Below, in pieces: positions 1 to 53,540 of a stretch of 53,540 nt of DNA. Each line of letters starts with the position of its first letter. Within the stretch, counting starts at the first letter, position 1. The position numbers and the translations under genes were made by a program. The DNA comes from Eubacteriales bacterium (lineage in GTDB: Bacteria; Bacillota; Clostridia; Oscillospirales; Oscillospiraceae), in the NCBI GenBank assembly GCA_030533415.1, contig JAUNJE010000015.1:1-53540 (forward strand), written 5' to 3'. The notes below the pieces were generated by a model that saw nothing but the letters and a program-made list of their open reading frames with translations, was not told the DNA's origin and did not search any database.

Positions 1-44
1 TAGATTGCCTCCAAGTACAGAGAAAAAGCAAAACATGGCCTCCT

Positions 45-87
45 ACTGATTCTTTATAAAAAAGTTTCATTTTTATAAAGAATCAGT
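45..87. repeat. AT-rich perfect hairpin
   Basis: Two 18-base arms (45-62 and 70-87) are perfect reverse complements around a 7-base loop. The outer part of the stem carries ATCAGT, which recurs at 172-179 and, in the other orientation, near 4692. It lies downstream of galM (minus strand) and beyond the second hairpin at 132-169. A role in termination is possible, but there is no clean U-tract on either side. No coding sequence is visible between 1 and 197. Confidence 0.6.
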
Positions 88-131
88 ATGAGATAGAAAA
101 TCACGAAAACTTGTCTCATTATGATCTTCCT

Positions 132-169
132 ATTAAAAAGTTCCATTCTGACGAATGAAACTTTTTAAT
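132..169. terminator. AT-rich hairpin downstream of galM
   Basis: The arms 132-148 and 153-169 pair with a single mismatch around the loop TGAC. It lies 29 bases past the galM stop codon on the minus strand and is the likely 3' boundary of that transcript. The stem is AT-rich and shares the word AAAAAGTTTCATT with the hairpin at 45-87, so the two may be related repeat copies rather than a standard terminator. Confidence 0.45.
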
Positions 170-197
170 GGAATATCAGTATAAAAACGTCTCACGC

Positions 198-1211
198 TCA
201 GAAGAACCGGTACACCGTCTCGCTGTGGTATTTTTCTCCGGCCTTGGTAATGGGCTGGGGCCAGTCCTCGTGGTGCAGGCAGTCGGGATAGTATTGGGTC
301 TCCAGCGCTACGCCGGAACGCTTACCATAATATATGCCGCCCTTGCCCCGTTCGTCCAGAAAATTGCCGGCATAGAGCTGAATGCCGGGACAGTCGGTGC
401 TGACAGCCATGCTGCGCCCGGAGACCGGGTCGGACAAAATGGCACAGGGATTGCAGAAGACCTCCCAGTTGTGGTCATACCCGCCCTGCAGGCGCAGCGG
501 CTCGTAGTCTTGGCCGATGTCCCGGCCGATGGGTTTGGGGGAGCGGAAATCCATGGGGGTGCCGCTGACGCTCCGCAGTTCCCCAGTGGGAATATTTTCT
601 CTATCGTCAGGATTGAAGAAGCGGCCGGGCAGGATCAGAAGCTGGTCCATGGCGGCGCCGGTTTTCTCATGGCCTGCCAGATTGAAATAGCTGTGGTTGG
701 TCAGGTTGAACACTGTGTCCCGGTCGCAGACGGCGTCATAGCTGATGCGCAGATTGCCGCATGGCTCCAGCGTATAGGTGACATGGATCACGGCGTTGCC
801 GGGGAAGCCCTGGTCGCCGTGGGGGCTGTTCAGCGCCAGGGTGATGGCGTTTTCCCTGTGGGAGAGCACGCGCCAAAGCCGCTTGAAGTAGTATTCGGGG
901 CCGGAATGCAGGTTGTTGCCGTTTTCGTTGGGGGTCAGAGCGTAGGTCTTGTTGCCCAGAATGAAGCAGGCATTTTTCAGGCGGTTGGCATTACGGCCTA
1001 CGGTGGCGCCCAGGCAGGCGTCTCCCATACGGTAGCCGTTGCAGTCGTCATGGCCCAGGACAACGTCGGCAAGAACCCCGTTTTTGTCCGGAACAAACAG
1101 CCTGACCAGGGTCGCGCCGTAATCAGAGACAGCGGCAGACAACCCGCCGCAGGAGATTGTATACAAAAAAGTGGACTCCCCTGATGGCAAATTGCCGAAA
1201 AATTCTTTCAT
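198..1211 (-). CDS. galM: aldose 1-epimerase (mutarotase)
   Basis: Interconverts the alpha and beta anomers of glucose or galactose in the cytoplasm, feeding the Leloir pathway. The family signature NLTNHSYFNLAG with the catalytic His is present, and the C-terminal VALETQYYPD segment supplies the catalytic Glu. The first possible ATG is at 1229, but that codon overlaps the Shine-Dalgarno AAAGGAG. The ATG at 1211 sits 8 bases after GGAG and gives a 337-residue protein, a normal length for GalM. It is a single gene, divergent from nrdD, with a good promoter at 1276-1304. No galK, galT or galE is visible in the window, so the sugar context is unknown. Confidence 0.93.
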   Translation of the reverse strand: MKEFFGNLPSGESTFLYTISCGGLSAAVSDYGATLVRLFVPDKNGVLADVVLGHDDCNGYRMGDACLGATVGRNANRLKNACFILGNKTYALTPNENGNNLHSGPEYYFKRLWRVLSHRENAITLALNSPHGDQGFPGNAVIHVTYTLEPCGNLRISYDAVCDRDTVFNLTNHSYFNLAGHEKTGAAMDQLLILPGRFFNPDDRENIPTGELRSVSGTPMDFRSPKPIGRDIGQDYEPLRLQGGYDHNWEVFCNPCAILSDPVSGRSMAVSTDCPGIQLYAGNFLDERGKGGIYYGKRSGVALETQYYPDCLHHEDWPQPITKAGEKYHSETVYRFF

Positions 1212-1275
1212 GAAATTGGCTCCTTTCATTTTTCACCGGGAAAAAAGCAGAATTATGTTAAGAACGCTTTTTGTG

Positions 1276-1304
1276 ATTATACTATATTCCGTGCTTTATT
1301 TCAA
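1276..1304 (-). promoter_or_regulatory. galM promoter
   Basis: Read on the minus strand, a TTGAAA -35 (1304-1299) and a perfect TATAAT -10 (1281-1276) are separated by 17 bases. It is 65 bases upstream of the chosen galM start and points away from nrdD. Confidence 0.7.
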
Positions 1305-1406
1305 ACCTTTCTTTTGTGGTTTCCATAGAAAACAAAACTTTCCTCTGTTTCCCCGGTGGAAATTCGGCACCGCGAAAAAGGAAACTTTTTTATTTGAAAA
1401 ACGCGC

Positions 1407-1422
1407 ACACAATATTTTGTAT
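1407..1422 (+). promoter_or_regulatory. NrdR box 1 upstream of nrdD
   Basis: The sequence ACACAATATTTTGTAT matches the published NrdR-box consensus acaCwAtATaTwGtgt at 14 of 16 positions. It lies just upstream of the -35 element of the nrdD promoter, 32 bases from box 2, which is about three helical turns. Tandem boxes at this spacing are typical of NrdR-repressed ribonucleotide reductase operons. Confidence 0.85.
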
Positions 1423-1429
1423 CCAGGAC

Positions 1430-1457
1430 TTGACAAAACCACAATATATAGTATAAT
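1430..1457 (+). promoter_or_regulatory. nrdD promoter
   Basis: A perfect TTGACA (1430-1435) and a perfect TATAAT (1452-1457) are separated by 16 bases. Such a consensus promoter is expected to be strong unless repressed, and NrdR box 2 covers the spacer and the start of the -10. Confidence 0.85.
1439..1454 (+). promoter_or_regulatory. NrdR box 2 overlapping the nrdD promoter
   Basis: The sequence CCACAATATATAGTAT matches the NrdR consensus at 14 of 16 positions. It occupies the promoter spacer and the first three bases of the -10 hexamer, so NrdR binding would exclude RNA polymerase. The nrdR gene itself is not in this window. Confidence 0.85.
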
Positions 1458-1507
1458 AAGGCAGACATGAGAAATCATAGTACCATAGAATCCAAGGAGG
1501 AAGTCTC

Positions 1508-3685
1508 ATGAAGATTATCAAGCGAAATGGTGCCGAGGTCGTCTTCGACATCGACAAGATCATGATGGCCGTGACCAAGGCCAACAACGCAGTGGATGAA
1601 CAGGTGCGCATGACGCCCCTGCAGATTCAGCGGATTTCTCAGAGCGTGCAGATCGCCTGTGAGGAGATGGGCCGCAGCCCTTCCGTGGAGGAGATCCAGG
1701 ACCTGGTGGAGAAGGCCATCATGGCCCATGGGGCCTTTGAGGTTGCCAAGGAGTATATTACTTACCGCTATACCCGCAGCCTTTTGCGGCAGTCCAACAC
1801 CACCGATGACCGCATCCTGAGCCTGATTGAATGCAACAACGAGGAAGTCAAACAGGAAAACGCCAATAAAAACCCCACCATCAACGCCGTCCAGCGCGAT
1901 TACATGGCGGGCGAGGTCAGCAAGGATATCACCCGCCGCATCCTCCTGCCCCGGGAGATCGTGGCGGCCCATGAAGCCGGCATCATCCATTTCCATGATT
2001 CGGACTATTATGCCCAGCACATGCACAACTGTGACCTGGTGAACCTTGAGGATATGCTGCAGAACGGTACCGTGATTTCCGGGACCCTCATTGAAAAGCC
2101 CCATTCCTTCTCCACCGCCTGCAACATCGCTACCCAGATTATTGCCCAGGTAGCGTCCAATCAATACGGCGGCCAGTCCATTTCTCTGACCCATCTGGCT
2201 CCATTTGTCCAGATCAGCCGGGAAAAGATCCGCAAAACTGTGGAAAAAGAGATGAATGTGTTCGGCGTTTCCCCCACGGAGGAGGCGATCTCCAAGGTGG
2301 TGGAGGACCGTCTGCGGGAGGAGGTCCGCCGGGGTGTTCAGACCATCCAGTACCAGGTGGTGACCCTGATGACCACCAATGGCCAGGCCCCCTTCATCAC
2401 CGTGTTCATGTACCTGAACGAGGCAAGGTCGGAGCAGGAAAAGAGGGACCTCGCCATGATCATCGAGGAGACCCTGCGCCAGCGCTATGAGGGCGTCAAG
2501 AACGAAAAGGGCGTCTGGATCACCCCGGCCTTCCCCAAGCTGATCTATGTTCTGGAAGAGGACAATGTCAAAGAGGGGACCCCCTATTTCTACCTGACCC
2601 GCCTGGCCGCCGAGTGCACCGCCAAGCGCCTGGTTCCCGACTATATCTCTGAAAAGAAGATGCTGGAGCTGAAGGTGGATAAGAATGGGGAAGGCCACTG
2701 CTATACCTGCATGGGCTGCCGTTCCTTCCTGACCCCCTATGTCGATCCCGAAACCAACCAGCCCAAGTACTATGGCCGTTTCAACCAGGGCGTTGTCACC
2801 ATCAACCTGGTGGATGTGGCCCTGTCTTCCGGCCGGGATATGGGAAAATTCTGGGAGATTTTCGACGAGCGGCTGGAGCTGTGCCATCAGGCGCTGCTGT
2901 GCCGCCATGAGCGGCTGAAGGGGACCCTGTCTGACGCCGCGCCCATCCTGTGGCAGTATGGCGCCCTGGCCCGGCTGGAAAAAGGCGAGCCTATTGACAA
3001 GCTGCTCTACGGCGGCTACTCCACCATCTCTTTGGGCTATGCGGGCCTGTACGAGTGCGTCAAGTACATGACGGGCAAGTCCCATACCGACGAAGAGGCC
3101 AAGCCCTTTGCCCTGCAGGTCATGCAGCACATGAACGACGCCTGCAAGACCTGGAAAGCCCAGCATAACATTGACTTCTCCCTCTATGGGACGCCTCTGG
3201 AATCCACCACCTATAAATTTGCCAAGTGCCTGCAAAAGCGGTTCGGCACGGTCCCCGGCATCACAGACAAGAGCTATATCACCAACTCTTATCATGTCCA
3301 TGTGACGGAGCCGATCGATGCCTTCACCAAGCTGGCCTTTGAGGCGGAGTTCCAGCAGCTCTCTCCCGGCGGCGCCATCAGCTATGTGGAGGTTCCCAAC
3401 ATGCAAAATAACATTGACGCCGTGCTGGAGGTCATGCAGTTTATTTACGACCATATCATGTATGCCGAACTGAACACCAAGTCCGATTACTGCCAATGCT
3501 GCGGCTTTGACGGTGAGATCGAGATTCAGGAGGACGATGGTAAGCTGGTGTGGGTGTGTCCCCAGTGCGGCAACAGGGATCAGAACAAGATGAATGTTGC
3601 CCGGCGCACCTGCGGCTATATCGGGACCCAGTTCTGGAACCAGGGCAGAACCCAGGAGATCAAGGACCGGGTGCTGCACCTGTAA
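1508..3685 (+). CDS. nrdD: anaerobic (class III) ribonucleoside-triphosphate reductase
   Basis: Reduces ribonucleoside triphosphates to deoxyribonucleotides in anaerobes, using a glycyl radical installed by the radical-SAM activase NrdG. The 725-residue protein starts with an ATP-cone allosteric domain (about residues 3-90). The large barrel domain follows. A C-terminal zinc ribbon is built from CQCCG and CPQCG, and the glycyl-radical motif RRTCGYIG has Gly near 703. GGAGG lies 7 bases before the ATG. Transcription should be controlled by the two NrdR boxes overlapping its promoter. An activase normally sits just downstream, but here the next gene is a small FakA-like protein, so nrdG must be elsewhere. 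Confidence 0.97.
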   Translation: MKIIKRNGAEVVFDIDKIMMAVTKANNAVDEQVRMTPLQIQRISQSVQIACEEMGRSPSVEEIQDLVEKAIMAHGAFEVAKEYITYRYTRSLLRQSNTTDDRILSLIECNNEEVKQENANKNPTINAVQRDYMAGEVSKDITRRILLPREIVAAHEAGIIHFHDSDYYAQHMHNCDLVNLEDMLQNGTVISGTLIEKPHSFSTACNIATQIIAQVASNQYGGQSISLTHLAPFVQISREKIRKTVEKEMNVFGVSPTEEAISKVVEDRLREEVRRGVQTIQYQVVTLMTTNGQAPFITVFMYLNEARSEQEKRDLAMIIEETLRQRYEGVKNEKGVWITPAFPKLIYVLEEDNVKEGTPYFYLTRLAAECTAKRLVPDYISEKKMLELKVDKNGEGHCYTCMGCRSFLTPYVDPETNQPKYYGRFNQGVVTINLVDVALSSGRDMGKFWEIFDERLELCHQALLCRHERLKGTLSDAAPILWQYGALARLEKGEPIDKLLYGGYSTISLGYAGLYECVKYMTGKSHTDEEAKPFALQVMQHMNDACKTWKAQHNIDFSLYGTPLESTTYKFAKCLQKRFGTVPGITDKSYITNSYHVHVTEPIDAFTKLAFEAEFQQLSPGGAISYVEVPNMQNNIDAVLEVMQFIYDHIMYAELNTKSDYCQCCGFDGEIEIQEDDGKLVWVCPQCGNRDQNKMNVARRTCGYIGTQFWNQGRTQEIKDRVLHL

Positions 3686-3715
3686 AAGAATGCAAACGAT
3701 TTGGGGGAGTAATTT

Positions 3716-3967
3716 ATGACAGAATTTCGTTATGATACCCAGCTTCTCATCGAAGGCCATGACCTGGATGAGGACGCCATCAACGATTACTTCGTTGAGA
3801 ATTTCAAGGGCGACTGCCTGCTGGCGGTAGGGGATGAGGATTTGATCAAGATCCACTACCACACCAACGAACCCTGGAAGGTACTGGAATACTGCGCCAC
3901 CCTGGGCGAGATTTTCGACATCGTGGTGGAGGATATGGACCGCCAGGCAAGGGGCCTGAAAGGGTAA
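3716..3967 (+). CDS. small stand-alone FakA/YloV-type middle-domain protein
   Basis: The 83-residue protein resembles the middle domain of the fatty-acid kinase FakA (YloV, DAK/DegV-linked family). The pattern is LLIEG-x-DLDEDAINDYF, then GDCLLAVGDEDLIKIHYHTNEPWKVLEY, then GEIFDIVVEDMDRQARGL. In FakA this domain lies between the ATP-binding DhaL domain and the C-terminal domain. Here it stands alone, with neither. GGGGGAG is 6 bases before the ATG. It is 30 bases downstream of nrdD and probably cotranscribed with it. The biochemical role is unknown; databases tend to label such proteins as kinase to dihydroxyacetone kinase. The family match is by eye. Confidence 0.75.
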   Translation: MTEFRYDTQLLIEGHDLDEDAINDYFVENFKGDCLLAVGDEDLIKIHYHTNEPWKVLEYCATLGEIFDIVVEDMDRQARGLKG

Positions 3968-4089
3968 AAGCAAAAGAGCGGCTCAAACGCCGCAGCCTTA
4001 TAAGGAAGGATTTATCAAAGGATAAGACCAACCGAAAGCCGATTTTTTCGTGAATCTGCTATTGTACAAAAATTATGGTGGAATAAGTC

Positions 4090-4566
4090 ATGGACATTTC
4101 TTATGTGGAAGAGGGCAATAAATTTAATTACAGAGCTTGTGCTGTTATCATTTCAAATCATAAAATACTTGCCATGCACGATGAGCGCTCACCCTATTAC
4201 TATCTTCCCGGCGGAAGAGTCCAAATGGGAGAAACGGCAGAACAAGCAGTAATCCGGGAAGTTGAAGAAGAGTTGAATATCACACCAGATATCGTTCGTC
4301 CTCTGTGGTTAAATCAAGCTTTCTTTACGGAAGATGTGGATCATCTGAATTATCACGAAATCTGCATTTACTTTCTGATGGATATTTCCCATACCGATCT
4401 GTTAAGAAAAGGGGAACGTTTTACATTAACGGAGGGGCGGCATATACATGATTTTGAGTGGCTCCCCTTTGAAAGATTGAAAGACGAATATTTCTATCCC
4501 CTATTCTTGAAAACGGATATTTATTGTCTGCCGGAACAATTTACGATCAGAACGGAAATCGAGTGA
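4090..4566 (+). CDS. NUDIX hydrolase
   Basis: A cytoplasmic 158-residue NUDIX protein that should hydrolyse a nucleoside-diphosphate-linked substrate. The NUDIX box is clear: GRVQMGETAEQAVIREVEEEL fits G-x5-E-x7-REVxEE, with the metal-binding REVEEE glutamates intact. The preceding YYYLPGG strand is also typical. The substrate cannot be inferred. GGTGGA lies 7 bases upstream of the ATG. The gene is visibly more AT-rich than nrdD and uses A/T-ending codons freely, which suggests recent acquisition. It is closed by the strong hairpin at 4634-4670. Confidence 0.88.
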   Translation: MDISYVEEGNKFNYRACAVIISNHKILAMHDERSPYYYLPGGRVQMGETAEQAVIREVEEELNITPDIVRPLWLNQAFFTEDVDHLNYHEICIYFLMDISHTDLLRKGERFTLTEGRHIHDFEWLPFERLKDEYFYPLFLKTDIYCLPEQFTIRTEIE

Positions 4567-4633
4567 TGACATCTTTCGCTATGTTTTGGCAGTAACAAAC
4601 AGGAAAACTGTCCGCGCAGTTTCCAAAGGCAAT

Positions 4634-4670
4634 AAAAAGGTGTAGCACCCTTTCGGTGTTACACCTTTTT
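4634..4670. terminator. bidirectional intrinsic terminator
   Basis: A 16-base stem with one G-T wobble closes a CTTTC loop. It has A5 on the left and T5 on the right, so it can act on both strands. It separates the NUDIX gene (+) from the YitT-type gene (-), which converge here. Confidence 0.85.
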
Positions 4671-4750
4671 GCTGATAAAAAACTTCCTTATCATACTGAT
4701 ATTCTTTCAAACAGTATCAGGCGGTCTTTGCCCGGGCCGCTCGTTTCCTT

Positions 4751-5353
4751 TCAAAACCGGATCCTCTGGATCCAGCCGATGATCTGGCCGGACAGTACCA
4801 CGGTCAGCAGGGAATAGCCGATCCGTTTCAGTGGGATGTAGCTTAAGGACAGCCCCAGCACCGTCAGGTCGCTGATCAGGTACAGCCACTGAATCGGGAT
4901 CTTTGTCAGCCGGTTCAGGCTCATGGCCAGAGCGTCGTCGCCGCTGGTGGCGCCGCCCACCCGGACGCAAAGCCCCGCGCCGATGCCGATGAACAGGGCT
5001 CCTACGATGGAAGCGGTCAGCGGCATGCTTGCGATTTGGGGCCACAGGGGCGGGAACCGTTCGCAGACCGCATAGGCGGTGGAGTAGCCGCAGGAGGCCG
5101 CGATGGAATAGCCGATAAAGTCCCGTCCCAAAGTCCGCCAGCCCAAGGCGTAACAGGAAGCGTTGAGAACGAAGCTGGAGATGGCAGGGGAAAGATGAAA
5201 CCAATGGGCAAGCAGCAAAATCAGTCCGAAAATGCCGCCTTCGGTGACACCCGACAGGGCGTGGATATTGTACATGCCGAAGGCCTGAAAGGCGGATGCC
5301 AAAAAGGCGACAAGGCAGTAAGCCGGTTTCAATTTTGGAAAATGCAGGGCCAT
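4751..5353 (-). CDS. YitT-family membrane protein
   Basis: An integral membrane protein of about 200 residues with five or six hydrophobic segments. It has the YitT (DUF161) glycine motifs GVTEGGIFGLILLL near the N-terminus and VGGATSGDDALAMSL near residue 145. It lacks the C-terminal cytoplasmic DUF2179 domain of full-length YitT proteins. No transport substrate is known. The open frame continues 64 codons upstream into tmcAL, but the ATG at 5353 starts the conserved part. AAAGGAG lies about 14 bases before it, a long spacing, so the exact start is uncertain. It follows tmcAL by 64 bases on the same strand and may be cotranscribed. Confidence 0.8.
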   Translation of the reverse strand: MALHFPKLKPAYCLVAFLASAFQAFGMYNIHALSGVTEGGIFGLILLLAHWFHLSPAISSFVLNASCYALGWRTLGRDFIGYSIAASCGYSTAYAVCERFPPLWPQIASMPLTASIVGALFIGIGAGLCVRVGGATSGDDALAMSLNRLTKIPIQWLYLISDLTVLGLSLSYIPLKRIGYSLLTVVLSGQIIGWIQRIRF

Positions 5354-5417
5354 TTTCTGAATGTTTTCTCCTTTATTTTCTGACTTCCGGACACTATAGC
5401 ATGGAAAGCAGTGCTTG

Positions 5418-6575
5418 TCAAGGGATGGGATGGGCGTAATACACGCGCCGCTGCTGCTCTGCTCCCGGCGGTTCGGGACCGTCAAGGCAGAATAGGCCGT
5501 ACAGGTCCCCGGCCCGTGTTTCCAGCTCCCAGTAGGGGTGGGCAATGGCCTGCCCCGCGTTGAGGAAATTGCCTCTTTTCCTGGCCGCGTTCAAAATGCC
5601 CCGGCCTTTGTCGTTAAATGCCAGCACCCGGACATAGGGAGGGGGAGCGTCCATCATGCGTTTCGTAATGCCGAGGAAGGCGCACATCACCATCCGGTCA
5701 AGCCGGGAGCGGGTGTAGCGCTTGGATTTGGCGGCGGTGAGAATGGCCTCCAGGCCGGATTCCCGGCGGCAGGCGTGCATGAGCTTCCGCCAAAGTCCCT
5801 CGCTGCCATAGGGAAGGGCCTCGAATTCGGCATCCGTCATGGTGCGAAGCTTTCCGAGAATGGCCCGCTCCCCGGTGGCCAGGCTGTGCAGAGGCGCGTT
5901 TTCCAGAACCGGACGGGCCGTGGCGGGGACATAGGGCTTCCAATCGTGCCCTGCCAGCATGAGCCGCCGCAGCGCCGTGGCGGAGGGATTTTCCGGATCC
6001 GCGCTTTCCGCATGGTAGCTGCCCTCCCGGAGAATGGGGAAGGGCGTAAGCCCGGAACCCTGAGAAAGGATGGCTTTGCAGTATTCCACAGCCAGAATGT
6101 TGTTGGGCTGGGAAAGAACCGCACCGGGAAGCCCCAGCCCCTCCAGAGCCGCCTGCCGGGCGGCTGGGAAGGACAGGCCCGTATCCAGCTCCCGGCGCAG
6201 CAGGGGCGGAAAATCTTCGGAAAGCAGCGCCTGGGCGGTGCGCATCAGCGCGTCACTCTCCCCGGTTTCCGCGCCGAAGCATAAGGTACCGCATATTTGG
6301 GACAACACGCGCACGCCTTCCGCGGCGAAGCCCTCGGCGGAGGACAGGGCGGCCGTCACGGGAAGCTCCAGCACCAGGTCGGCGCCGGTCAGAACCGCCG
6401 CCTTTGCCCGCAGGGACTTGTCGATCAGGGCGGGAGCGCCCCGCTGGACGAAATTGCCGCTCATGGCGCAGACCACGGCGCAATCTTCGCCAAAGTCCGA
6501 CCGGATGCGTGCGATCAGCTTCTGATGCCCCAGATGCAGGGGATTGTATTCGCATACGATACCGACGGTTATCAA
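5418..6575 (-). CDS. tmcAL: tRNA(Met) cytidine acetate ligase
   Basis: TmcAL (YlbM family) activates acetate with ATP and transfers it to C34 of elongator tRNA-Met, forming N4-acetylcytidine. The nucleotidyltransferase HxGH signature is present in GIVCEYNPLHLGHQ, near residues 5-18, followed by MSGNFVQRGAPA. The open frame extends to an ATG at 6680 but has no support there. The TTG at 6575 has AAAAGGAGG 7 bases upstream and gives MITVGIVCEYNP, the expected N-terminus (385 residues). It is divergent from ackA, whose substrate and product chemistry also centres on acetate. Confidence 0.93.
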   Translation of the reverse strand: MITVGIVCEYNPLHLGHQKLIARIRSDFGEDCAVVCAMSGNFVQRGAPALIDKSLRAKAAVLTGADLVLELPVTAALSSAEGFAAEGVRVLSQICGTLCFGAETGESDALMRTAQALLSEDFPPLLRRELDTGLSFPAARQAALEGLGLPGAVLSQPNNILAVEYCKAILSQGSGLTPFPILREGSYHAESADPENPSATALRRLMLAGHDWKPYVPATARPVLENAPLHSLATGERAILGKLRTMTDAEFEALPYGSEGLWRKLMHACRRESGLEAILTAAKSKRYTRSRLDRMVMCAFLGITKRMMDAPPPYVRVLAFNDKGRGILNAARKRGNFLNAGQAIAHPYWELETRAGDLYGLFCLDGPEPPGAEQQRRVYYAHPIP

Positions 6576-6614
6576 AAATATCCCTCCTTTTCCCAAAAAA
6601 ATTCTTCTGAGGGG

Positions 6615-6643
6615 TTGAGAAATTGGGAAATATAAACTATAAT
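6615..6643 (+). promoter_or_regulatory. ackA promoter
   Basis: TTGAGA (6615-6620), a 17-base spacer and a perfect TATAAT (6638-6643), about 70 bases before the ackA start. Confidence 0.75.
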
Positions 6644-6713
6644 ACAAATAGCTGTGGTTATCATACCATGTTTTCTGCAAAATGAAAATATTTATTTAGG
6701 AGGCTTTTCCCCA

Positions 6714-7904
6714 ATGAATGTTCTGATTATCAATGCCGGCTCTTCCAGCCTGAAGTATCAGCTGATGAACCCCGAGACCGGCGCCGTGTCCGCCAAGGGC
6801 CTGTGCGAGCGTATTTACATTGACGGCCGTCTGACCCACAACGCAAACGGCAAGAAGGTCGTGAAGGACATCCCCATGCCCAGCCACTCCGAAGCCATTG
6901 AGGCGGTCCTTGCCATTCTGGTTGACCCCGTGGACGGTGTGATCAAGTCCACCGATGAAATCGATGCCGTGGGCCACCGCGTCCTGCATGGCGGCATGGA
7001 GTTCTTTGATTCCTGCATCATCAATGATGAAGTCATCGCGGCCATTGAAAAGTGCATCCCCCTTGGCCCCCTGCACAACCCCGCCAACCTGATGGGTATC
7101 CGCGCCTGCCAGGCGGTCATGCCCAAGACCCCCCAGGTCGCCGTGTTCGATACCGCATTCCATATGACCATGCCTCCCGTGGCATACCGCTATGCCATCC
7201 CCACCGAGTACTATCAGAATGACTCCATCCGCCGTTACGGCTTCCACGGCACCTCCCACAAGTATGTCACCAAGCGGGCCATTGAACTGATGGGCACCAA
7301 GGACATCAAGCTGGTCAACTGCCACCTGGGCAACGGTTCTTCCCTGTCCGCTGTCAAGGACGGAAAGTGCCAGGATACCTCCATGGGCCTGACTCCTCTG
7401 GCCGGCGTTCCCATGGGTACCCGCTCCGGCGATTTGGACGCCGCTGTTGCCCAGTTCATTATGAACAAGTACGGCATGAGTGCTGACGAGTGCCTGAACA
7501 TGCTGAACAAGAAGTCCGGCGTGTTGGCTCTGTCCGGTGTTTCTTCCGACTTCCGTGATATCGAGGAAGGCTCCGCTGCCGGCAACGGGGACTGCACCCT
7601 GGCGCTGGACAAATTCGCTTATGAGGTCCGCAAGTACATCGGCTCCTATGCCGCCGCTCTGGGCGGACTGGACTGCCTGGTGTTTACCGCCGGTGTAGGC
7701 GAAAACTCCGCTTCTATGCGGGCACGGATCTGCTCTGGGCTGGAGTTCCTGGGGGTGAAGCTCGACCCCGAGAAGAACAATGTCCGGGGCAAGGAGGCCA
7801 TCATCTCCGCAGACGATTCCAAGGTCACCGTCTGGGTCATCCCCACCAACGAAGAGCTGATGATCGCCCAGGATACTGCCGAGCTGGTCAACGCCGCAAA
7901 GTAA
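6714..7904 (+). CDS. ackA: acetate kinase
   Basis: Converts acetyl phosphate and ADP to acetate and ATP, the energy-yielding end of acetate fermentation. The 396-residue protein has all the ASKHA landmarks: MNVLIINAGSSSLKY at the N-terminus, GHRVLHGG, FDTAFHMTMP, GFHGTSHKYV and CHLGNGSS. The frame opens earlier, but the ATG at 6714 follows AGGAGG by 10 bases and matches the family N-terminus. No phosphotransacetylase gene (pta) lies beside it. A GC-rich hairpin follows the stop codon. Confidence 0.97.
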   Translation: MNVLIINAGSSSLKYQLMNPETGAVSAKGLCERIYIDGRLTHNANGKKVVKDIPMPSHSEAIEAVLAILVDPVDGVIKSTDEIDAVGHRVLHGGMEFFDSCIINDEVIAAIEKCIPLGPLHNPANLMGIRACQAVMPKTPQVAVFDTAFHMTMPPVAYRYAIPTEYYQNDSIRRYGFHGTSHKYVTKRAIELMGTKDIKLVNCHLGNGSSLSAVKDGKCQDTSMGLTPLAGVPMGTRSGDLDAAVAQFIMNKYGMSADECLNMLNKKSGVLALSGVSSDFRDIEEGSAAGNGDCTLALDKFAYEVRKYIGSYAAALGGLDCLVFTAGVGENSASMRARICSGLEFLGVKLDPEKNNVRGKEAIISADDSKVTVWVIPTNEELMIAQDTAELVNAAK

Positions 7905-7920
7905 GTTTCCCAAAGGCAGG

Positions 7921-7943
7921 AGCCGCCGCTTTATGCGGCGGCT
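7921..7943 (+). terminator. ackA terminator
   Basis: A perfect 9-base GC-rich stem (AGCCGCCGC / GCGGCGGCT) around TTTAT starts 17 bases after the ackA stop. The following CTTTGAACGTTT is only a weak U-tract. Confidence 0.65.
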
Positions 7944-8070
7944 CTTTGAACGTTTGGAAATAACGGCGCGGCAGCACCCGATACTCCTTTACACCAGGGA
8001 CCTTGAATGTCCTGCGGTCCGGGCGTGCCGCATTGGGCCGATAAGCATTTTATAATGAGAGGAAATAAAA

Positions 8071-9027
8071 ATGAAGGGATTTGGAAAAACGTGTACAGCG
8101 GGCATTGCCATGCTTACGGCGGTTTTCCTGCTGCTTGCCGGCTGTGCATCCAACCGGGATGTGCCGGACGGCAAAGCCGAAGCGGAAATACAAACGGTTA
8201 CAGCCCTAGCGGAAAGCAGCACGGCGCCAGTGGAGAACGGCTCTGCCTTGTTCGAAACGGTTTTTGTTCCGGCAGCGGAGGGAAGCGCTTGGCTGCGTAT
8301 GGAGAAATTCAAGGCCGATGCGGAGCAATGCGGCTTCCGCTGCTTTGAGGAAGCAGGCGTGGTTATGGTGCTGAACCGTGAAAGCGCCGATGAGTACATC
8401 AGAGGAGAAATTACCTACGAAAATGGCAGTGCTGAGATTATGGCACTGGTGTATGGGATTACAAAAGACGAAGAATCCCGTGTGGTACAGGTGAAACTGG
8501 GCGGGGACATACCGGAGTATTATACCGGGGTAACGCTATACCGGGAGGGAACCCGGGTGAACACCATAGAGGATGTCAGGGCATATCTTACTGCGGAAGA
8601 ATTGCCCGGGGATAATACAAAGGAATGGAAGGCAAACGCCGGTACGCACCTAAGCTTGTTTGAGGAAATTTTTCTGCCGGCCGCGGACGGCTCCCAAGGG
8701 AATGATTGGGAGAAAATGAAGTCTGTCTTGACCGCACACGGATATTACTATTTTGAAAGCGAGGGACAGTTTTCTGTGGAGGACCAGGAAAATCCCGGAA
8801 GTTATATTTATGGGATGCTGACAACAGAAAACAATTATTGGGAGTTCGCGGAACTGGGATACTGTCTTGTCCTGCCGGAGGAAGAGCGTAATGTAAAGGT
8901 TGTATATTACACCAATAACCGCTGGGATCCGCAGTATTATGTGGCGGTGCCGCTGCTGGAGAACGGCACACCGGTGGAATCGGTGGAGGAAATGCGGGAA
9001 TATATTAAAACCGGTAAAATCAATTAA
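8071..9027 (+). CDS. lipoprotein with two tandem homologous domains
   Basis: A 318-residue predicted lipoprotein. A basic, hydrophobic signal ends in LLAGC (lipobox Cys at about residue 25), so it should be anchored on the outer face of the membrane. The mature part holds two related segments. Residues about 58-175 contain LFETVFVPAAEGSAW...MEKFKADAEQCGF...YTGVTLYREGTRVNTIEDVRAYL. Residues about 192-318 contain LFEEIFLPAADGSQG...WEKMKSVLTAHGY...YVAVPLLENGTPVESVEEMREYI. The aligned pattern points to an internal duplication. No enzymatic motif is recognised and no function is claimed. GAGAGG precedes the ATG, and pepT follows after 18 bases, probably in the same transcript. Confidence 0.8.
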   Translation: MKGFGKTCTAGIAMLTAVFLLLAGCASNRDVPDGKAEAEIQTVTALAESSTAPVENGSALFETVFVPAAEGSAWLRMEKFKADAEQCGFRCFEEAGVVMVLNRESADEYIRGEITYENGSAEIMALVYGITKDEESRVVQVKLGGDIPEYYTGVTLYREGTRVNTIEDVRAYLTAEELPGDNTKEWKANAGTHLSLFEEIFLPAADGSQGNDWEKMKSVLTAHGYYYFESEGQFSVEDQENPGSYIYGMLTTENNYWEFAELGYCLVLPEEERNVKVVYYTNNRWDPQYYVAVPLLENGTPVESVEEMREYIKTGKIN

Positions 9028-9045
9028 ATTTGGAGGAAAAACGCT

Positions 9046-10251
9046 GTGAAAACTGTAACCGGGCGCTTTTTGCGCTATGTGTCCTTTGACACCCAATCGG
9101 ATGAAACCTCCGAAACTTGCCCGTCCACTGCCAAGCAAAGAAACTTGGGTGCGGCGCTGGTGGAGGAAATGCGGGAAATGGGTATTTCCGATGCCCGCAT
9201 GGACGAAAACGGCTATGTCTACGGCACCGTTCCCGGAGATCCCGGCCTGCCCACCATCGGCCTCATCGCCCATATGGATACTTCTCCCGATGCTTCCGGG
9301 GCGGACATCAAGGCCAAAATCGTGGAATACCATGGCGGCGACGTCTGCCTGAATGAAGAGAAGGAAATTTTCCTGCGGGAGGAAGATTATCCCAGCCTGA
9401 AAAACCACTGCGGAAAGCATCTGATCGTCACCGACGGCACCACGCTGCTGGGGGCCGACGACAAGGCCGGTGTGGCGGAAATCATGACCGCCGCAGAGCG
9501 GCTGCTGAAAAACGGCGGAAAGCACGCCACCTTAAAAATCGGGTTTACACCGGATGAAGAGATCGGCCGGGGGGCTGACCGGTTCGACGTGAAGGGATTT
9601 GGCGCCGATTACGCCTATACCGCCGATGGCGGCCCTGTGGGGGAGATCGAGTACGAGAATTTTAACGCCGCATCGGCAAAGGTGGTGGTTCACGGGCTTA
9701 ACATCCATCCCGGTTCCGCCAAGGATAAAATGGTCAATTCCCAGCTGATCGCCATGGAGTTCCAGAGCCTGCTGCCGGTTCAGCAGCGTCCCGAATTTAC
9801 GGAAGGGTATGAAGGCTTCTTTCACCTGAACGGCGTGAAAGGCTGCGTGGAAAGGACGGAGCTGCGCTATATTATCCGGGACCATGACAGGGAAAAGTTC
9901 GAAGAAAAGAAAGCCGTTATGACCGCTGCCGCAGATTTTCTGAACCGCAAATATGGGCAGGGCAGGGTGGAACTGGCCATCCGGGACAGCTATTTCAACA
10001 TGAAGCAGTGCATCGCGCCCTGCATGTATGTGGTTGACCGGGCCAAGGAAGCCATGGCGGCTGTGGGCATGAATCCGGTAGAGGTGCCCATCCGGGGCGG
10101 CACCGACGGCGCGCGGCTGAGCTACATGGGACTGCCCTGTCCCAACCTGTGTACCGGCGGCGAAAATTACCATGGGCGGTTTGAGTTTATCCCCGTGGAG
10201 GATATGGAGCTGTGCGCGGACATGCTGGTGAAGATTCTGACGAATTTCTAA
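9046..10251 (+). CDS. pepT: peptidase T (tripeptidase)
   Basis: A cytoplasmic M20B zinc aminopeptidase that removes the N-terminal residue of tripeptides. The metal-binding and catalytic segments are all visible: AHMDTSPD (His/Asp), LLGADDKAG (bridging Asp), TPDEEIGRG (catalytic and metal Glu) and ENYHGRFEF (C-terminal His). The 401-residue length is normal for PepT. The start is GTG at 9046, with GGAGG 9 bases upstream; no ATG gives the conserved KTVTGRFLRYVSFDTQS start. It is followed by a hairpin terminator. Confidence 0.95.
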   Translation: MKTVTGRFLRYVSFDTQSDETSETCPSTAKQRNLGAALVEEMREMGISDARMDENGYVYGTVPGDPGLPTIGLIAHMDTSPDASGADIKAKIVEYHGGDVCLNEEKEIFLREEDYPSLKNHCGKHLIVTDGTTLLGADDKAGVAEIMTAAERLLKNGGKHATLKIGFTPDEEIGRGADRFDVKGFGADYAYTADGGPVGEIEYENFNAASAKVVVHGLNIHPGSAKDKMVNSQLIAMEFQSLLPVQQRPEFTEGYEGFFHLNGVKGCVERTELRYIIRDHDREKFEEKKAVMTAAADFLNRKYGQGRVELAIRDSYFNMKQCIAPCMYVVDRAKEAMAAVGMNPVEVPIRGGTDGARLSYMGLPCPNLCTGGENYHGRFEFIPVEDMELCADMLVKILTNF

Positions 10252-10304
10252 ACTGGGCTCCTTCCTTCAAGAGAAAATAATCTTTGCCGAAGGATACGCC
10301 GAAC

Positions 10305-10342
10305 AAGACCGGAATGCTGGGAAAGCCGCGTTCCGGTCTTTT
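10305..10342 (+). terminator. pepT terminator
   Basis: The 10-base arms AAGACCGGAA (10305-10314) and TTCCGGTCTT (10331-10340) are perfectly complementary and run into T residues. The loop between them is long. Confidence 0.6.
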
Positions 10343-10395
10343 GGATTGCCGGAGGGGTTTGAGCGGGGATAAGAAAATCTTAAAGACTGTTTTTA

Positions 10396-10424
10396 TTTAC
10401 TTTTGGAATATTCTATGGTAAACT
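10396..10424 (+). promoter_or_regulatory. promoter of the CapA-type gene
   Basis: TTTACT (10396-10401) and TAAACT (10419-10424) are separated by 17 bases, 31 bases before the ATG at 10456. The same -10 hexamer, TAAACT, is used at 52246. Confidence 0.5.
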
Positions 10425-10455
10425 GTAACAAAATGTAAGTTAAGAGAAGGGAAGA

Positions 10456-11904
10456 ATGAAAATGCCCGGAAAATTTGAAGCGCCCCGCAATGGCGGGAAC
10501 AGAAACCGGCGGCCGCCCAGGAGGAGAAGGCGCAGGCGGTTCAATCCGCTTTTTCTGGTGCCTGTAACGGTTGTTTTGATCGCGGTGGCGCTGCTGCTGA
10601 CCATGTGCGGGAAAAAGGACGGCGGTGATTCCGGCGGAAAGACACAGGAAAACCAGCCCGGACAGGCGACCGGGGAAACGGTGGAAACCACCCAGCCGCC
10701 ATCCGTAGTTGCCACGGCTTCCATCGCTGCCCAGGGGGATCTGCTGATGCACTCCTACCTGTTTACAAGCAACCCCAAATATCCGGCGGCCGCCTACATC
10801 GAGGAAGGAGTCTATAATTTTGACTCCATTTTCCGCTATGTTTCGTCCTATGTTTCCGGCGCGGATTACGCGGTAGCCAATCTGGAGACGACCTTCGGCA
10901 ACAATACTTCTTATTCCGGAAATCCCCTGTTCAATTGCCCCGACGCGCTGGCGGATTCCGTTTCCGCCGCCGGATACGATATGCTGCTCACCGCCAACAA
11001 TCACTGCGTGGATACCGGCGCGTCCGGGATCAAGCGCACCCTGGAGCAGGTCCGAAGCCGAAACCTGGCTACCCTGGGCACCCAGCTGGACGATACGGAA
11101 AAGAAATATACCGTGGTGGACGTAAACGGCATTCGGCTGGGCATGCTCTGCTATACCTATGCCGGCGGGCTGGAATCCGATGGAAGCCCCAATTTCAATT
11201 TGAATGAAAGCACAATTTTGCGGGAGCCGGGGCTTGTCAATTACTTTACGGAGAATAAGCTGGACCAGTTTTATTCCGAGGTGCAGACGCATCTTGACAA
11301 TATGCGCGCGGAGGGAGCGGAGGCCATCATCCTGTACATTCACTGGGGTACCGAGTACGCCCTGGCGGAGAACGCCACCCAGCGCAGCATCGCCCAGAAG
11401 ATGTGCGACCTGGGCATCGACGTGATCGTTGGCGGGCATCCCCACGTGGTGCAGCCTATGGATCTTCTGACCAGCACCACCGACCCGGAGCACAAAACCG
11501 TGTGCATCTATTCCCTGGGCAACGCGGTATCCAACCAGCGCAAGGAGGAAATGCTAGAATCCTGCCCCACCGGCCACACCGAGGACGGTGCGCTCTTCCA
11601 GGTCACCTTTGAAAAGTATTCCGACGGTACCGTGGCCGTTACGGAGACGGATGTGCTGCCCACCTGGGTGAACAAGTTCACCAACGGTGACGGCAAGGTG
11701 GAATATAACATCCTGCCGCTGAACCAGGAGACGAAGGACCAGTGGAAAACGCTGTATAACCTGACGGATTCCCAATATGCCGAAGCCTTGAGTTCTTATG
11801 ACCGCACCATGAGCATCATTGGCACCGGCCTGACCAAGTGCCAGGCCTATCTGGCCCAGCGGGCACAGGGGGGCCTCTCTCAGGACGAGCTGTTGGCCGC
11901 GTAA
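10456..11904 (+). CDS. CapA-type membrane-anchored metallophosphoesterase-fold protein
   Basis: Belongs to the CapA (PgsA/PGA-cap) family, a metallophosphoesterase-like fold linked to poly-gamma-glutamate or other surface polymers. Residues 1-30 are strongly basic (RRPPRRRRRRR), followed by one transmembrane helix at about 33-50. A low-complexity Gly/Thr/Gln linker follows, then the catalytic domain. Family motifs are AAQGDLLMH, YAVANLETTFG, LLTANNHCVDTG, IHWGTEYA and VIVGGHPHVVQPMD. The domain therefore faces outward. No capB or capC is nearby, so poly-gamma-glutamate synthesis is not implied. Two ATG codons (10456 and 10462) follow GAAGGG; either could start it. Confidence 0.88.
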   Translation: MKMPGKFEAPRNGGNRNRRPPRRRRRRRFNPLFLVPVTVVLIAVALLLTMCGKKDGGDSGGKTQENQPGQATGETVETTQPPSVVATASIAAQGDLLMHSYLFTSNPKYPAAAYIEEGVYNFDSIFRYVSSYVSGADYAVANLETTFGNNTSYSGNPLFNCPDALADSVSAAGYDMLLTANNHCVDTGASGIKRTLEQVRSRNLATLGTQLDDTEKKYTVVDVNGIRLGMLCYTYAGGLESDGSPNFNLNESTILREPGLVNYFTENKLDQFYSEVQTHLDNMRAEGAEAIILYIHWGTEYALAENATQRSIAQKMCDLGIDVIVGGHPHVVQPMDLLTSTTDPEHKTVCIYSLGNAVSNQRKEEMLESCPTGHTEDGALFQVTFEKYSDGTVAVTETDVLPTWVNKFTNGDGKVEYNILPLNQETKDQWKTLYNLTDSQYAEALSSYDRTMSIIGTGLTKCQAYLAQRAQGGLSQDELLAA

Positions 11905-11971
11905 ATTGGTACCTGCTCACATGAAAATAAGGAGTTGCAGCAAAAGTCCTTTGCAAAAAAGCGAAAAAATT

Positions 11972-11996
11972 CCCGGAACGGTTATGCCGTTCCGGG
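11972..11996. terminator. bidirectional intrinsic terminator
   Basis: A perfect 10-base GC-rich stem with a TTATG loop lies between the converging CapA-type gene and the small acidic protein gene. On the plus strand TATTTCTTTT follows it. On the minus strand a run of T (from the A-rich 11961-11970) follows it. Confidence 0.8.
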
Positions 11997-12013
11997 CGTA
12001 TTTCTTTTGGGGA

Positions 12014-12325
12014 TTATTCGGCAAAGTCGGTTTCCTCGGCAACAGGCTCATTCTCAGCCACGACGACCTCGGGAACTGGCTCCTCAGCAGGCTCCTCGGC
12101 AGCGGGGGCCTCCTCGGCTGCGGGAACTTCCTCTGCGGGAGTTTCCCCAGCGGGAACTTCCTCTACGGTCTCGGCTTTCTCACAGCCGGGGCACTTGGGC
12201 AGGCATGCCAGGGTCTTCTTTGCCCAGGCCACGATCTGCTCACCATAGGTGGCAACAATGTAGATGGCGCCGGCAACGGTAGCCAAAGCGGTCAGGACCT
12301 TCAGGACAGCGTTCAGGGTTTTCAT
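12014..12325 (-). CDS. small single-pass membrane protein with acidic Pro/Ala/Glu tail
   Basis: A 103-residue protein of no recognised family. Residues about 4-28 form one hydrophobic helix (LNAVLKVLTALATVAGAIYIVATYG). A short amphipathic stretch and the Cys cluster CLPKCPGC come next. The tail of about 50 residues is built almost only of Glu, Ala, Pro and Val. The ATG at 12325 has GGAGG 8 bases upstream; an upstream in-frame ATG at 12340 overlaps that site. The Cys motif could bind a metal, but this is not shown. The repeated Glu-Ala-Pro codons are locally repetitive DNA. It ends at a bidirectional terminator. Confidence 0.75.
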   Translation of the reverse strand: MKTLNAVLKVLTALATVAGAIYIVATYGEQIVAWAKKTLACLPKCPGCEKAETVEEVPAGETPAEEVPAAEEAPAAEEPAEEPVPEVVVAENEPVAEETDFAE

Positions 12326-12434
12326 GAGATCAACCTCCAAATTTTACTTTCGTCTATTGTAGTATAACCAATGGGTGGGAAAAAAGCAATGGACATTTTA
12401 AGAATTTTGGTAAAAAAGGAAAATTATACTGATA

Positions 12435-12647
12435 ATGCGAATCGAGAGTTAAATTGTTTGAAAAAAAACGGGAAAACACACCAGTTGTCATCCTGAGCGG
12501 GCGGAGCGAGTCGAAGGATCTTGGCACTTAAGTTACGTACCAAGAAAAAGCAAATGCGAAGATCCTTCGACTCCGCCGCCTTTGGCGGCGCCCCTCAGGA
12601 TAACAGCCGTTCAGAATGCTTTCACTGTTTCAACTCTTGATTCACAT
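12435..12647 (+). mobile_element. MITE-like element, copy A
   Basis: A 213-bp non-coding element, nearly identical (about a dozen differences) to the element at 15128-15339, which lies in the opposite orientation. The ends are imperfect inverted repeats that begin ATGCGAATC and, on the other strand, ATGTGAATCAAGAGTT. The interior is a long imperfect palindrome containing GTCATCCTGAG and CTCAGGAT arms. It is bounded on both sides by the 5-bp direct repeat TGATA (12430-12434 and 12648-12652), a target-site duplication. It lies 8 bases beyond the birA stop codon. There is no internal gene, so it would need a transposase supplied in trans. Confidence 0.85.
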
Positions 12648-12660
12648 TGATATTTCATTA

Positions 12661-13458
12661 TTACAGGTAGCCGTACATGCCCCGGACGCTGACTTCGCCG
12701 GAATTCACCGCTTCCACGCTGCCATCGGCGAAGGCGACCACCAGTGCGCCGTTATCATCCACATCCAAGGCCCTGCCATGGCGGACCTGGTCTCCCCGCA
12801 GCAGGGAAATTTCCCTTCCGATGGTGATGCAGTCCCGGCGGTATTGGGCAAGCATTGCATCCTTCTTCGTCAGCAGGGCCGCATCCATCTTTTCCAGGGC
12901 TTCCATCATGGCCGCGGCCACCTTGGCCCGGGAGATCTCCTGCCCGGAAGCCATGGCCAGGGATCCGGCGATTTCCCGAATCTCCGGGGCGAAATCGTCC
13001 TCCCGCTGGCAGCAGTTGATGCCGATGCCGATGATGGCGAAATCCACCTTCCCCTGGGATGTCAGCCCCAGTTCCGTCAGGATGCCCCCCAGCTTTTTCC
13101 GGCCATATACCAGATCGTTTGTCCACTTGATGCCGGGGCGGAAGCCCGCCGCCTGCTCCACGGCGCCGCACATGGCAATGGCGGTGGCGCAGGTCAGGTG
13201 CATCAGCTCCCCGGGGGCGCAGTCCGGACGAAGAAGGATGCTCAGGTAGATCCCCATGCCCGCAGGGGAGAGAAAGGTCCTGCCCCGGCGGCCATGGCCG
13301 CCGGTCTGGCGGTCGGCAATGAGTACCGTGCCGTGGGGCGCCCCCTGGGCGGCCAGCTGCTTCAAGCGGTCATTGGTGGAATCCACCTCCAAAAAGCATT
13401 GGAGCTGTTCCTTCCAGGGGTACCCGGGAGACAAGCAAGTAAGGATCTGCTCTTTCAT
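12661..13458 (-). CDS. birA: biotin--[acetyl-CoA-carboxylase] ligase (monofunctional)
   Basis: Activates biotin with ATP and attaches it to a lysine of biotin-carrier proteins. The 265-residue protein holds the catalytic and C-terminal SH3-like domains only. Signatures are EVDSTNDRLK, GGHGRRGRTFLSPAGMGIYLS (the biotinyl-AMP loop, where GRGRRGR is usual) and KWTNDL (KWPNDL in most homologues). The N-terminal DNA-binding domain of bifunctional BirA is missing, so it should not act as a repressor. It starts 2 bases after the stop of the upstream membrane acyltransferase-like gene, implying cotranscription. MITE copy A ends just past its stop codon. Confidence 0.93.
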   Translation of the reverse strand: MKEQILTCLSPGYPWKEQLQCFLEVDSTNDRLKQLAAQGAPHGTVLIADRQTGGHGRRGRTFLSPAGMGIYLSILLRPDCAPGELMHLTCATAIAMCGAVEQAAGFRPGIKWTNDLVYGRKKLGGILTELGLTSQGKVDFAIIGIGINCCQREDDFAPEIREIAGSLAMASGQEISRAKVAAAMMEALEKMDAALLTKKDAMLAQYRRDCITIGREISLLRGDQVRHGRALDVDDNGALVVAFADGSVEAVNSGEVSVRGMYGYL

Positions 13459-13460
13459 AC

Positions 13461-14879
13461 TCAGTCAATGTCACGCAGGACTTCGTCGGGAGGACGGTCC
13501 AGAATTTCGGGATGCTGCAAAATGCGCTTATAGTGTTTGAAAAAGGCAGCGTAGTAGAAGCCGTCCACGATGCGCTCGTCCATCGTGAACTTCACGTCCA
13601 CATACTTGCGCTGCACCACGGTGCCGTCCTCCAGCACCTCATTGGCCCGCCGCTTCATGCCGAAGGAGCCGAACACAGGCAGGTTGCCGAAGTCATAGAG
13701 GTGGTGGTAAATGGGCGGAATGCCCAGGCTGCCCATGGAGGTGAAGAACAGGGAGCCGTGGAAGGGGCTGACCTCCAGCAGGAACTTGGGCAGAAGGCCG
13801 AAGTAATCCAAAAGCTTCAGCAGCCAAACCACGAATTTCAGAAACACGCCGGGGATCAGGGTGAAAATGCCCGCGGTATTGTCAAAGCTGGAGTCCAGGG
13901 GGGTGTTTTTCACGTTGTCCACTATGGCCTGGTACTTGTAGTATACGTCGGCGGCGGTATCCCTGGGGGTCAGGTGCACCTTGATGACGGTATCGGGAGA
14001 ATCGGAACTCATCTCCTTTTTGATGGTCATACAGTACTGGATGTCCTCTCCCCGGGAGTAGACCTTCTGGCCGGCGACAAAACGGTTCAGGCCGGGATAC
14101 TTGCACAGGCACCGGCAGTAGCAGGCCAGCAGCACATGGGTGATGCCGAAATTGGTCAGGCCCTCCCGGCGCTTCTGGCGGATGTAGCGGTCCACATGGC
14201 TGATCTCCAGGGATTCCTCAAAATAGTTGGTGGAGGTATTCCGGGTGACCATGATGTAAGGGGATACCTGGGACATGGGAGGCAGCGACCGGAGCCGTCG
14301 GCCGTCAGAGCGGTCCCCCCAGGTGGGGTGATATTCCCCCAGCGGATGGATCCGTACGGCAAACACCATCAAAAGGACGCCACCCAGCATCAGAATATCG
14401 GCAAGATACAGCTTCAGTGTGTCCAGATTGCCGCTCAACAGGGTGCTCCGGCAGCAGTACAGGATGAAAAGCAGCGGAATGCCCACAACGGGCAGCAGCA
14501 GCAAAACGGCGTGCGCACGGTGGCCCGCGGTAATATCGGTGTAGAGGGAAGCGAAGAACACCAGCGCGATCCAGAACAGCCAGATGATCAATTTGCTTGC
14601 AACGTTTGTGGAGATCCAAAGGCCGGCGTAAAGGGCCATTAGCCATACGGGGATGGCGGTTTTGTAGAAAAGCTCCTCGCCGCTCAGGAGGGCGATCAGC
14701 GCATACAGTGCGGTAGCCGCGATTGGCAGGACGATTTGGCTCCACACGTACAGCGAATCCCCGGACCCTTTCAAACCGGAGAACGCAATGCGGGCCACTG
14801 CCGAAACCACCATGCACAGCGCCATCAGCCAGGTCAGCGCGTTTTTGCGGCTGACATAAAGATGAATTCTATTTTTCAT
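13461..14879 (-). CDS. membrane protein fused to a 2-oxoacid dehydrogenase E2 (CAT-like) acyltransferase domain
   Basis: A 472-residue protein with two parts. Residues about 12-205 hold some six hydrophobic segments. From about residue 230 the sequence resembles the catalytic domain of 2-oxoacid dehydrogenase E2 acyltransferases (chloramphenicol acetyltransferase fold). It shows SQVSPYIMVTRNTSTNYF, THVLLACYCRCLCKYPGLN, SLFFTSMGSLG and a C-terminal MDERIVDGFYYAAFF. In true E2 enzymes that last motif is DHRxVDG; here the catalytic His is Glu (about residue 435). There is no lipoyl domain and no E1 or E3 gene nearby. The ATG at 14879 lies only 8 bases after a consensus -10, so the message may be leaderless. 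It is followed by birA after 2 bases. The substrate is unknown. Confidence 0.75.
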   Translation of the reverse strand: MKNRIHLYVSRKNALTWLMALCMVVSAVARIAFSGLKGSGDSLYVWSQIVLPIAATALYALIALLSGEELFYKTAIPVWLMALYAGLWISTNVASKLIIWLFWIALVFFASLYTDITAGHRAHAVLLLLPVVGIPLLFILYCCRSTLLSGNLDTLKLYLADILMLGGVLLMVFAVRIHPLGEYHPTWGDRSDGRRLRSLPPMSQVSPYIMVTRNTSTNYFEESLEISHVDRYIRQKRREGLTNFGITHVLLACYCRCLCKYPGLNRFVAGQKVYSRGEDIQYCMTIKKEMSSDSPDTVIKVHLTPRDTAADVYYKYQAIVDNVKNTPLDSSFDNTAGIFTLIPGVFLKFVVWLLKLLDYFGLLPKFLLEVSPFHGSLFFTSMGSLGIPPIYHHLYDFGNLPVFGSFGMKRRANEVLEDGTVVQRKYVDVKFTMDERIVDGFYYAAFFKHYKRILQHPEILDRPPDEVLRDID

Positions 14880-14887
14880 ACAGAGAT

Positions 14888-14916
14888 AGTATATCAAATT
14901 CCCGCATATTTGGCAA
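14888..14916 (-). promoter_or_regulatory. promoter placing the start codon at +1 (leaderless)
   Basis: On the minus strand TTGCCA (14916-14911), a 17-base spacer and TATACT (14893-14888) are followed after 8 bases by the ATG at 14879. Transcription from this promoter would begin within one or two bases of the ATG. No Shine-Dalgarno is visible. Confidence 0.6.
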
Positions 14917-15055
14917 TAAGAAAAGCAGGCCTTTTGCCCGCTTTTTTGGAAGATTGTCGAAAAAAGAAGTTGAGAAATACAACAAAGTCCTGGGGATAAT
15001 GGTATCATGCCGAAATATGGTCTGATGTCTGCCGGCTGAACGCAGCAGAATAAAA

Positions 15056-15626
15056 TTGCAGCGCACCAAAGCCTCCCTTGTGCAAAGGGTAAGCGAAGCG
15101 CTCAGAAACTTTTACTGCATTCTTCTAATGTGAATCAAGAGTTGAAACAGGGAAAGTATTCTGAACGGCTGTCATCCTGAGGGTCGCCGCCAAAGGCGGC
15201 GGAGCCGAAGGATCTTCGCGTTTGCTTTTTCTTGGTACGTAACTTAAGTGCCAAGATCCTTCGGCTCGCTCCGCTCGCTCAGGATGACAACTGGTGTATT
15301 TTCCCGTTTTTTCCAAACAATTTAACTCTTGATCCGCATTTCTACTATAACAAAATCGGACAGCCTTTGCGCGGGGGTGCCTTGGGCGTTCCCGCACCAG
15401 TACAATCAATGTTCCCGGTTGATTTGTTCGTCCTTGACAGGCAGCTACGGCGGGGCGGCGGGGGTTTCCAAAGGGGGCGCGTTTGCACCTAGCGCCCCTT
15501 TGGTCGGCTTCTTTCCGTCCCTTTCTTGCCGAAACAAGAAAGGGACATCCCCGTCTCCTTGAGAAGACAACCAAAACGTACAATTTACCGAATTTCAGCG
15601 CTCCCAAAGCCCCCTTGTACGTTGTA
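15056..15626 (-). repeat. 353-bp structured repeat, copy 1, interrupted by a MITE
   Basis: Read on the minus strand, this region matches 48334-48686 end to end at roughly 85-90 percent by eye, once the MITE (15128-15339) and one 5-bp duplication are removed. A 93-base core (15454-15546) is identical to 48414-48506. The core folds into two hairpins: GTCCCTTTCTTG pairs with its exact complement, and CCAAAGGGGCGC pairs with GCGCCCCCTTTGG. Both ends carry a related sequence of the form CAAGGGRGGCYTKGGTGCGC in direct orientation. No transposase or convincing gene lies inside. It covers the 5' side of the small ORF at 15682. Confidence 0.85.
15128..15339 (-). mobile_element. MITE-like element, copy B
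   Basis: The 212-bp inverted counterpart of copy A. It is bounded by perfect 5-bp direct repeats TTCTA (15123-15127 and 15340-15344), which read TAGAA on the element's own strand. It is inserted in the 353-bp repeat. The uninterrupted copy of that repeat has a single TAGAA (48616-48620) at exactly the corresponding point, flanked by the same bases on each side. This full-site/empty-site pair defines the element ends (ATGCGGATC...GATTCACAT) to the base. Confidence 0.9.
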
Positions 15627-15681
15627 CACGCCCGAGGGAACGGCAATTCGCGGTCATGAAGATTTTGATTCCCTGCCGGAA

Positions 15682-15897
15682 ATGCTGTGCCGTTATTACA
15701 CGGAGTTCTACCCCGCGGAAAACGAATCCATCAGCGAAGCGTATGCGTCCATTCTGCCCCGGATCCAACCGCTTTCCCATAAGCGGGAGAGAAGACTGCT
15801 TTTTATCATTGGTCAGCTGTGCCAGGAGCATGAACGGGCGGCCTTTCAAGAGGGGGTCCGTGTCGGCGCGCAGCTGACGATGGAGCTTGCGGAATGA
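15682..15897 (+). CDS. short ORF resembling DUF6809, 5' end uncertain
   Basis: The last 71 codons of an open frame (MLCRYYTEFYPAENES...) look protein-like. The ending LFIIGQLCQEHERAAFQEGVRVGAQLTMELAE resembles the C-terminus of small DUF6809-type proteins in clostridia. The frame continues upstream but enters the 353-bp repeat at 15626, and no start has a good ribosome-binding site. It may therefore be a gene whose 5' end was replaced when the repeat arrived. The ATG at 15682 is only the most conservative start. Confidence 0.4.
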   Translation: MLCRYYTEFYPAENESISEAYASILPRIQPLSHKRERRLLFIIGQLCQEHERAAFQEGVRVGAQLTMELAE

Positions 15898-15978
15898 AAA
15901 AATCACCCCTTCGCCTGGCCAAACCCCTCCGGTGGAAAATTACGCGCGGAAGGGGAAAGTACAGCCCTGTGGCGGAAA

Positions 15979-16021
15979 AATGTCATCCCGGGCTTCGGTT
16001 CACGGCCCCCAGGATGACATT
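15979..16021 (-). terminator. terminator of the mtnN-methyltransferase operon
   Basis: The arms AATGTCATCC and GGATGACATT, extended by GGGC/GCCC, form a long hairpin 4 bases after the methyltransferase stop codon on the minus strand, followed by TTTTCC. The TGTCATCC/AGGATGACA arms are the same words found in the inner arms of the MITE elements. Confidence 0.7.
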
Positions 16022-16025
16022 TCAT

Positions 16026-16892
16026 TCAAATCCGTTTCAGCTGCGCAATGTGTTCCGGAGTCGTGCCGCAGCAGCCGCCGAAAATGTTGGCGCCGTTTTG
16101 CTTGCACTGGCGCATAACCTCCGCAAATTCCTCCGGCCCCATGGAATACTCGGCAATGCCGTCGGAATTGATGGTGGGCATGCCCGCGTTGGGCTTGCAG
16201 ATGAGAGGTACCTTCACATAGCGGCGCAGCTTGGCCACCAGATAGGGTGTCATCATATCCGCCGCCACACAGTTGAAGCCCACGGCGGCAGCCCCGGCCT
16301 GCTCCAGTTCCTGAAGGGCCTTTCCGGCATCGGCTCCGGAGAACAGAGAGCCGTCCGGCTGCATGGTGAAGGTGTACATGGCGGCGCCCGCGCCCTCCAG
16401 CTCGGCAGCGGTCAGGATTGCCTCCGCTTCCTGCTGGTAGAGCAGGGTCTCTCCCACCAGCAGATCGGCGCCGCCGTCGATCAGGCCACGGATCTGGCGG
16501 CTGTAATTCTCCACCAGCAGCTCAAAGCAGTCGGGGTTCCAGCTGTCGCAGAAGGTAGCCAGGGTGGTCAGGTCTCCCGCGATCAGGCAGCCGGGGGCGG
16601 CGCTGCGGGACAGGGCTACCAGGGCTTCGTTGATTTTTTCCGTCTGGCTGTCCAGTCCCACGGCTTTCAGGGCAATGGGCTGGGCCTGGAAGGTGGGGGC
16701 ATAGATGATCTGGCTGCCTGCCTCGGCATAAGACCGCTGAAGGCGGACCAAAGGCTCGGGATTTTCCAGCACCCATTGTTCGGTGCAGCAGCCCTTGGGC
16801 ATACCGGCGTTGCGCAGGTTGGAGCCGGTGGCGCCGTCCAGAATGCAGATGCCGCCGGCGGCCCGTTTCTGAAAATCTTCTTTGGTGAGCAT
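16026..16892 (-). CDS. homocysteine S-methyltransferase family protein
   Basis: A zinc-dependent enzyme that should transfer a methyl group to homocysteine to make methionine. The methyl donor (for example S-methylmethionine) cannot be told from sequence. The 288-residue protein has the family start ILDGATGSNL, the first zinc Cys in VGFNCVAADMMTPYL and the second and third in the C-terminal GGCCGTTPEHI. It starts 15 bases after mtnN with GAGAGGG upstream. Together the two genes suggest recycling of adenosylhomocysteine to methionine; the connecting enzyme LuxS is not in the window. A strong hairpin follows. Confidence 0.9.
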   Translation of the reverse strand: MLTKEDFQKRAAGGICILDGATGSNLRNAGMPKGCCTEQWVLENPEPLVRLQRSYAEAGSQIIYAPTFQAQPIALKAVGLDSQTEKINEALVALSRSAAPGCLIAGDLTTLATFCDSWNPDCFELLVENYSRQIRGLIDGGADLLVGETLLYQQEAEAILTAAELEGAGAAMYTFTMQPDGSLFSGADAGKALQELEQAGAAAVGFNCVAADMMTPYLVAKLRRYVKVPLICKPNAGMPTINSDGIAEYSMGPEEFAEVMRQCKQNGANIFGGCCGTTPEHIAQLKRI

Positions 16893-16907
16893 GGCAATTC
16901 CCTCTCT

Positions 16908-17618
16908 TTATATGGATTCGTTTCTGGCTTTTATCTCGTGGAGCAGTGCCAGTGTGATCTCTTTGGCAATGGCGGAAGCCTTCGGGCAGTTTTCGTGAAA
17001 ATGACCGCTGCCGCTGTGGTTTGCCGTATCGGTGACGCAGCGTATGGCGAGAAATGGAACACGGTTTACATAACAAACATGGGCGATGGCGGCGGTTTCC
17101 ATGTCCACGGCAAGGGGAGAGAACCGGCCGATGATTTCCTGACGTCCGTCATCGGCAATGAACGCTTCCCCCGTTGCTATGCGTCCCCAATAAATGGGGT
17201 ACCGGTCATCCAGCTTTGCGGCGGCCAGCCGGGACAGCCGCAGCAATTCCGCGTCGGAGGGGAAAAAGACGGAATCCATCCAGGGGTGAAATTCCGTCAG
17301 AATATTGGCGGCAACATCGTGGTAAACGGACTGCGTGGCAATGACGGTGTCGAACAATTCCAGCCGGGGATCCATGCCCCCTGCCGTTCCCGCGTTGAGG
17401 ATCATGCTGACGCCGTAATGGTCGATCAAAATCTGCGCCGCAATGGCCGCATTGACCTTGCAGACGCCGCTGAACAGGACAACGACGGGGATGTTGTAAA
17501 TGGTCCCTTCGTATAACTTCAGCATAGCCTTTTCCGTGACGGTTATGTTTTCGATATGCGCCAAAAACGGTGCGGCTTCCCGGTCTCCGGCGCAGAGAAT
17601 CCCGATTTTGTCCCGCAT
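16908..17618 (-). CDS. mtnN: 5'-methylthioadenosine/S-adenosylhomocysteine nucleosidase
   Basis: Hydrolyses methylthioadenosine and S-adenosylhomocysteine to adenine plus the thiosugar, relieving product inhibition of methyltransferases. The 236-residue protein has IGILCAGDREAAPF, the GVCKVNAAIAAQ segment, LNAGTAGGMDP, the nucleoside-binding VDMETAAIAHV and the catalytic RCVTDTA. The ATG at 17618 has GGAGG 7 bases upstream; an upstream in-frame ATG at 17696 overlaps the promoter. It is the first gene of a two-gene operon with the homocysteine methyltransferase. Confidence 0.93.
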   Translation of the reverse strand: MRDKIGILCAGDREAAPFLAHIENITVTEKAMLKLYEGTIYNIPVVVLFSGVCKVNAAIAAQILIDHYGVSMILNAGTAGGMDPRLELFDTVIATQSVYHDVAANILTEFHPWMDSVFFPSDAELLRLSRLAAAKLDDRYPIYWGRIATGEAFIADDGRQEIIGRFSPLAVDMETAAIAHVCYVNRVPFLAIRCVTDTANHSGSGHFHENCPKASAIAKEITLALLHEIKARNESI

Positions 17619-17664
17619 GGGATAACCTCCTCTCCTCCAGGTACATGTACCCTGTTTTTTCGTA

Positions 17665-17693
17665 ATTATAAACCATTTTTGAAATGATTGCAA
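17665..17693 (-). promoter_or_regulatory. mtnN promoter
   Basis: On the minus strand, TTGCAA (17693-17688) and a perfect TATAAT (17670-17665) are separated by 17 bases. Confidence 0.75.
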
Positions 17694-17699
17694 CAATGA

Positions 17700-17728
17700 T
17701 TGACCTTTTGGGCAAAATCTGCTAAGAT
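17700..17728 (+). promoter_or_regulatory. aminopeptidase gene promoter
   Basis: TTGACC (17700-17705), a 17-base spacer and TAAGAT (17723-17728), back to back with the mtnN promoter. Confidence 0.7.
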
Positions 17729-17761
17729 AGCAAAAGTTTAGAAAAAAGGAGCATTTAACCC

Positions 17762-18985
17762 ATGAAGAAAACCGTATTGAGAGAGTACGCCAAGCTGATC
17801 GTCCGCTGTGGCGTCAACGTCCAGAAAGGGCAGGAGGTTATGATCTATGCCGACCTGGACCAGCCGGAATTTGTCCAGATGGTGGTGGAGGAGGCCTACA
17901 AGGCCAAGGCCAAAAAGGTCAGTGTGGAGTGGAACTACCAGCCCCTGCAGAAAATCCGTGTCCGCTATGAATCCGTCAAGACCCTGGGGGACGTCCCCGA
18001 ATGGGTGAAGGCCAAGCAGGAGCACCTGTGTGAAGTCCTTCCTGCCCGGATCCATCTGGTCTCCGAAGATCCCGACGGCCTGAAGGGCATCAACATGGAG
18101 AAGATGTCCAAAGCAAGGCAGATGATGTATCCCATTTTGAAGCCATACCATGACCGCCGGGAGAATAAGGAGCAGTGGTGCATTGCCGCCGTTCCCGGCG
18201 CCGCCTGGGCAAAAAAAGTGTTCCCCGGAATGCGCACCAGCGCCGCCATGGAAAAGCTGTGGGAAGCCATTCTGTTTACCTCCCGCGTCACTGGTGACCC
18301 CATCAAGGCCTGGGAGGAACACAACAGCGACCTGCAGAACCGCTGTGCCCACCTGAACAGCCTGCATATCCGCAGTCTGCACTACACCGCCGAAAACGGC
18401 ACCGACCTGACCGTGGGCATGATTGAAGAAGGCGTCTGGAAGGGCGGCGGAGATGAGAGTCTGCAGGGCATCTTCTTCAATCCCAACATCCCCACCGAGG
18501 AATGCTTCATCTCCCCCATGCGGGGCGAGGCCGAGGGCATCGTGTATTCCACCAAGCCCCTGTCCTACCGTGGCCAGCTGATCGAGAACTTCTCCGTCCG
18601 TTTCGAGGGCGGCAAGGCCGTAGAGGTCAAGGCCGAGAAAGGGGAGGACCTGCTGAAAACCATGATCGCCATGGACGAGGGCGCCGCCTATCTGGGTGAG
18701 TGTGCCCTGGTGCCCCAGAAAAGCCCCATTGCGGAAAGCGGCATTCTGTTCTATAACACCCTGTTTGATGAGAATGCCGCCTGCCACCTGGCGCTGGGTA
18801 TGGGCTTTGCCGACACCATCCGGGATTTCCAGAATAAGACCCTGGAGGAGTGCCGCGCTCTGGGCGTCAATGACTCCATGATCCACGAGGACTTTATGAT
18901 CGGCTGCGACACCATGAACATCGACGCCACCTGCGCCGATGGCCGCGTGGTTCCCATCTTCCGGGGCGGCAACTGGGCGTTTTAA
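17762..18985 (+). CDS. M29-family aminopeptidase
   Basis: A metallo-aminopeptidase of the thermophilic aminopeptidase family (AmpS/aminopeptidase II, M29), acting on N-terminal residues of peptides in the cytoplasm. The 407-residue protein has the family pattern LREYAKLIVRCGVNVQKGQEV, GTDLTVGM, FNPNIPTEECFISP (first metal Glu), AYLGECALVP (second Glu), FYNTLFDENAACHLALG (His) and a C-terminal NIDATCADGRVVPIFRGGNW. AAAAAGGAG precedes the ATG. The acetyltransferase gene follows after 15 bases in the same direction. Confidence 0.93.
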   Translation: MKKTVLREYAKLIVRCGVNVQKGQEVMIYADLDQPEFVQMVVEEAYKAKAKKVSVEWNYQPLQKIRVRYESVKTLGDVPEWVKAKQEHLCEVLPARIHLVSEDPDGLKGINMEKMSKARQMMYPILKPYHDRRENKEQWCIAAVPGAAWAKKVFPGMRTSAAMEKLWEAILFTSRVTGDPIKAWEEHNSDLQNRCAHLNSLHIRSLHYTAENGTDLTVGMIEEGVWKGGGDESLQGIFFNPNIPTEECFISPMRGEAEGIVYSTKPLSYRGQLIENFSVRFEGGKAVEVKAEKGEDLLKTMIAMDEGAAYLGECALVPQKSPIAESGILFYNTLFDENAACHLALGMGFADTIRDFQNKTLEECRALGVNDSMIHEDFMIGCDTMNIDATCADGRVVPIFRGGNWAF

Positions 18986-19000
18986 GGGGAGGATTTGTTT

Positions 19001-19621
19001 ATGACGATCACGGAAAAGCAGCACAGCGGCGAAATCTACCTGCCTATGGACGAGGAAATCCTGAAAGAGCAGCTTGTATTCCTGGACAGTCTGAAAGAGT
19101 ATAACGAAATTCCCCACGTCCGCATGAAGGAGCGGGAGGAAAAGCTGCGCCAAATGCTGGCTGAGGCAGGAGAGGGGTGCTATGTGGAGTCCCCGTTTTT
19201 CGCCAATTTCGGCGGCCGCCATGTGCACCTCGGCAAAGGCGTGTATGCCAATTTCAACCTGACCCTGGTGGACGATACCCACATCTATGTAGGAGACTAT
19301 ACCATGATCGGACCCAATGTGACCCTGGCCACGGCGGGGCACCCCATCAACCCGGAGCTGCGCAGGCAGGGGCTGCAGTTCAACATGCCCATCCACATTG
19401 GCAAAAACTGCTGGCTGGGCGCGGGGGTCATCGTCATGCCCGGTGTGACCATCGGGGACAACACGGTCATTGGCGCGGGCAGCATCGTCACCAAGGATAT
19501 CCCCTCCGGCGTGGTGGCGGTGGGCAATCCCTGCCGTGTCCTGCGGGAAGTGGGCCAGCGGGATAGGGAGTACTACTTCCGGGACAGAAAGATTGACCCT
19601 TCGCTGTGGGAAACAAAATAA
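19001..19621 (+). CDS. maltose/galactoside-type O-acetyltransferase
   Basis: A left-handed beta-helix (hexapeptide repeat) acetyltransferase of the LacA/Maa group, which acetylates sugars or related molecules with acetyl-CoA. The 206-residue protein shows FANFGGRHVHLGKGVYANFNLTLVDDTHIYVGDYTMIGPNVTLATAGHP, including the catalytic His of TAGHP, and the C-terminal coil IGKNCWLGAGVIVMPGVTIGDNTVIGAGSIVTKDIP. The ATG at 19001 follows GGGGAGG by 8 bases. A TTG two codons upstream is possible but less well placed. Confidence 0.92.
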   Translation: MTITEKQHSGEIYLPMDEEILKEQLVFLDSLKEYNEIPHVRMKEREEKLRQMLAEAGEGCYVESPFFANFGGRHVHLGKGVYANFNLTLVDDTHIYVGDYTMIGPNVTLATAGHPINPELRRQGLQFNMPIHIGKNCWLGAGVIVMPGVTIGDNTVIGAGSIVTKDIPSGVVAVGNPCRVLREVGQRDREYYFRDRKIDPSLWETK

Positions 19622-19650
19622 GACTTTTTGAAAAAATCTGAAAAAAACAC

Positions 19651-19679
19651 TTGCATTCCTGCGCCCTATGTGTTATGAT
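19651..19679 (+). promoter_or_regulatory. rpmE promoter
   Basis: TTGCAT (19651-19656), a 17-base spacer and TATGAT (19674-19679), leaving a leader of about 60 bases before rpmE. Confidence 0.7.
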
Positions 19680-19745
19680 ATCCGGGCGATTGAAGATTGC
19701 TTAGGGCTTTTATGCCCTTTAACTGATATGAAAGAGGTGAACGAA

Positions 19746-19946
19746 ATGAAGGAAGGTATCCATCCCAAGTACGAACAGACCACGATCCGCTGTGCATGTG
19801 GCAATGTCTTTACCACTGGTTCTACCAAGAAGGACATTCGTGTTGAGATCTGCTCCAAGTGCCACCCTTTCTATACCGGCAAGCAGAAGCTGGTTGACAC
19901 CGGTGGACGTGTTGATCGGTTCAACAAGCGCTTTGGCCTGAAGTAA
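19746..19946 (+). CDS. rpmE: 50S ribosomal protein L31
   Basis: A small large-subunit ribosomal protein at the central protuberance. The 66-residue form is the zinc-binding (C+) type, with Cys in CACG near residue 16 and CSKC near residue 36. Conserved segments are [54 protein letters not shown]. The ATG at 19746 follows AGAGGTG by 6 bases and gives the standard N-terminus. It is a single gene between its own promoter and terminator. Confidence 0.97.
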
Positions 19947-19955
19947 GACACTGAG

Positions 19956-19989
19956 ATCCGCACTACGGAAGCGTAGTGCGGATTTTTTC
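19956..19989 (+). terminator. rpmE terminator
   Basis: A perfect 12-base stem (19956-19967 with 19972-19983), a GAAG tetraloop and six T residues: a textbook intrinsic terminator. Confidence 0.93.
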
Positions 19990-20007
19990 ATTTCCCCGGA
20001 AAATAGG

Positions 20008-20037
20008 TTGTCCGCGCTGCGCAGAATATGGTATACT
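20008..20037 (+). promoter_or_regulatory. hflX cluster promoter
   Basis: TTGTCC (20008-20013), an 18-base spacer and TATACT (20032-20037), just after the rpmE terminator. Confidence 0.6.
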
Positions 20038-20064
20038 AATTGAAACGGAATTGATGGAGGAATT

Positions 20065-21333
20065 ATGGAACCGAATTTTGAACGGGATACCCAGGAGCGG
20101 GCCGTGCTGGTGGGCCTGAACGCGGACTGCTTTACAAAAGAACAAACCGCCACCGAGGAGACGCTGGAGGAATTGGACGCCCTGCTGGAAACCGCCGGAG
20201 GCTTCTGCACCGGGAAGGTGCTGCAAAACCGCCATACCCCCGATTCCCACAGCTTCATCGGCGAGGGAAAGGCGCTGGAAGTGAAAATGCTGGTGGAGGC
20301 CACCGCTTCCACCATGGTGATCTTTGACAATGAGCTTTCCCCCGGCAATATCCGGGCGCTGGAGGAGATCATCGGCGTTACGGTCCTGGACCGCAGCGCC
20401 CTGATTTTGGATATCTTTGCCCAGCGCGCGAGAACTAGGGAAGGGCGGCTGCAAGTGGAATTGGCCCAGTATCAATACCTGCTGCCAAGGCTTTCCGGCA
20501 TGGGAGCCAGCCTTTCCAGGCAGGGCGGCGGCATCGGCACCCGTGGCCCCGGTGAAACCAAGCTGGAATCCGACCGCCGCCACATCCGGGAGCGGATCAA
20601 CCGCCTGGAGGACGAGCTGGAGCAGGTGCGCAAGGTCCGCTCCGTTCAGCGGGAGCGCAGAAGGAAGAATTCCGTCCCCGTGGTGGCCATTGTGGGCTAT
20701 ACCAACGCGGGAAAATCCACCTTGCTAAACCATCTGACGGGGGCGGGGATTCCTGCCAACAACCGCCTGTTTGACACCCTGGACACCACCTCCCGGCAGC
20801 TTACCGTGTCCGACAACCTGGATGTGATTCTGTCCGATACCGTCGGATTTATCGCGAAGCTTCCCCACCATCTGGTGAATGCCTTCCATGCCACCCTGGA
20901 GGAGCTGGAATACGCGGATCTGCTGCTGCATGTCATCGATGCTTCCGATCCCAACCGGGAAGAGCATATTGCCGTCGTGGATAAGCTCATTGCCAAGCTG
21001 GCAAAGCCCGGCACCCAGGTTTTGCGCTGCTATAACAAGGCGGACCTGGTTTCCCCCGAGGATATCCCGGTGGGAGAGGACGTGGTTGCCATTTCCGCGA
21101 AAAAGGGTGGAAACATGGACGGCCTGCTGGCCGCCATTGAAAAGGCCCTGGGCCATGCCCGGCACCATGTGGTGGCGTGCCTGCCCTATTCCATGGGCGG
21201 TATGGTGGAGACGCTTCACGACAATGCCCAGGTGCTGGGGGTGGAATACACCGCCGGAGGCATCGAAGTGGAGACTATCGTGGACGATATTCTGCTTGGC
21301 AGATTGCGGGATTATGTGATCAAGGAGTGCTGA
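20065..21333 (+). CDS. hflX: ribosome-associated GTPase HflX
   Basis: A GTPase that binds the 50S subunit and splits stalled or hibernating ribosomes. The 422-residue protein has the HflX N-terminal domain, the Gly-rich GIGTRGPGETKLESDRR linker after a coiled region, and the G domain. In the G domain G1 is GYTNAGKSTLLN, G3 is DTVGFI and G4 is NKAD. GGAGG precedes the ATG. It is the first gene of a + strand cluster; the next gene starts 3 bases after its stop. Confidence 0.95.
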   Translation: MEPNFERDTQERAVLVGLNADCFTKEQTATEETLEELDALLETAGGFCTGKVLQNRHTPDSHSFIGEGKALEVKMLVEATASTMVIFDNELSPGNIRALEEIIGVTVLDRSALILDIFAQRARTREGRLQVELAQYQYLLPRLSGMGASLSRQGGGIGTRGPGETKLESDRRHIRERINRLEDELEQVRKVRSVQRERRRKNSVPVVAIVGYTNAGKSTLLNHLTGAGIPANNRLFDTLDTTSRQLTVSDNLDVILSDTVGFIAKLPHHLVNAFHATLEELEYADLLLHVIDASDPNREEHIAVVDKLIAKLAKPGTQVLRCYNKADLVSPEDIPVGEDVVAISAKKGGNMDGLLAAIEKALGHARHHVVACLPYSMGGMVETLHDNAQVLGVEYTAGGIEVETIVDDILLGRLRDYVIKEC

Positions 21334-21336
21334 CCC

Positions 21337-21972
21337 TTGGACGAGTATCTGGTGCCGACCCGGTTCGGGGAGGATGAATTTACCGAGAAAAAATCCCGCT
21401 TCATCGGAAGGCTCTGGCCGGTGGAGACGGAGGAGGAAGCCCTGGCGAAAATCCAGGAAATGAAAAAGCAGCATTATGACGCCACCCATAACTGCTGGGC
21501 GTATATCATCAAAGACGGCGCGGTACGGTTCTCCGACGATGGGGAACCGGGCGGCACCGCGGGGATGCCCATGCTGCAGGTACTGCAGCGGGAGGGGCTT
21601 TATAACGCTGTCTGCGTGGTTACCCGCTATTTTGGCGGTGTTCTGCTGGGTGCTGGGGGCCTGGTGCGGGCCTATACCAAGGGCGCGAAGCTGGCCGTGG
21701 ACGCCGCTGGAAAATCCATGAAGCGGGTCTGGACGGCGCTGTATGTTCCCTGCCCCTATTCTTTTTATGAGCGGGTGAAGCTGGCGGTTTCCACGTTCGG
21801 CGGGATTCTCCGCCAGGCCGATTTCGGCGCGGAGGTGGAACTGGAGATTCTGCTCCCGGCGGGACAATCAGGCGCCTTTCTGGAAAAGCTTACCGACCTG
21901 ACAGCGGGCACCGTGGAGGGCATGGAAACGGGACAGGAGTACCGGGCGTTCCCAGTGGAGGAGGTTACATAA
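21337..21972 (+). CDS. YigZ/IMPACT-family protein
   Basis: A 211-residue member of the YigZ/YvyE (UPF0029/IMPACT) family. The signature DATHNCWAYII...RFSDDGEPGGTAGMPML and VTRYFGGVLLGAGGLVRAY is complete, followed by the ferredoxin-like C-terminal domain (DUF1949 type). The molecular function in bacteria is not settled. The start is TTG at 21337, placed by the spacing of AAGGAG in the end of hflX, 9 bases upstream. Its stop codon overlaps the next ATG by one base (TAATG), so translation is probably coupled. Confidence 0.9.
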   Translation: MDEYLVPTRFGEDEFTEKKSRFIGRLWPVETEEEALAKIQEMKKQHYDATHNCWAYIIKDGAVRFSDDGEPGGTAGMPMLQVLQREGLYNAVCVVTRYFGGVLLGAGGLVRAYTKGAKLAVDAAGKSMKRVWTALYVPCPYSFYERVKLAVSTFGGILRQADFGAEVELEILLPAGQSGAFLEKLTDLTAGTVEGMETGQEYRAFPVEEVT

Positions 21973-22490
21973 TGGAAATCAGAAGAATTACCAAAGAAAA
22001 TGCCGAAGATTTGAAACTCAAAAACGAACCCTTCGCCATGCCGGGACAGTTCATCCCGGCGCTGTCCGAAGGCGTTTGGACCTACCGGACGGAAATGTAT
22101 CCCCAGTGCCAGTGGATGACGTTCCCTGATGAAGACTATGACTTTACGGAAATGGAAAAAAACGGCGTCAGCTTTGGCGCGTATGAGGACGGGAAGTGCC
22201 TGGGGCTTGCCATTTATCAGGACGATTTTCTGAAATATATGTATCTGCTGGACTTGAAGATCTGCGCCTGTGCCCGGGGAAAAGGCGTGGGAAAGGCCCT
22301 CATTGAAGCGGGCATGGCCGCCGCCAGGGAACGGGGGTATCTGGGTCTCTACACCCAGGCCCAGGACAACAATCTGAATGCCTGTCTGTTCTATCTGAAA
22401 GCGGGCTTTACCATTGGTGGCTTTGACAACCGGGTGTACCGGGGAACAAAGCAGGAAGGAAAAGGAGACGTCATCTTCTACAAAGAGTGA
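21972..22490 (+). CDS. GNAT acetyltransferase, streptothricin-acetyltransferase-like
   Basis: A 172-residue GNAT N-acetyltransferase. The N-terminal NEPFAMPGQFIPALSEGVWTYRTE and the C-terminal NNLNACLFYLKAGFTIGGFDNRVYRG resemble SatA/YyaR streptothricin acetyltransferases. The acetyl-CoA loop reads CARGKGVGKALIEAG. Whether it acetylates streptothricin or something else is not known, and its place inside a housekeeping cluster argues against a dedicated resistance role. It starts on the last base of the yigZ stop codon. Confidence 0.82.
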   Translation: MEIRRITKENAEDLKLKNEPFAMPGQFIPALSEGVWTYRTEMYPQCQWMTFPDEDYDFTEMEKNGVSFGAYEDGKCLGLAIYQDDFLKYMYLLDLKICACARGKGVGKALIEAGMAAARERGYLGLYTQAQDNNLNACLFYLKAGFTIGGFDNRVYRGTKQEGKGDVIFYKE

Positions 22491-22501
22491 GGAGGATCAC
22501 C

Positions 22502-23515
22502 ATGACAGTGCGGGAAGAACTGGAACGGCAGGAGCACCGGAGGCTGCATCCGCTTGCGGCCTTTGCGGACCGCTCCAAGGGCAGGCCCCGGTATGAGGAG
22601 CCACGGGAGGAGGATGTGCGCACCTGTTATCAGCGGGATATCGACCGGATCGTCCACAGCAAATCCTTCCGCCGGCTGATGCATAAGACCCAGGTGTTTT
22701 TGCGTCCCGAGGGGGACCACTACCGCACCCGCATGACCCACACCCTGGAGGTGGCGAGAATCGCCAGCACCATCACCCGGGCACTGGGACTGAATGAGGA
22801 TCTGGCGGAGGCCATTGCCATGGGCCACGACCTGGGGCACACCCCCTTTGGACATGCCGGGGAAGCGGCGCTGTCGGAATGCTGGGGCAAGCCTTTCCGG
22901 CACAATGAACAGAGCCTGCGGGTGGTGGATTATTTAGAAAAGGATGGACAGGGGCTGAACCTGACGCACGAGGTGCGCTTGGGGATTCTGGGACACACCG
23001 GGGAATACTGGCCCGAGACCCTGGAAGGCCAGATCGTCCGCCGCTCCGACCAGATCGCCTATGTCAACCATGACATTGACGACGCCATCCGGGCGGGCAT
23101 CCTGAGCAACGGTGATATTCCCAGAGCCATTTCCGCCGTGCTGGGGGACACCCACAGCCTTCGGATCAACACGCTGGTCACGGACGCCATCCGGACCTCC
23201 CGGGAGGCAGGGGCGGTCTGCCTGTCCCCGGAGGTGGATAAGGCGCTGAAGGATCTGCGTTCTTTCATGTTCGAACGGGTCTACCGTAACCCGGTGGCCA
23301 AGGGGGAGGAGAGCAAGGCCAAGGCCATGCTTCAGCGGCTGTTCGAATATTACATCGCCCATCCCGAGGCCCTGCCGGAGGATTTTCAGCCCCAGCTGAG
23401 CTTCGACGGCATGGAGCGCACGGTCTGCGACTATATCGCCGGCATGACGGATAACTATGCCGTTGACAAATATACTGAGATTTTCATCCCCATGGGCTGG
23501 AATGTACGCGGATGA
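22502..23515 (+). CDS. dgt: deoxyguanosinetriphosphate triphosphohydrolase-like protein
   Basis: An HD-domain enzyme that removes tripolyphosphate from dGTP (or other dNTPs), tuning the deoxynucleotide pool. The 337-residue protein has the metal-binding set RMTHTLEVARIA, then GHDLGHTPFGHAGE, then SDQIAYVNHDIDDAIRAG. The ATG at 22502 follows GAGGAGG by 6 bases; a GTG at 22487 overlaps the previous gene and is less likely. Its position before dnaG and a sigma gene is the usual clostridial macromolecular-synthesis arrangement. Confidence 0.93.
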   Translation: MTVREELERQEHRRLHPLAAFADRSKGRPRYEEPREEDVRTCYQRDIDRIVHSKSFRRLMHKTQVFLRPEGDHYRTRMTHTLEVARIASTITRALGLNEDLAEAIAMGHDLGHTPFGHAGEAALSECWGKPFRHNEQSLRVVDYLEKDGQGLNLTHEVRLGILGHTGEYWPETLEGQIVRRSDQIAYVNHDIDDAIRAGILSNGDIPRAISAVLGDTHSLRINTLVTDAIRTSREAGAVCLSPEVDKALKDLRSFMFERVYRNPVAKGEESKAKAMLQRLFEYYIAHPEALPEDFQPQLSFDGMERTVCDYIAGMTDNYAVDKYTEIFIPMGWNVRG

Positions 23516-23517
23516 TG

Positions 23518-23526
23518 TGATATAAT
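23518..23526 (+). promoter_or_regulatory. extended -10 element before dnaG
   Basis: TGATATAAT (23518-23526) is a perfect extended -10 element (TGnTATAAT) just after the dgt stop. No good -35 is seen, which such promoters can do without. It sits in the only sizeable gap (111 bases) of the cluster, so dnaG and the sigma genes may have their own transcript. Confidence 0.55.
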
Positions 23527-23626
23527 GGAACCGAAATGAGGAAAAGCCATTTTTCAGGGCTTGCCGACCGTTCTGTAACCGCTATGCCCCGCCCGTATTG
23601 CATTACCGAAGAGAGGAGGAGACTTT

Positions 23627-25381
23627 ATGCCGTTCCCACCTGCATTTTTAGATGAACTCACCGCGCGAAATCCAATTGAAGATGTGGTTGGGCAGTATGT
23701 CAGCCTGAAGCGTTCCGGCTCCAACCTGTTTGGCCTTTGCCCCTTTCATGGGGAGAAAACCGCCTCCTTCTCCGTTGCCCCCGACAAAGGCATCTACTAT
23801 TGCTTCGGCTGTCATAAGGGCGGCAGCGTCATCAATTTCCAGATGGAGATCGAGGGCCTGAGCTACCCGGACGCCGTCCGGGCGTTGGCAAAGCGGGCGG
23901 GGATGGAGGTTCCCGAGGACGAACAGTACCAGAGCCGCTACCGCCAGCAGGAACGGCTGTGGGCGCTGCACAAAGAGGCGGCGCGGTACTTCCACAGCCA
24001 GCTGTATGCCCCCGTGGGGGCCAGCGCGCTGCAATATGCCCTGGGACGGGGGATGAGCAAATCCACTCTGACGAAATTCGGCATCGGCTACGCCCCCGAC
24101 AGCTGGTCGGGCCTGGCGGACGCCCTGCGGAAAAAGGGCTATACCGATCAGGAGCTGCGGGATTCCGGCCTTGTGACGGTGTCAAAAAAGAACGGCAATT
24201 TGTTCGACCGCTTCCGGGACCGGCTGATGTTTCCCATCATCGACGTGCGGGGCAATGTTATCGGTTTCGGCGGGCGGATCATGAGCGACAAGGACAAATC
24301 CGCCGCCAAGTACTTAAATTCTCCGGAAACCCTGATTTTTAACAAACGGAAAAACCTGTTTGCCCTGAATTTCGCGAAGAAAAGCAAACTGGGCTATTTT
24401 ATCCTGGTGGAGGGCTATATGGACGCCATTGCCCTGCACCAGTACGGCTTTGACTGCGCGGTGGCCTCTCTGGGGACGGCCCTGACGGAGGACGGCGCGG
24501 CTTTGCTGTCCCGCTATACCGATCAGGTGGTGCTGATTTACGACGGCGACGCCGCCGGCCAGAATGCCACCCAGCGGGCCATCCCCATTTTGGAGCGGGC
24601 GGGCCTGCAGGTGAAGGTCCTGCGGATGCGGGACGCCAAGGACCCGGACGAGTTCCTGAAAAAGTTCGGGGCCGACCGGTTCAAGCTGCTGTTGGAGGAA
24701 TCCTCCAACCGGGTGGAATACCAGCTTGCCGCCATTCTGAAAAAATACGATCTTCGGGATGACGACCAGAAGGTGAAGTACTTACAGGAGTCCGCCGAAC
24801 TGATCAGCAGCCTGAGCAGCTCCGTCCAGCGGGAGGTCTATGCCGGCCGGGTGGCGGAGGCCGCCAAGATCAGCATGGACGCCATGAAGCTGGAAGTGAA
24901 CCGCGCTTTCAAGCGCCGTTTGGCCCGGGAAAAGAAAAAGCAGGAAAAAATCGATTTGGCCCCCGCCCGTGCTTTGCAGCCCAAGAGCCGCAGCATCCGC
25001 TATGACAATATCAAATCCGCCATGGCGGAGGAGATGCTCCTGGCCCTGGTTTTGCAGGAGCCGGCGCTGCTGGACCGGACGGAGGGCCTGACACCGGAAA
25101 TGTTCTCCTCCCAGCTGCTGGGGCGGGTGTTTTCCCAGCTGAGCCAGCGCCACAAAGAGGGCCTGGAGGTCGCTTTAAGCGGCCTTACGGATTTTACCTC
25201 CGAGGAGATATCCCACATTGCGGGACTGCTGCAGCGCCAGCAGGGGCCGGTGAGCGAGCAGGCCCTTTTGGACTGCGTCCGCACCATTCAGCGGGAATAT
25301 CAATCCGGGCGGGTGGAGACGGAGGACGACCTGCTGGCCCTGCGCAACAGAATGAAGGAAAGAAAAGGAATCAAAGCATGA
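23627..25381 (+). CDS. dnaG: DNA primase
   Basis: Makes the RNA primers for DNA replication at the fork. The 584-residue protein has the N-terminal CHC2 zinc ribbon (LCPFHGEKTASFSVAPDKGIYYCFGCHKGG, about residues 38-68). The RNA polymerase core contains the Toprim motifs VEGYMDAI and IYDGDAAGQNA, and a C-terminal helicase-interaction region follows. GAGGAGGAG precedes the ATG. The stop codon overlaps the next start as ATGA. Confidence 0.96.
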   Translation: MPFPPAFLDELTARNPIEDVVGQYVSLKRSGSNLFGLCPFHGEKTASFSVAPDKGIYYCFGCHKGGSVINFQMEIEGLSYPDAVRALAKRAGMEVPEDEQYQSRYRQQERLWALHKEAARYFHSQLYAPVGASALQYALGRGMSKSTLTKFGIGYAPDSWSGLADALRKKGYTDQELRDSGLVTVSKKNGNLFDRFRDRLMFPIIDVRGNVIGFGGRIMSDKDKSAAKYLNSPETLIFNKRKNLFALNFAKKSKLGYFILVEGYMDAIALHQYGFDCAVASLGTALTEDGAALLSRYTDQVVLIYDGDAAGQNATQRAIPILERAGLQVKVLRMRDAKDPDEFLKKFGADRFKLLLEESSNRVEYQLAAILKKYDLRDDDQKVKYLQESAELISSLSSSVQREVYAGRVAEAAKISMDAMKLEVNRAFKRRLAREKKKQEKIDLAPARALQPKSRSIRYDNIKSAMAEEMLLALVLQEPALLDRTEGLTPEMFSSQLLGRVFSQLSQRHKEGLEVALSGLTDFTSEEISHIAGLLQRQQGPVSEQALLDCVRTIQREYQSGRVETEDDLLALRNRMKERKGIKA

Positions 25382-26250
25382 TTGAGCCTCTGGAAAAGCA
25401 AACAGAAGAACCCGTCAGCGCCGGCGAGGACGATGTGCGCCAGTTTCTCCGGGAGATTCGGGAATTTCCCCGGCTGACAGCGGAGGAAGAACGGCAGCTG
25501 GCACGCCGCTGCGCCGAAGGGGACGAGGATGCCATCCGCCAAATGGTCAATTCCAATCTGCGGCTGGTGGTGTCCATCGCCCGGGAATATGCCGGGCGGG
25601 GTGTGGCACTGCTGGACCTGATCCAGGAGGGCAGCATCGGCCTGCTGGCGGCGGCCCGGAAATTTGACTATACCATGGATTTCCGCTTTTCCACCTACGC
25701 CACCAAATGGATCCGACAGGGCGTGACCCGGTGCCTTTTGAACCACGCAAGTCCCATTCGCGTACCCCTGCACACCGCCGAGCGGATGCGCAAGGTGGAA
25801 TCCGCCCGGGCGGCGCTGCTGCAGCAGACCGGGGAAGAGCCGACGCCGGCGGAAATCGCGGAAAAATGCGGCATCCCAGAAAGCAAGGTGCTGGAGCTGA
25901 TTCAGCTGACCCCGGATGTCTGTTCCCTGGATGTCCCCACCGGAGATGGGGATGAAGGCACCCTCCATTCTCTGGTGGAGGATGTTCAGACCCCCCAGCC
26001 CTATGAGGAGCTGGTGCGCCAGGAGTTGGAGCACACCATGGGGCAGCTGCTGGCGACTTTGAGTGACCGCCAACAGCAGATTCTGCGGCTGCATTTCGGC
26101 ATGGAGGACGGCAACTGCTATTCTCTGGAGGAGATCGGCAGAATGCTGGGCATTTCCAAGGAGCGTGTCCGCCAGATCGAACGCCAGGCCATGGACAAGC
26201 TGCAAAAAAACGGCGCCAGTCTTGGATTGGAGGATTTCTTAAATGAATGA
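25378..26250 (+). CDS. sigma-70 family RNA polymerase sigma factor
   Basis: A 290-residue sigma factor at the usual rpoD place after dnaG. It is short and lacks region 1.1 and the non-conserved insertion. Visible parts are region 1.2 (DDVRQFLREI, about 18-27), core-binding 2.1-2.2 (NLRLVVSIAREYAG, LLDLIQEGSIGLL), 2.3-2.4 (FRFSTYATKWIRQGVTR), region 3, and 4.2 (SLEEIGRMLGISKERVRQIERQAMDKL). The residues that read the -10 (Gln114 and Thr117 here) are kept, but the melting Trp pair is Lys-Trp (110-111). It could be a group 2 or alternative sigma rather than the housekeeping one. It overlaps dnaG by 4 bases and the next gene by 8. Confidence 0.9.
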   Translation: MIEPLEKQTEEPVSAGEDDVRQFLREIREFPRLTAEEERQLARRCAEGDEDAIRQMVNSNLRLVVSIAREYAGRGVALLDLIQEGSIGLLAAARKFDYTMDFRFSTYATKWIRQGVTRCLLNHASPIRVPLHTAERMRKVESARAALLQQTGEEPTPAEIAEKCGIPESKVLELIQLTPDVCSLDVPTGDGDEGTLHSLVEDVQTPQPYEELVRQELEHTMGQLLATLSDRQQQILRLHFGMEDGNCYSLEEIGRMLGISKERVRQIERQAMDKLQKNGASLGLEDFLNE

Positions 26251-27283
26251 TTTGGATTTTTCCTTTGAAGATAGCCCCTGGGAGGCTTTTTTAGCGACGA
26301 AGCAGAGTGGCGATACCGTCTCCGCCGCCAACCTTCTGACCCTGCTGGAAGGGGAAGAGGAGCAGGCGGTGGAGGATGCCCTGCTGGATCTGGAAAACCG
26401 CTGCATCGGACTGGACATTTCCGGCCTTCCCAAGGCGGGTGGTACGGGAGAAGCGGCCCTTCGCCTGCGGCAGGAGATGCAGCTGGTGAAGAAGGGGCTG
26501 CAGCCCCGGGATCTGGAACCAAACGATCCCCTGCGGCTGTACTTAGAAGAGGTGGCCGGAACCCCCGTTGCCGGAGACGAGCAGCTTCTGGCAGAAGCCT
26601 GTGCCCGGGGAGGGGAAGAGGCCATGCTGGCGCTGACCAACCTGGGCCTGAGCCGGGTCATCGGCATCGCCGGGGAGCATGTGGGCTATGGCGTACTGCT
26701 GCTGGACCTGATTCAGGAGGGCAGCTTAGGGCTGTGGCAGGCTGTCCGCAATTACCGAAGCGGCCCCTTTGGACCGCACCGGGACCGCTGGATTCGCTTT
26801 TACATGGCTAAGGCGGTGATGATGCAGGCAAGGGCCAACGGCGTGGGGCAGAAAATGCGTGCCGCGCTGGAGGATTACCGGGCCGTTGACGAGCGCCTGC
26901 TCTGCGACCTGGGAAGAAATCCGACGCTGGAGGAAATTGCTTCGGAGCTGCATATGGGCGTGGAGGAGGCCTCCGCCGTCAGGAAAATGCTGGAAGATGC
27001 CCGCCTGCTGGCCCAGGCAAGGAAAGCCCCGGAGCCGGAGGAGGCGCGGGAAGCGGAGCAGCAGGCGGTGGAGGATACCGCCCAGTTCCAGATGCGGCAG
27101 CGCATTTTGGATTTGCTGTCCTCTCTGGGGGCGGATGACGCCCGCCTGCTGACCCTGCGCTTTGGTCTGGAGGGCGGCATGCCCATGAGTCCCGAGGAAG
27201 CCGGCAGGCGTTTGGGACTTACTCCGGATGAGGTGGTGGCCAGGGAAGCCGCCGCGCTGGCAAAACTGAGAGCCGGGAAATAA
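26243..27283 (+). CDS. degenerate sigma-70 paralogue (sigma-like protein)
   Basis: A 346-residue protein that aligns along its length with sigma-70 factors after a unique N-terminal stretch of about 90 residues. Region 1.2 (NDPLRLYLEEVAG) and core-binding 2.2 (LLLDLIQEGSLGLWQAV) are well kept. The promoter-reading parts are not. In region 2.4 the sequence is DRWIRFYMAKAV, with Phe and Ala in place of the Gln and Thr that contact the -10. In region 4.2 ERVRQIE has become DEVVARE, removing the -35 contacts. A Glu/Ala-rich linker separates regions 3 and 4. GGAGG lies inside the upstream gene, with an 8-base overlap. It may bind core polymerase without recognising normal promoters, or it may have a new specificity. 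Confidence 0.8.
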   Translation: MNDLDFSFEDSPWEAFLATKQSGDTVSAANLLTLLEGEEEQAVEDALLDLENRCIGLDISGLPKAGGTGEAALRLRQEMQLVKKGLQPRDLEPNDPLRLYLEEVAGTPVAGDEQLLAEACARGGEEAMLALTNLGLSRVIGIAGEHVGYGVLLLDLIQEGSLGLWQAVRNYRSGPFGPHRDRWIRFYMAKAVMMQARANGVGQKMRAALEDYRAVDERLLCDLGRNPTLEEIASELHMGVEEASAVRKMLEDARLLAQARKAPEPEEAREAEQQAVEDTAQFQMRQRILDLLSSLGADDARLLTLRFGLEGGMPMSPEEAGRRLGLTPDEVVAREAAALAKLRAGK

Positions 27284-27331
27284 TCCACAGCGGGGCATGC
27301 CCCGACAATCATAGAAATGAGAGGAATTACC

Positions 27332-28012
27332 ATGGAAAAGAAAATTTCCATCGCCATTGACGGCCCCGCCGGGGCGGGCAAGAGCACCATCGCCCGCCGC
27401 CTTGCAAAGGAGCTGGGCTATTACTATGTGGACACCGGAGCGATTTACCGAACGGTAGCCTACTTTTTTGACTTGTGGGGCATCAGTCCCAAGGACATTG
27501 ACGGGATTACCCGCTACATTGACGAGCTGACCGTCGGCATCGAGTATGACGAAGAGGGCGTCCAGCACATGATCATGAACGGGATGGATGTCACCGAAGA
27601 CATCCGCACCCAGGAAATCGCCCAGAAGGCCAGCCTGGTTTCTGCCCAGCCGATCGTCCGGGAGATGCTGCTGGACATGCAGCGGGACGTGGCCAAGCAG
27701 CACAACGTCATTATGGATGGCCGGGATATCGGCACCGTGGTGCTCCCCAAGGCCACGGTCAAGATCTTCCTGACGGCCTCCGCCGAGGTTCGCGCGCAGC
27801 GCCGCACCAAGGAGCTGACAGCCAAGGGGCAGAAGGCGGACTACAACAAAGTCCTTAAAGAAATTCAGCAGCGGGATTACCAGGATACCCACCGGGAGGT
27901 GGCGCCGCTGAAAATGGCCAGGGATTCCGTCAAGCTGGACACCTCTGAGCTGGATATTGAGGGCGTCATCGCCGCAATAAAGGAGATCATCGCGAAGAAG
28001 GTGGTGCAATGA
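27332..28012 (+). CDS. cmk: cytidylate kinase
   Basis: Phosphorylates CMP and dCMP to the diphosphates. The 226-residue protein has the P-loop IAIDGPAGAGKSTIARRLA, the DTGAIYRTV substrate segment, MDGRDIGTVVLP and RDYQDTHREVAPLK. The ATG at 27332 has GAGAGG 7 bases upstream; an earlier in-frame ATG at 27317 overlaps that site. The stop codon overlaps the ispH-rpsA start as ATGA. The cmk-ispH-rpsA order is characteristic of Clostridia. Confidence 0.95.
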   Translation: MEKKISIAIDGPAGAGKSTIARRLAKELGYYYVDTGAIYRTVAYFFDLWGISPKDIDGITRYIDELTVGIEYDEEGVQHMIMNGMDVTEDIRTQEIAQKASLVSAQPIVREMLLDMQRDVAKQHNVIMDGRDIGTVVLPKATVKIFLTASAEVRAQRRTKELTAKGQKADYNKVLKEIQQRDYQDTHREVAPLKMARDSVKLDTSELDIEGVIAAIKEIIAKKVVQ

Positions 28013-29949
28013 GTGTCACGGTGGCCAAAAGCGCCGGTTTCTGCTTTGGGGTCAGCCGGGCGGTGGAACTGGTGGAACAGGCCGCCGGGGCGGGGAAACG
28101 GGTGGTGACCCTTGGACCCATTATCCACAACCGCCATGTGGTGGACAGATTCCGGGAAATGGGGGTGGGTGTGATCGCGGCCCCGGAGGAGGCCCAGCCG
28201 GGGGATACGGTGATCATCCGCTCCCACGGCGTAGCCCGGGAGGTCTATGAAAGGCTGCAAAGACAGGATGTGGAGATTGTCGATGCCACCTGCCCCTTCG
28301 TCAAGCGGATCCACGGCATTGTCCGCCGGGCGGAGGAGGAAGGACGCCTTCCCATCATCATCGGGACCCCCACCCACCCGGAGGTGGAGGGGATCGCCGG
28401 ATGGTGCGGCGAATGCCGGGTTTTTTCCTGCCGGGAGGACCTGGAAAATTGGGCAAATTCCCATGCTGATTTGAAAGATTCGGCAATTTGCATGGTTTCG
28501 CAGACAACTTCTACCGAATCTTTGTGGAAATCGTGCGGAATTTTTGCAAAAAAACAGTTTACTAACTTGAAAATTTTTGATACAATATGTAGAGCAACTG
28601 AGTATAGGCAAAGCGAAGCAGCAGAATTAAGCCGATCCTGTCAGGCCATGGTCGTTGTCGGAGATCTCACAAGTTCCAACACGGGCCGTCTCGCTATGAT
28701 TTGCCGAGAGCACTGCGATAAAGTCTTCCTGGTGGATAACGCCGCCGAGCTGAAGGCGGAGGATTTTTCCGGTGTCAGCGATGTTGGAATCACTGCCGGT
28801 GCGTCGACGCCAGCGTGGATTATAAAGGAGGTCAATAAGACTATGAGTGAAATTACCAATGTTGAGGCTGTACAGGAGGAGAACTTCGCTGAGCTTCTCG
28901 AGCAGTCCATCAAGACTTTAAATACAGGAGATAAGGTCAAGGGCACCGTCACCGGCATCGGCAACACCGAGGTCCAGGTGGACCTGGGCACCAAGCATGC
29001 CGGTTATATTCCTTATGATGAAGTCAGCACCGATCCCTCTGTGAAGCCCGAGGATGTTTTGAAGGTCGGCGATGAAATCGAGGTCTTTGTCGTTCGCGTC
29101 AACGATCAGGAGGGCACCGTGCAGCTGTCCAAGAAGAAGCTGGACGGCCTGAAGGTTTGGGATGACATGGCAGCCTGGGTGGACAACAAGACCACCGTGG
29201 AGGGCACCATCACCGAAGAGAACAAGGGCGGCCTGGTTGCCAATGTCAAGGGCATCCGCGTGTTCATTCCCGCTTCCCAGTCCGGCATCGCCAAGGGAGG
29301 CGACATGGCCGGCATGGTGGGCAAGGCCATCCAGATGAAGATCACCGAGGTCAACCGCGCCCGGCGCCGCGTTATCGGCTCCATCCGCGCTGTTGCTTCC
29401 GAGGCCCGGAAGGCGGCCCAGGAGAAGATTTGGGCGGAGATCGAGAACGGCAAGAAGTATCACGGTGTCGTCAAGTCCCTGACTTCCTACGGCGCTTTCG
29501 TGGACATCGGCGGCGTGGACGGCATGGTACATGTTTCTGAGCTGAGCTGGAACCGCATCAAGACGCCCGCTGATGTTGTCAAGGTTGGCGATGAGATCGA
29601 TGTTTACGTCATCTCCTTCGATCCCGAGAAGCACAAGATTTCTCTGGGCTACAAGACCGCTGAGATGAACCCCTGGAACCAGTTCATGACCAACTATTCC
29701 ATCGGCGATGTGGTGGATGCCAAGGTCGTGAAGCTGATGACCTTCGGCGCCTTCGCGGAGATCCTGCCCGGCGTTGACGGCCTGATCCATATCTCCCAGA
29801 TCGCTGACCGCCGCATCGGCAAGCCTGAGGATGTCCTGTCCGAGGGCCAGATGGTCAAGGTCAAGATCACCGATGTGGACGCTGAGAACAAGCGTATCTC
29901 CCTGTCCATCCGTGCTCTGCTGGAGCAGGGCGGCGAGGATGCCGAGTAA
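28009..29949 (+). CDS. ispH-rpsA: fused IspH (HMBPP reductase) - ribosomal protein S1
   Basis: One 646-codon frame. Residues 1-275 are IspH, the [4Fe-4S] enzyme making IPP and DMAPP in the last step of the MEP pathway. The cluster cysteines lie in AGFCFGVSRAV, DATCPFVKRIH and FDTICRATEYRQ. From about residue 279 come four S1 RNA-binding domains, for example KVKGTVTGIGNTEVQVDLG and KYHGVVKSLTSYGAFVDIGGVDGMVHVSELSW. Such fusions are known in Clostridia. A strong Shine-Dalgarno and in-frame ATG (28843) at the junction could also give free S1. Bases 28445-28640 are visibly more AT-rich than the rest. Closed by a terminator. Confidence 0.94.
   Translation: MSVTVAKSAGFCFGVSRAVELVEQAAGAGKRVVTLGPIIHNRHVVDRFREMGVGVIAAPEEAQPGDTVIIRSHGVAREVYERLQRQDVEIVDATCPFVKRIHGIVRRAEEEGRLPIIIGTPTHPEVEGIAGWCGECRVFSCREDLENWANSHADLKDSAICMVSQTTSTESLWKSCGIFAKKQFTNLKIFDTICRATEYRQSEAAELSRSCQAMVVVGDLTSSNTGRLAMICREHCDKVFLVDNAAELKAEDFSGVSDVGITAGASTPAWIIKEVNKTMSEITNVEAVQEENFAELLEQSIKTLNTGDKVKGTVTGIGNTEVQVDLGTKHAGYIPYDEVSTDPSVKPEDVLKVGDEIEVFVVRVNDQEGTVQLSKKKLDGLKVWDDMAAWVDNKTTVEGTITEENKGGLVANVKGIRVFIPASQSGIAKGGDMAGMVGKAIQMKITEVNRARRRVIGSIRAVASEARKAAQEKIWAEIENGKKYHGVVKSLTSYGAFVDIGGVDGMVHVSELSWNRIKTPADVVKVGDEIDVYVISFDPEKHKISLGYKTAEMNPWNQFMTNYSIGDVVDAKVVKLMTFGAFAEILPGVDGLIHISQIADRRIGKPEDVLSEGQMVKVKITDVDAENKRISLSIRALLEQGGEDAE
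28558..28586 (+). promoter_or_regulatory. possible internal promoter for rpsA inside ispH
   Basis: TTTACT (28558-28563) and TACAAT (28581-28586), 17 bases apart, lie in the AT-rich island of the ispH part, about 260 bases before the internal S1 start. The position fits a separate S1 transcript, but AT-rich coding DNA can produce such matches by chance. Confidence 0.4.
28824..28845 (+). promoter_or_regulatory. internal Shine-Dalgarno and start codon for free S1
   Basis: AAAGGAGGT (28824-28832) is followed after 10 bases by ATG (28843-28845), in frame with the fusion and exactly at the start of the S1 part (MSEITNVEAVQEENF). Such a near-perfect ribosome-binding site is not needed inside a fusion gene, which suggests that S1 is also translated separately. 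Confidence 0.65.
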
Positions 29950-29961
29950 TTTCTAAAATGG

Positions 29962-29994
29962 ATACCGGGGCTGCGCGCAGTCCCGGTATTTTTT
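29962..29994 (+). terminator. ispH-rpsA terminator
   Basis: An ATACCGGG stem pairs with the CCCGGTAT at 29982-29989, enclosing a self-complementary CTGCGCGCAG, and is followed by six T residues. Confidence 0.85.
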
Positions 29995-30043
29995 AGCAGA
30001 CACGGTTGTAAGAAAACGTAGAAAAAACGGAGGGATAGAAAAT

Positions 30044-30208
30044 ATGAATCTTTTGTATGCCATCCTCAGCTATGCCATGGCGGCCTTCAATTTGTACCGG
30101 AGCATTCACGGGGCAGGTGTTATGAATGTGGTTTTTGCCCTGCTCTGGCTGGGGATCGGAATTTATTTGACCCTGAGATATTGCAAAACGCCGAAAGATA
30201 AGGAGTAA
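30044..30208 (+). CDS. 54-residue membrane protein
   Basis: A small gene with GGAGGG 10 bases before the ATG. The product has two hydrophobic helices, about residues 2-17 (NLLYAILSYAMAAFNL) and 27-45 (MNVVFALLWLGIGIYLTLR), and a charged tail ending KTPKDKE. No family is recognised. It lies between the rpsA terminator and the Dabb gene, which begins 4 bases after its stop, so the two are probably cotranscribed and translationally coupled. Confidence 0.7.
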   Translation: MNLLYAILSYAMAAFNLYRSIHGAGVMNVVFALLWLGIGIYLTLRYCKTPKDKE

Positions 30209-30212
30209 AAAG

Positions 30213-30494
30213 ATGGTCAAGCATATTGTTCTTTACACGTTCAAAGAAGGTGTGGATAAAGACGGAGCCGTTAAACTGATCGCGTCCGTTTTGGAGCCTT
30301 TGGTGGGAAAAATCCCCGGCCTGCTGCATTTGGAGGTCCGCCGGGCTTTCAGCGGTATGGATTACGCCCTGTATTCCGAGTTTGAAAGCCGGGAGGCGCT
30401 GGAGGGCTATGCCGTCCACCCCCTGCATCAGGAAGCAAAGACTCATTTTTTCCATCTGTTGGACAGCCGCGTTGCCGCGGACTATGTGTGCTGA
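30213..30494 (+). CDS. Dabb (stress-responsive A/B barrel) domain protein
   Basis: A 93-residue protein with the dimeric alpha+beta barrel pattern. It starts MVKHIVLYTFKEG, has a central IPGLLHLEVRRAF and YALYSEFESREALEGYAVHPLHQE, and ends RVAADYV. The family is found in stress-related and small-molecule-handling proteins; no reaction can be assigned here. AAGGAG lies upstream in the end of the preceding small gene. Confidence 0.85.
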   Translation: MVKHIVLYTFKEGVDKDGAVKLIASVLEPLVGKIPGLLHLEVRRAFSGMDYALYSEFESREALEGYAVHPLHQEAKTHFFHLLDSRVAADYVC

Positions 30495-30507
30495 AGGAGA
30501 ATAGTGT

Positions 30508-30777
30508 ATGAAGGCAATCGTAACCGTTGTGGGCAAGGACCGGGTAGGCATCATTGCGGGTGTCTGCACCGCTCTGGCCAATTTTAATGTCAATGTCCTG
30601 GATATCAGCCAGACTGTCATGCAGGGCTACTTTACCATGATGATGGCAACCGAAGTCTCCCAGTGCAGCGTTCCCCTGGCGGAGCTGGTCACCAAGATGG
30701 AGCAGATTGGCAAAGAAATGGGATTGTCCATCCGTGTCCAGCGGGAGGACATCTTTGAAGCCATGCACCGTATCTGA
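30508..30777 (+). CDS. ACT-domain protein (UPF0237)
   Basis: An 89-residue stand-alone ACT domain, a fold that usually binds amino acids or other small ligands. The start KAIVTVVGKDRVGIIAGVCTALANFNVNVLDISQTVMQGYFTM is typical of UPF0237 proteins. These are commonly encoded directly before a UPF0210 gene, as here with a 9-base gap, so the two products probably work together. The ligand is unknown. GAAGGAG precedes the ATG. Confidence 0.92.
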   Translation: MKAIVTVVGKDRVGIIAGVCTALANFNVNVLDISQTVMQGYFTMMMATEVSQCSVPLAELVTKMEQIGKEMGLSIRVQREDIFEAMHRI

Positions 30778-30786
30778 GGTGGACCT

Positions 30787-32145
30787 ATGCTGAATCAAAA
30801 GGACATTCTGACGACCCAGGATATGATCGACAAGCGGCATTTGGACATCCGCACCATCACCATGGGCATTAGCCTGATGGATTGCTGTGACCCGGACCTG
30901 AAGGCCTGCTGTGACAAGATTTACAGGAAGATCACCCGCTGTGCCAGGGACCTGGTGAAGGTGGGGGAGAACATTGAGAAGGAATTTGGCATTCCCATCG
31001 TCAATAAGCGGATTTCCGTTACGCCGGTTGCCATTGTGGCCGGCGCCTGCGAGACGGATTCCTATGTGGAGGTCGCAAGGACCCTGGATGCCGCCGCCAA
31101 AACCTGTGGCGTGAATTTTATCGGCGGCTTTTCCGCGCTGGTGCAGAAGGGCTGTACCACGGGGGACTGGAAGCTGATTCGCTCCATCCCCGAGGCCATG
31201 GCCGCCACGGAGCGGGTCTGCGCCAGTGTCAACGTCGGTTCTACCAAGGCGGGCATCAACATGGATGCCGTTGCCGAAATGGGCCGAATCATCAAGAAAA
31301 CCGCCGAGCTTACGAAGGATAATGACGGCCTGGGCTGTGCCAAAGTGGTGGTGTTTGCCAATGCTGTGGAGGACAATCCCTTTATGGCGGGGGCTTTCCA
31401 CGGCGTGGGAGAGCCGGAGTGTGTGCTGAATGTGGGCGTGTCCGGTCCCGGTGTGGTTTACCATGCTCTGCAAAGCGTCAAGGGCCAGCCCTTTGACGTG
31501 GTGGCAGAAACCATCAAGAAAACGGCCTTCCAAATCACCCGTATGGGCCAGCTGGTGGGCCAGGAGGCCTCCCGCCGCCTGGGGGTGCCCTTCGGCATCG
31601 TGGACCTGAGCCTGGCGCCCACTCCTGCGGTGGGGGACAGCGTGGCCCGGATTCTGGAGGAAATGGGGCTGGAGGTCGTGGGTACCCATGGCACCACCGC
31701 CGCGCTGGCACTGCTGAACGATGCTGTCAAGAAGGGCGGTGTCATGGCGTCCAACCACGTCGGCGGCCTGTCCGGTGCCTTCATTCCGGTGTCCGAGGAT
31801 GAGGGGATGATCGCTGCTGCCGAGTGCGGCACGCTGGCATTGGATAAGCTGGAGGCCATGACCTGCGTCTGCTCCGTGGGCCTGGACATGATCGCCGTGC
31901 CCGGAGATACCTCCGCCGCCACCATTTCCGCCATCATTGCCGACGAAGCCGCCATCGGCATGGTCAACTCCAAGACCACCGCTGTCCGCATTATCCCCGC
32001 ACCCAACAAGGTGGTAGGCGACCGGGTGGAGATGGGCGGATTGCTGGGCAGTGCGCCCGTTATGCCCGTTCACGATAAGTCCAGCGGCGGCTTTATTGCC
32101 AGGGGCGGTCGGATTCCCGCTCCGCTGCAGAGCCTGAAAAATTGA
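30787..32145 (+). CDS. UPF0210 (PFL, DUF711) family protein
   Basis: A 452-residue protein of the PFL/UPF0210 family, historically grouped by a remote resemblance to pyruvate formate-lyase structures but without a demonstrated reaction. Conserved stretches include [77 protein letters not shown] and the C-terminal [13 protein letters not shown]. It is paired with the ACT-domain gene. A diverged copy of its last 45 codons occurs 3.2 kb downstream, beyond the AT-rich island, which begins right after this stop codon. Confidence 0.93.
32008..32145 (+). repeat. direct repeat, left copy (3' end of the UPF0210 gene)
   Basis: The last 46 codons (with stop) of the UPF0210 gene recur at 35232-35369 in the same orientation and reading frame, with 18 differences over 138 bases. 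Only 6 of these fall in the last 96 bases. The pair flanks the AT-rich island. Confidence 0.9.
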
Positions 32146-32606
32146 TTTTCATGGCTCCAAAGGAACTATAAAATGTGAATAGGAATACTTTAGGTAAGTT
32201 TTGGGAGTATTTGTGAATGACGACCACTTTGAGGCTATATTCTTCATTCCCAAAAGATTATTGGAGATGTATACTGCTGTTACCTCGGTGGTGTGGCGTT
32301 GTCCTTTGGCTCTTACGACGGTGATATAGTGATGGACTTCATTATATTTTGCCAAGGAAGCATTGGGGACGAAGAGAATTATTCCATTGTTGCGGAGGAA
32401 TTTTTGATGGTTTATGATCGATTAAGCCTGATAATATGTCTGGAACAGTGTGGTAATCAGATTATAGTATTGAAAGTGTAATTTAAATTTACCTTTGAAA
32501 GTACTGCAAAGTTTATTTTGCAAGCCGATTTTGAAGTTGGATGTGCGGTTTTGATTCCTTGGAAAATTGTACTTTGCAACAATGGAAAAATGATTTGTAG
32601 GAAGGG
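32146..32606. other. AT-rich intergenic region at the left end of the island
   Basis: 460 bases without a supported gene. The base composition changes abruptly to AT-rich after the UPF0210 stop. A 62-codon open frame (32293-32481) has no ribosome-binding site and no recognisable family. I see no tRNA, integrase fragment or clear terminator. It may be decayed coding sequence. Confidence 0.5.
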
Positions 32607-34094
32607 ATGAAAAGAGAGTTGGAAACGGGAAAAACTATGCGGCAGCAGGCGAAGGTTGCACTTAAGGAATATCGCTTTCTCATAAAGCCGACTATAATAT
32701 TTGCTGCTATTTATTTGATTGGGATATCTGCCATTTTACGCGCGAATTTCTACTATGACGATGATATTGCGCGGGCATTGAGAGGTTATACAGGATGGGG
32801 ATTTTCAAGATATTTAACGATTTTTTTGTCGCAAATCGTACATGCGGACTCTTATCTTACGGACATTTCCCCGCTTCCGCAAATTATGGCGGCCTTTATC
32901 ATGGCCTTGGCCAGTACGATTGCTGTTTATCTAATAACCGGTAAAAAGAACCCCACCTTTTGGTATTTTATTTCTGCAATTCCAATTGGATTGTCTCCCT
33001 ATTTTCTGGAATGTTTCTCCTTCAAATACGATTCTCCTTATATGGCTTTATCAGTGCTGTTTACAGTTGCTCCTTTGCTTTTTTGTGATAAGAATCAGAT
33101 TGTTTATCTGCTGTGTACTATATGCGGTATGATAGGAATGTGTACTACCTATCAGGCATCTTCTGGGATTTTCCCTATGCTTGTAATTGTAATGGGGATC
33201 TGTTGGTGGGTAAACGGGGAGAAAACGGAGAAGATTCTGAAGTTCTTTGCTGTTTCTGCTGCGGGATATGTGTTAGGGTTGCTCCTTTTTCGAAAAGTTA
33301 TTATGTCTGAGTATATTGATTATGCTTCAACTACAGCGGTGTCCTCGTCGAATGTACTTTCTTGTACACTTTCTAATTATAAAAAGTATATTATAAATTT
33401 CCTTATCGATTTTAAACCGGAATGGCTTGCAATTATCTTTCTTATTTGCGCCTGTTTTTGGTGGACAGCGATTTCAGAAAGTAAAAAAAGCAAATTGCTT
33501 ACATTTGTTTTTGTGCCTTTAGGGATTCTTGCTTGTTTCCTACTATCTTTTGGAGCATACCCTTTTTTGACATCAGCTTTATTTGCACCCAGGGCTATGT
33601 ATGGAATCGGCTGTTTTATTGCGTTTGCTGGAATATTTGCGACATCAAAGGCGGCAAAGGGATATATTGCAAAAGCGGCATGTTTGATTTTAAGTTGGGC
33701 GTTTTTTGTGTTTTCCTTCACATATGGAAATGCACTGAGTGTACAGGCCCAATATACGGATTTCAGAATTACAGAGGTGATTGGTGATTTGGCGGAGTGT
33801 GATATGCTTTCTTCTGAGGAAGATATCACATTGCAAATTACCGGAACAATCGGTTATTCTCCTGTAATTGAAAATATGTTAGGGGATTTCCCGATCATTG
33901 AAAAACTTGTTCCAGTTACATTCCAAGGAGATGGCTGGTGGGGAGAATATGGGTTACGGAATTATTATTGTTTACCGGAACTGCAGTTTGCGGAATCCTA
34001 TGATCCGCCAGATAGAGAGATGACAATATTTGCAGAAAATTATTACCACACTATCTGGGTAGACGAAAATTACATCTGGATTGATTTGCACTGA
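32607..34094 (+). CDS. GtrII-like glucosyltransferase-domain membrane protein
   Basis: A 495-residue polytopic membrane protein with about ten or eleven hydrophobic segments and a hydrophilic C-terminal domain of roughly 100 residues. The early FYYDDDIARALRGYTGWGFSRYLTIFLSQ has the acidic cluster of the GtrII family, and the SPLPQIMAAFIMALA and LSPYFLECFSFKYDSPYMALSVL segments also fit. GtrII proteins transfer glucose from a lipid carrier to a surface polysaccharide on the outer face of the membrane. The acceptor here is unknown. The gene is strongly AT-rich, unlike its surroundings. GGAAGGG lies before the ATG. The acyltransferase gene follows directly. Confidence 0.78.
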   Translation: MKRELETGKTMRQQAKVALKEYRFLIKPTIIFAAIYLIGISAILRANFYYDDDIARALRGYTGWGFSRYLTIFLSQIVHADSYLTDISPLPQIMAAFIMALASTIAVYLITGKKNPTFWYFISAIPIGLSPYFLECFSFKYDSPYMALSVLFTVAPLLFCDKNQIVYLLCTICGMIGMCTTYQASSGIFPMLVIVMGICWWVNGEKTEKILKFFAVSAAGYVLGLLLFRKVIMSEYIDYASTTAVSSSNVLSCTLSNYKKYIINFLIDFKPEWLAIIFLICACFWWTAISESKKSKLLTFVFVPLGILACFLLSFGAYPFLTSALFAPRAMYGIGCFIAFAGIFATSKAAKGYIAKAACLILSWAFFVFSFTYGNALSVQAQYTDFRITEVIGDLAECDMLSSEEDITLQITGTIGYSPVIENMLGDFPIIEKLVPVTFQGDGWWGEYGLRNYYCLPELQFAESYDPPDREMTIFAENYYHTIWVDENYIWIDLH

Positions 34095-34116
34095 GAAATT
34101 GCCAAATGCGGAGAGG

Positions 34117-35223
34117 ATGAAAAAAGTGCGTAGAGAAGGGACATCGATTTCACAAGTGAACACCATTAAAGCGGAGCAATTGCAATTTTTGCGTTTTTTG
34201 GCCTTTTTTAATGTATATCTCTGTCATGCAGAGACATGGCTCTTTTTTGAGTATCCGTCTTCAAACTGCGCTGCTGCCGCAGTAAGTTTTTTCTTCATGC
34301 TCAGTGGGGTGGTGACGGCGTATTCCACCTGCGGTAAGGACTTACAGTTTGGCTGGAAGGAGGAGGGATACTATCTTTGGCGCAAATTAAAGAAGGTATA
34401 TCCATTGTATTTTTTTACGACAATGTATACCTTTCTCTATGCGGACACTGCGAGTTTATCGGCATTGGCGGATTTGAGCAGTTTCCCAAAACAGCTTGTA
34501 CGAAATTTGCTCTTGATCCAGTCCTGGTTTTCGGAAGGTGCATTTGGATATAATGGTGTCGGTTGGTTTTTATCCAGTCTAATGTTCCTATCTATTTTCA
34601 ATCTTCCTGTGATGTTCCTGTTGAATAAGATCAATCGCCATCCAAAGGGGCGGGGGGTGCTTTTAGGTAGTTTGGTTGGACTTTTATTTTTAACGTCTGC
34701 CTATTGCTATTTTACGAAGTCCCTTGACATGGATTACTGGCAGTATATTTTTCCTCCTGCGAGAATGGGGGAATATCTGAGTGGAATGATTCTTGGGGTT
34801 CTGGTCTATTCCATAAGGCCATATCTGAAACCAGGACATAGGCTTAGGCTTCTATTTACTGTTTTGGAGATTGCTGCACTGTGCTATTGGTTTACGATGC
34901 TTTTTCACGCTGGCGGTTCCTGGAGGTGCAGAATATTCACCTGGCTTTTGCCCAATTTGGTACTTCTGGGGGTCTTTAACTGTGGAATGGGTTGGGTATC
35001 TTCGTTGTTCCGATGGAGACCGCTGGTGAAGTTGGGCGATGTTTCTTTTGAATGCTATCTGATACATTACATATTGATCATGCAATATGCAATTTTTCAT
35101 GGGAATCAGGAGCTTTCCCAATTGGAAAACGCTGCGGTGTTTCTGTATTGCCTAGCTCTTACAGTTTTGCTAGCATTCCTAATCCATAATTTTTCTGAAA
35201 AATCATGGAGGACCACAAAATAA
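34117..35223 (+). CDS. acyltransferase family 3 membrane protein
   Basis: A polytopic O-acyltransferase (acyltransferase-3/OafB-like family) of about 368 residues. It shows [20 protein letters not shown], where the His is the expected catalytic residue, [15 protein letters not shown] and [14 protein letters not shown], followed by about ten membrane segments. Members acetylate surface polysaccharides using acyl-CoA. The frame is open from a TTG at 34081, overlapping the preceding gene, but GGAGAGG suggests initiation at the ATG at 34117 or the GTG at 34126. It is AT-rich like its neighbour; the two probably act on the same polymer. It ends 8 bases before the duplicated UPF0210 fragment. Confidence 0.85.
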
Positions 35224-35231
35224 AGGTGCAA

Positions 35232-35369
35232 AAGGTAGTGGGTGACCGAGCAGAGATAGCTATTTTGCTGGGCAGCGCGCCCGTTATGCCCGTTCACGAT
35301 AAGTCCAGCGGCGACTTTATCGCCAGGGGCGGACGGATTCCCGCTCCGCTGCAGAGCCTGAAGAATTAA
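35232..35369 (+). pseudogene. duplicated 3' fragment of a UPF0210 gene
   Basis: The 46 codons run [20 protein letters not shown]... to QSLKN-stop, in the same frame as the complete gene and with no frameshift. Five residues differ. There is no start codon or ribosome-binding site. Since the copies are diverged, this is not a fresh duplication. It marks the right border of the AT-rich island, and either the island came in with a foreign copy of the gene end or the fragment has been decaying. Confidence 0.88.
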
Positions 35370-35416
35370 CACGGGCGCTTGCTGGTTTTATTCTTTCCAA
35401 ATAAGGAGGCTTCACA

Positions 35417-36613
35417 ATGGCTGCGGTTGGTGAAATCCTGCAAAAATATGGCCAATATCATGTCCTTGAAATGCTTTCCGCCGGAAAACAGTATCCATCA
35501 TTGGAAAAAATTGATCTGGAAAAACTCCTGAAATGCGCGCGGTCAGCTTATTTTACGGCGCATGACAAGCGATCCTTTGATACTCTGGAAGCGATTCCGG
35601 TTGAAACGGTAGAGAGCATTGCAGGTAGAAAAGCGGATTTATACCGGTTGGGAATTTCTCAGCTTAAGGAGCAAAAGCTGGCGGTGGTGATTCTGTCAGG
35701 CGGACAAGGCTCCCGGCTGGGGTATCACCATGCAAAGGGAATGTTTGACGTAGGCATTACCAGAAGCGTAAGCATTTTTGAACTGCTGGTCAACCGTTTA
35801 TCGCGGCTGTCCGGTGAAATTGGCGCACCCATTCCCTTGTTCCTTATGACAAGCAGGGACAATCATGAGGAGATACAGCGCTTCTTCGCCCAGCAGGACT
35901 ATTTTGGATATTCGAAGAACCATGTCGAGTTCTTTGTTCAAAATGAATTCCCCGCGTTGGATGCCGATGGGAATCTCTTTCTAACGCGGGATAAGGAACT
36001 GCTTATGCTTCCCAGCGGCAATGGCGACTGGTATGAAGCTTTGACGAAAAGCGGAATATTGGAGAAGCCACAATACCGCAATGTAGAATGGCTCAATGTG
36101 GTATCGGTGGATAATCCGCTGCAATATATGGCGGACCCTGTTTTCCTGGGGGCAACGCTTACCTCGTCGTGCAATGTTGGGGCGAAGGTAATCCGAAAGG
36201 CGGCGCCGGAGGAGAAAGTGGGCATTGTTTGCAGTGTCGAGGGCAGACCGGGGATCATTGAGTATTACGATGTTCCGGAAGCCATACGCTATGAAAAAAC
36301 CGAATCGGGGGAATATAAATACCAATACGGTGTGACGCTGAATTATTTGTTTCGCAAGGCCGCCCTGGAGACTTATCGGAATGCGGAATTGCCGCTGCAC
36401 TATGTAAGTAAATCCGTACAGGTGGATGATGACGACAGCCTTGTGCTTAAGAAGGCCGAAACGCTTATTTTGGATAATATCTCCTTTTTTGATTCGCTTT
36501 GCGCTTATGAGATTGTCAGGGAAAAAGAATTTGCCCCGATAAAAAACCGCTCAGGGGTCGACTCGGTGGAGACGGCCAGGGCATTGCTCGAGGCAAATGG
36601 AATTTGCTTATAG
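35417..36613 (+). CDS. UDPGP-family UDP-sugar pyrophosphorylase
   Basis: A 398-residue nucleotidyltransferase of the UDPGP type (eukaryotic-like UDP-GlcNAc/UDP-sugar pyrophosphorylase), making a UDP-sugar from UTP and a sugar 1-phosphate. Motifs are LSGGQGSRLGYHHAKGMFDVG (nucleotide-binding loop and Lys), PLFLMTSRDNHEEIQ, QNEFPALDADGN, SGNGDWYEAL and the C-terminal APIKNRSGVDSVETAR. The exact sugar is not decided by sequence. AAGGAGG precedes the ATG. It lies just outside the island and may supply its glycosyltransferase. Its composition is intermediate between the island and the core genes. Confidence 0.88.
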   Translation: MAAVGEILQKYGQYHVLEMLSAGKQYPSLEKIDLEKLLKCARSAYFTAHDKRSFDTLEAIPVETVESIAGRKADLYRLGISQLKEQKLAVVILSGGQGSRLGYHHAKGMFDVGITRSVSIFELLVNRLSRLSGEIGAPIPLFLMTSRDNHEEIQRFFAQQDYFGYSKNHVEFFVQNEFPALDADGNLFLTRDKELLMLPSGNGDWYEALTKSGILEKPQYRNVEWLNVVSVDNPLQYMADPVFLGATLTSSCNVGAKVIRKAAPEEKVGIVCSVEGRPGIIEYYDVPEAIRYEKTESGEYKYQYGVTLNYLFRKAALETYRNAELPLHYVSKSVQVDDDDSLVLKKAETLILDNISFFDSLCAYEIVREKEFAPIKNRSGVDSVETARALLEANGICL

Positions 36614-36660
36614 CGGATATGATCCCGAACCGCGGCGGACATCGAACTGCATAGGATAAA

Positions 36661-36691
36661 GCCGGCTCTGGAATTTTGAACCAGAGCCGGC
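36661..36691. terminator. hairpin between converging genes
   Basis: A perfect 11-base GC-rich stem (36661-36671 with 36681-36691) lies between the UDPGP gene (+) and the 65-residue protein gene (-). The minus strand has TTTAT after it. The plus strand lacks a U-tract, so termination there is less certain. Confidence 0.65.
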
Positions 36692-36707
36692 ACTGCTATA
36701 TGTATGT

Positions 36708-36905
36708 TTACTTTTTGGCTTTTCGGAAGTATTGTGCCCAGGCAATTACCAGGCACAGCAGCGCGGCGGCGAAGCAAAGGACGGACACAAGTCCGGGCCT
36801 GTCTGGATCGAGGAAATACTCGGCAATGCTGGAAATAAAAATGATAGAGAGACAGACGGTTTCGATGATCAACGCCGTGATTTCCGGCTTCCGCTTCCTT
36901 CGCAT
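36708..36905 (-). CDS. 65-residue two-helix membrane protein
   Basis: A small protein that begins MRRKRKPE and has two hydrophobic segments, about residues 9-29 (ITALIIETVCLSIIFISSIAEYF) and 38-55 (LVSVLCFAAALLCLVIAW), with a basic tail. No family is recognised. The ATG at 36905 has AAAGGAG 8 bases upstream. It starts 14 bases after the U32 peptidase stop and is the last gene of the tmk-mltG operon. Confidence 0.72.
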   Translation of the reverse strand: MRRKRKPEITALIIETVCLSIIFISSIAEYFLDPDRPGLVSVLCFAAALLCLVIAWAQYFRKAKK

Positions 36906-36919
36906 GGCAAAGCTCCTTT

Positions 36920-38140
36920 CTAGCCTTTCGGGGACAAATCCACACTTCTTCGAATCAAAGAATGGGCGGGCACGGCTTTGGGCAGCCGCATGGTGAATTT
37001 CATCTGGGGCGTTCTTGGCTCTTCCAGGGGATTCCCTTCCCAATCTGCCATATTCCCGGCCACGATGGGGAAGGGGCGCAGATCCGGGCCAACCACTTCC
37101 AGGGCATCTCCCACCCGGAATTTGTTGTTCAGGCTGCAAACTGCCAGACCGTTTTCGCCGCAGGATTCCACCTTCGCCACGATCTGCCACTCCCGGATAT
37201 ACCGGGAATTTTCCACATATTGCCCCGGCTCGCCATAATAGAAGCCGGTGGAGTAGACCCGGTGGGAGACATGCTCCACCTCGTCCCGCCAGATGGGGTC
37301 AACATCCCGCCCGGCGGCCACGTCGTCGATGCAGTGCCGGTAGGCCCCTGTTACGATGGCGGCGTAGTAGGCGGATTTTGCCCGGCCCTCGATTTTGATG
37401 CAGTCCACCCCGGCGTCCATCAGGTCTTTCAGATGGTCGATCATGCACATATCCCGGGAATTTAAGATGTAAGTGCCTTTTTCATCCTCGAAAACCGGGA
37501 AGTATTCCCCAGGCCGCTTTTCCTCCACCAGGGCGTACTGATAGCGGCAGGGCTGGGCGCAGGCACCCCGGTTGGAGTCCCGCCCGGTCATGTAGTTGCT
37601 CAGCAGGCACCGGCCGGAGTAGCTGACGCACATGGCCCCATGGCCGAAGGTCTCGATTTCCAGCTTCGGATCGGTTTTGCGGCGGATGGTGCGGATTTCC
37701 TCCAGGGATAGTTCCCGGGCCAGCACCACCCGCTGGGCGCCCAGGTCGAACCAGGCCTGGGCGCATTCGTAGTTGGCAACGGACTGCTGGGTGGAAATGT
37801 GGCGCTGGCAGTGGGGCGCGTATTTCCCTGCCAGGGTAAAGGCCCCCAGGTCGGCAAGGATCAGGGCGTCCACCCCGGCACTGTCCAACTGCGCCAGATA
37901 CCCGGGCAGATGGGCGATCTCTCCATTTCGCGGCATGGTGTTCACGGTGACGTGGCATTTGACGCCATGGTCATGGGCGAATTTGACAGCCTGGGGCAGC
38001 TCCTCCGGGGAAAAATTCCCGGCGAAGGAGCGCATACCGAAGCTGGTCCCGGCCAGATAAACCGCGTCCGCGCCATAGAGGACCGCCATTTTCAGCCGTT
38101 CCATGTCCCCGGCGGGACTTAACAATTCCAGCTTTCCCAT
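36920..38140 (-). CDS. U32-family peptidase-like protein
   Basis: A 406-residue member of the U32 family, whose studied relatives (TrhP/RlhA) take part in hydroxylation of tRNA or rRNA bases rather than classical proteolysis. The family block is ETFGHGAMCVSYSGRCLLSNYM, followed by RGACAQPCRYQY. Its cysteines could hold an iron-sulfur cluster. The start MGKLELLSPAGDMERLK is the expected N-terminus, with GGAGG 4 bases before. Its ATG overlaps the last base of the mltG stop (TAATG), so translation is coupled. Confidence 0.92.
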   Translation of the reverse strand: MGKLELLSPAGDMERLKMAVLYGADAVYLAGTSFGMRSFAGNFSPEELPQAVKFAHDHGVKCHVTVNTMPRNGEIAHLPGYLAQLDSAGVDALILADLGAFTLAGKYAPHCQRHISTQQSVANYECAQAWFDLGAQRVVLARELSLEEIRTIRRKTDPKLEIETFGHGAMCVSYSGRCLLSNYMTGRDSNRGACAQPCRYQYALVEEKRPGEYFPVFEDEKGTYILNSRDMCMIDHLKDLMDAGVDCIKIEGRAKSAYYAAIVTGAYRHCIDDVAAGRDVDPIWRDEVEHVSHRVYSTGFYYGEPGQYVENSRYIREWQIVAKVESCGENGLAVCSLNNKFRVGDALEVVGPDLRPFPIVAGNMADWEGNPLEEPRTPQMKFTMRLPKAVPAHSLIRRSVDLSPKG

Positions 38141-39846
38141 TATTCCTCCGAGGCCGCGGCCGCAAACTGGGCACGCCAATTCTCATGCTCCTCATAGGTG
38201 GTGGAGAACTGGTGCATTCCCGTGGAGGGATTCAGCAGATAGTAATAATAATCGTGGCTTTCCGGCTCCAGAGCCGCCTGCAGGCTGGCAAGGCCCGGAT
38301 TGGCGATGGGCGTTGGGGTCAGGCCGGTATTGATATAGGTGTTGTAGGGGCTGTCGATACGGGTGTCGATGGAATCGTTTGCGCCGTTCTGGGCATAGAC
38401 CAGGGCCGCGTCAATGTTCAGATAGGCGGGGGTATCGCCCCAGCGGAACAGACGGTTGTAGATAACGCCTGCGATCTTGGGACTTTCGGAGGGGGCTGCC
38501 GATTCCTTCTCAATCAGGGATGCCACAATGGTGACTTCCCGAACCGTGTATCCGCCGCCGGTAACATTGGCGTTCAGGGTATCGATCTGGGCACGCATTT
38601 CCTCGCTGAAACGGACGTCGAAGTTGTCCAGCATCTTTTCCAGGGCTTCCTTGGGCGTAGAGTTCTTGTAGAATTCGTAGGTGTCGGGGAAGAGGAAGCC
38701 CTCCAGGCAGTATTCCGTCCCCCGGGTGACATTCTCCAGGAACCAGTAATCGTCCAGCTCACCGCTGGCGGCGTAAGCGCCCACGTCCACTGCGGTGCAG
38801 ATGCGGTTTTCCTCCAGCAGAGAGAAAATCTGGCGGCAGGTGTAGCCTTCCGGAATGGTAAGCTGCACGACCTCCCGGCTGGACCGGGGAGACATGAAGT
38901 TGACCAGGGCGTGATAGTCGTAGCGGGTATTCAGATCATAGATGCCGGGCTGGATGTCCTCCTCGGCATCGGAAATGGAGGCGTAGAGATTGAACAGGCT
39001 CTTGTAGCGGATCAGTCCCGCGTCATAGAGCTTATTGGTGATGTCCTCCATGCTGTCGGATTCGTAGATGGTGATGGTGACGGACTTGTCCTCCCGGCCA
39101 AAGGCCAGCACGTCGGCGGCACAGACCCACATCATCCGGCCCAGCGTAACGCCGATGGCCAAAATCAGTGCCAGCCACACGAAGGTGACCAGAATGTGGG
39201 GGATACCCAGCAGGCCCTCGCCCTTTTTCCGCTTGGGGCGGCCCTTCCGGGTGGGACGGGAGTGGGCAGGGACCTGGTTTTCCGGGGCGGGAGCGCCGAA
39301 CATGGCGTCGAATTCCTTGCCGTTGTCCCGGTATTCCTGGTCATTGACATCGTCCTTGGGAGGCTCCGGCTGCTCGGGAAGGGCAAATTCCGGGTCGTCC
39401 AGAATGCTCATGTCAAAGGGCGGTTCTTCCTCGTCATGGCCCAGCATGCCGTGAAAATCCATGGCGCTGCTGTCCGGGGTGATCTCCTGGCCCACTTCCG
39501 GCGCCTGTAACAGGCCATCTGCAAGGCTGCTGCCAGGCTCCTCCGGGGGATAATCCTCCTCCACATCGGGGATGCGGTTCATGAAGTCGCTTCCCCGCTC
39601 CGAGGGAACATCGCTGGGAGTGTCCTCCGGGACGGGAGACACTTCCGGCGTAAAAAGCGGATCAGGGGTCGGCACTTTATCCCCGGCGGGGACTTCTTCC
39701 GCCTCCGGGATTTCTTCCCCGGCAGAAACCGGATGGGCAAAAGGAATGTCCTCAATGAGGGGGGGCTCCATTTCGGCAGGAATCCCGTCCGGCTTCTCAG
39801 GGAAAAAGCCGTTGCCTTCCTGTTCCGGGAATTGTTTGTTATCCAT
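38140..39846 (-). CDS. mltG: endolytic murein transglycosylase MltG with long acidic cytoplasmic tail
   Basis: Cleaves nascent peptidoglycan strands at the outer face of the membrane and so sets glycan chain length. The 568-residue protein has an unusually long, Pro/Glu/Asp-rich N-terminus of about 200 residues, a basic stop-transfer segment (TRKGRPKRKKGEG) and one transmembrane helix at about 215-238. LysM-like and catalytic domains follow outside. Key motifs are TIPEGYTCRQIFSLLEEN, FLFPDTYEFYKNST, ASLIEKES (catalytic Glu about residue 446) and SPYNTYINTGLTPTPIANPG. Typical MltG proteins have short cytoplasmic tails. It is flanked by the DJ-1 gene (16-base gap) and the U32 gene (overlap). 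Confidence 0.94.
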   Translation of the reverse strand: MDNKQFPEQEGNGFFPEKPDGIPAEMEPPLIEDIPFAHPVSAGEEIPEAEEVPAGDKVPTPDPLFTPEVSPVPEDTPSDVPSERGSDFMNRIPDVEEDYPPEEPGSSLADGLLQAPEVGQEITPDSSAMDFHGMLGHDEEEPPFDMSILDDPEFALPEQPEPPKDDVNDQEYRDNGKEFDAMFGAPAPENQVPAHSRPTRKGRPKRKKGEGLLGIPHILVTFVWLALILAIGVTLGRMMWVCAADVLAFGREDKSVTITIYESDSMEDITNKLYDAGLIRYKSLFNLYASISDAEEDIQPGIYDLNTRYDYHALVNFMSPRSSREVVQLTIPEGYTCRQIFSLLEENRICTAVDVGAYAASGELDDYWFLENVTRGTEYCLEGFLFPDTYEFYKNSTPKEALEKMLDNFDVRFSEEMRAQIDTLNANVTGGGYTVREVTIVASLIEKESAAPSESPKIAGVIYNRLFRWGDTPAYLNIDAALVYAQNGANDSIDTRIDSPYNTYINTGLTPTPIANPGLASLQAALEPESHDYYYYLLNPSTGMHQFSTTYEEHENWRAQFAAAASEE

Positions 39847-39862
39847 AGCGTGTTCCTCCTGG

Positions 39863-40405
39863 TCAGCGGATGACGATCTGCTTGGCGATGGTGTCCGCTG
39901 CTTCCTGTCCTTTCAGGGCGGCGATCAGCTGCAGGCCGAAGGGGATGGCGCAGCCGGCCGAGGTGCCGGTGATGAGCTTGCCGTCCGTAACCGCGGCGGC
40001 GTTTTCCGCCAGGATGGCGCTGCCCATCTGGGCTTCACAGCCCGGGTAGCAGGTGGCGTTTTTGCCGCCGGTAATGCCCAAATCAGCCAGTACGGTGGGG
40101 CCGGCGCAGATGGCGGCGGTAAGCTTGCCATTCTCCCAGGCGAAGCGGACAGCCTCCATGGCTTCCTTGCTTGCCCGGATGGAGGCAACGCCGCCCAGAC
40201 CGCCGGGGAGAATGATTCCCTCCAGATTGGTCAAATCCATTTCCCCCAGCTCCATATCGGCCTGGACGCCGATGCCGTGGCTGCCGGTGACGATTTTTCC
40301 GTTGATACCCACGGTGGCAGCCTGTATTCCCGCGCGGCGCAGCAGATCCAGCGGGGCAATGGCTTCTGTTTCTTCAAATCCGGTTCCCAATAACATGTAA
40401 ATCAT
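39863..40405 (-). CDS. DJ-1/PfpI-family protein
   Basis: A 180-residue DJ-1/ThiJ/PfpI-fold protein of the subgroup seen in clostridia (YajL-like annotation). The nucleophile-elbow Cys lies in TAAICAGPTVLADLG at about residue 95, with FEETEAIAPLDLLRRAG and IILPGGLGG upstream. Family members include deglycases, chaperones and uncharacterised proteins, so no reaction is assigned. The ATG at 40405 overlaps the tmk stop as ATGA; the open frame further upstream lies in tmk. Confidence 0.9.
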   Translation of the reverse strand: MIYMLLGTGFEETEAIAPLDLLRRAGIQAATVGINGKIVTGSHGIGVQADMELGEMDLTNLEGIILPGGLGGVASIRASKEAMEAVRFAWENGKLTAAICAGPTVLADLGITGGKNATCYPGCEAQMGSAILAENAAAVTDGKLITGTSAGCAIPFGLQLIAALKGQEAADTIAKQIVIR

Positions 40406-41076
40406 AGCAAATCCTCCAGGCATGCCGCCACATGGCGGTAAATTTCTTCATGGATATCCTCAATGGAGCGCATCCTGCCGTCCCGGACGCATTGGATGAC
40501 CGTCCAGCCGTAATAGTCTGCGGCGGCTTTCCCGGTGCGGCGGCAGGTGGCGAGATACTGCATATCCTGCTCATGGATATCCGCGTGGGTATGTGTGGCC
40601 TGTTCCCGCTGGCGCATCAGCTGCTGGGTAAAATCCGTGGGAACATCCAGATACAGGACAAGATCGGGGCAGGGCAGTCCCAGCTTGTCATATTCAAAGT
40701 CGTAAAGCCATTTTAAGAATGCTTCCCGCGTCTGGGCAGGCTCCTTGGAGGCCTGATGGACGGCGTTGGAGGTGGTATAGCGGTCGGAGACGATCAGACC
40801 GCCGTTTTCGTACCACGGTCCCCATACCTTTTTGAAAGAAGCGTAACGGTCAACAGCATAGAAGGCCGAAGCCGCGTAGGCATTGACATCGGAAGGCTTT
40901 GTACCGAATTCACCGCCCAGATACATCCGGATCAGCGCGGAGCTGGGCTGTGAATACTGGGGGAAGACCAGCTTCTGAAATTTTCGGTTTTCGTTTTCCA
41001 GCCGCTGGGTCAGCAGACGGAACTGGGTGGACTTCCCGGAGCCGTCAGTACCCTCAATAACGATTAGTTTACCCAT
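40402..41076 (-). CDS. tmk: thymidylate kinase
   Basis: Phosphorylates dTMP to dTDP. The 224-residue protein has the P-loop IVIEGTDGSGKSTQFRLL, the DRYTTSNAVHQ (DR[YH]) motif, and LPCPDLVLYLDVP before the lid region. The family match is good, although the lid is more like that of dTMP kinase paralogues of gut clostridia than of Bacillus Tmk. AAGGAGG lies 7 bases before the ATG. It is the first gene of a five-gene operon: tmk, DJ-1, mltG, U32, small membrane protein. Confidence 0.9.
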   Translation of the reverse strand: MGKLIVIEGTDGSGKSTQFRLLTQRLENENRKFQKLVFPQYSQPSSALIRMYLGGEFGTKPSDVNAYAASAFYAVDRYASFKKVWGPWYENGGLIVSDRYTTSNAVHQASKEPAQTREAFLKWLYDFEYDKLGLPCPDLVLYLDVPTDFTQQLMRQREQATHTHADIHEQDMQYLATCRRTGKAAADYYGWTVIQCVRDGRMRSIEDIHEEIYRHVAACLEDLL

Positions 41077-41230
41077 TTGTGGCCTCCTTATTGTATGGAC
41101 ATATTATCATACCCTACAATATACCATATTTACCGCCGTTTGTCCACCATTCGCCGAAAAGGGAATTCTTAATTTTCTGCGAACATGTGACAAGGACGGA
41201 GGCTTGCCCTCCGCCCTGTGGATTTGAAAG

Positions 41231-41734
41231 CTATTCCGTTTCCCGATACCGCTTGATATCGAAGGAAAGTCCGTAGACTTGTTCCCGTCGGATGACCTCC
41301 TGCTCTTCCGGCCTGAAATCCTTCCGAAGGGTGATGGTATTGAGACAGCCGTACCCCAAGCGGTGGTATAGGCGGATGGCCCGCTCATTTCTGGCGGCAG
41401 CTTCGATATACAATGAGTCGGAATATTCCATTACGAGAGACTCGGCAAGCTGAATTGCCCGGGTGCCGATCCCCTGATTCTGATGGCTGTGCATGACATA
41501 AAGATCCTCCAGCCAGTCGATCTCGCCGCCCCGGCTGCCCAGATGCAGAAAACCGATAGGGATGTTCTCCAGCAGAATGAAATAAAAGCGGTGACCGTCC
41601 TTTGTCCAGTCGCGCAGGTCTGCCATCGCATCCTCCGGGTTTTGGTCATAGTGGTTGTGTTCCCGCCAAAAGCCCTGGATCAGGGAAACCGCGGCTTCGG
41701 TTTCCCCCTGGAATGGCTGCAAGCAAATGTCCAT
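41231..41734 (-). CDS. GNAT N-acetyltransferase
   Basis: A 167-residue GNAT-fold acetyltransferase. The acetyl-CoA-binding segment is LEDLYVMHSHQNQGIGTRAIQLAE (motif A, Q-x-x-G-I/V-G), followed by LYIEAAARNERAIRLYHRLGYG (motif B). The N-terminus matches the general GNAT start. The substrate is unknown. AGAGGT lies 8 bases before the ATG. It is a single gene on the minus strand, back to back with the helicase gene. Confidence 0.87.
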   Translation of the reverse strand: MDICLQPFQGETEAAVSLIQGFWREHNHYDQNPEDAMADLRDWTKDGHRFYFILLENIPIGFLHLGSRGGEIDWLEDLYVMHSHQNQGIGTRAIQLAESLVMEYSDSLYIEAAARNERAIRLYHRLGYGCLNTITLRKDFRPEEQEVIRREQVYGLSFDIKRYRETE

Positions 41735-41766
41735 ATTGGGTACCTCTGTATATACAAATTTCTGTG

Positions 41767-41795
41767 ATTATAGCATGAAAGCAGGCAAAACACAA
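41767..41795 (-). promoter_or_regulatory. GNAT gene promoter
   Basis: On the minus strand, TTGTGT (41795-41790) and a perfect TATAAT (41772-41767) are separated by 17 bases. Confidence 0.65.
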
Positions 41796-41801
41796 TAACG
41801 G

Positions 41802-41830
41802 TTGCAAAAATACCGAAAAGATGCTACAAT
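41802..41830 (+). promoter_or_regulatory. DEAD-box helicase gene promoter
   Basis: TTGCAA (41802-41807) and TACAAT (41825-41830) are separated by 17 bases, 38 bases before the ATG at 41868. Confidence 0.7.
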
Positions 41831-41867
41831 CAGAACAAGAACAATGAATGGACAAAGGAAGAAAAAT

Positions 41868-43049
41868 ATGGAAGTAACATTTGAAAGCTTAGGGCTGAGT
41901 GATGCCATGCTGAAGGCCTTGGAGCAGAAGGGCTATGGATATCCCACCACCATCCAGGCGGAGGCCATTCCCCATTTTATGCAGTGGAAAGACGTCATTG
42001 CCAAAGCCCCCACCGGCACCGGGAAAACCTTTGCCTTCGGCATCCCTATGATCGAGCATATTGATCCGAAGCTGGAGGCGGTCCAGGGCCTGATTCTGGC
42101 CCCCACCCGGGAGCTGGCCATCCAGATCGGCGACGAGCTTCGGGGATTGCTGACTTATTACCAGGGCATCCGTGTGGCGGTGCTCTACGGCGGCGCGGGC
42201 ATTGGCGGCCAGGTCAAACAGCTGGAGCGCAAGCCCCAAATCGTGGTGGCCACCCCCGGCCGTCTGATGGATCACTATAACCGCAAAACCATCCGGTTAG
42301 ACAAAATCCAGACCGTTGTCCTGGATGAGGCGGACCGGATGCTGGATATGGGCTTTTTCAAGGATGTGACCCGAATCATTGAGAAGGTGAAAAACCGCAG
42401 GAACCTGGGCCTGTTCTCCGCCACCATTTCCCAGGAGGTCATGACGGTTTCCTGGATGTACCAGCGGGACGAGGTGGAGATCACCGTGGAGCCGAAGCAG
42501 GAGGACCGCCCGGACATCGACCAGTACAGCCTGACCTGTACCCCGCTGGAAAAGGCGGAAACCACCCTGCGGCTGATCAAATCCCAGGGCTATGAGCGGG
42601 TCATGATCTTCTGCAACACCAAGCATATGTGCCAGCGGCTGTGCGACGAATTTCAGCGGGCGGGGTTGGACTGCGACTGCATTCATGGCGACATCCGCCA
42701 GAATCAGCGGGAAAAAACCATGCAGCGCTACCGGGACGGTAAGCTGGCGGTCCTGATCGCCACGGATGTGGCCTCCCGGGGGATCGATGTGTACGATGTG
42801 GACTGCGTCATCAACTATGATGTTCCCGAGGAGAACGAATACTACGTCCACCGCATTGGCCGCACCGGCCGGGCCAAGCGCAAGGGCGTGGCCTGGAGTA
42901 TGGTCAGCAATTTCTCCGAAAAGGCCAAGCTGGACGAAATCAGCAAATTCTGTGAATTTTCCATTCGGCCCATGCTCTTAGGAGCCGATGGACAGCTGAC
43001 GGAGGAAGTGGTGAAGGCCCCGGCACCTCCAAAAAGGAGATTCCGTTGA
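41868..43049 (+). CDS. DEAD-box ATP-dependent RNA helicase
   Basis: Unwinds RNA duplexes with ATP, probably in ribosome assembly or RNA decay. The 393-residue protein has the Q motif (GYGYPTTIQ), motif I APTGTGKT, Ia PTRELAIQ, Ib TPGRL, motif II DEAD (VVLDEADRMLD), motif III SAT, motif IV IFCNT, V ATDVASRGID and VI HRIGRTGR. There is almost no C-terminal extension, so it is a minimal core. The ATG at 41868 follows AAAGGAAG; an upstream in-frame ATG at 41845 would precede this site. Its stop codon overlaps the next start (TTGA). Confidence 0.95.
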   Translation: MEVTFESLGLSDAMLKALEQKGYGYPTTIQAEAIPHFMQWKDVIAKAPTGTGKTFAFGIPMIEHIDPKLEAVQGLILAPTRELAIQIGDELRGLLTYYQGIRVAVLYGGAGIGGQVKQLERKPQIVVATPGRLMDHYNRKTIRLDKIQTVVLDEADRMLDMGFFKDVTRIIEKVKNRRNLGLFSATISQEVMTVSWMYQRDEVEITVEPKQEDRPDIDQYSLTCTPLEKAETTLRLIKSQGYERVMIFCNTKHMCQRLCDEFQRAGLDCDCIHGDIRQNQREKTMQRYRDGKLAVLIATDVASRGIDVYDVDCVINYDVPEENEYYVHRIGRTGRAKRKGVAWSMVSNFSEKAKLDEISKFCEFSIRPMLLGADGQLTEEVVKAPAPPKRRFR

Positions 43050-43975
43050 CACCCCGGGAGCGCGGCTTTCTGCTGCTGGCCAGCCATTTGGGCGATCCCA
43101 ACCGGAAGGTTTTGACCACGGCCCAGCTGCGGGTTTTGGCGGACCGGGTAAGCCGCGGCGAAAAAAAGGGCGAAAAGCGGGCGCTTTCCGAAAAAGACCT
43201 GACAGCCTTAGGCTTCGGCCGCGAACTTGCCCGGCAGATTCTGGAATTGCTGGGGGAGGAAGCCCGGCTGGATGCTTACCTGAACCGTGGGCGGCGCATG
43301 GACTGCACGCCCATCACCCGCGTCAGCCGGGAATATCCCCTGATTCTGCGCCAGCGCCTGGGGCTGGACAGCCCTGGCTGCCTGTGGGCCAAAGGGAATG
43401 TGGAGCTGCTGAATACCCCGTCCATTGCCCTGGTGGGCAGCCGGGAACTGGGGGAACCGAACCGGGAATTTGCCGCGGAAGCAGGCCGCCAGGCGGCCAA
43501 ACAGGGCCTGACGCTGGTTTCTGGCAATGCCCGGGGAGCGGACCGTGCCGCCCAGGAAGCCTGCCTGGACGCGGGAGGGAACGTCATCAGCATTGTTGCC
43601 GATGCGCTGAGCCGGCAGCCCCGGATTCGGAATGTGCTGTTTTTAAGCGAAGGGGATTTTGACGAGGCTTTTTCCGCCCAGCGGGCCTTGAGCCGCAACC
43701 GCTGTATCCACGCTTTGGGCCGCGTCGTGCTTGTGGCGCAGTCCGAGTTGGGAAAGGGCGGCACCTGGGATGGCACGGTGAAGAACCTTCGCTTTGGCTG
43801 GAGCCCGGTCGCCTGCTTCCGGGACGGGAGTGAAAGCGCCCGCCGCTTGGAACAGATGGGGGCGTATCTGGTGGACAGGGAAGACCTGGGAGACCTGGGC
43901 GCGCTGCTGGCACAGGGCTTGAATTTTTATACAGATTCTCAAGAAAAGTTTTTAGATTTCACCCACCCAGAATGA
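43046..43975 (+). CDS. DprA/Smf-like protein
   Basis: A 309-residue protein with the DprA/Smf Rossmann-like fold: NTPSIALVGSRELGEPNREFAAEAGRQAAKQGLTLVSGNARGADRAAQEACLDAGG. DprA loads RecA on incoming single-stranded DNA during transformation, but this copy departs from standard DprA after that block. The N-terminal part (about 100 residues) is helical, and the C-terminal winged helix is not evident. It may be a related DNA-processing or nucleotide-binding protein. The start is TTG at 43046, with AAAAAGGAG 6 bases upstream, overlapping the helicase stop. Confidence 0.78.
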   Translation: MTPRERGFLLLASHLGDPNRKVLTTAQLRVLADRVSRGEKKGEKRALSEKDLTALGFGRELARQILELLGEEARLDAYLNRGRRMDCTPITRVSREYPLILRQRLGLDSPGCLWAKGNVELLNTPSIALVGSRELGEPNREFAAEAGRQAAKQGLTLVSGNARGADRAAQEACLDAGGNVISIVADALSRQPRIRNVLFLSEGDFDEAFSAQRALSRNRCIHALGRVVLVAQSELGKGGTWDGTVKNLRFGWSPVACFRDGSESARRLEQMGAYLVDREDLGDLGALLAQGLNFYTDSQEKFLDFTHPE

Positions 43976-43996
43976 CAGATATTTTGACAATGCTTT

Positions 43997-44023
43997 GCCC
44001 CATGACGGGTTCCGTCATGGGGC
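43997..44023. terminator. bidirectional hairpin terminator
   Basis: A perfect 12-base stem (43997-44008 with 44012-44023) with a 3-base loop lies between the converging DprA-like and flavodoxin genes. TGGTTTT follows on the plus strand. Confidence 0.75.
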
Positions 44024-44028
44024 TGGTT

Positions 44029-44544
44029 TTATGCGTTTTCCTTTGCCCAGGCGGCGATAACCGCCTCACTGTCCTTGGCCTGATGGCCCCGTACAGGCAG
44101 GCCAGGAACCACCGTGGCCCCTTTGCAGGCGTTTTGCAGGTCCTGCTCGCTGTGGGCCATGCCGCTGCCCTCATTGGTGCACAGGGGGACGATTTTCTTG
44201 CCCGTCAGGTCATAGTGCTCCAGGAAGGTGAACACGCACATGGGAGCCGTACCGCACCAGCAGGGGTAGCAGACGAAAATCGTGTCATACTGGCAGATGT
44301 CCTCCACATAGCCCTTGATCTCGGGCCGGGCGTTGGCTTTGGCTTCCGCCACCGCCTCCAGGCAGCACGCCCGGTAATTGGCCGCATAGGGCTTTACGGT
44401 GTCCACTTCGAAAATATCGGCGTCCAGCGCTTTTTGAATGTACTCTGCCGCGTATTCGGTGTTGCCCTTTTCCAGGACCTGGACGCCGCCGGGCATGTGG
44501 TTTTCCCCCTTGCGGGAGTAGTAAACGACCAATGCTTTTGCCAT
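44029..44544 (-). CDS. flavodoxin
   Basis: A 171-residue flavodoxin-fold protein that should bind FMN and carry electrons. The FMN phosphate loop is at the N-terminus (ALVVYYSRKGEN, with the longer insertion typical of the flavodoxin_4 type). Other parts are YDTIFVCYPCWCGTAPMCVFTFLEHYDLTGKKIVPLCTNEGSG. Cysteines in CYPCWCG replace the usual aromatic pair around the flavin ring. It lies 24 bases downstream of an XRE-type regulator gene on the same strand. AAAGGAGAG precedes the ATG. Confidence 0.9.
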   Translation of the reverse strand: MAKALVVYYSRKGENHMPGGVQVLEKGNTEYAAEYIQKALDADIFEVDTVKPYAANYRACCLEAVAEAKANARPEIKGYVEDICQYDTIFVCYPCWCGTAPMCVFTFLEHYDLTGKKIVPLCTNEGSGMAHSEQDLQNACKGATVVPGLPVRGHQAKDSEAVIAAWAKENA

Positions 44545-44568
44545 TCTGATCTCTCCTTTTGCTTGTAT

Positions 44569-45312
44569 TTACATATCAAAGCGGAACGTGGAAGCTGCCG
44601 CCGTACCTTCGCAGTGGACAAAAATATCCATATATTCCGCCCCATCCTGTTCGTAGTGCCTTTCAAAGCAGGGGAGAAATCCCTTTGCGGCACTTTTCCG
44701 AATCCCATTGTTGCTTAAAAATTCGAAAATCAGGGAATAGGCCTGGGAGATCCGGCTGTAACCGGCGGCGAAGGGGTCCCGAAGGGTCATGACGGCATAG
44801 TCGGCATCCTTCTGTACCGCCACCTCTGCACCGCCGCAGCATGGGGCAAAATTGTCAGGCAGGATGCTGGCCGCCGCATAGCCCCGCAGGCCAAACCGGC
44901 TCCGCTGTTCTCCCGAAACATAGGGAAACTCCCACCCGATGCGCTGGGGGACGTGGCCGGGGAGGGACAGCAGTCCGCTGCGCTGCACCCAGGCCTCCAT
45001 GCAAAGCTCGGCATCCAGCCGTGGCTGAGCGGAAATCACCACATGGTAGGCAATCCGGAATCCCGCTACCCGCAGAAGGCGGACAGGCAGATAGATGTTG
45101 GCACTGGCCACCATATCCTCCCGCAGCAGGGAATCCAGTTTGCAGGAGAAGACCTCGCATAGCTGCAGCAGCTTGGGCAGTTCCGGGGAGGCTTCCCCAG
45201 CTTCCCATTTGGAAACCGTCTGCCGGGAGACGCCCATTTGCTCTGCCAATTTTTCCTGCGTCATACCGCCATTTGCTTTGCGCAGATATTGCAGGTTTGA
45301 ACCAAGAAACAT
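44569..45312 (-). CDS. XRE-family regulator with C-terminal effector-binding-like domain
   Basis: A 247-residue transcription regulator. Residues about 4-60 form the XRE helix-turn-helix (LQYLRKANGGMTQEKLAEQMGVSRQTVSKWEAGEASPELPKL). The remaining 180 residues look like a GyrI/AraC-type effector-binding domain by pattern, with IYLPVRLLRVAGFRIAYHVV at the start. The ATG at 45312 has GGGAGG 8 bases upstream; an ATG two codons earlier is too close. It precedes the flavodoxin gene and is its likely regulator. The ligand is unknown. Confidence 0.85.
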   Translation of the reverse strand: MFLGSNLQYLRKANGGMTQEKLAEQMGVSRQTVSKWEAGEASPELPKLLQLCEVFSCKLDSLLREDMVASANIYLPVRLLRVAGFRIAYHVVISAQPRLDAELCMEAWVQRSGLLSLPGHVPQRIGWEFPYVSGEQRSRFGLRGYAAASILPDNFAPCCGGAEVAVQKDADYAVMTLRDPFAAGYSRISQAYSLIFEFLSNNGIRKSAAKGFLPCFERHYEQDGAEYMDIFVHCEGTAAASTFRFDM

Positions 45313-45420
45313 GGGCATTCCCTCCCTTATATGGCTTTGTGACTAGTATATCAGAAAAAACAAATGCTGTCTATCAATTTCCGGGGGCTTTTTTGTGGAA
45401 TTTGTAAAGTTTGGCGTGCG

Positions 45421-45449
45421 AAAAAGCCGCCAGAAGTCCGGCGGCTTTT
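45421..45449 (-). terminator. terminator of tldD-tldE
   Basis: AAAAGCCGCC pairs with GGCGGCTTTT around a short loop, directly after the tldE stop codon. On the minus strand the stem ends in a T-run. Confidence 0.85.
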
Positions 45450-45451
45450 GA

Positions 45452-46717
45452 TCAGAAGATTTTCATATGGCTGAGAATGGCTTTCTCCGGCCCGCTGTAG
45501 CCGCCGTAAACCGTAGTTTGGGCGGACAGGCGGATATGCTCCAGCACGTCCCGCAGCTTGCCGGAAATGGATATGCCGGTCACGGGGGTGGTCTTGGTCC
45601 CGTCGTGGTAATAGGCCAGCCGCACCTCGCCGCCGATGTAGTCATTATAGAAATCCACCTGCAGGCCGGACATGGAAACCACTTCCAGATATGCTCCCTC
45701 GGGCATTCCGGCGGTGCCGGCATCCACCAGCATACAGGGCAGGCTGCCGGTGGGGGCCTCTCCCAGATATTGGCCGTAGCGGTTGGCACCGTAGTAATTC
45801 ACGGCCTTGCCGCCCTCCACCAGCCGGATGGAACCCAGAGACATGCCGTCGCTGTCAAATTTGGCGCTGCGGACGCTGCCCTTGACCTCTCCCGTCATGG
45901 TGATGCCAATGAGATCACCGGCGGGAGCCTTTTGGATGGCTTCCCCCTTCTGAAAGAGGTTGGAGTGGGCGTAAACCGTGGAGTAATTTAGATTCCGGGC
46001 GATGTTTCCGAATAATTCGCCCAGCTCCTGCTTGTTCAGAACGCAGACGCAGTCCATGGGAAAACCGGGCTTCACCGCCTCATACCGGGCCTTGACCTGC
46101 TCCATTTTTTCCGCGATCTCCCGGCGGAGGGCATCCAGGTCCAGGGAAGCGAAATTGTATTGCTCGTACAGCTCCACGCTCTGTTTTTCGCCGTTGTAGG
46201 TGGGGATGGCCTCCACCATGGCGTCATAGCGCACCTGGGTCTTGTTCAGTCCCCGGCTGTTCAGAACGGTCTCGGTGTGCTTGTTCAGGAATACCTCCAC
46301 GGAGTTTAAGGAAGCGTGTTCGACTTCGTTGGCATCGAACACCGCTTTGGCGATGATAGCCGCCAAGTCGGCGGGAGCATAATCGGAGAAGTTGCTTTCC
46401 ACGGTGAATTCCCCTGTCTCGCCACCGGGAAGGGTGTAGCCCTGGTTTTCGATCAGCAGGGCCTTGTCCACGGCCTCCGCAATCAGCTGGGAGAGCTGCT
46501 CCGCCGTGGTGGAAGGATAGACGAAGAACTGGGCGTCGCCCTTGTATTCCCCGTGATCGGCGTAAACCGTGACCTCCTTATCGCAGGTATCGGTGCACCG
46601 GACGGTTTCCAGCTTGCCTTTGACGAAGAACAGCTCGTAGCTTTCCTTGTTGTGGATATTGATTTTATAACCGCTGACCTTGGGATTGGCCTTTAGCAGT
46701 TCTATGACAGTTTTCAT
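45452..46717 (-). CDS. tldE: TldE/PmbA-family protein
   Basis: The partner subunit of TldD in a heterodimeric metalloprotease that degrades peptides and matures some ribosomally made modified peptides. The 421-residue protein lacks the HExxxH metal site, as expected for TldE. It shows the PmbA core: GITMTGEVKGSVRSAKFDSDG, YYGANRYGQYLGEAPTGSLPCMLVDAG and the C-terminal LSAQTTVYGGYSGPEKAILSHMKIF. The ATG at 46717 overlaps the tldD stop as ATGA, so the two are translationally coupled. Confidence 0.9.
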   Translation of the reverse strand: MKTVIELLKANPKVSGYKINIHNKESYELFFVKGKLETVRCTDTCDKEVTVYADHGEYKGDAQFFVYPSTTAEQLSQLIAEAVDKALLIENQGYTLPGGETGEFTVESNFSDYAPADLAAIIAKAVFDANEVEHASLNSVEVFLNKHTETVLNSRGLNKTQVRYDAMVEAIPTYNGEKQSVELYEQYNFASLDLDALRREIAEKMEQVKARYEAVKPGFPMDCVCVLNKQELGELFGNIARNLNYSTVYAHSNLFQKGEAIQKAPAGDLIGITMTGEVKGSVRSAKFDSDGMSLGSIRLVEGGKAVNYYGANRYGQYLGEAPTGSLPCMLVDAGTAGMPEGAYLEVVSMSGLQVDFYNDYIGGEVRLAYYHDGTKTTPVTGISISGKLRDVLEHIRLSAQTTVYGGYSGPEKAILSHMKIF

Positions 46718-48117
46718 CCCAGCTTCACCTTCACTTTCAATGCGGGGCCGCCGTCGCTGACCCGAACCCATTCTTTATAGCCCTTACCGCACATGCCCGC
46801 ACCGATGACCTTAAAACCGTCGGAAACCATGGAGATGGATTTCAGCAGGTCAGGTACATAGCCGCTCATGACCACGGGGGAGACGTAATTTTCCGTCAGC
46901 TTGCCGTCTACGATCTCAATGCCGTACTGGGCGACGCACTGAATGGCCCAGTTTTTGGGGTCCTCCATGCCATTGCTTGTCTCGAAAAGCATATAGCCGT
47001 GCTTGACGGAGGCGATCATATCCTCCAGCTTGTCGGTGCCTGGCTCGAAGAAGGTGTTGGTCATGCGGGAATAGGCCTTGCGGCGGGAGGATTCCCGGCG
47101 GCCGTTGCCCGTGGGCGTGGTGCCCAGCTGGGTGGCGGAGGCCAGGTCGGAAATGCCGGTGAGCAGGATGCCGTCCTTGATGATCTGGGTATCGCCGGCA
47201 AGGACACCGTCGTCGTCGAAGAAGTAGGAAGCGGCGCTCAGAGCGGCGGCCGCACCGTCACGCATGTTGCAGATGGGGCTTGCCACATATTTGCCCACAT
47301 ATTCCTTGGCCAGCGCCCGGTCCTTGACGAACTGGTCCATCTCCACGCCATGGCCGAAGGCCTCATGGGCGATCAGGCCGGTGATGGAGGGATCGGTAAT
47401 GACGTCGTAGACCCCGGGGACGATGGGCTTGGCCAGCGTCAGCATGTGGGCCTTGTGCAGAAGGCCGTCGCAGAGGGTGGGCAGCTCTTCCAGGACCTTC
47501 CCCACCAGGTGATAATTGGCGCCGTCATGCACCTGTACCACCTTGTCGTTCTCCCGGTAAATGGCCACCATGATGCCGTTGACCCAGCTGTAATTTTGAT
47601 CCAGCTCCCGGTTTTCGGAGACAAACAGCTTGGAGACCTCCATGATATTCAGTCCCACCAGGGCGTTGAGCAGATATTCGCTTTTGCCCAGCAGGGCGGC
47701 GCACTGTTCCTTGCAGAAATCCAGCAGCTGCTGCTCGGAATATTCCGCAAGATCATGGGGACGGGCGAAGGAGCGCACCAGCGGCTCGTCACTTAAGCGC
47801 ACGGTACCGATGGTATTGCCCTGCAGCGCCGGGTTCAGATTGAAAGCGCCGGTGATTTTTTCGGCAAGGACAGGGAGATCCCCGGCGATATCGTCCAGGG
47901 AGTATTCAAAGAATACGCTGCCATTGCTCATTTTTACAACGAAGCCGCACTCGGTATCCCGGCCCGCGCTGATATGGGAGGTGTTCCGGTTGACCTGGAT
48001 GGACTTTGCCTTGACATCCACACCCAGGACGCTGACATAGTCAAAGTGCTTTTTCAGCAGCGTGACCAATTCCTTTGCGGCGTCCCGCCGGGAATTCAAA
48101 AATTCGGAAAAACCCAT
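46714..48117 (-). CDS. tldD: TldD-family metalloprotease
   Basis: The catalytic subunit of the TldD/TldE protease. The 467-residue protein carries the zinc motif HEAFGHGVE (HExxxH) near residue 252, with LIA just before it. Downstream are GVLAGDTQIIKDGILLTGISD and a C-terminal VSPVVMSGYVPDLLKSISMVSDGFKVIGAGMCGKG containing the third zinc Cys. GAAGGG precedes the ATG. No nearby peptide precursor gene is obvious. Confidence 0.94.
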   Translation of the reverse strand: MGFSEFLNSRRDAAKELVTLLKKHFDYVSVLGVDVKAKSIQVNRNTSHISAGRDTECGFVVKMSNGSVFFEYSLDDIAGDLPVLAEKITGAFNLNPALQGNTIGTVRLSDEPLVRSFARPHDLAEYSEQQLLDFCKEQCAALLGKSEYLLNALVGLNIMEVSKLFVSENRELDQNYSWVNGIMVAIYRENDKVVQVHDGANYHLVGKVLEELPTLCDGLLHKAHMLTLAKPIVPGVYDVITDPSITGLIAHEAFGHGVEMDQFVKDRALAKEYVGKYVASPICNMRDGAAAALSAASYFFDDDGVLAGDTQIIKDGILLTGISDLASATQLGTTPTGNGRRESSRRKAYSRMTNTFFEPGTDKLEDMIASVKHGYMLFETSNGMEDPKNWAIQCVAQYGIEIVDGKLTENYVSPVVMSGYVPDLLKSISMVSDGFKVIGAGMCGKGYKEWVRVSDGGPALKVKVKLG

Positions 48118-48150
48118 GGTTGATCCCTTCTTTCTTTGGTTTGTAAAGTA

Positions 48151-48178
48151 AGTATAGCACGTTTGACGAAAAAAGCAA
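48151..48178 (-). promoter_or_regulatory. tldD promoter
   Basis: On the minus strand, TTGCTT (48178-48173), a 16-base spacer and TATACT (48156-48151), 34 bases upstream of tldD. Confidence 0.6.
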
Positions 48179-48238
48179 TCAAGTGTTGGTTAAGCTGGCA
48201 AATAATTTTGTCAGGGCGCAGCCATTGGTTGAGAAAAA

Positions 48239-48262
48239 GAGCGGGCGGAGTCAGGTCTCCGC
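48239..48262. other. GC-rich hairpin in the tldD upstream gap
   Basis: GGGCGGAG and CTCCGCCC form a perfect 8-base stem. It stands between the tldD promoter and the 353-bp repeat. Its role is unknown; it may be a terminator for the gene at 48726-51752 or part of the repeat's surroundings. Confidence 0.4.
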
Positions 48263-48333
48263 CCGGGGCTTGAAATTTTTGATTTATGCTTATCGGGATT
48301 ATGCAGCAGATACGCCTGTCATGCACTGGCGCT

Positions 48334-48686
48334 TACAACGCGCAAGGGGGCCTTGGGTGCGCTGAAATTCGGTAGATTGTACGGTTTTGTTATCTTCTCA
48401 AGGAAACGGGGGTGTCCCTTTCTTGTTTCGGCAAGAAAGGGACGGAAAGAAGCCGACCAAAGGGGCGCTAGGTGCAAACGCGCCCCCTTTGGAAACCCCC
48501 GCCGCCTCTCCGTAGCTGCCTATCAAGGACGAACAAATCAACCGGGAGCATTGATTGCACTGGTGCGGGAAAGCCTAGGGCACTCCCGTGCAAAAGCTAC
48601 CCGATTTGGCTATAATAGAAGAATGCAGTATAAATTTCTGAGCACTAAGGCTCCCTTTGCACAAGGGAGGCTTGGGTGCGCCGCAA
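48334..48686 (+). repeat. 353-bp structured repeat, copy 2 (uninterrupted)
   Basis: An intact copy, in the opposite orientation to copy 1 at 15056-15626. It contains the 93-base invariant core (48414-48506) with its two hairpins. It also holds a weaker stem around CCGGGAGCATTGATTG, and related CAAGGGRGGCYTKGGTGCGC sequences at both ends. TAGAA (48616-48620) is the empty site matching the MITE insertion in copy 1. It fills most of the 608-base gap between tldD and the M56 gene. A 115-codon open frame crosses it, but there is no ribosome-binding site. Confidence 0.85.
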
Positions 48687-48725
48687 GCCGGGCTTGCTAA
48701 GCATAGCCGATAAGTATATTTCGAT

Positions 48726-51700
48726 TTATCCGAACCAGCTGGAATACTTTTCGTAAACCGCTTCCGGCCAATCGGAAATGCCCAGCAGTTCAAACAGCTT
48801 GGGCAGTGCGTTGATGCTTCCGTCGTTGGTATAGCCGGGACCGTAATCATAGAAGATTTCGCCAATCCTGCACAGGTCGCCATCCAATTCCAGTGCGGCT
48901 GTCACTTCCGTACCGTTTTCCCCGGTCAAAACCAGCTCCGGGCCAAGAGAATAGGTTTTCGGTTCGTAGCCCAGTGCTTCCGCATCGGCAAACAAGGCCT
49001 GAATTGCGGAAAGGGCGTTGCTGTCCGTAATGGTGAGAAGCTCACGGCCATCCAGTTTCAAAGCCGCCTGCTGCAGCGCCGGAATTTCCGGGGACTTGGG
49101 AATATAGATATCATCGTTGTAGACGATATAGTAGGGGGCGCCGGCCCCGGGCAAGGCGCCGGGATCCCTGCGCCGGACATCCTCCACAGACGCGGCGTTG
49201 TCGGCTGCCAGAATGTAGGTATCATAAAGAACATACGCGGTGCCGGTTTCTTCCGCGTTTCCTTCGAAATGGAGGAGATACGGATATTGGCAGACATTTT
49301 CCTGCCCGTCCTCAAACCAGCGCAGGGTATAGGCGGTGCCATCAAAGCGCAGGTCGAAAATACGCATGGAACCGTCGGAAGAAAAATAGGTCACAAGGCG
49401 CACGGTGCTTTCTTTTTTGGCGGTGATACCGTCAATAAATTCTCCCCATACAGGTTGATTATTCAGCACGTCGCCATCCACCATGATCACGCATTTGTCA
49501 ATTGTGGCTTCTTCCAAGTTATAGCTTCGGGGCAGGTCTTCCAGCGGGGCCACATTGTAGATTTCATAGGTGCTGTTTTCGGGGGAATACTGGTTTATCA
49601 TGGTAAAAAAATCATTGAGGGCGCCGTTTTTCACGGCCCAAACCGTATCGCCCAAAAACTGTGTGGTATTTCCATCAAACCGGAATTCTACGTACTCCCC
49701 GTCGGAGTTCATCACGATGGCCATCGACTGGTTGCTGAGGGTGATGGTGGTGTTGGGGGTGACCCCCGGGGAAGGGACGAAATCCTCCCGGCTCAGGCTG
49801 TTCAGAATACTGACCAATTCTTCAGTCATGTAATCAAAGAAACCATATCCGCCGCCGCTGGCCAGATAATCGGCAGTACCGCCAAAGCCCTCAGCGGGCA
49901 GGGTGCTGGTGATGACATAGGGGGTCAGGGAATTTCCCAATGCAAATTCCGCATAGACGATTTTGTATTGTTCCGTACCATCATTTTGGAGGATGGTTAC
50001 TCTTTTTCCGATGCGGTAATACCCCTCGTCAAGGGTACCATAGAGCCATTCCCAGTCGATTTTCTGACGGCGGATGGTGGCAAGAGAATGGATTCCCTTT
50101 GTAAAGGTGGGCCTTTCCCGGGTGGGAAGGTCTGCCCATCCGCCAATGGTACGGCGCTGCAGGAAATAGTCGTTGCCGCCAAGCAGGGCATTTCCCTCCG
50201 GCGTACTGTATTGCTGGAACAGGATGGTTGCGCCCGTGGGGGAGAGATCTTCCACGGTCATTTCCACATTAAGACCGGAATCTGCTGCGGCGGGCAGGGC
50301 ATCGATGGTGGAGTAGGGAGATAGGGGAGGCGTTGTTTCCATGGCTTGGGGCCAAACGGTTGGCTCCGGATTTTCCTTCATGGGACGGGGGGCCAGCTGG
50401 AATACCCAGCGGATGCTGCTATAGGATTCCCTGCGGTAGCCATAGGTAAGGTAAATCTCTCCGTCTTCCTGTAACAGCAGATAATAGAATACGGAATCAG
50501 GAAGCTCCGGTGAAACGTACAATTCCCAGGCCTGGGTATTCTTTTCCCGTAAACTGCTGGCGGACAAATCGTCCTGCATCCAGACCGCGTCTGTGAAGAG
50601 CGGATCAAAGTTATCTTCTGTTAGGGTCGTCTGCGTAAATTTGCCGGGGTAGAGAAGGAGATCGGAAGTTATGTCCTCCAGCACCACAAGCTGCTGATCG
50701 GCGGTCAGGGTGTACAGGGGGGCGGTTTCCGGTGTGTAGGTAAAATCAAACCATTTGTTATCGCAGACGATGGCCGTTACGTGGTAAAATTCACCGAATA
50801 TGGAAGGCTCTTTCGGATTGGTCAGAAAGCAGACCGCTACCACAAGACAGGTGAGGAGTGCGGCCGCTATGACCCAGAAAGCCGGCTTTTTATAATTCAG
50901 CACATTCTTGACCCGCTCTTTGACCCCTACCTCCCCAAAGGCCAGGGGACAGGCGGCAATGTGCCAGTGGCTAACGCTGCAATTTAAGAGCGCCTGGGAA
51001 TAGTCGGCCCGCTGGCTGGGATTCATGGCCTTGACGACCTTCTCGTCGCAGGCCAGTTCAATGTCCCGGCACAGCAGAATATAGGCCAGCCACATCAGGG
51101 GGTTGAACCAGTAAATGGCCAGCAGCAGAAAGCCCAGGGGCTTCCACCAGTGGTCCCGGCGGCGGATGTGGGTGTGCTCATGGGCAATTACATGGTAGAT
51201 ATCCGGCTCCGAAATATGGCTGGGGAGGTAGACCCGGGGCTTTACAATGCCCAACACAAAAGGGGAGGACACATTCCCGCTCAAATATACATCCCCCTGG
51301 AACCGCACCGCTGTCCGTACCCGGTACCGCAGCCGCCAGTAACTGGCCAGGGTGTATAGCCCCATCAGCAGTATCCCCGCGCACCAGACCAGGGCCGCCA
51401 CAGGAATCAGGATTTGCAGAGGATTGGCGCTGGCAAGGGGGGCGGGGGTGAAGCTTTCCGTGATCACAGGGTTGACCACCCGGTCCACTGCCCCGATGCC
51501 GCTGTCGATGGCGGGGGAGGGGGAGAGCATGATTTCCGGCGAAACGGTTTGGGCGCTGGGGATCAGGCTCAGGGTGCTTTCCAGGGTAAACGGACAGATC
51601 AGGCGCACCGCCACCAGTCCCCAAAGCAGGACATCCACCCATTTGGGGGCCTTTTTCAGCAAAAACCGCAGAGCCACCACGATAAGCACCAGCCAGCTTG

Positions 51701-51752
51701 CGGAAATGCTCCGGTTGAGGATTGTCAAAAACAGTTCAGCCAATGTTCTCAC
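48726..51752 (-). CDS. BlaR1/MecR1-like M56 sensor peptidase with a novel large ectodomain
   Basis: A 1008-residue integral membrane zinc protease. Residues 1-311 are the M56 module: helices near 12-34, 37-55, 113-138, 205-225 and 292-311, zinc motif HEHTH (191-195) and third ligand in ELACDE (Glu232). In BlaR1 the outer C-terminal domain is a penicillin-binding sensor. Here it is replaced by about 700 extracellular residues without any SxxK/SxN/KTG set. Part of it (about 490-615, VEMTVEDLSPTGATILFQQYS... to YRIGKRVTI) resembles a bacterial Ig-like domain. The gene overlaps the upstream BlaI-type repressor gene by 17 bases, so it should receive a signal and cleave that repressor. The signal is unknown. 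Confidence 0.87.
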   Translation of the reverse strand: MRTLAELFLTILNRSISASWLVLIVVALRFLLKKAPKWVDVLLWGLVAVRLICPFTLESTLSLIPSAQTVSPEIMLSPSPAIDSGIGAVDRVVNPVITESFTPAPLASANPLQILIPVAALVWCAGILLMGLYTLASYWRLRYRVRTAVRFQGDVYLSGNVSSPFVLGIVKPRVYLPSHISEPDIYHVIAHEHTHIRRRDHWWKPLGFLLLAIYWFNPLMWLAYILLCRDIELACDEKVVKAMNPSQRADYSQALLNCSVSHWHIAACPLAFGEVGVKERVKNVLNYKKPAFWVIAAALLTCLVVAVCFLTNPKEPSIFGEFYHVTAIVCDNKWFDFTYTPETAPLYTLTADQQLVVLEDITSDLLLYPGKFTQTTLTEDNFDPLFTDAVWMQDDLSASSLREKNTQAWELYVSPELPDSVFYYLLLQEDGEIYLTYGYRRESYSSIRWVFQLAPRPMKENPEPTVWPQAMETTPPLSPYSTIDALPAAADSGLNVEMTVEDLSPTGATILFQQYSTPEGNALLGGNDYFLQRRTIGGWADLPTRERPTFTKGIHSLATIRRQKIDWEWLYGTLDEGYYRIGKRVTILQNDGTEQYKIVYAEFALGNSLTPYVITSTLPAEGFGGTADYLASGGGYGFFDYMTEELVSILNSLSREDFVPSPGVTPNTTITLSNQSMAIVMNSDGEYVEFRFDGNTTQFLGDTVWAVKNGALNDFFTMINQYSPENSTYEIYNVAPLEDLPRSYNLEEATIDKCVIMVDGDVLNNQPVWGEFIDGITAKKESTVRLVTYFSSDGSMRIFDLRFDGTAYTLRWFEDGQENVCQYPYLLHFEGNAEETGTAYVLYDTYILAADNAASVEDVRRRDPGALPGAGAPYYIVYNDDIYIPKSPEIPALQQAALKLDGRELLTITDSNALSAIQALFADAEALGYEPKTYSLGPELVLTGENGTEVTAALELDGDLCRIGEIFYDYGPGYTNDGSINALPKLFELLGISDWPEAVYEKYSSWFG

Positions 51753-52110
51753 CCTTTCTATAGCGGTCGATCATGGCCTGCACCGTGTCGATCTCCGCTT
51801 GAGAAATTTTCTGATGCTTCGTAAAGGCCGCCACAAAGGCGGGCAGGGAGCCTTCAAAGGTCCTTTCCACAAATTCCTCCAGCTCCGCCGCCTGCACCTG
51901 ATCCTTGGATACCAGGGAGGTGACGACGGTATTCTCATTTTTCAGGATCCCCCGCTCCGACAAACGCTTGATGACGGTGTAGGTGGTGGTGGGCTTCCAG
52001 CCCAGCTGTTCCTGGCAGAGCCGGACAAGTTCTCTGCTTTTCACCGGCTCATGTTCCCAGAGAATCAGGCAGAAGCGGTATTCGCTGTCATATACTTTTG
52101 GTGTCTCCAT
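51736..52110 (-). CDS. BlaI/MecI/CopY-family repressor
   Basis: A 124-residue winged-helix repressor. The N-terminal DNA-binding part reads VYDSEYRFCLILWEHEPVKSRELVRLCQEQLGWKPTTTYTVIKRLSERGIL, the standard BlaI arrangement. A helical dimerisation part with the expected protease-sensitive region follows (about residues 80-124). AGGAGG lies 8 bases before the ATG. It is the first gene of the operon with the M56 sensor. The two 18-bp palindromes in its promoter are the probable autoregulatory operators. Confidence 0.93.
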   Translation of the reverse strand: METPKVYDSEYRFCLILWEHEPVKSRELVRLCQEQLGWKPTTTYTVIKRLSERGILKNENTVVTSLVSKDQVQAAELEEFVERTFEGSLPAFVAAFTKHQKISQAEIDTVQAMIDRYRKGENIG

Positions 52111-52122
52111 GGGATACCTCCT

Positions 52123-52140
52123 ACTCTAATTTGTTAGAGT
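52123..52140. promoter_or_regulatory. proximal operator palindrome
   Basis: ACTCTAA-TTTG-TTAGAGT is a perfect 18-bp palindrome between the -10 and the Shine-Dalgarno of the BlaI-type gene. It differs from the TACA/TGTA operators known for BlaI, MecI and CopY. Confidence 0.8.
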
Positions 52141-52146
52141 ATCTAT

Positions 52147-52175
52147 AGTCTAACAGATTAGAGTAGAAATGTCAA
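52147..52175 (-). promoter_or_regulatory. promoter of the BlaI-BlaR1-like operon with distal operator
   Basis: On the minus strand, a perfect TTGACA (52175-52170), a 17-base spacer and TAGACT (52152-52147). A second palindrome, AGTCTAA-CAGA-TTAGAGT (52147-52164, one mismatch), covers the -10 and most of the spacer. The two palindromes are 24 bases apart centre to centre, so two dimers could bind side by side and block transcription. Confidence 0.8.
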
Positions 52176-52222
52176 GAAAAAACAGGGTTGGCACTGCCCC
52201 GAACTGTGAGAGCAGCTGAGGA

Positions 52223-52251
52223 TTGACTAATATTTTGAAAAATGGTAAACT
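52223..52251 (+). promoter_or_regulatory. promoter of the exported L,D-transpeptidase-like gene
   Basis: TTGACT (52223-52228), a 17-base spacer and TAAACT (52246-52251), 32 bases before the ATG at 52284. It does not overlap the two operator palindromes. Confidence 0.65.
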
Positions 52252-52283
52252 AAACAAAGTTATGTTTTGAAGAGGTCGTTTGC

Positions 52284-53435
52284 ATGAAAAAAACCGTGTC
52301 CCGTTTGGTATGCTTTTGGATATTGGCGGCGCTTTTGGTGGCCCTGGTCCCCGGTGCCGCTGCCTCCCAGACGCTGGCGCCCTGCCTGGCCAGCCTGCCG
52401 GAGCTGATCAAAAACCCGGAAAACTGCCGCTATGTCCAGATGATGCTGGGTTATTACCTGCGCAACGACGCTGCCGTTCGGGAAACGCTGCGGGAGGGGT
52501 ATTCCGCCGTGTTCCTGTTCGAGGGCTGCTCGGATAACATGGATGACCCAGAGCTGTCGGATATAACCTATTACCGGGTTTCCGCGGTGTGTCTTGCCCT
52601 AAAGCTGGACGAGGCGGGGGAGCCGTATCTTTCCTATTTCAACGGGGATTGCAGTACCCTGCCGGACCGTCCCCTGGAATATGGCGCCTGGTCGCTGGAG
52701 GACGTGGGGGCGGTAGGTCCCGCCACCATCTGCGACGGAACCTATGAGCTTTATTCCGTGCGGCACGGAGGGGCCTATGAGGCGCTGCAGGTCATGTCCG
52801 AATATTCGGACGATACACTGCCTGCCGTCTACATGACCCCGGAGGGATATGTGACGGCCAGAGCCGACAAAATCAACATTCATACCAGAAACGTCAACCA
52901 CACCATTCAAGGGGCCATGTGGTCAGCGGGCTGCATTCTGATCGGGGACGGTGATTTTGGCAAGTTCACGGAGCTGATGGAATCCACCTATTACGCGGTC
53001 TATGATTCCTTTGGCCTTGGGGAAAAGGTCGGCACGGTTACGCTCAACCGCCAGTACCTGAAAGAGGAAATGTACGGCCTGTATGAAAACAACGACGCGG
53101 TGAATATGCTGCTGGCCGCTTCCCGGCGTATTCTCCCGGAAACCTACCTTGCGCGCTGCGCGGATGCCGAAGTTTACGAAGAGAGCAAGACGCTGTGTGC
53201 CGCAAAGGATACGGAGCTGATGACCCTTCCCTGCAGCAATTCCACGGATGCCCGCTCCGTGCCCCTGGCCTCCGTGGAAAAGGGGGAGGAGCTGGAGATC
53301 GTGGGAAGCCTGACCAATACGGCCGGAAACCTGTGGTATGAGATAAACTGGAACGGACAGCACTGCTATCTCTATAGCGGCTACGCGGCAGAACCGGGCT
53401 GGTTTACCCGCCTGCTCCGCCGGGTTTTTGGATAA
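52284..53435 (+). CDS. exported protein, L,D-transpeptidase-like with SH3-like tail
   Basis: A 383-residue secreted protein. It has a signal peptide (MKKTVSRLVCFWILAALLVALVPGAAAS, probable cleavage after AxA at about 27). The middle holds INIHTRNVNHTIQGAMWSAGCILIG, which resembles the YkuD active-site layout (His, then Ser-x-Gly-Cys-Ile). The second His of the usual SHGC is Ala. A C-terminal SH3-like domain (VPLASVEKGEELEIVG...CYLYSGY) could bind the cell wall. If active, it would cross-link peptidoglycan independently of penicillin-binding proteins. It is divergent from the BlaI-type gene. The activity assignment is inference. Confidence 0.6.
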   Translation: MKKTVSRLVCFWILAALLVALVPGAAASQTLAPCLASLPELIKNPENCRYVQMMLGYYLRNDAAVRETLREGYSAVFLFEGCSDNMDDPELSDITYYRVSAVCLALKLDEAGEPYLSYFNGDCSTLPDRPLEYGAWSLEDVGAVGPATICDGTYELYSVRHGGAYEALQVMSEYSDDTLPAVYMTPEGYVTARADKINIHTRNVNHTIQGAMWSAGCILIGDGDFGKFTELMESTYYAVYDSFGLGEKVGTVTLNRQYLKEEMYGLYENNDAVNMLLAASRRILPETYLARCADAEVYEESKTLCAAKDTELMTLPCSNSTDARSVPLASVEKGEELEIVGSLTNTAGNLWYEINWNGQHCYLYSGYAAEPGWFTRLLRRVFG

Positions 53436-53441
53436 GAAGAA

Positions 53442-53468
53442 GCCCCGGAATCCTTTGGATTCCGGGGC
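53442..53468. terminator. bidirectional intrinsic terminator
   Basis: A perfect 12-base stem (53442-53453 with 53457-53468) with a TTT loop. On the plus strand GATTTTT follows. It separates the exported protein gene from the converging rpsI. Confidence 0.85.
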
Positions 53469-53490
53469 GATTTTTGCAAACAGCCGTATT

Positions 53491-53540
53491 TTAACGCTTG
53501 CTGAACTGCGGCGCGCGGCGGGCGGCCTTCAAGCCGTACT
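53491..53540 (-). CDS. rpsI: 30S ribosomal protein S9, C-terminal part (cut by the window)
   Basis: Sixteen in-frame codons read YGLKAARRAPQFSKR followed by TAA. This is the invariant C-terminal tail of ribosomal protein S9, whose last Arg reaches the P-site tRNA. The gene continues beyond the window, normally after rplM. Confidence 0.9.
   Translation of the reverse strand, partial: YGLKAARRAPQFSKR

Follow-up and report, generated by a model that had tools for sequence, protein, structure and literature searches.

Two similar segments lie ~2.5 kb apart in the window, by which we mean the whole stretch of 53,540 nucleotides analyzed here. Are they transposed copies of one mobile element and, if so, which enzyme recognizes their ends? 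A sequence-only reading had described them as a new, non-coding and largely palindromic MITE-like element with exact inverted ends, perfect 5-bp direct repeats and a preserved empty site. That observation holds as a whole: both copies, the inverted ends, the repeats and the empty site are present in the sequence.

Copies A and B in the window and in their own genome

Copies A and B are 93.9% identical over 213 alignment columns, matching the ~94 percent given previously, and B is inverted relative to A. The parts are as follows.

12430..12434: target-site duplication TGATA, left flank of copy A
12435..12647, + strand: MITE copy A, 213 bp (alignment, own-genome search, flank inspection)
12435..12453, + strand: left terminal inverted repeat of copy A (one mismatch to the end pattern)
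12486..12605: interior palindrome of copy A, TGTCATCC...GGATAACA
12629..12647, - strand: right terminal inverted repeat of copy A (end-pattern scan)
12648..12652: target-site duplication TGATA, right flank of copy A
15123..15127: target-site duplication TTCTA, left flank of copy B
15128..15339, - strand: MITE copy B, 212 bp, inverted with respect to copy A
15128..15146, + strand: left terminal inverted repeat of copy B (end-pattern scan)
15170..15289: interior palindrome of copy B, TGTCATCC...GGATGACA
15321..15339, - strand: right terminal inverted repeat of copy B (one mismatch to the end pattern)
15340..15344: target-site duplication TTCTA, right flank of copy B
48616..48620: empty (unoccupied) site, a single TAGAA in the host repeat's other copy

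The element of 212–213 bp has no transposase gene. At most 71 codons would fit, and the two mechanically predicted ORFs at the MITE merely overlap an end, which agrees with its description as non-coding. The palindromic character is likewise evident, as copy A folds into a long hairpin with a z-score of -7.85 against shuffled sequences. Scanning the window with the end pattern ATGYGAATCAAGAGTTRAA at up to three mismatches gave four matches, which are exactly the four 19-bp ends, compared with 0.04 expected from shuffles; two ends are perfect, while one end of each copy carries one mismatch. Copy A is bounded by perfect repeats of TGATA and copy B by perfect repeats of TAGAA, the latter read as TTCTA on the + strand. 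For copy B the unoccupied state is preserved in the other host-repeat copy, where the flanks run continuously around the single TAGAA; the host-repeat arms (15340-15632 and 48328-48620) are 90% complementary.

Since A and B have different flanks and each has its own duplication, they appear to be two independent insertions. The two inverted copies enclose a second ORF besides a gene for biotin protein ligase, but a composite transposon was rejected on these differing duplications. We also considered a known RNA family, for which a search of positions 12000-16000 against Rfam at the gathering threshold yielded no match.

Using the element (~212 bp) as query, we obtained 26 matches in its own genome, a draft of 2.72 Mb in 80 contigs that is 88.5% complete; of these, 17 are near-full-length and distributed over 14 contigs. 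The 26 comprise 14 matches to the whole query, one over positions 1-212, two without one end and nine that are shorter or interior-only. The two copies without one end (L010 and L016) were left out of the duplication count, leaving 15. Copies lacking a 5-bp duplication or ending at other positions had been named in the sequence-only reading as the finding that would speak against it. Eleven of the 15 have a perfect 5-bp duplication, one (L006) has a 6-bp duplication and two (L003 and L013) have flanks agreeing at four of five positions; the remaining copy, L017, shows no duplication (3/5). Terminal bases are identical in 14 of the 15, the exception being the right end of L017. Perfect matches at other lengths were found in 4/15 copies for 2 bp, in 1/15 each for 3 and 6 bp and in 0/15 for 4, 7, 8 and 9 bp, and swapping flanks among the own-genome copies produced a perfect match in 5 of 210 combinations. 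The duplicated 5-mers are AT-rich. With flanks joined, a frame of at least 120 codons spans six of the 17 near-full-length copies by a crude test; the one at copy A runs in the opposite direction to the biotin ligase gene.

The same ends in other genomes and on an insertion sequence

Allowing two mismatches, the end pattern occurs in 16 of 101 genomes of the genus, own genome included. Matches are most numerous in G032 (26), G099 (22) and G019 (16), followed by G061 and G015 with six each; some single matches may be due to chance, as a reversed-pattern control matches once in each of three genomes. In a wider sample of the order (394 genomes), the pattern with at most one mismatch was found in the own genome and in three others, with one match each. 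We took 49 regions for inspection, 46 from congeners and three from further own-genome sites, and 38 of them contain a pair of ends while 11 do not. A perfect 5-bp duplication flanks 20 of the 37 end pairs from other species: 7/10 in G099, 9/12 in G032, 1/1 in G009 and 3/12 in G019, with 0/1 in both G113 and G061, whose single pairs have flanks agreeing at 4/5. The own-genome pair among the 38 (L224) also agrees at 4/5. Swapped-flank controls for these pairs gave 34/354 perfect matches within species and 98/1406 overall, values that are raised because TGTCA/TGACA accounts for 10 of the 20 perfect duplications.

The sequence-only reading had proposed a search for an insertion sequence (IS) with the same termini, and such an element exists in other genomes. 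The likely partner is ~960 bp long, ends in ATGCGAATCAA..., is flanked by 5-bp duplications and encodes one DDE transposase. An intact element of 961 bp with TAGAA on both sides and a 271-aa transposase ORF lies on an IMG/VR contig (L189), the sole contig located by an exact end-pattern scan of viral contigs. A second copy of 951 bp, in a genome of the same bacterial family (G843), is flanked by TTTCA on both sides, its frame broken in two. In three further genomes (G013, G015 and G007) contig-end fragments show these ends joined to other sequence, and a 38-aa tail read from the fragments led to the full ORF in G141. This genome, whose sequence is the same as in Pseudoflavonifractor sp. MSJ-30, holds an intact transposase gene and right end, with the stop codon inside the right IS end and the left IS end decayed. 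It is the only one of 136 genus genomes with the whole transposase gene.

Searches of other collections recovered distant matches. Five phage records and all plasmid records matched by the partner (831 and 796) lie under 60% identity, and six weak matches among solved structures include no transposase. In the viral contigs, the G141 protein had no confirmed match and the L189 protein found only itself. A 314-bp contig end in G015 (L118), presumably IS256-like, seemed to hold the start of another transposase; it was tried as a second parent and rejected. Some part of it is matched in 13 of the 136 genus genomes, and the part from about position 158 is found without the rest in other genomes, which marks it as a separate repeat.

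Our reading, with a probability of roughly 0.87, is that A and B are non-autonomous MITE copies whose ends would be recognized in trans by the transposase of an AT-ended IS related to IS982. The copies have common ends and 5-bp duplications, are dispersed, include one with an empty site, and share ends and duplication length with an intact IS elsewhere; as judged from sequence, this supports transposition, and a transposase of this branch presumably moved them. The working parts would be the two ~19-bp terminal inverted repeats. A DDE transposase would bind both in trans, cut at the A...T boundary and join the element to its target with a 5-bp stagger, leaving the 5-bp duplications, and the palindromic interior would travel as passenger sequence. 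Against this reading stand the G019 pairs, with just three perfect duplications in 12, the L189 score below the NCBIfam cut-off, and the fact that the MITE and the IS have just their termini in common, one arm type agreeing with its best IS end at only 22 of 30 bases.

The own draft genome, at 88.5% completeness, yielded no transposase of this branch in protein searches at E<=1e-3 and E<=1e-15, nor any match to the IS982 profile at E<=1e-5. The enzyme may have been lost, may have escaped assembly or may have come from outside. The IS982 profile matches in 16 of the 136 genus genomes, with only G141 above the cut-off, and the 15 weaker matches mean that another transposase could be the mover. 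Beyond what the sequence-only reading had noted, these results place the likely parent in an IS982-related branch and show that MITEs of other species combine these ends with interiors of their own. For a repeat family of a gut genus, the exact ends, the length of the duplication and a likely parent are now available, so that these repeats can be named and masked.

Family of the partner transposase

Both intact proteins have NF033520 (NCBIfam IS982) as their top model, G141 scoring 137.7 bits and L189 121.4 bits against a cut-off of 130, so that one of the two tested partner transposases falls below the family threshold. Pfam assigns the partner transposases to DDE_Tnp_1. L189 is 25% identical at the protein level to the transposase of Lactococcus IS982, and D91, D178 and E228, a putative catalytic triad by their position, are conserved throughout a four-sequence alignment that includes the latter. 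In a tree of eight proteins the three AT-ended ones group together (100/99), in a topology with three of five inner branches open and long branches flagged.

The partner resembles the IS982 family in its single DDE transposase gene, its short imperfect inverted repeats and its dimensions. Its lengths (961, 951, 979 and 978 bp) lie within the 845-1282 bp that PMC7335449 gives for the family, and the 5-bp direct repeats of L189, G843 and both Aureibacter copies lie within the range of 2-10 bp stated there for elements that have repeats, ISDge8 being listed with 5. Aligned by eye and in register, ACCCGAATTGCTAGTTAA at the end of Lactococcus IS982 shares 12 of 18 positions with ATGCGAATCAAGAGTTAA.

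The termini differ. L189, G843 and the Aureibacter elements begin with AT and not AC, whereas 57 of the 69 registered family members counted in PMC7335449 begin with AC and five with CC; an AT-ended element may exist among the remaining seven. Unlike the parent with its 5 bp, three AC-ended IS982 controls (Lactococcus, Acinetobacter and Salinibacter) gave 7-bp duplications, their boundaries being chosen among the three best rows of the end-finding script. For IS982 itself PMC7335449 lists an 8-bp repeat, where the script gave 7. Applied to B. fragilis IS1187, the script returned CCCGTTGG with 9 bp and no clean AC ends, and at an Enterococcus locus it found neither a duplication nor clean AC ends. 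These data point to a branch that is related to IS982 but differs in its ends.

A related element of Aureibacter tunicatorum, annotated as 'transposase', is present on the plasmids pAT1 and pAT3 in copies of 978 and 979 bp. It has the ends ATGCGAATCAACAGT / ATGCGGATCAATAGTT, a GTATA duplication around both copies and 44.2% protein identity to L189, but belongs to another phylum (Bacteroidota). A Salinibacter plasmid relative carries GATTCGCAT at the end of the matched frame, and an exact search there returned no left end, so we count two phyla for the AT-ended branch and not three.

A MITE of this kind is already known. MITECca01 of Cardinium, as described in PMC9769881, derives from the IS982-family element ISCca4, is ~240 bp long and is present in 169 copies. 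It resembles our element in being short and gene-less, in sharing its type of ends with a parent of the IS982 family and in having been amplified in one genome. It differs in that Cardinium holds intact parents in the same genome, whereas none was found here, in its copy number (169 compared with 17 near-full-length copies), and in its parent, which is AT-ended with 5-bp duplications in our case. The literature matches listed for sequence strings, IS982 terms and MITE terms include no description of the element, as judged by titles and abstract openings, but its kind had been described. What is notable here is the divergent parent together with palindromic interiors that differ between species.

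Interiors and origin of the element

The congener MITEs enclose other interiors between these ends. Interiors were displayed for 10 of the 49 regions and fall into the types TGTCATCCTGAG (G019, G009 and G032), TGTCATTGCGAACC (G032), TTTCATTCCGACC (G099), GGCACGGCG/CCTCCCTC (G113) and GTAGGGGCGACC (G061); L224 in the own genome has a further type. In G032 similar arms surround two interior types (L212 compared with L213 and L217).

We also looked at the interior type away from these ends, using a subset of its matches, 32 loci (28 from one homology search and four from the own genome). Both ATGYG ends are present at three loci, both AAATTGTTGTTTA ends at four and one AAATTGTTGTTTA end at one, while 24 have neither. 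Two of the three ATGYG-ended loci (L058 and L082) are not independent, as they were found through matches reaching the ends. The GTCATCCTGAG-type interior also occurs without the MITE ends, a point beyond the sequence-only reading.

A plausible origin of the element, to which we give somewhat less than even odds, is internal deletion of a full-length IS followed by amplification, as opposed to two IS ends having closed around an unrelated palindrome. The arm type of copy A's left end, tested in copy L004, agrees with the right end of the G141 IS at 27 of 30 bases, and a short subterminal IS sequence is likewise retained in the Cardinium case, according to PMC9769881. The other arm, however, has no extended match to an IS end (best 22/30), and interiors vary among species with common ends in the 10 loci displayed.

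Because five interior types lie between these ends, the transposase branch may disperse host palindromes. Extended to its limit, this would mean that an undescribed, AT-ended and 5-bp-duplicating IS982 branch in two phyla repeatedly encloses and spreads unrelated host palindromes, and that some dispersed palindromes in gut Oscillospiraceae are cargo whose ends later decayed. We regard this as speculative and rather unlikely. In its favor are the five types, two of which (G113 and G061) come from one copy each with a 4/5 duplication, and against it stand the 24 of 32 interior-type loci with neither end type. With the ends defined, the idea that these genomes' dispersed palindromes are carried as cargo becomes open to testing.

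It is less probable still that the interior palindrome itself is the mobile unit and inserts into various MITEs. Such movement would fit the interior type being enclosed by AAATTGTTGTTTA ends at 4/32 loci and adjoining a single AAATTGTTGTTTA end at another, as well as the two interior types within similar arms in G032, but the own-genome duplications sit outside the ATGYG ends.

Finally, we consider it highly improbable that a palindromic regulatory or terminator element was spread by another process with only incidental similarity of the ends: the strong hairpin (z -7.85), the 11 of 17 own-genome copies with no spanning frame of 120 codons by the crude joined-flank test and the occurrence of interior palindromes without these ends would all suit it, but no Rfam family is matched at the gathering threshold, and this view leaves aside the common ends with 5-bp duplications in 11/15 copies, the empty site, and an element that carries a transposase gene between the same ends and likewise duplicates 5 bp.

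Insertion of the MITE into other repeats

Insertion of the gene-less MITE into other repeats seems to be common. Among genomes of the same genus, heptamer-like arrays of TTGACAA/ATTGTCA hold copies L213, L217, L220, L221 and L223 in G032, L206 in G009, and L235, L236 and L239 in G019. Several further copies lie within CTTCCCC...GGGGAAGG palindromes in G099.

Four of the 17 near-full-length own-genome copies (L002, L003, L009 and L014) adjoin an AT-rich dispersed motif, TTTATAAAGAAACAGTA-TTA, at the identical point in each case. Compared by eye, the left flank of L009 and the right flank of L014 are reverse complements of each other across 45 bp. The motif also occurs as an inverted pair in the window, where MITE copy B (15128-15339) sits at the edge of one of the two copies of a 293-bp inverted repeat; a direct repeat was found as well.

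Repeats in the window
44-62 and 70-88: inverted pair of the TTTATAAAGAAACAGTA-TTA motif, 1 mismatch each
15340-15632 and 48328-48620: inverted repeat, 293 bp, arms 90% complementary
32008-32143 and 35232-35367: direct repeat, 136 bp, 88% alike

A second MITE-like family with the same interior

The TGTCATCCTGAG-type interior palindrome, located between the terminal inverted repeats of the MITE, is also carried by a second MITE-like family with AAATTGTTGTTTA ends (loci L057, L060, L062, L080 and L081 in G005, G032 and G034).

Possible nested sequences in the AT-ended IS

In L118, a contig end in G015 (contig C19), about 157 bp of the tail of the AT-ended IS, the likely parent of the MITE, is followed by a separate repeat. 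This repeat is present without the AT-ended IS tail in other genomes of the genus and is perhaps another IS inserted into the AT-ended IS. Upstream of the transposase, the leader of the G141 IS copy (L154/L182) includes the segment GGGAAGCTCTGA...TTCAGAGATTCCC, which resembles another small insertion with inverted repeats.
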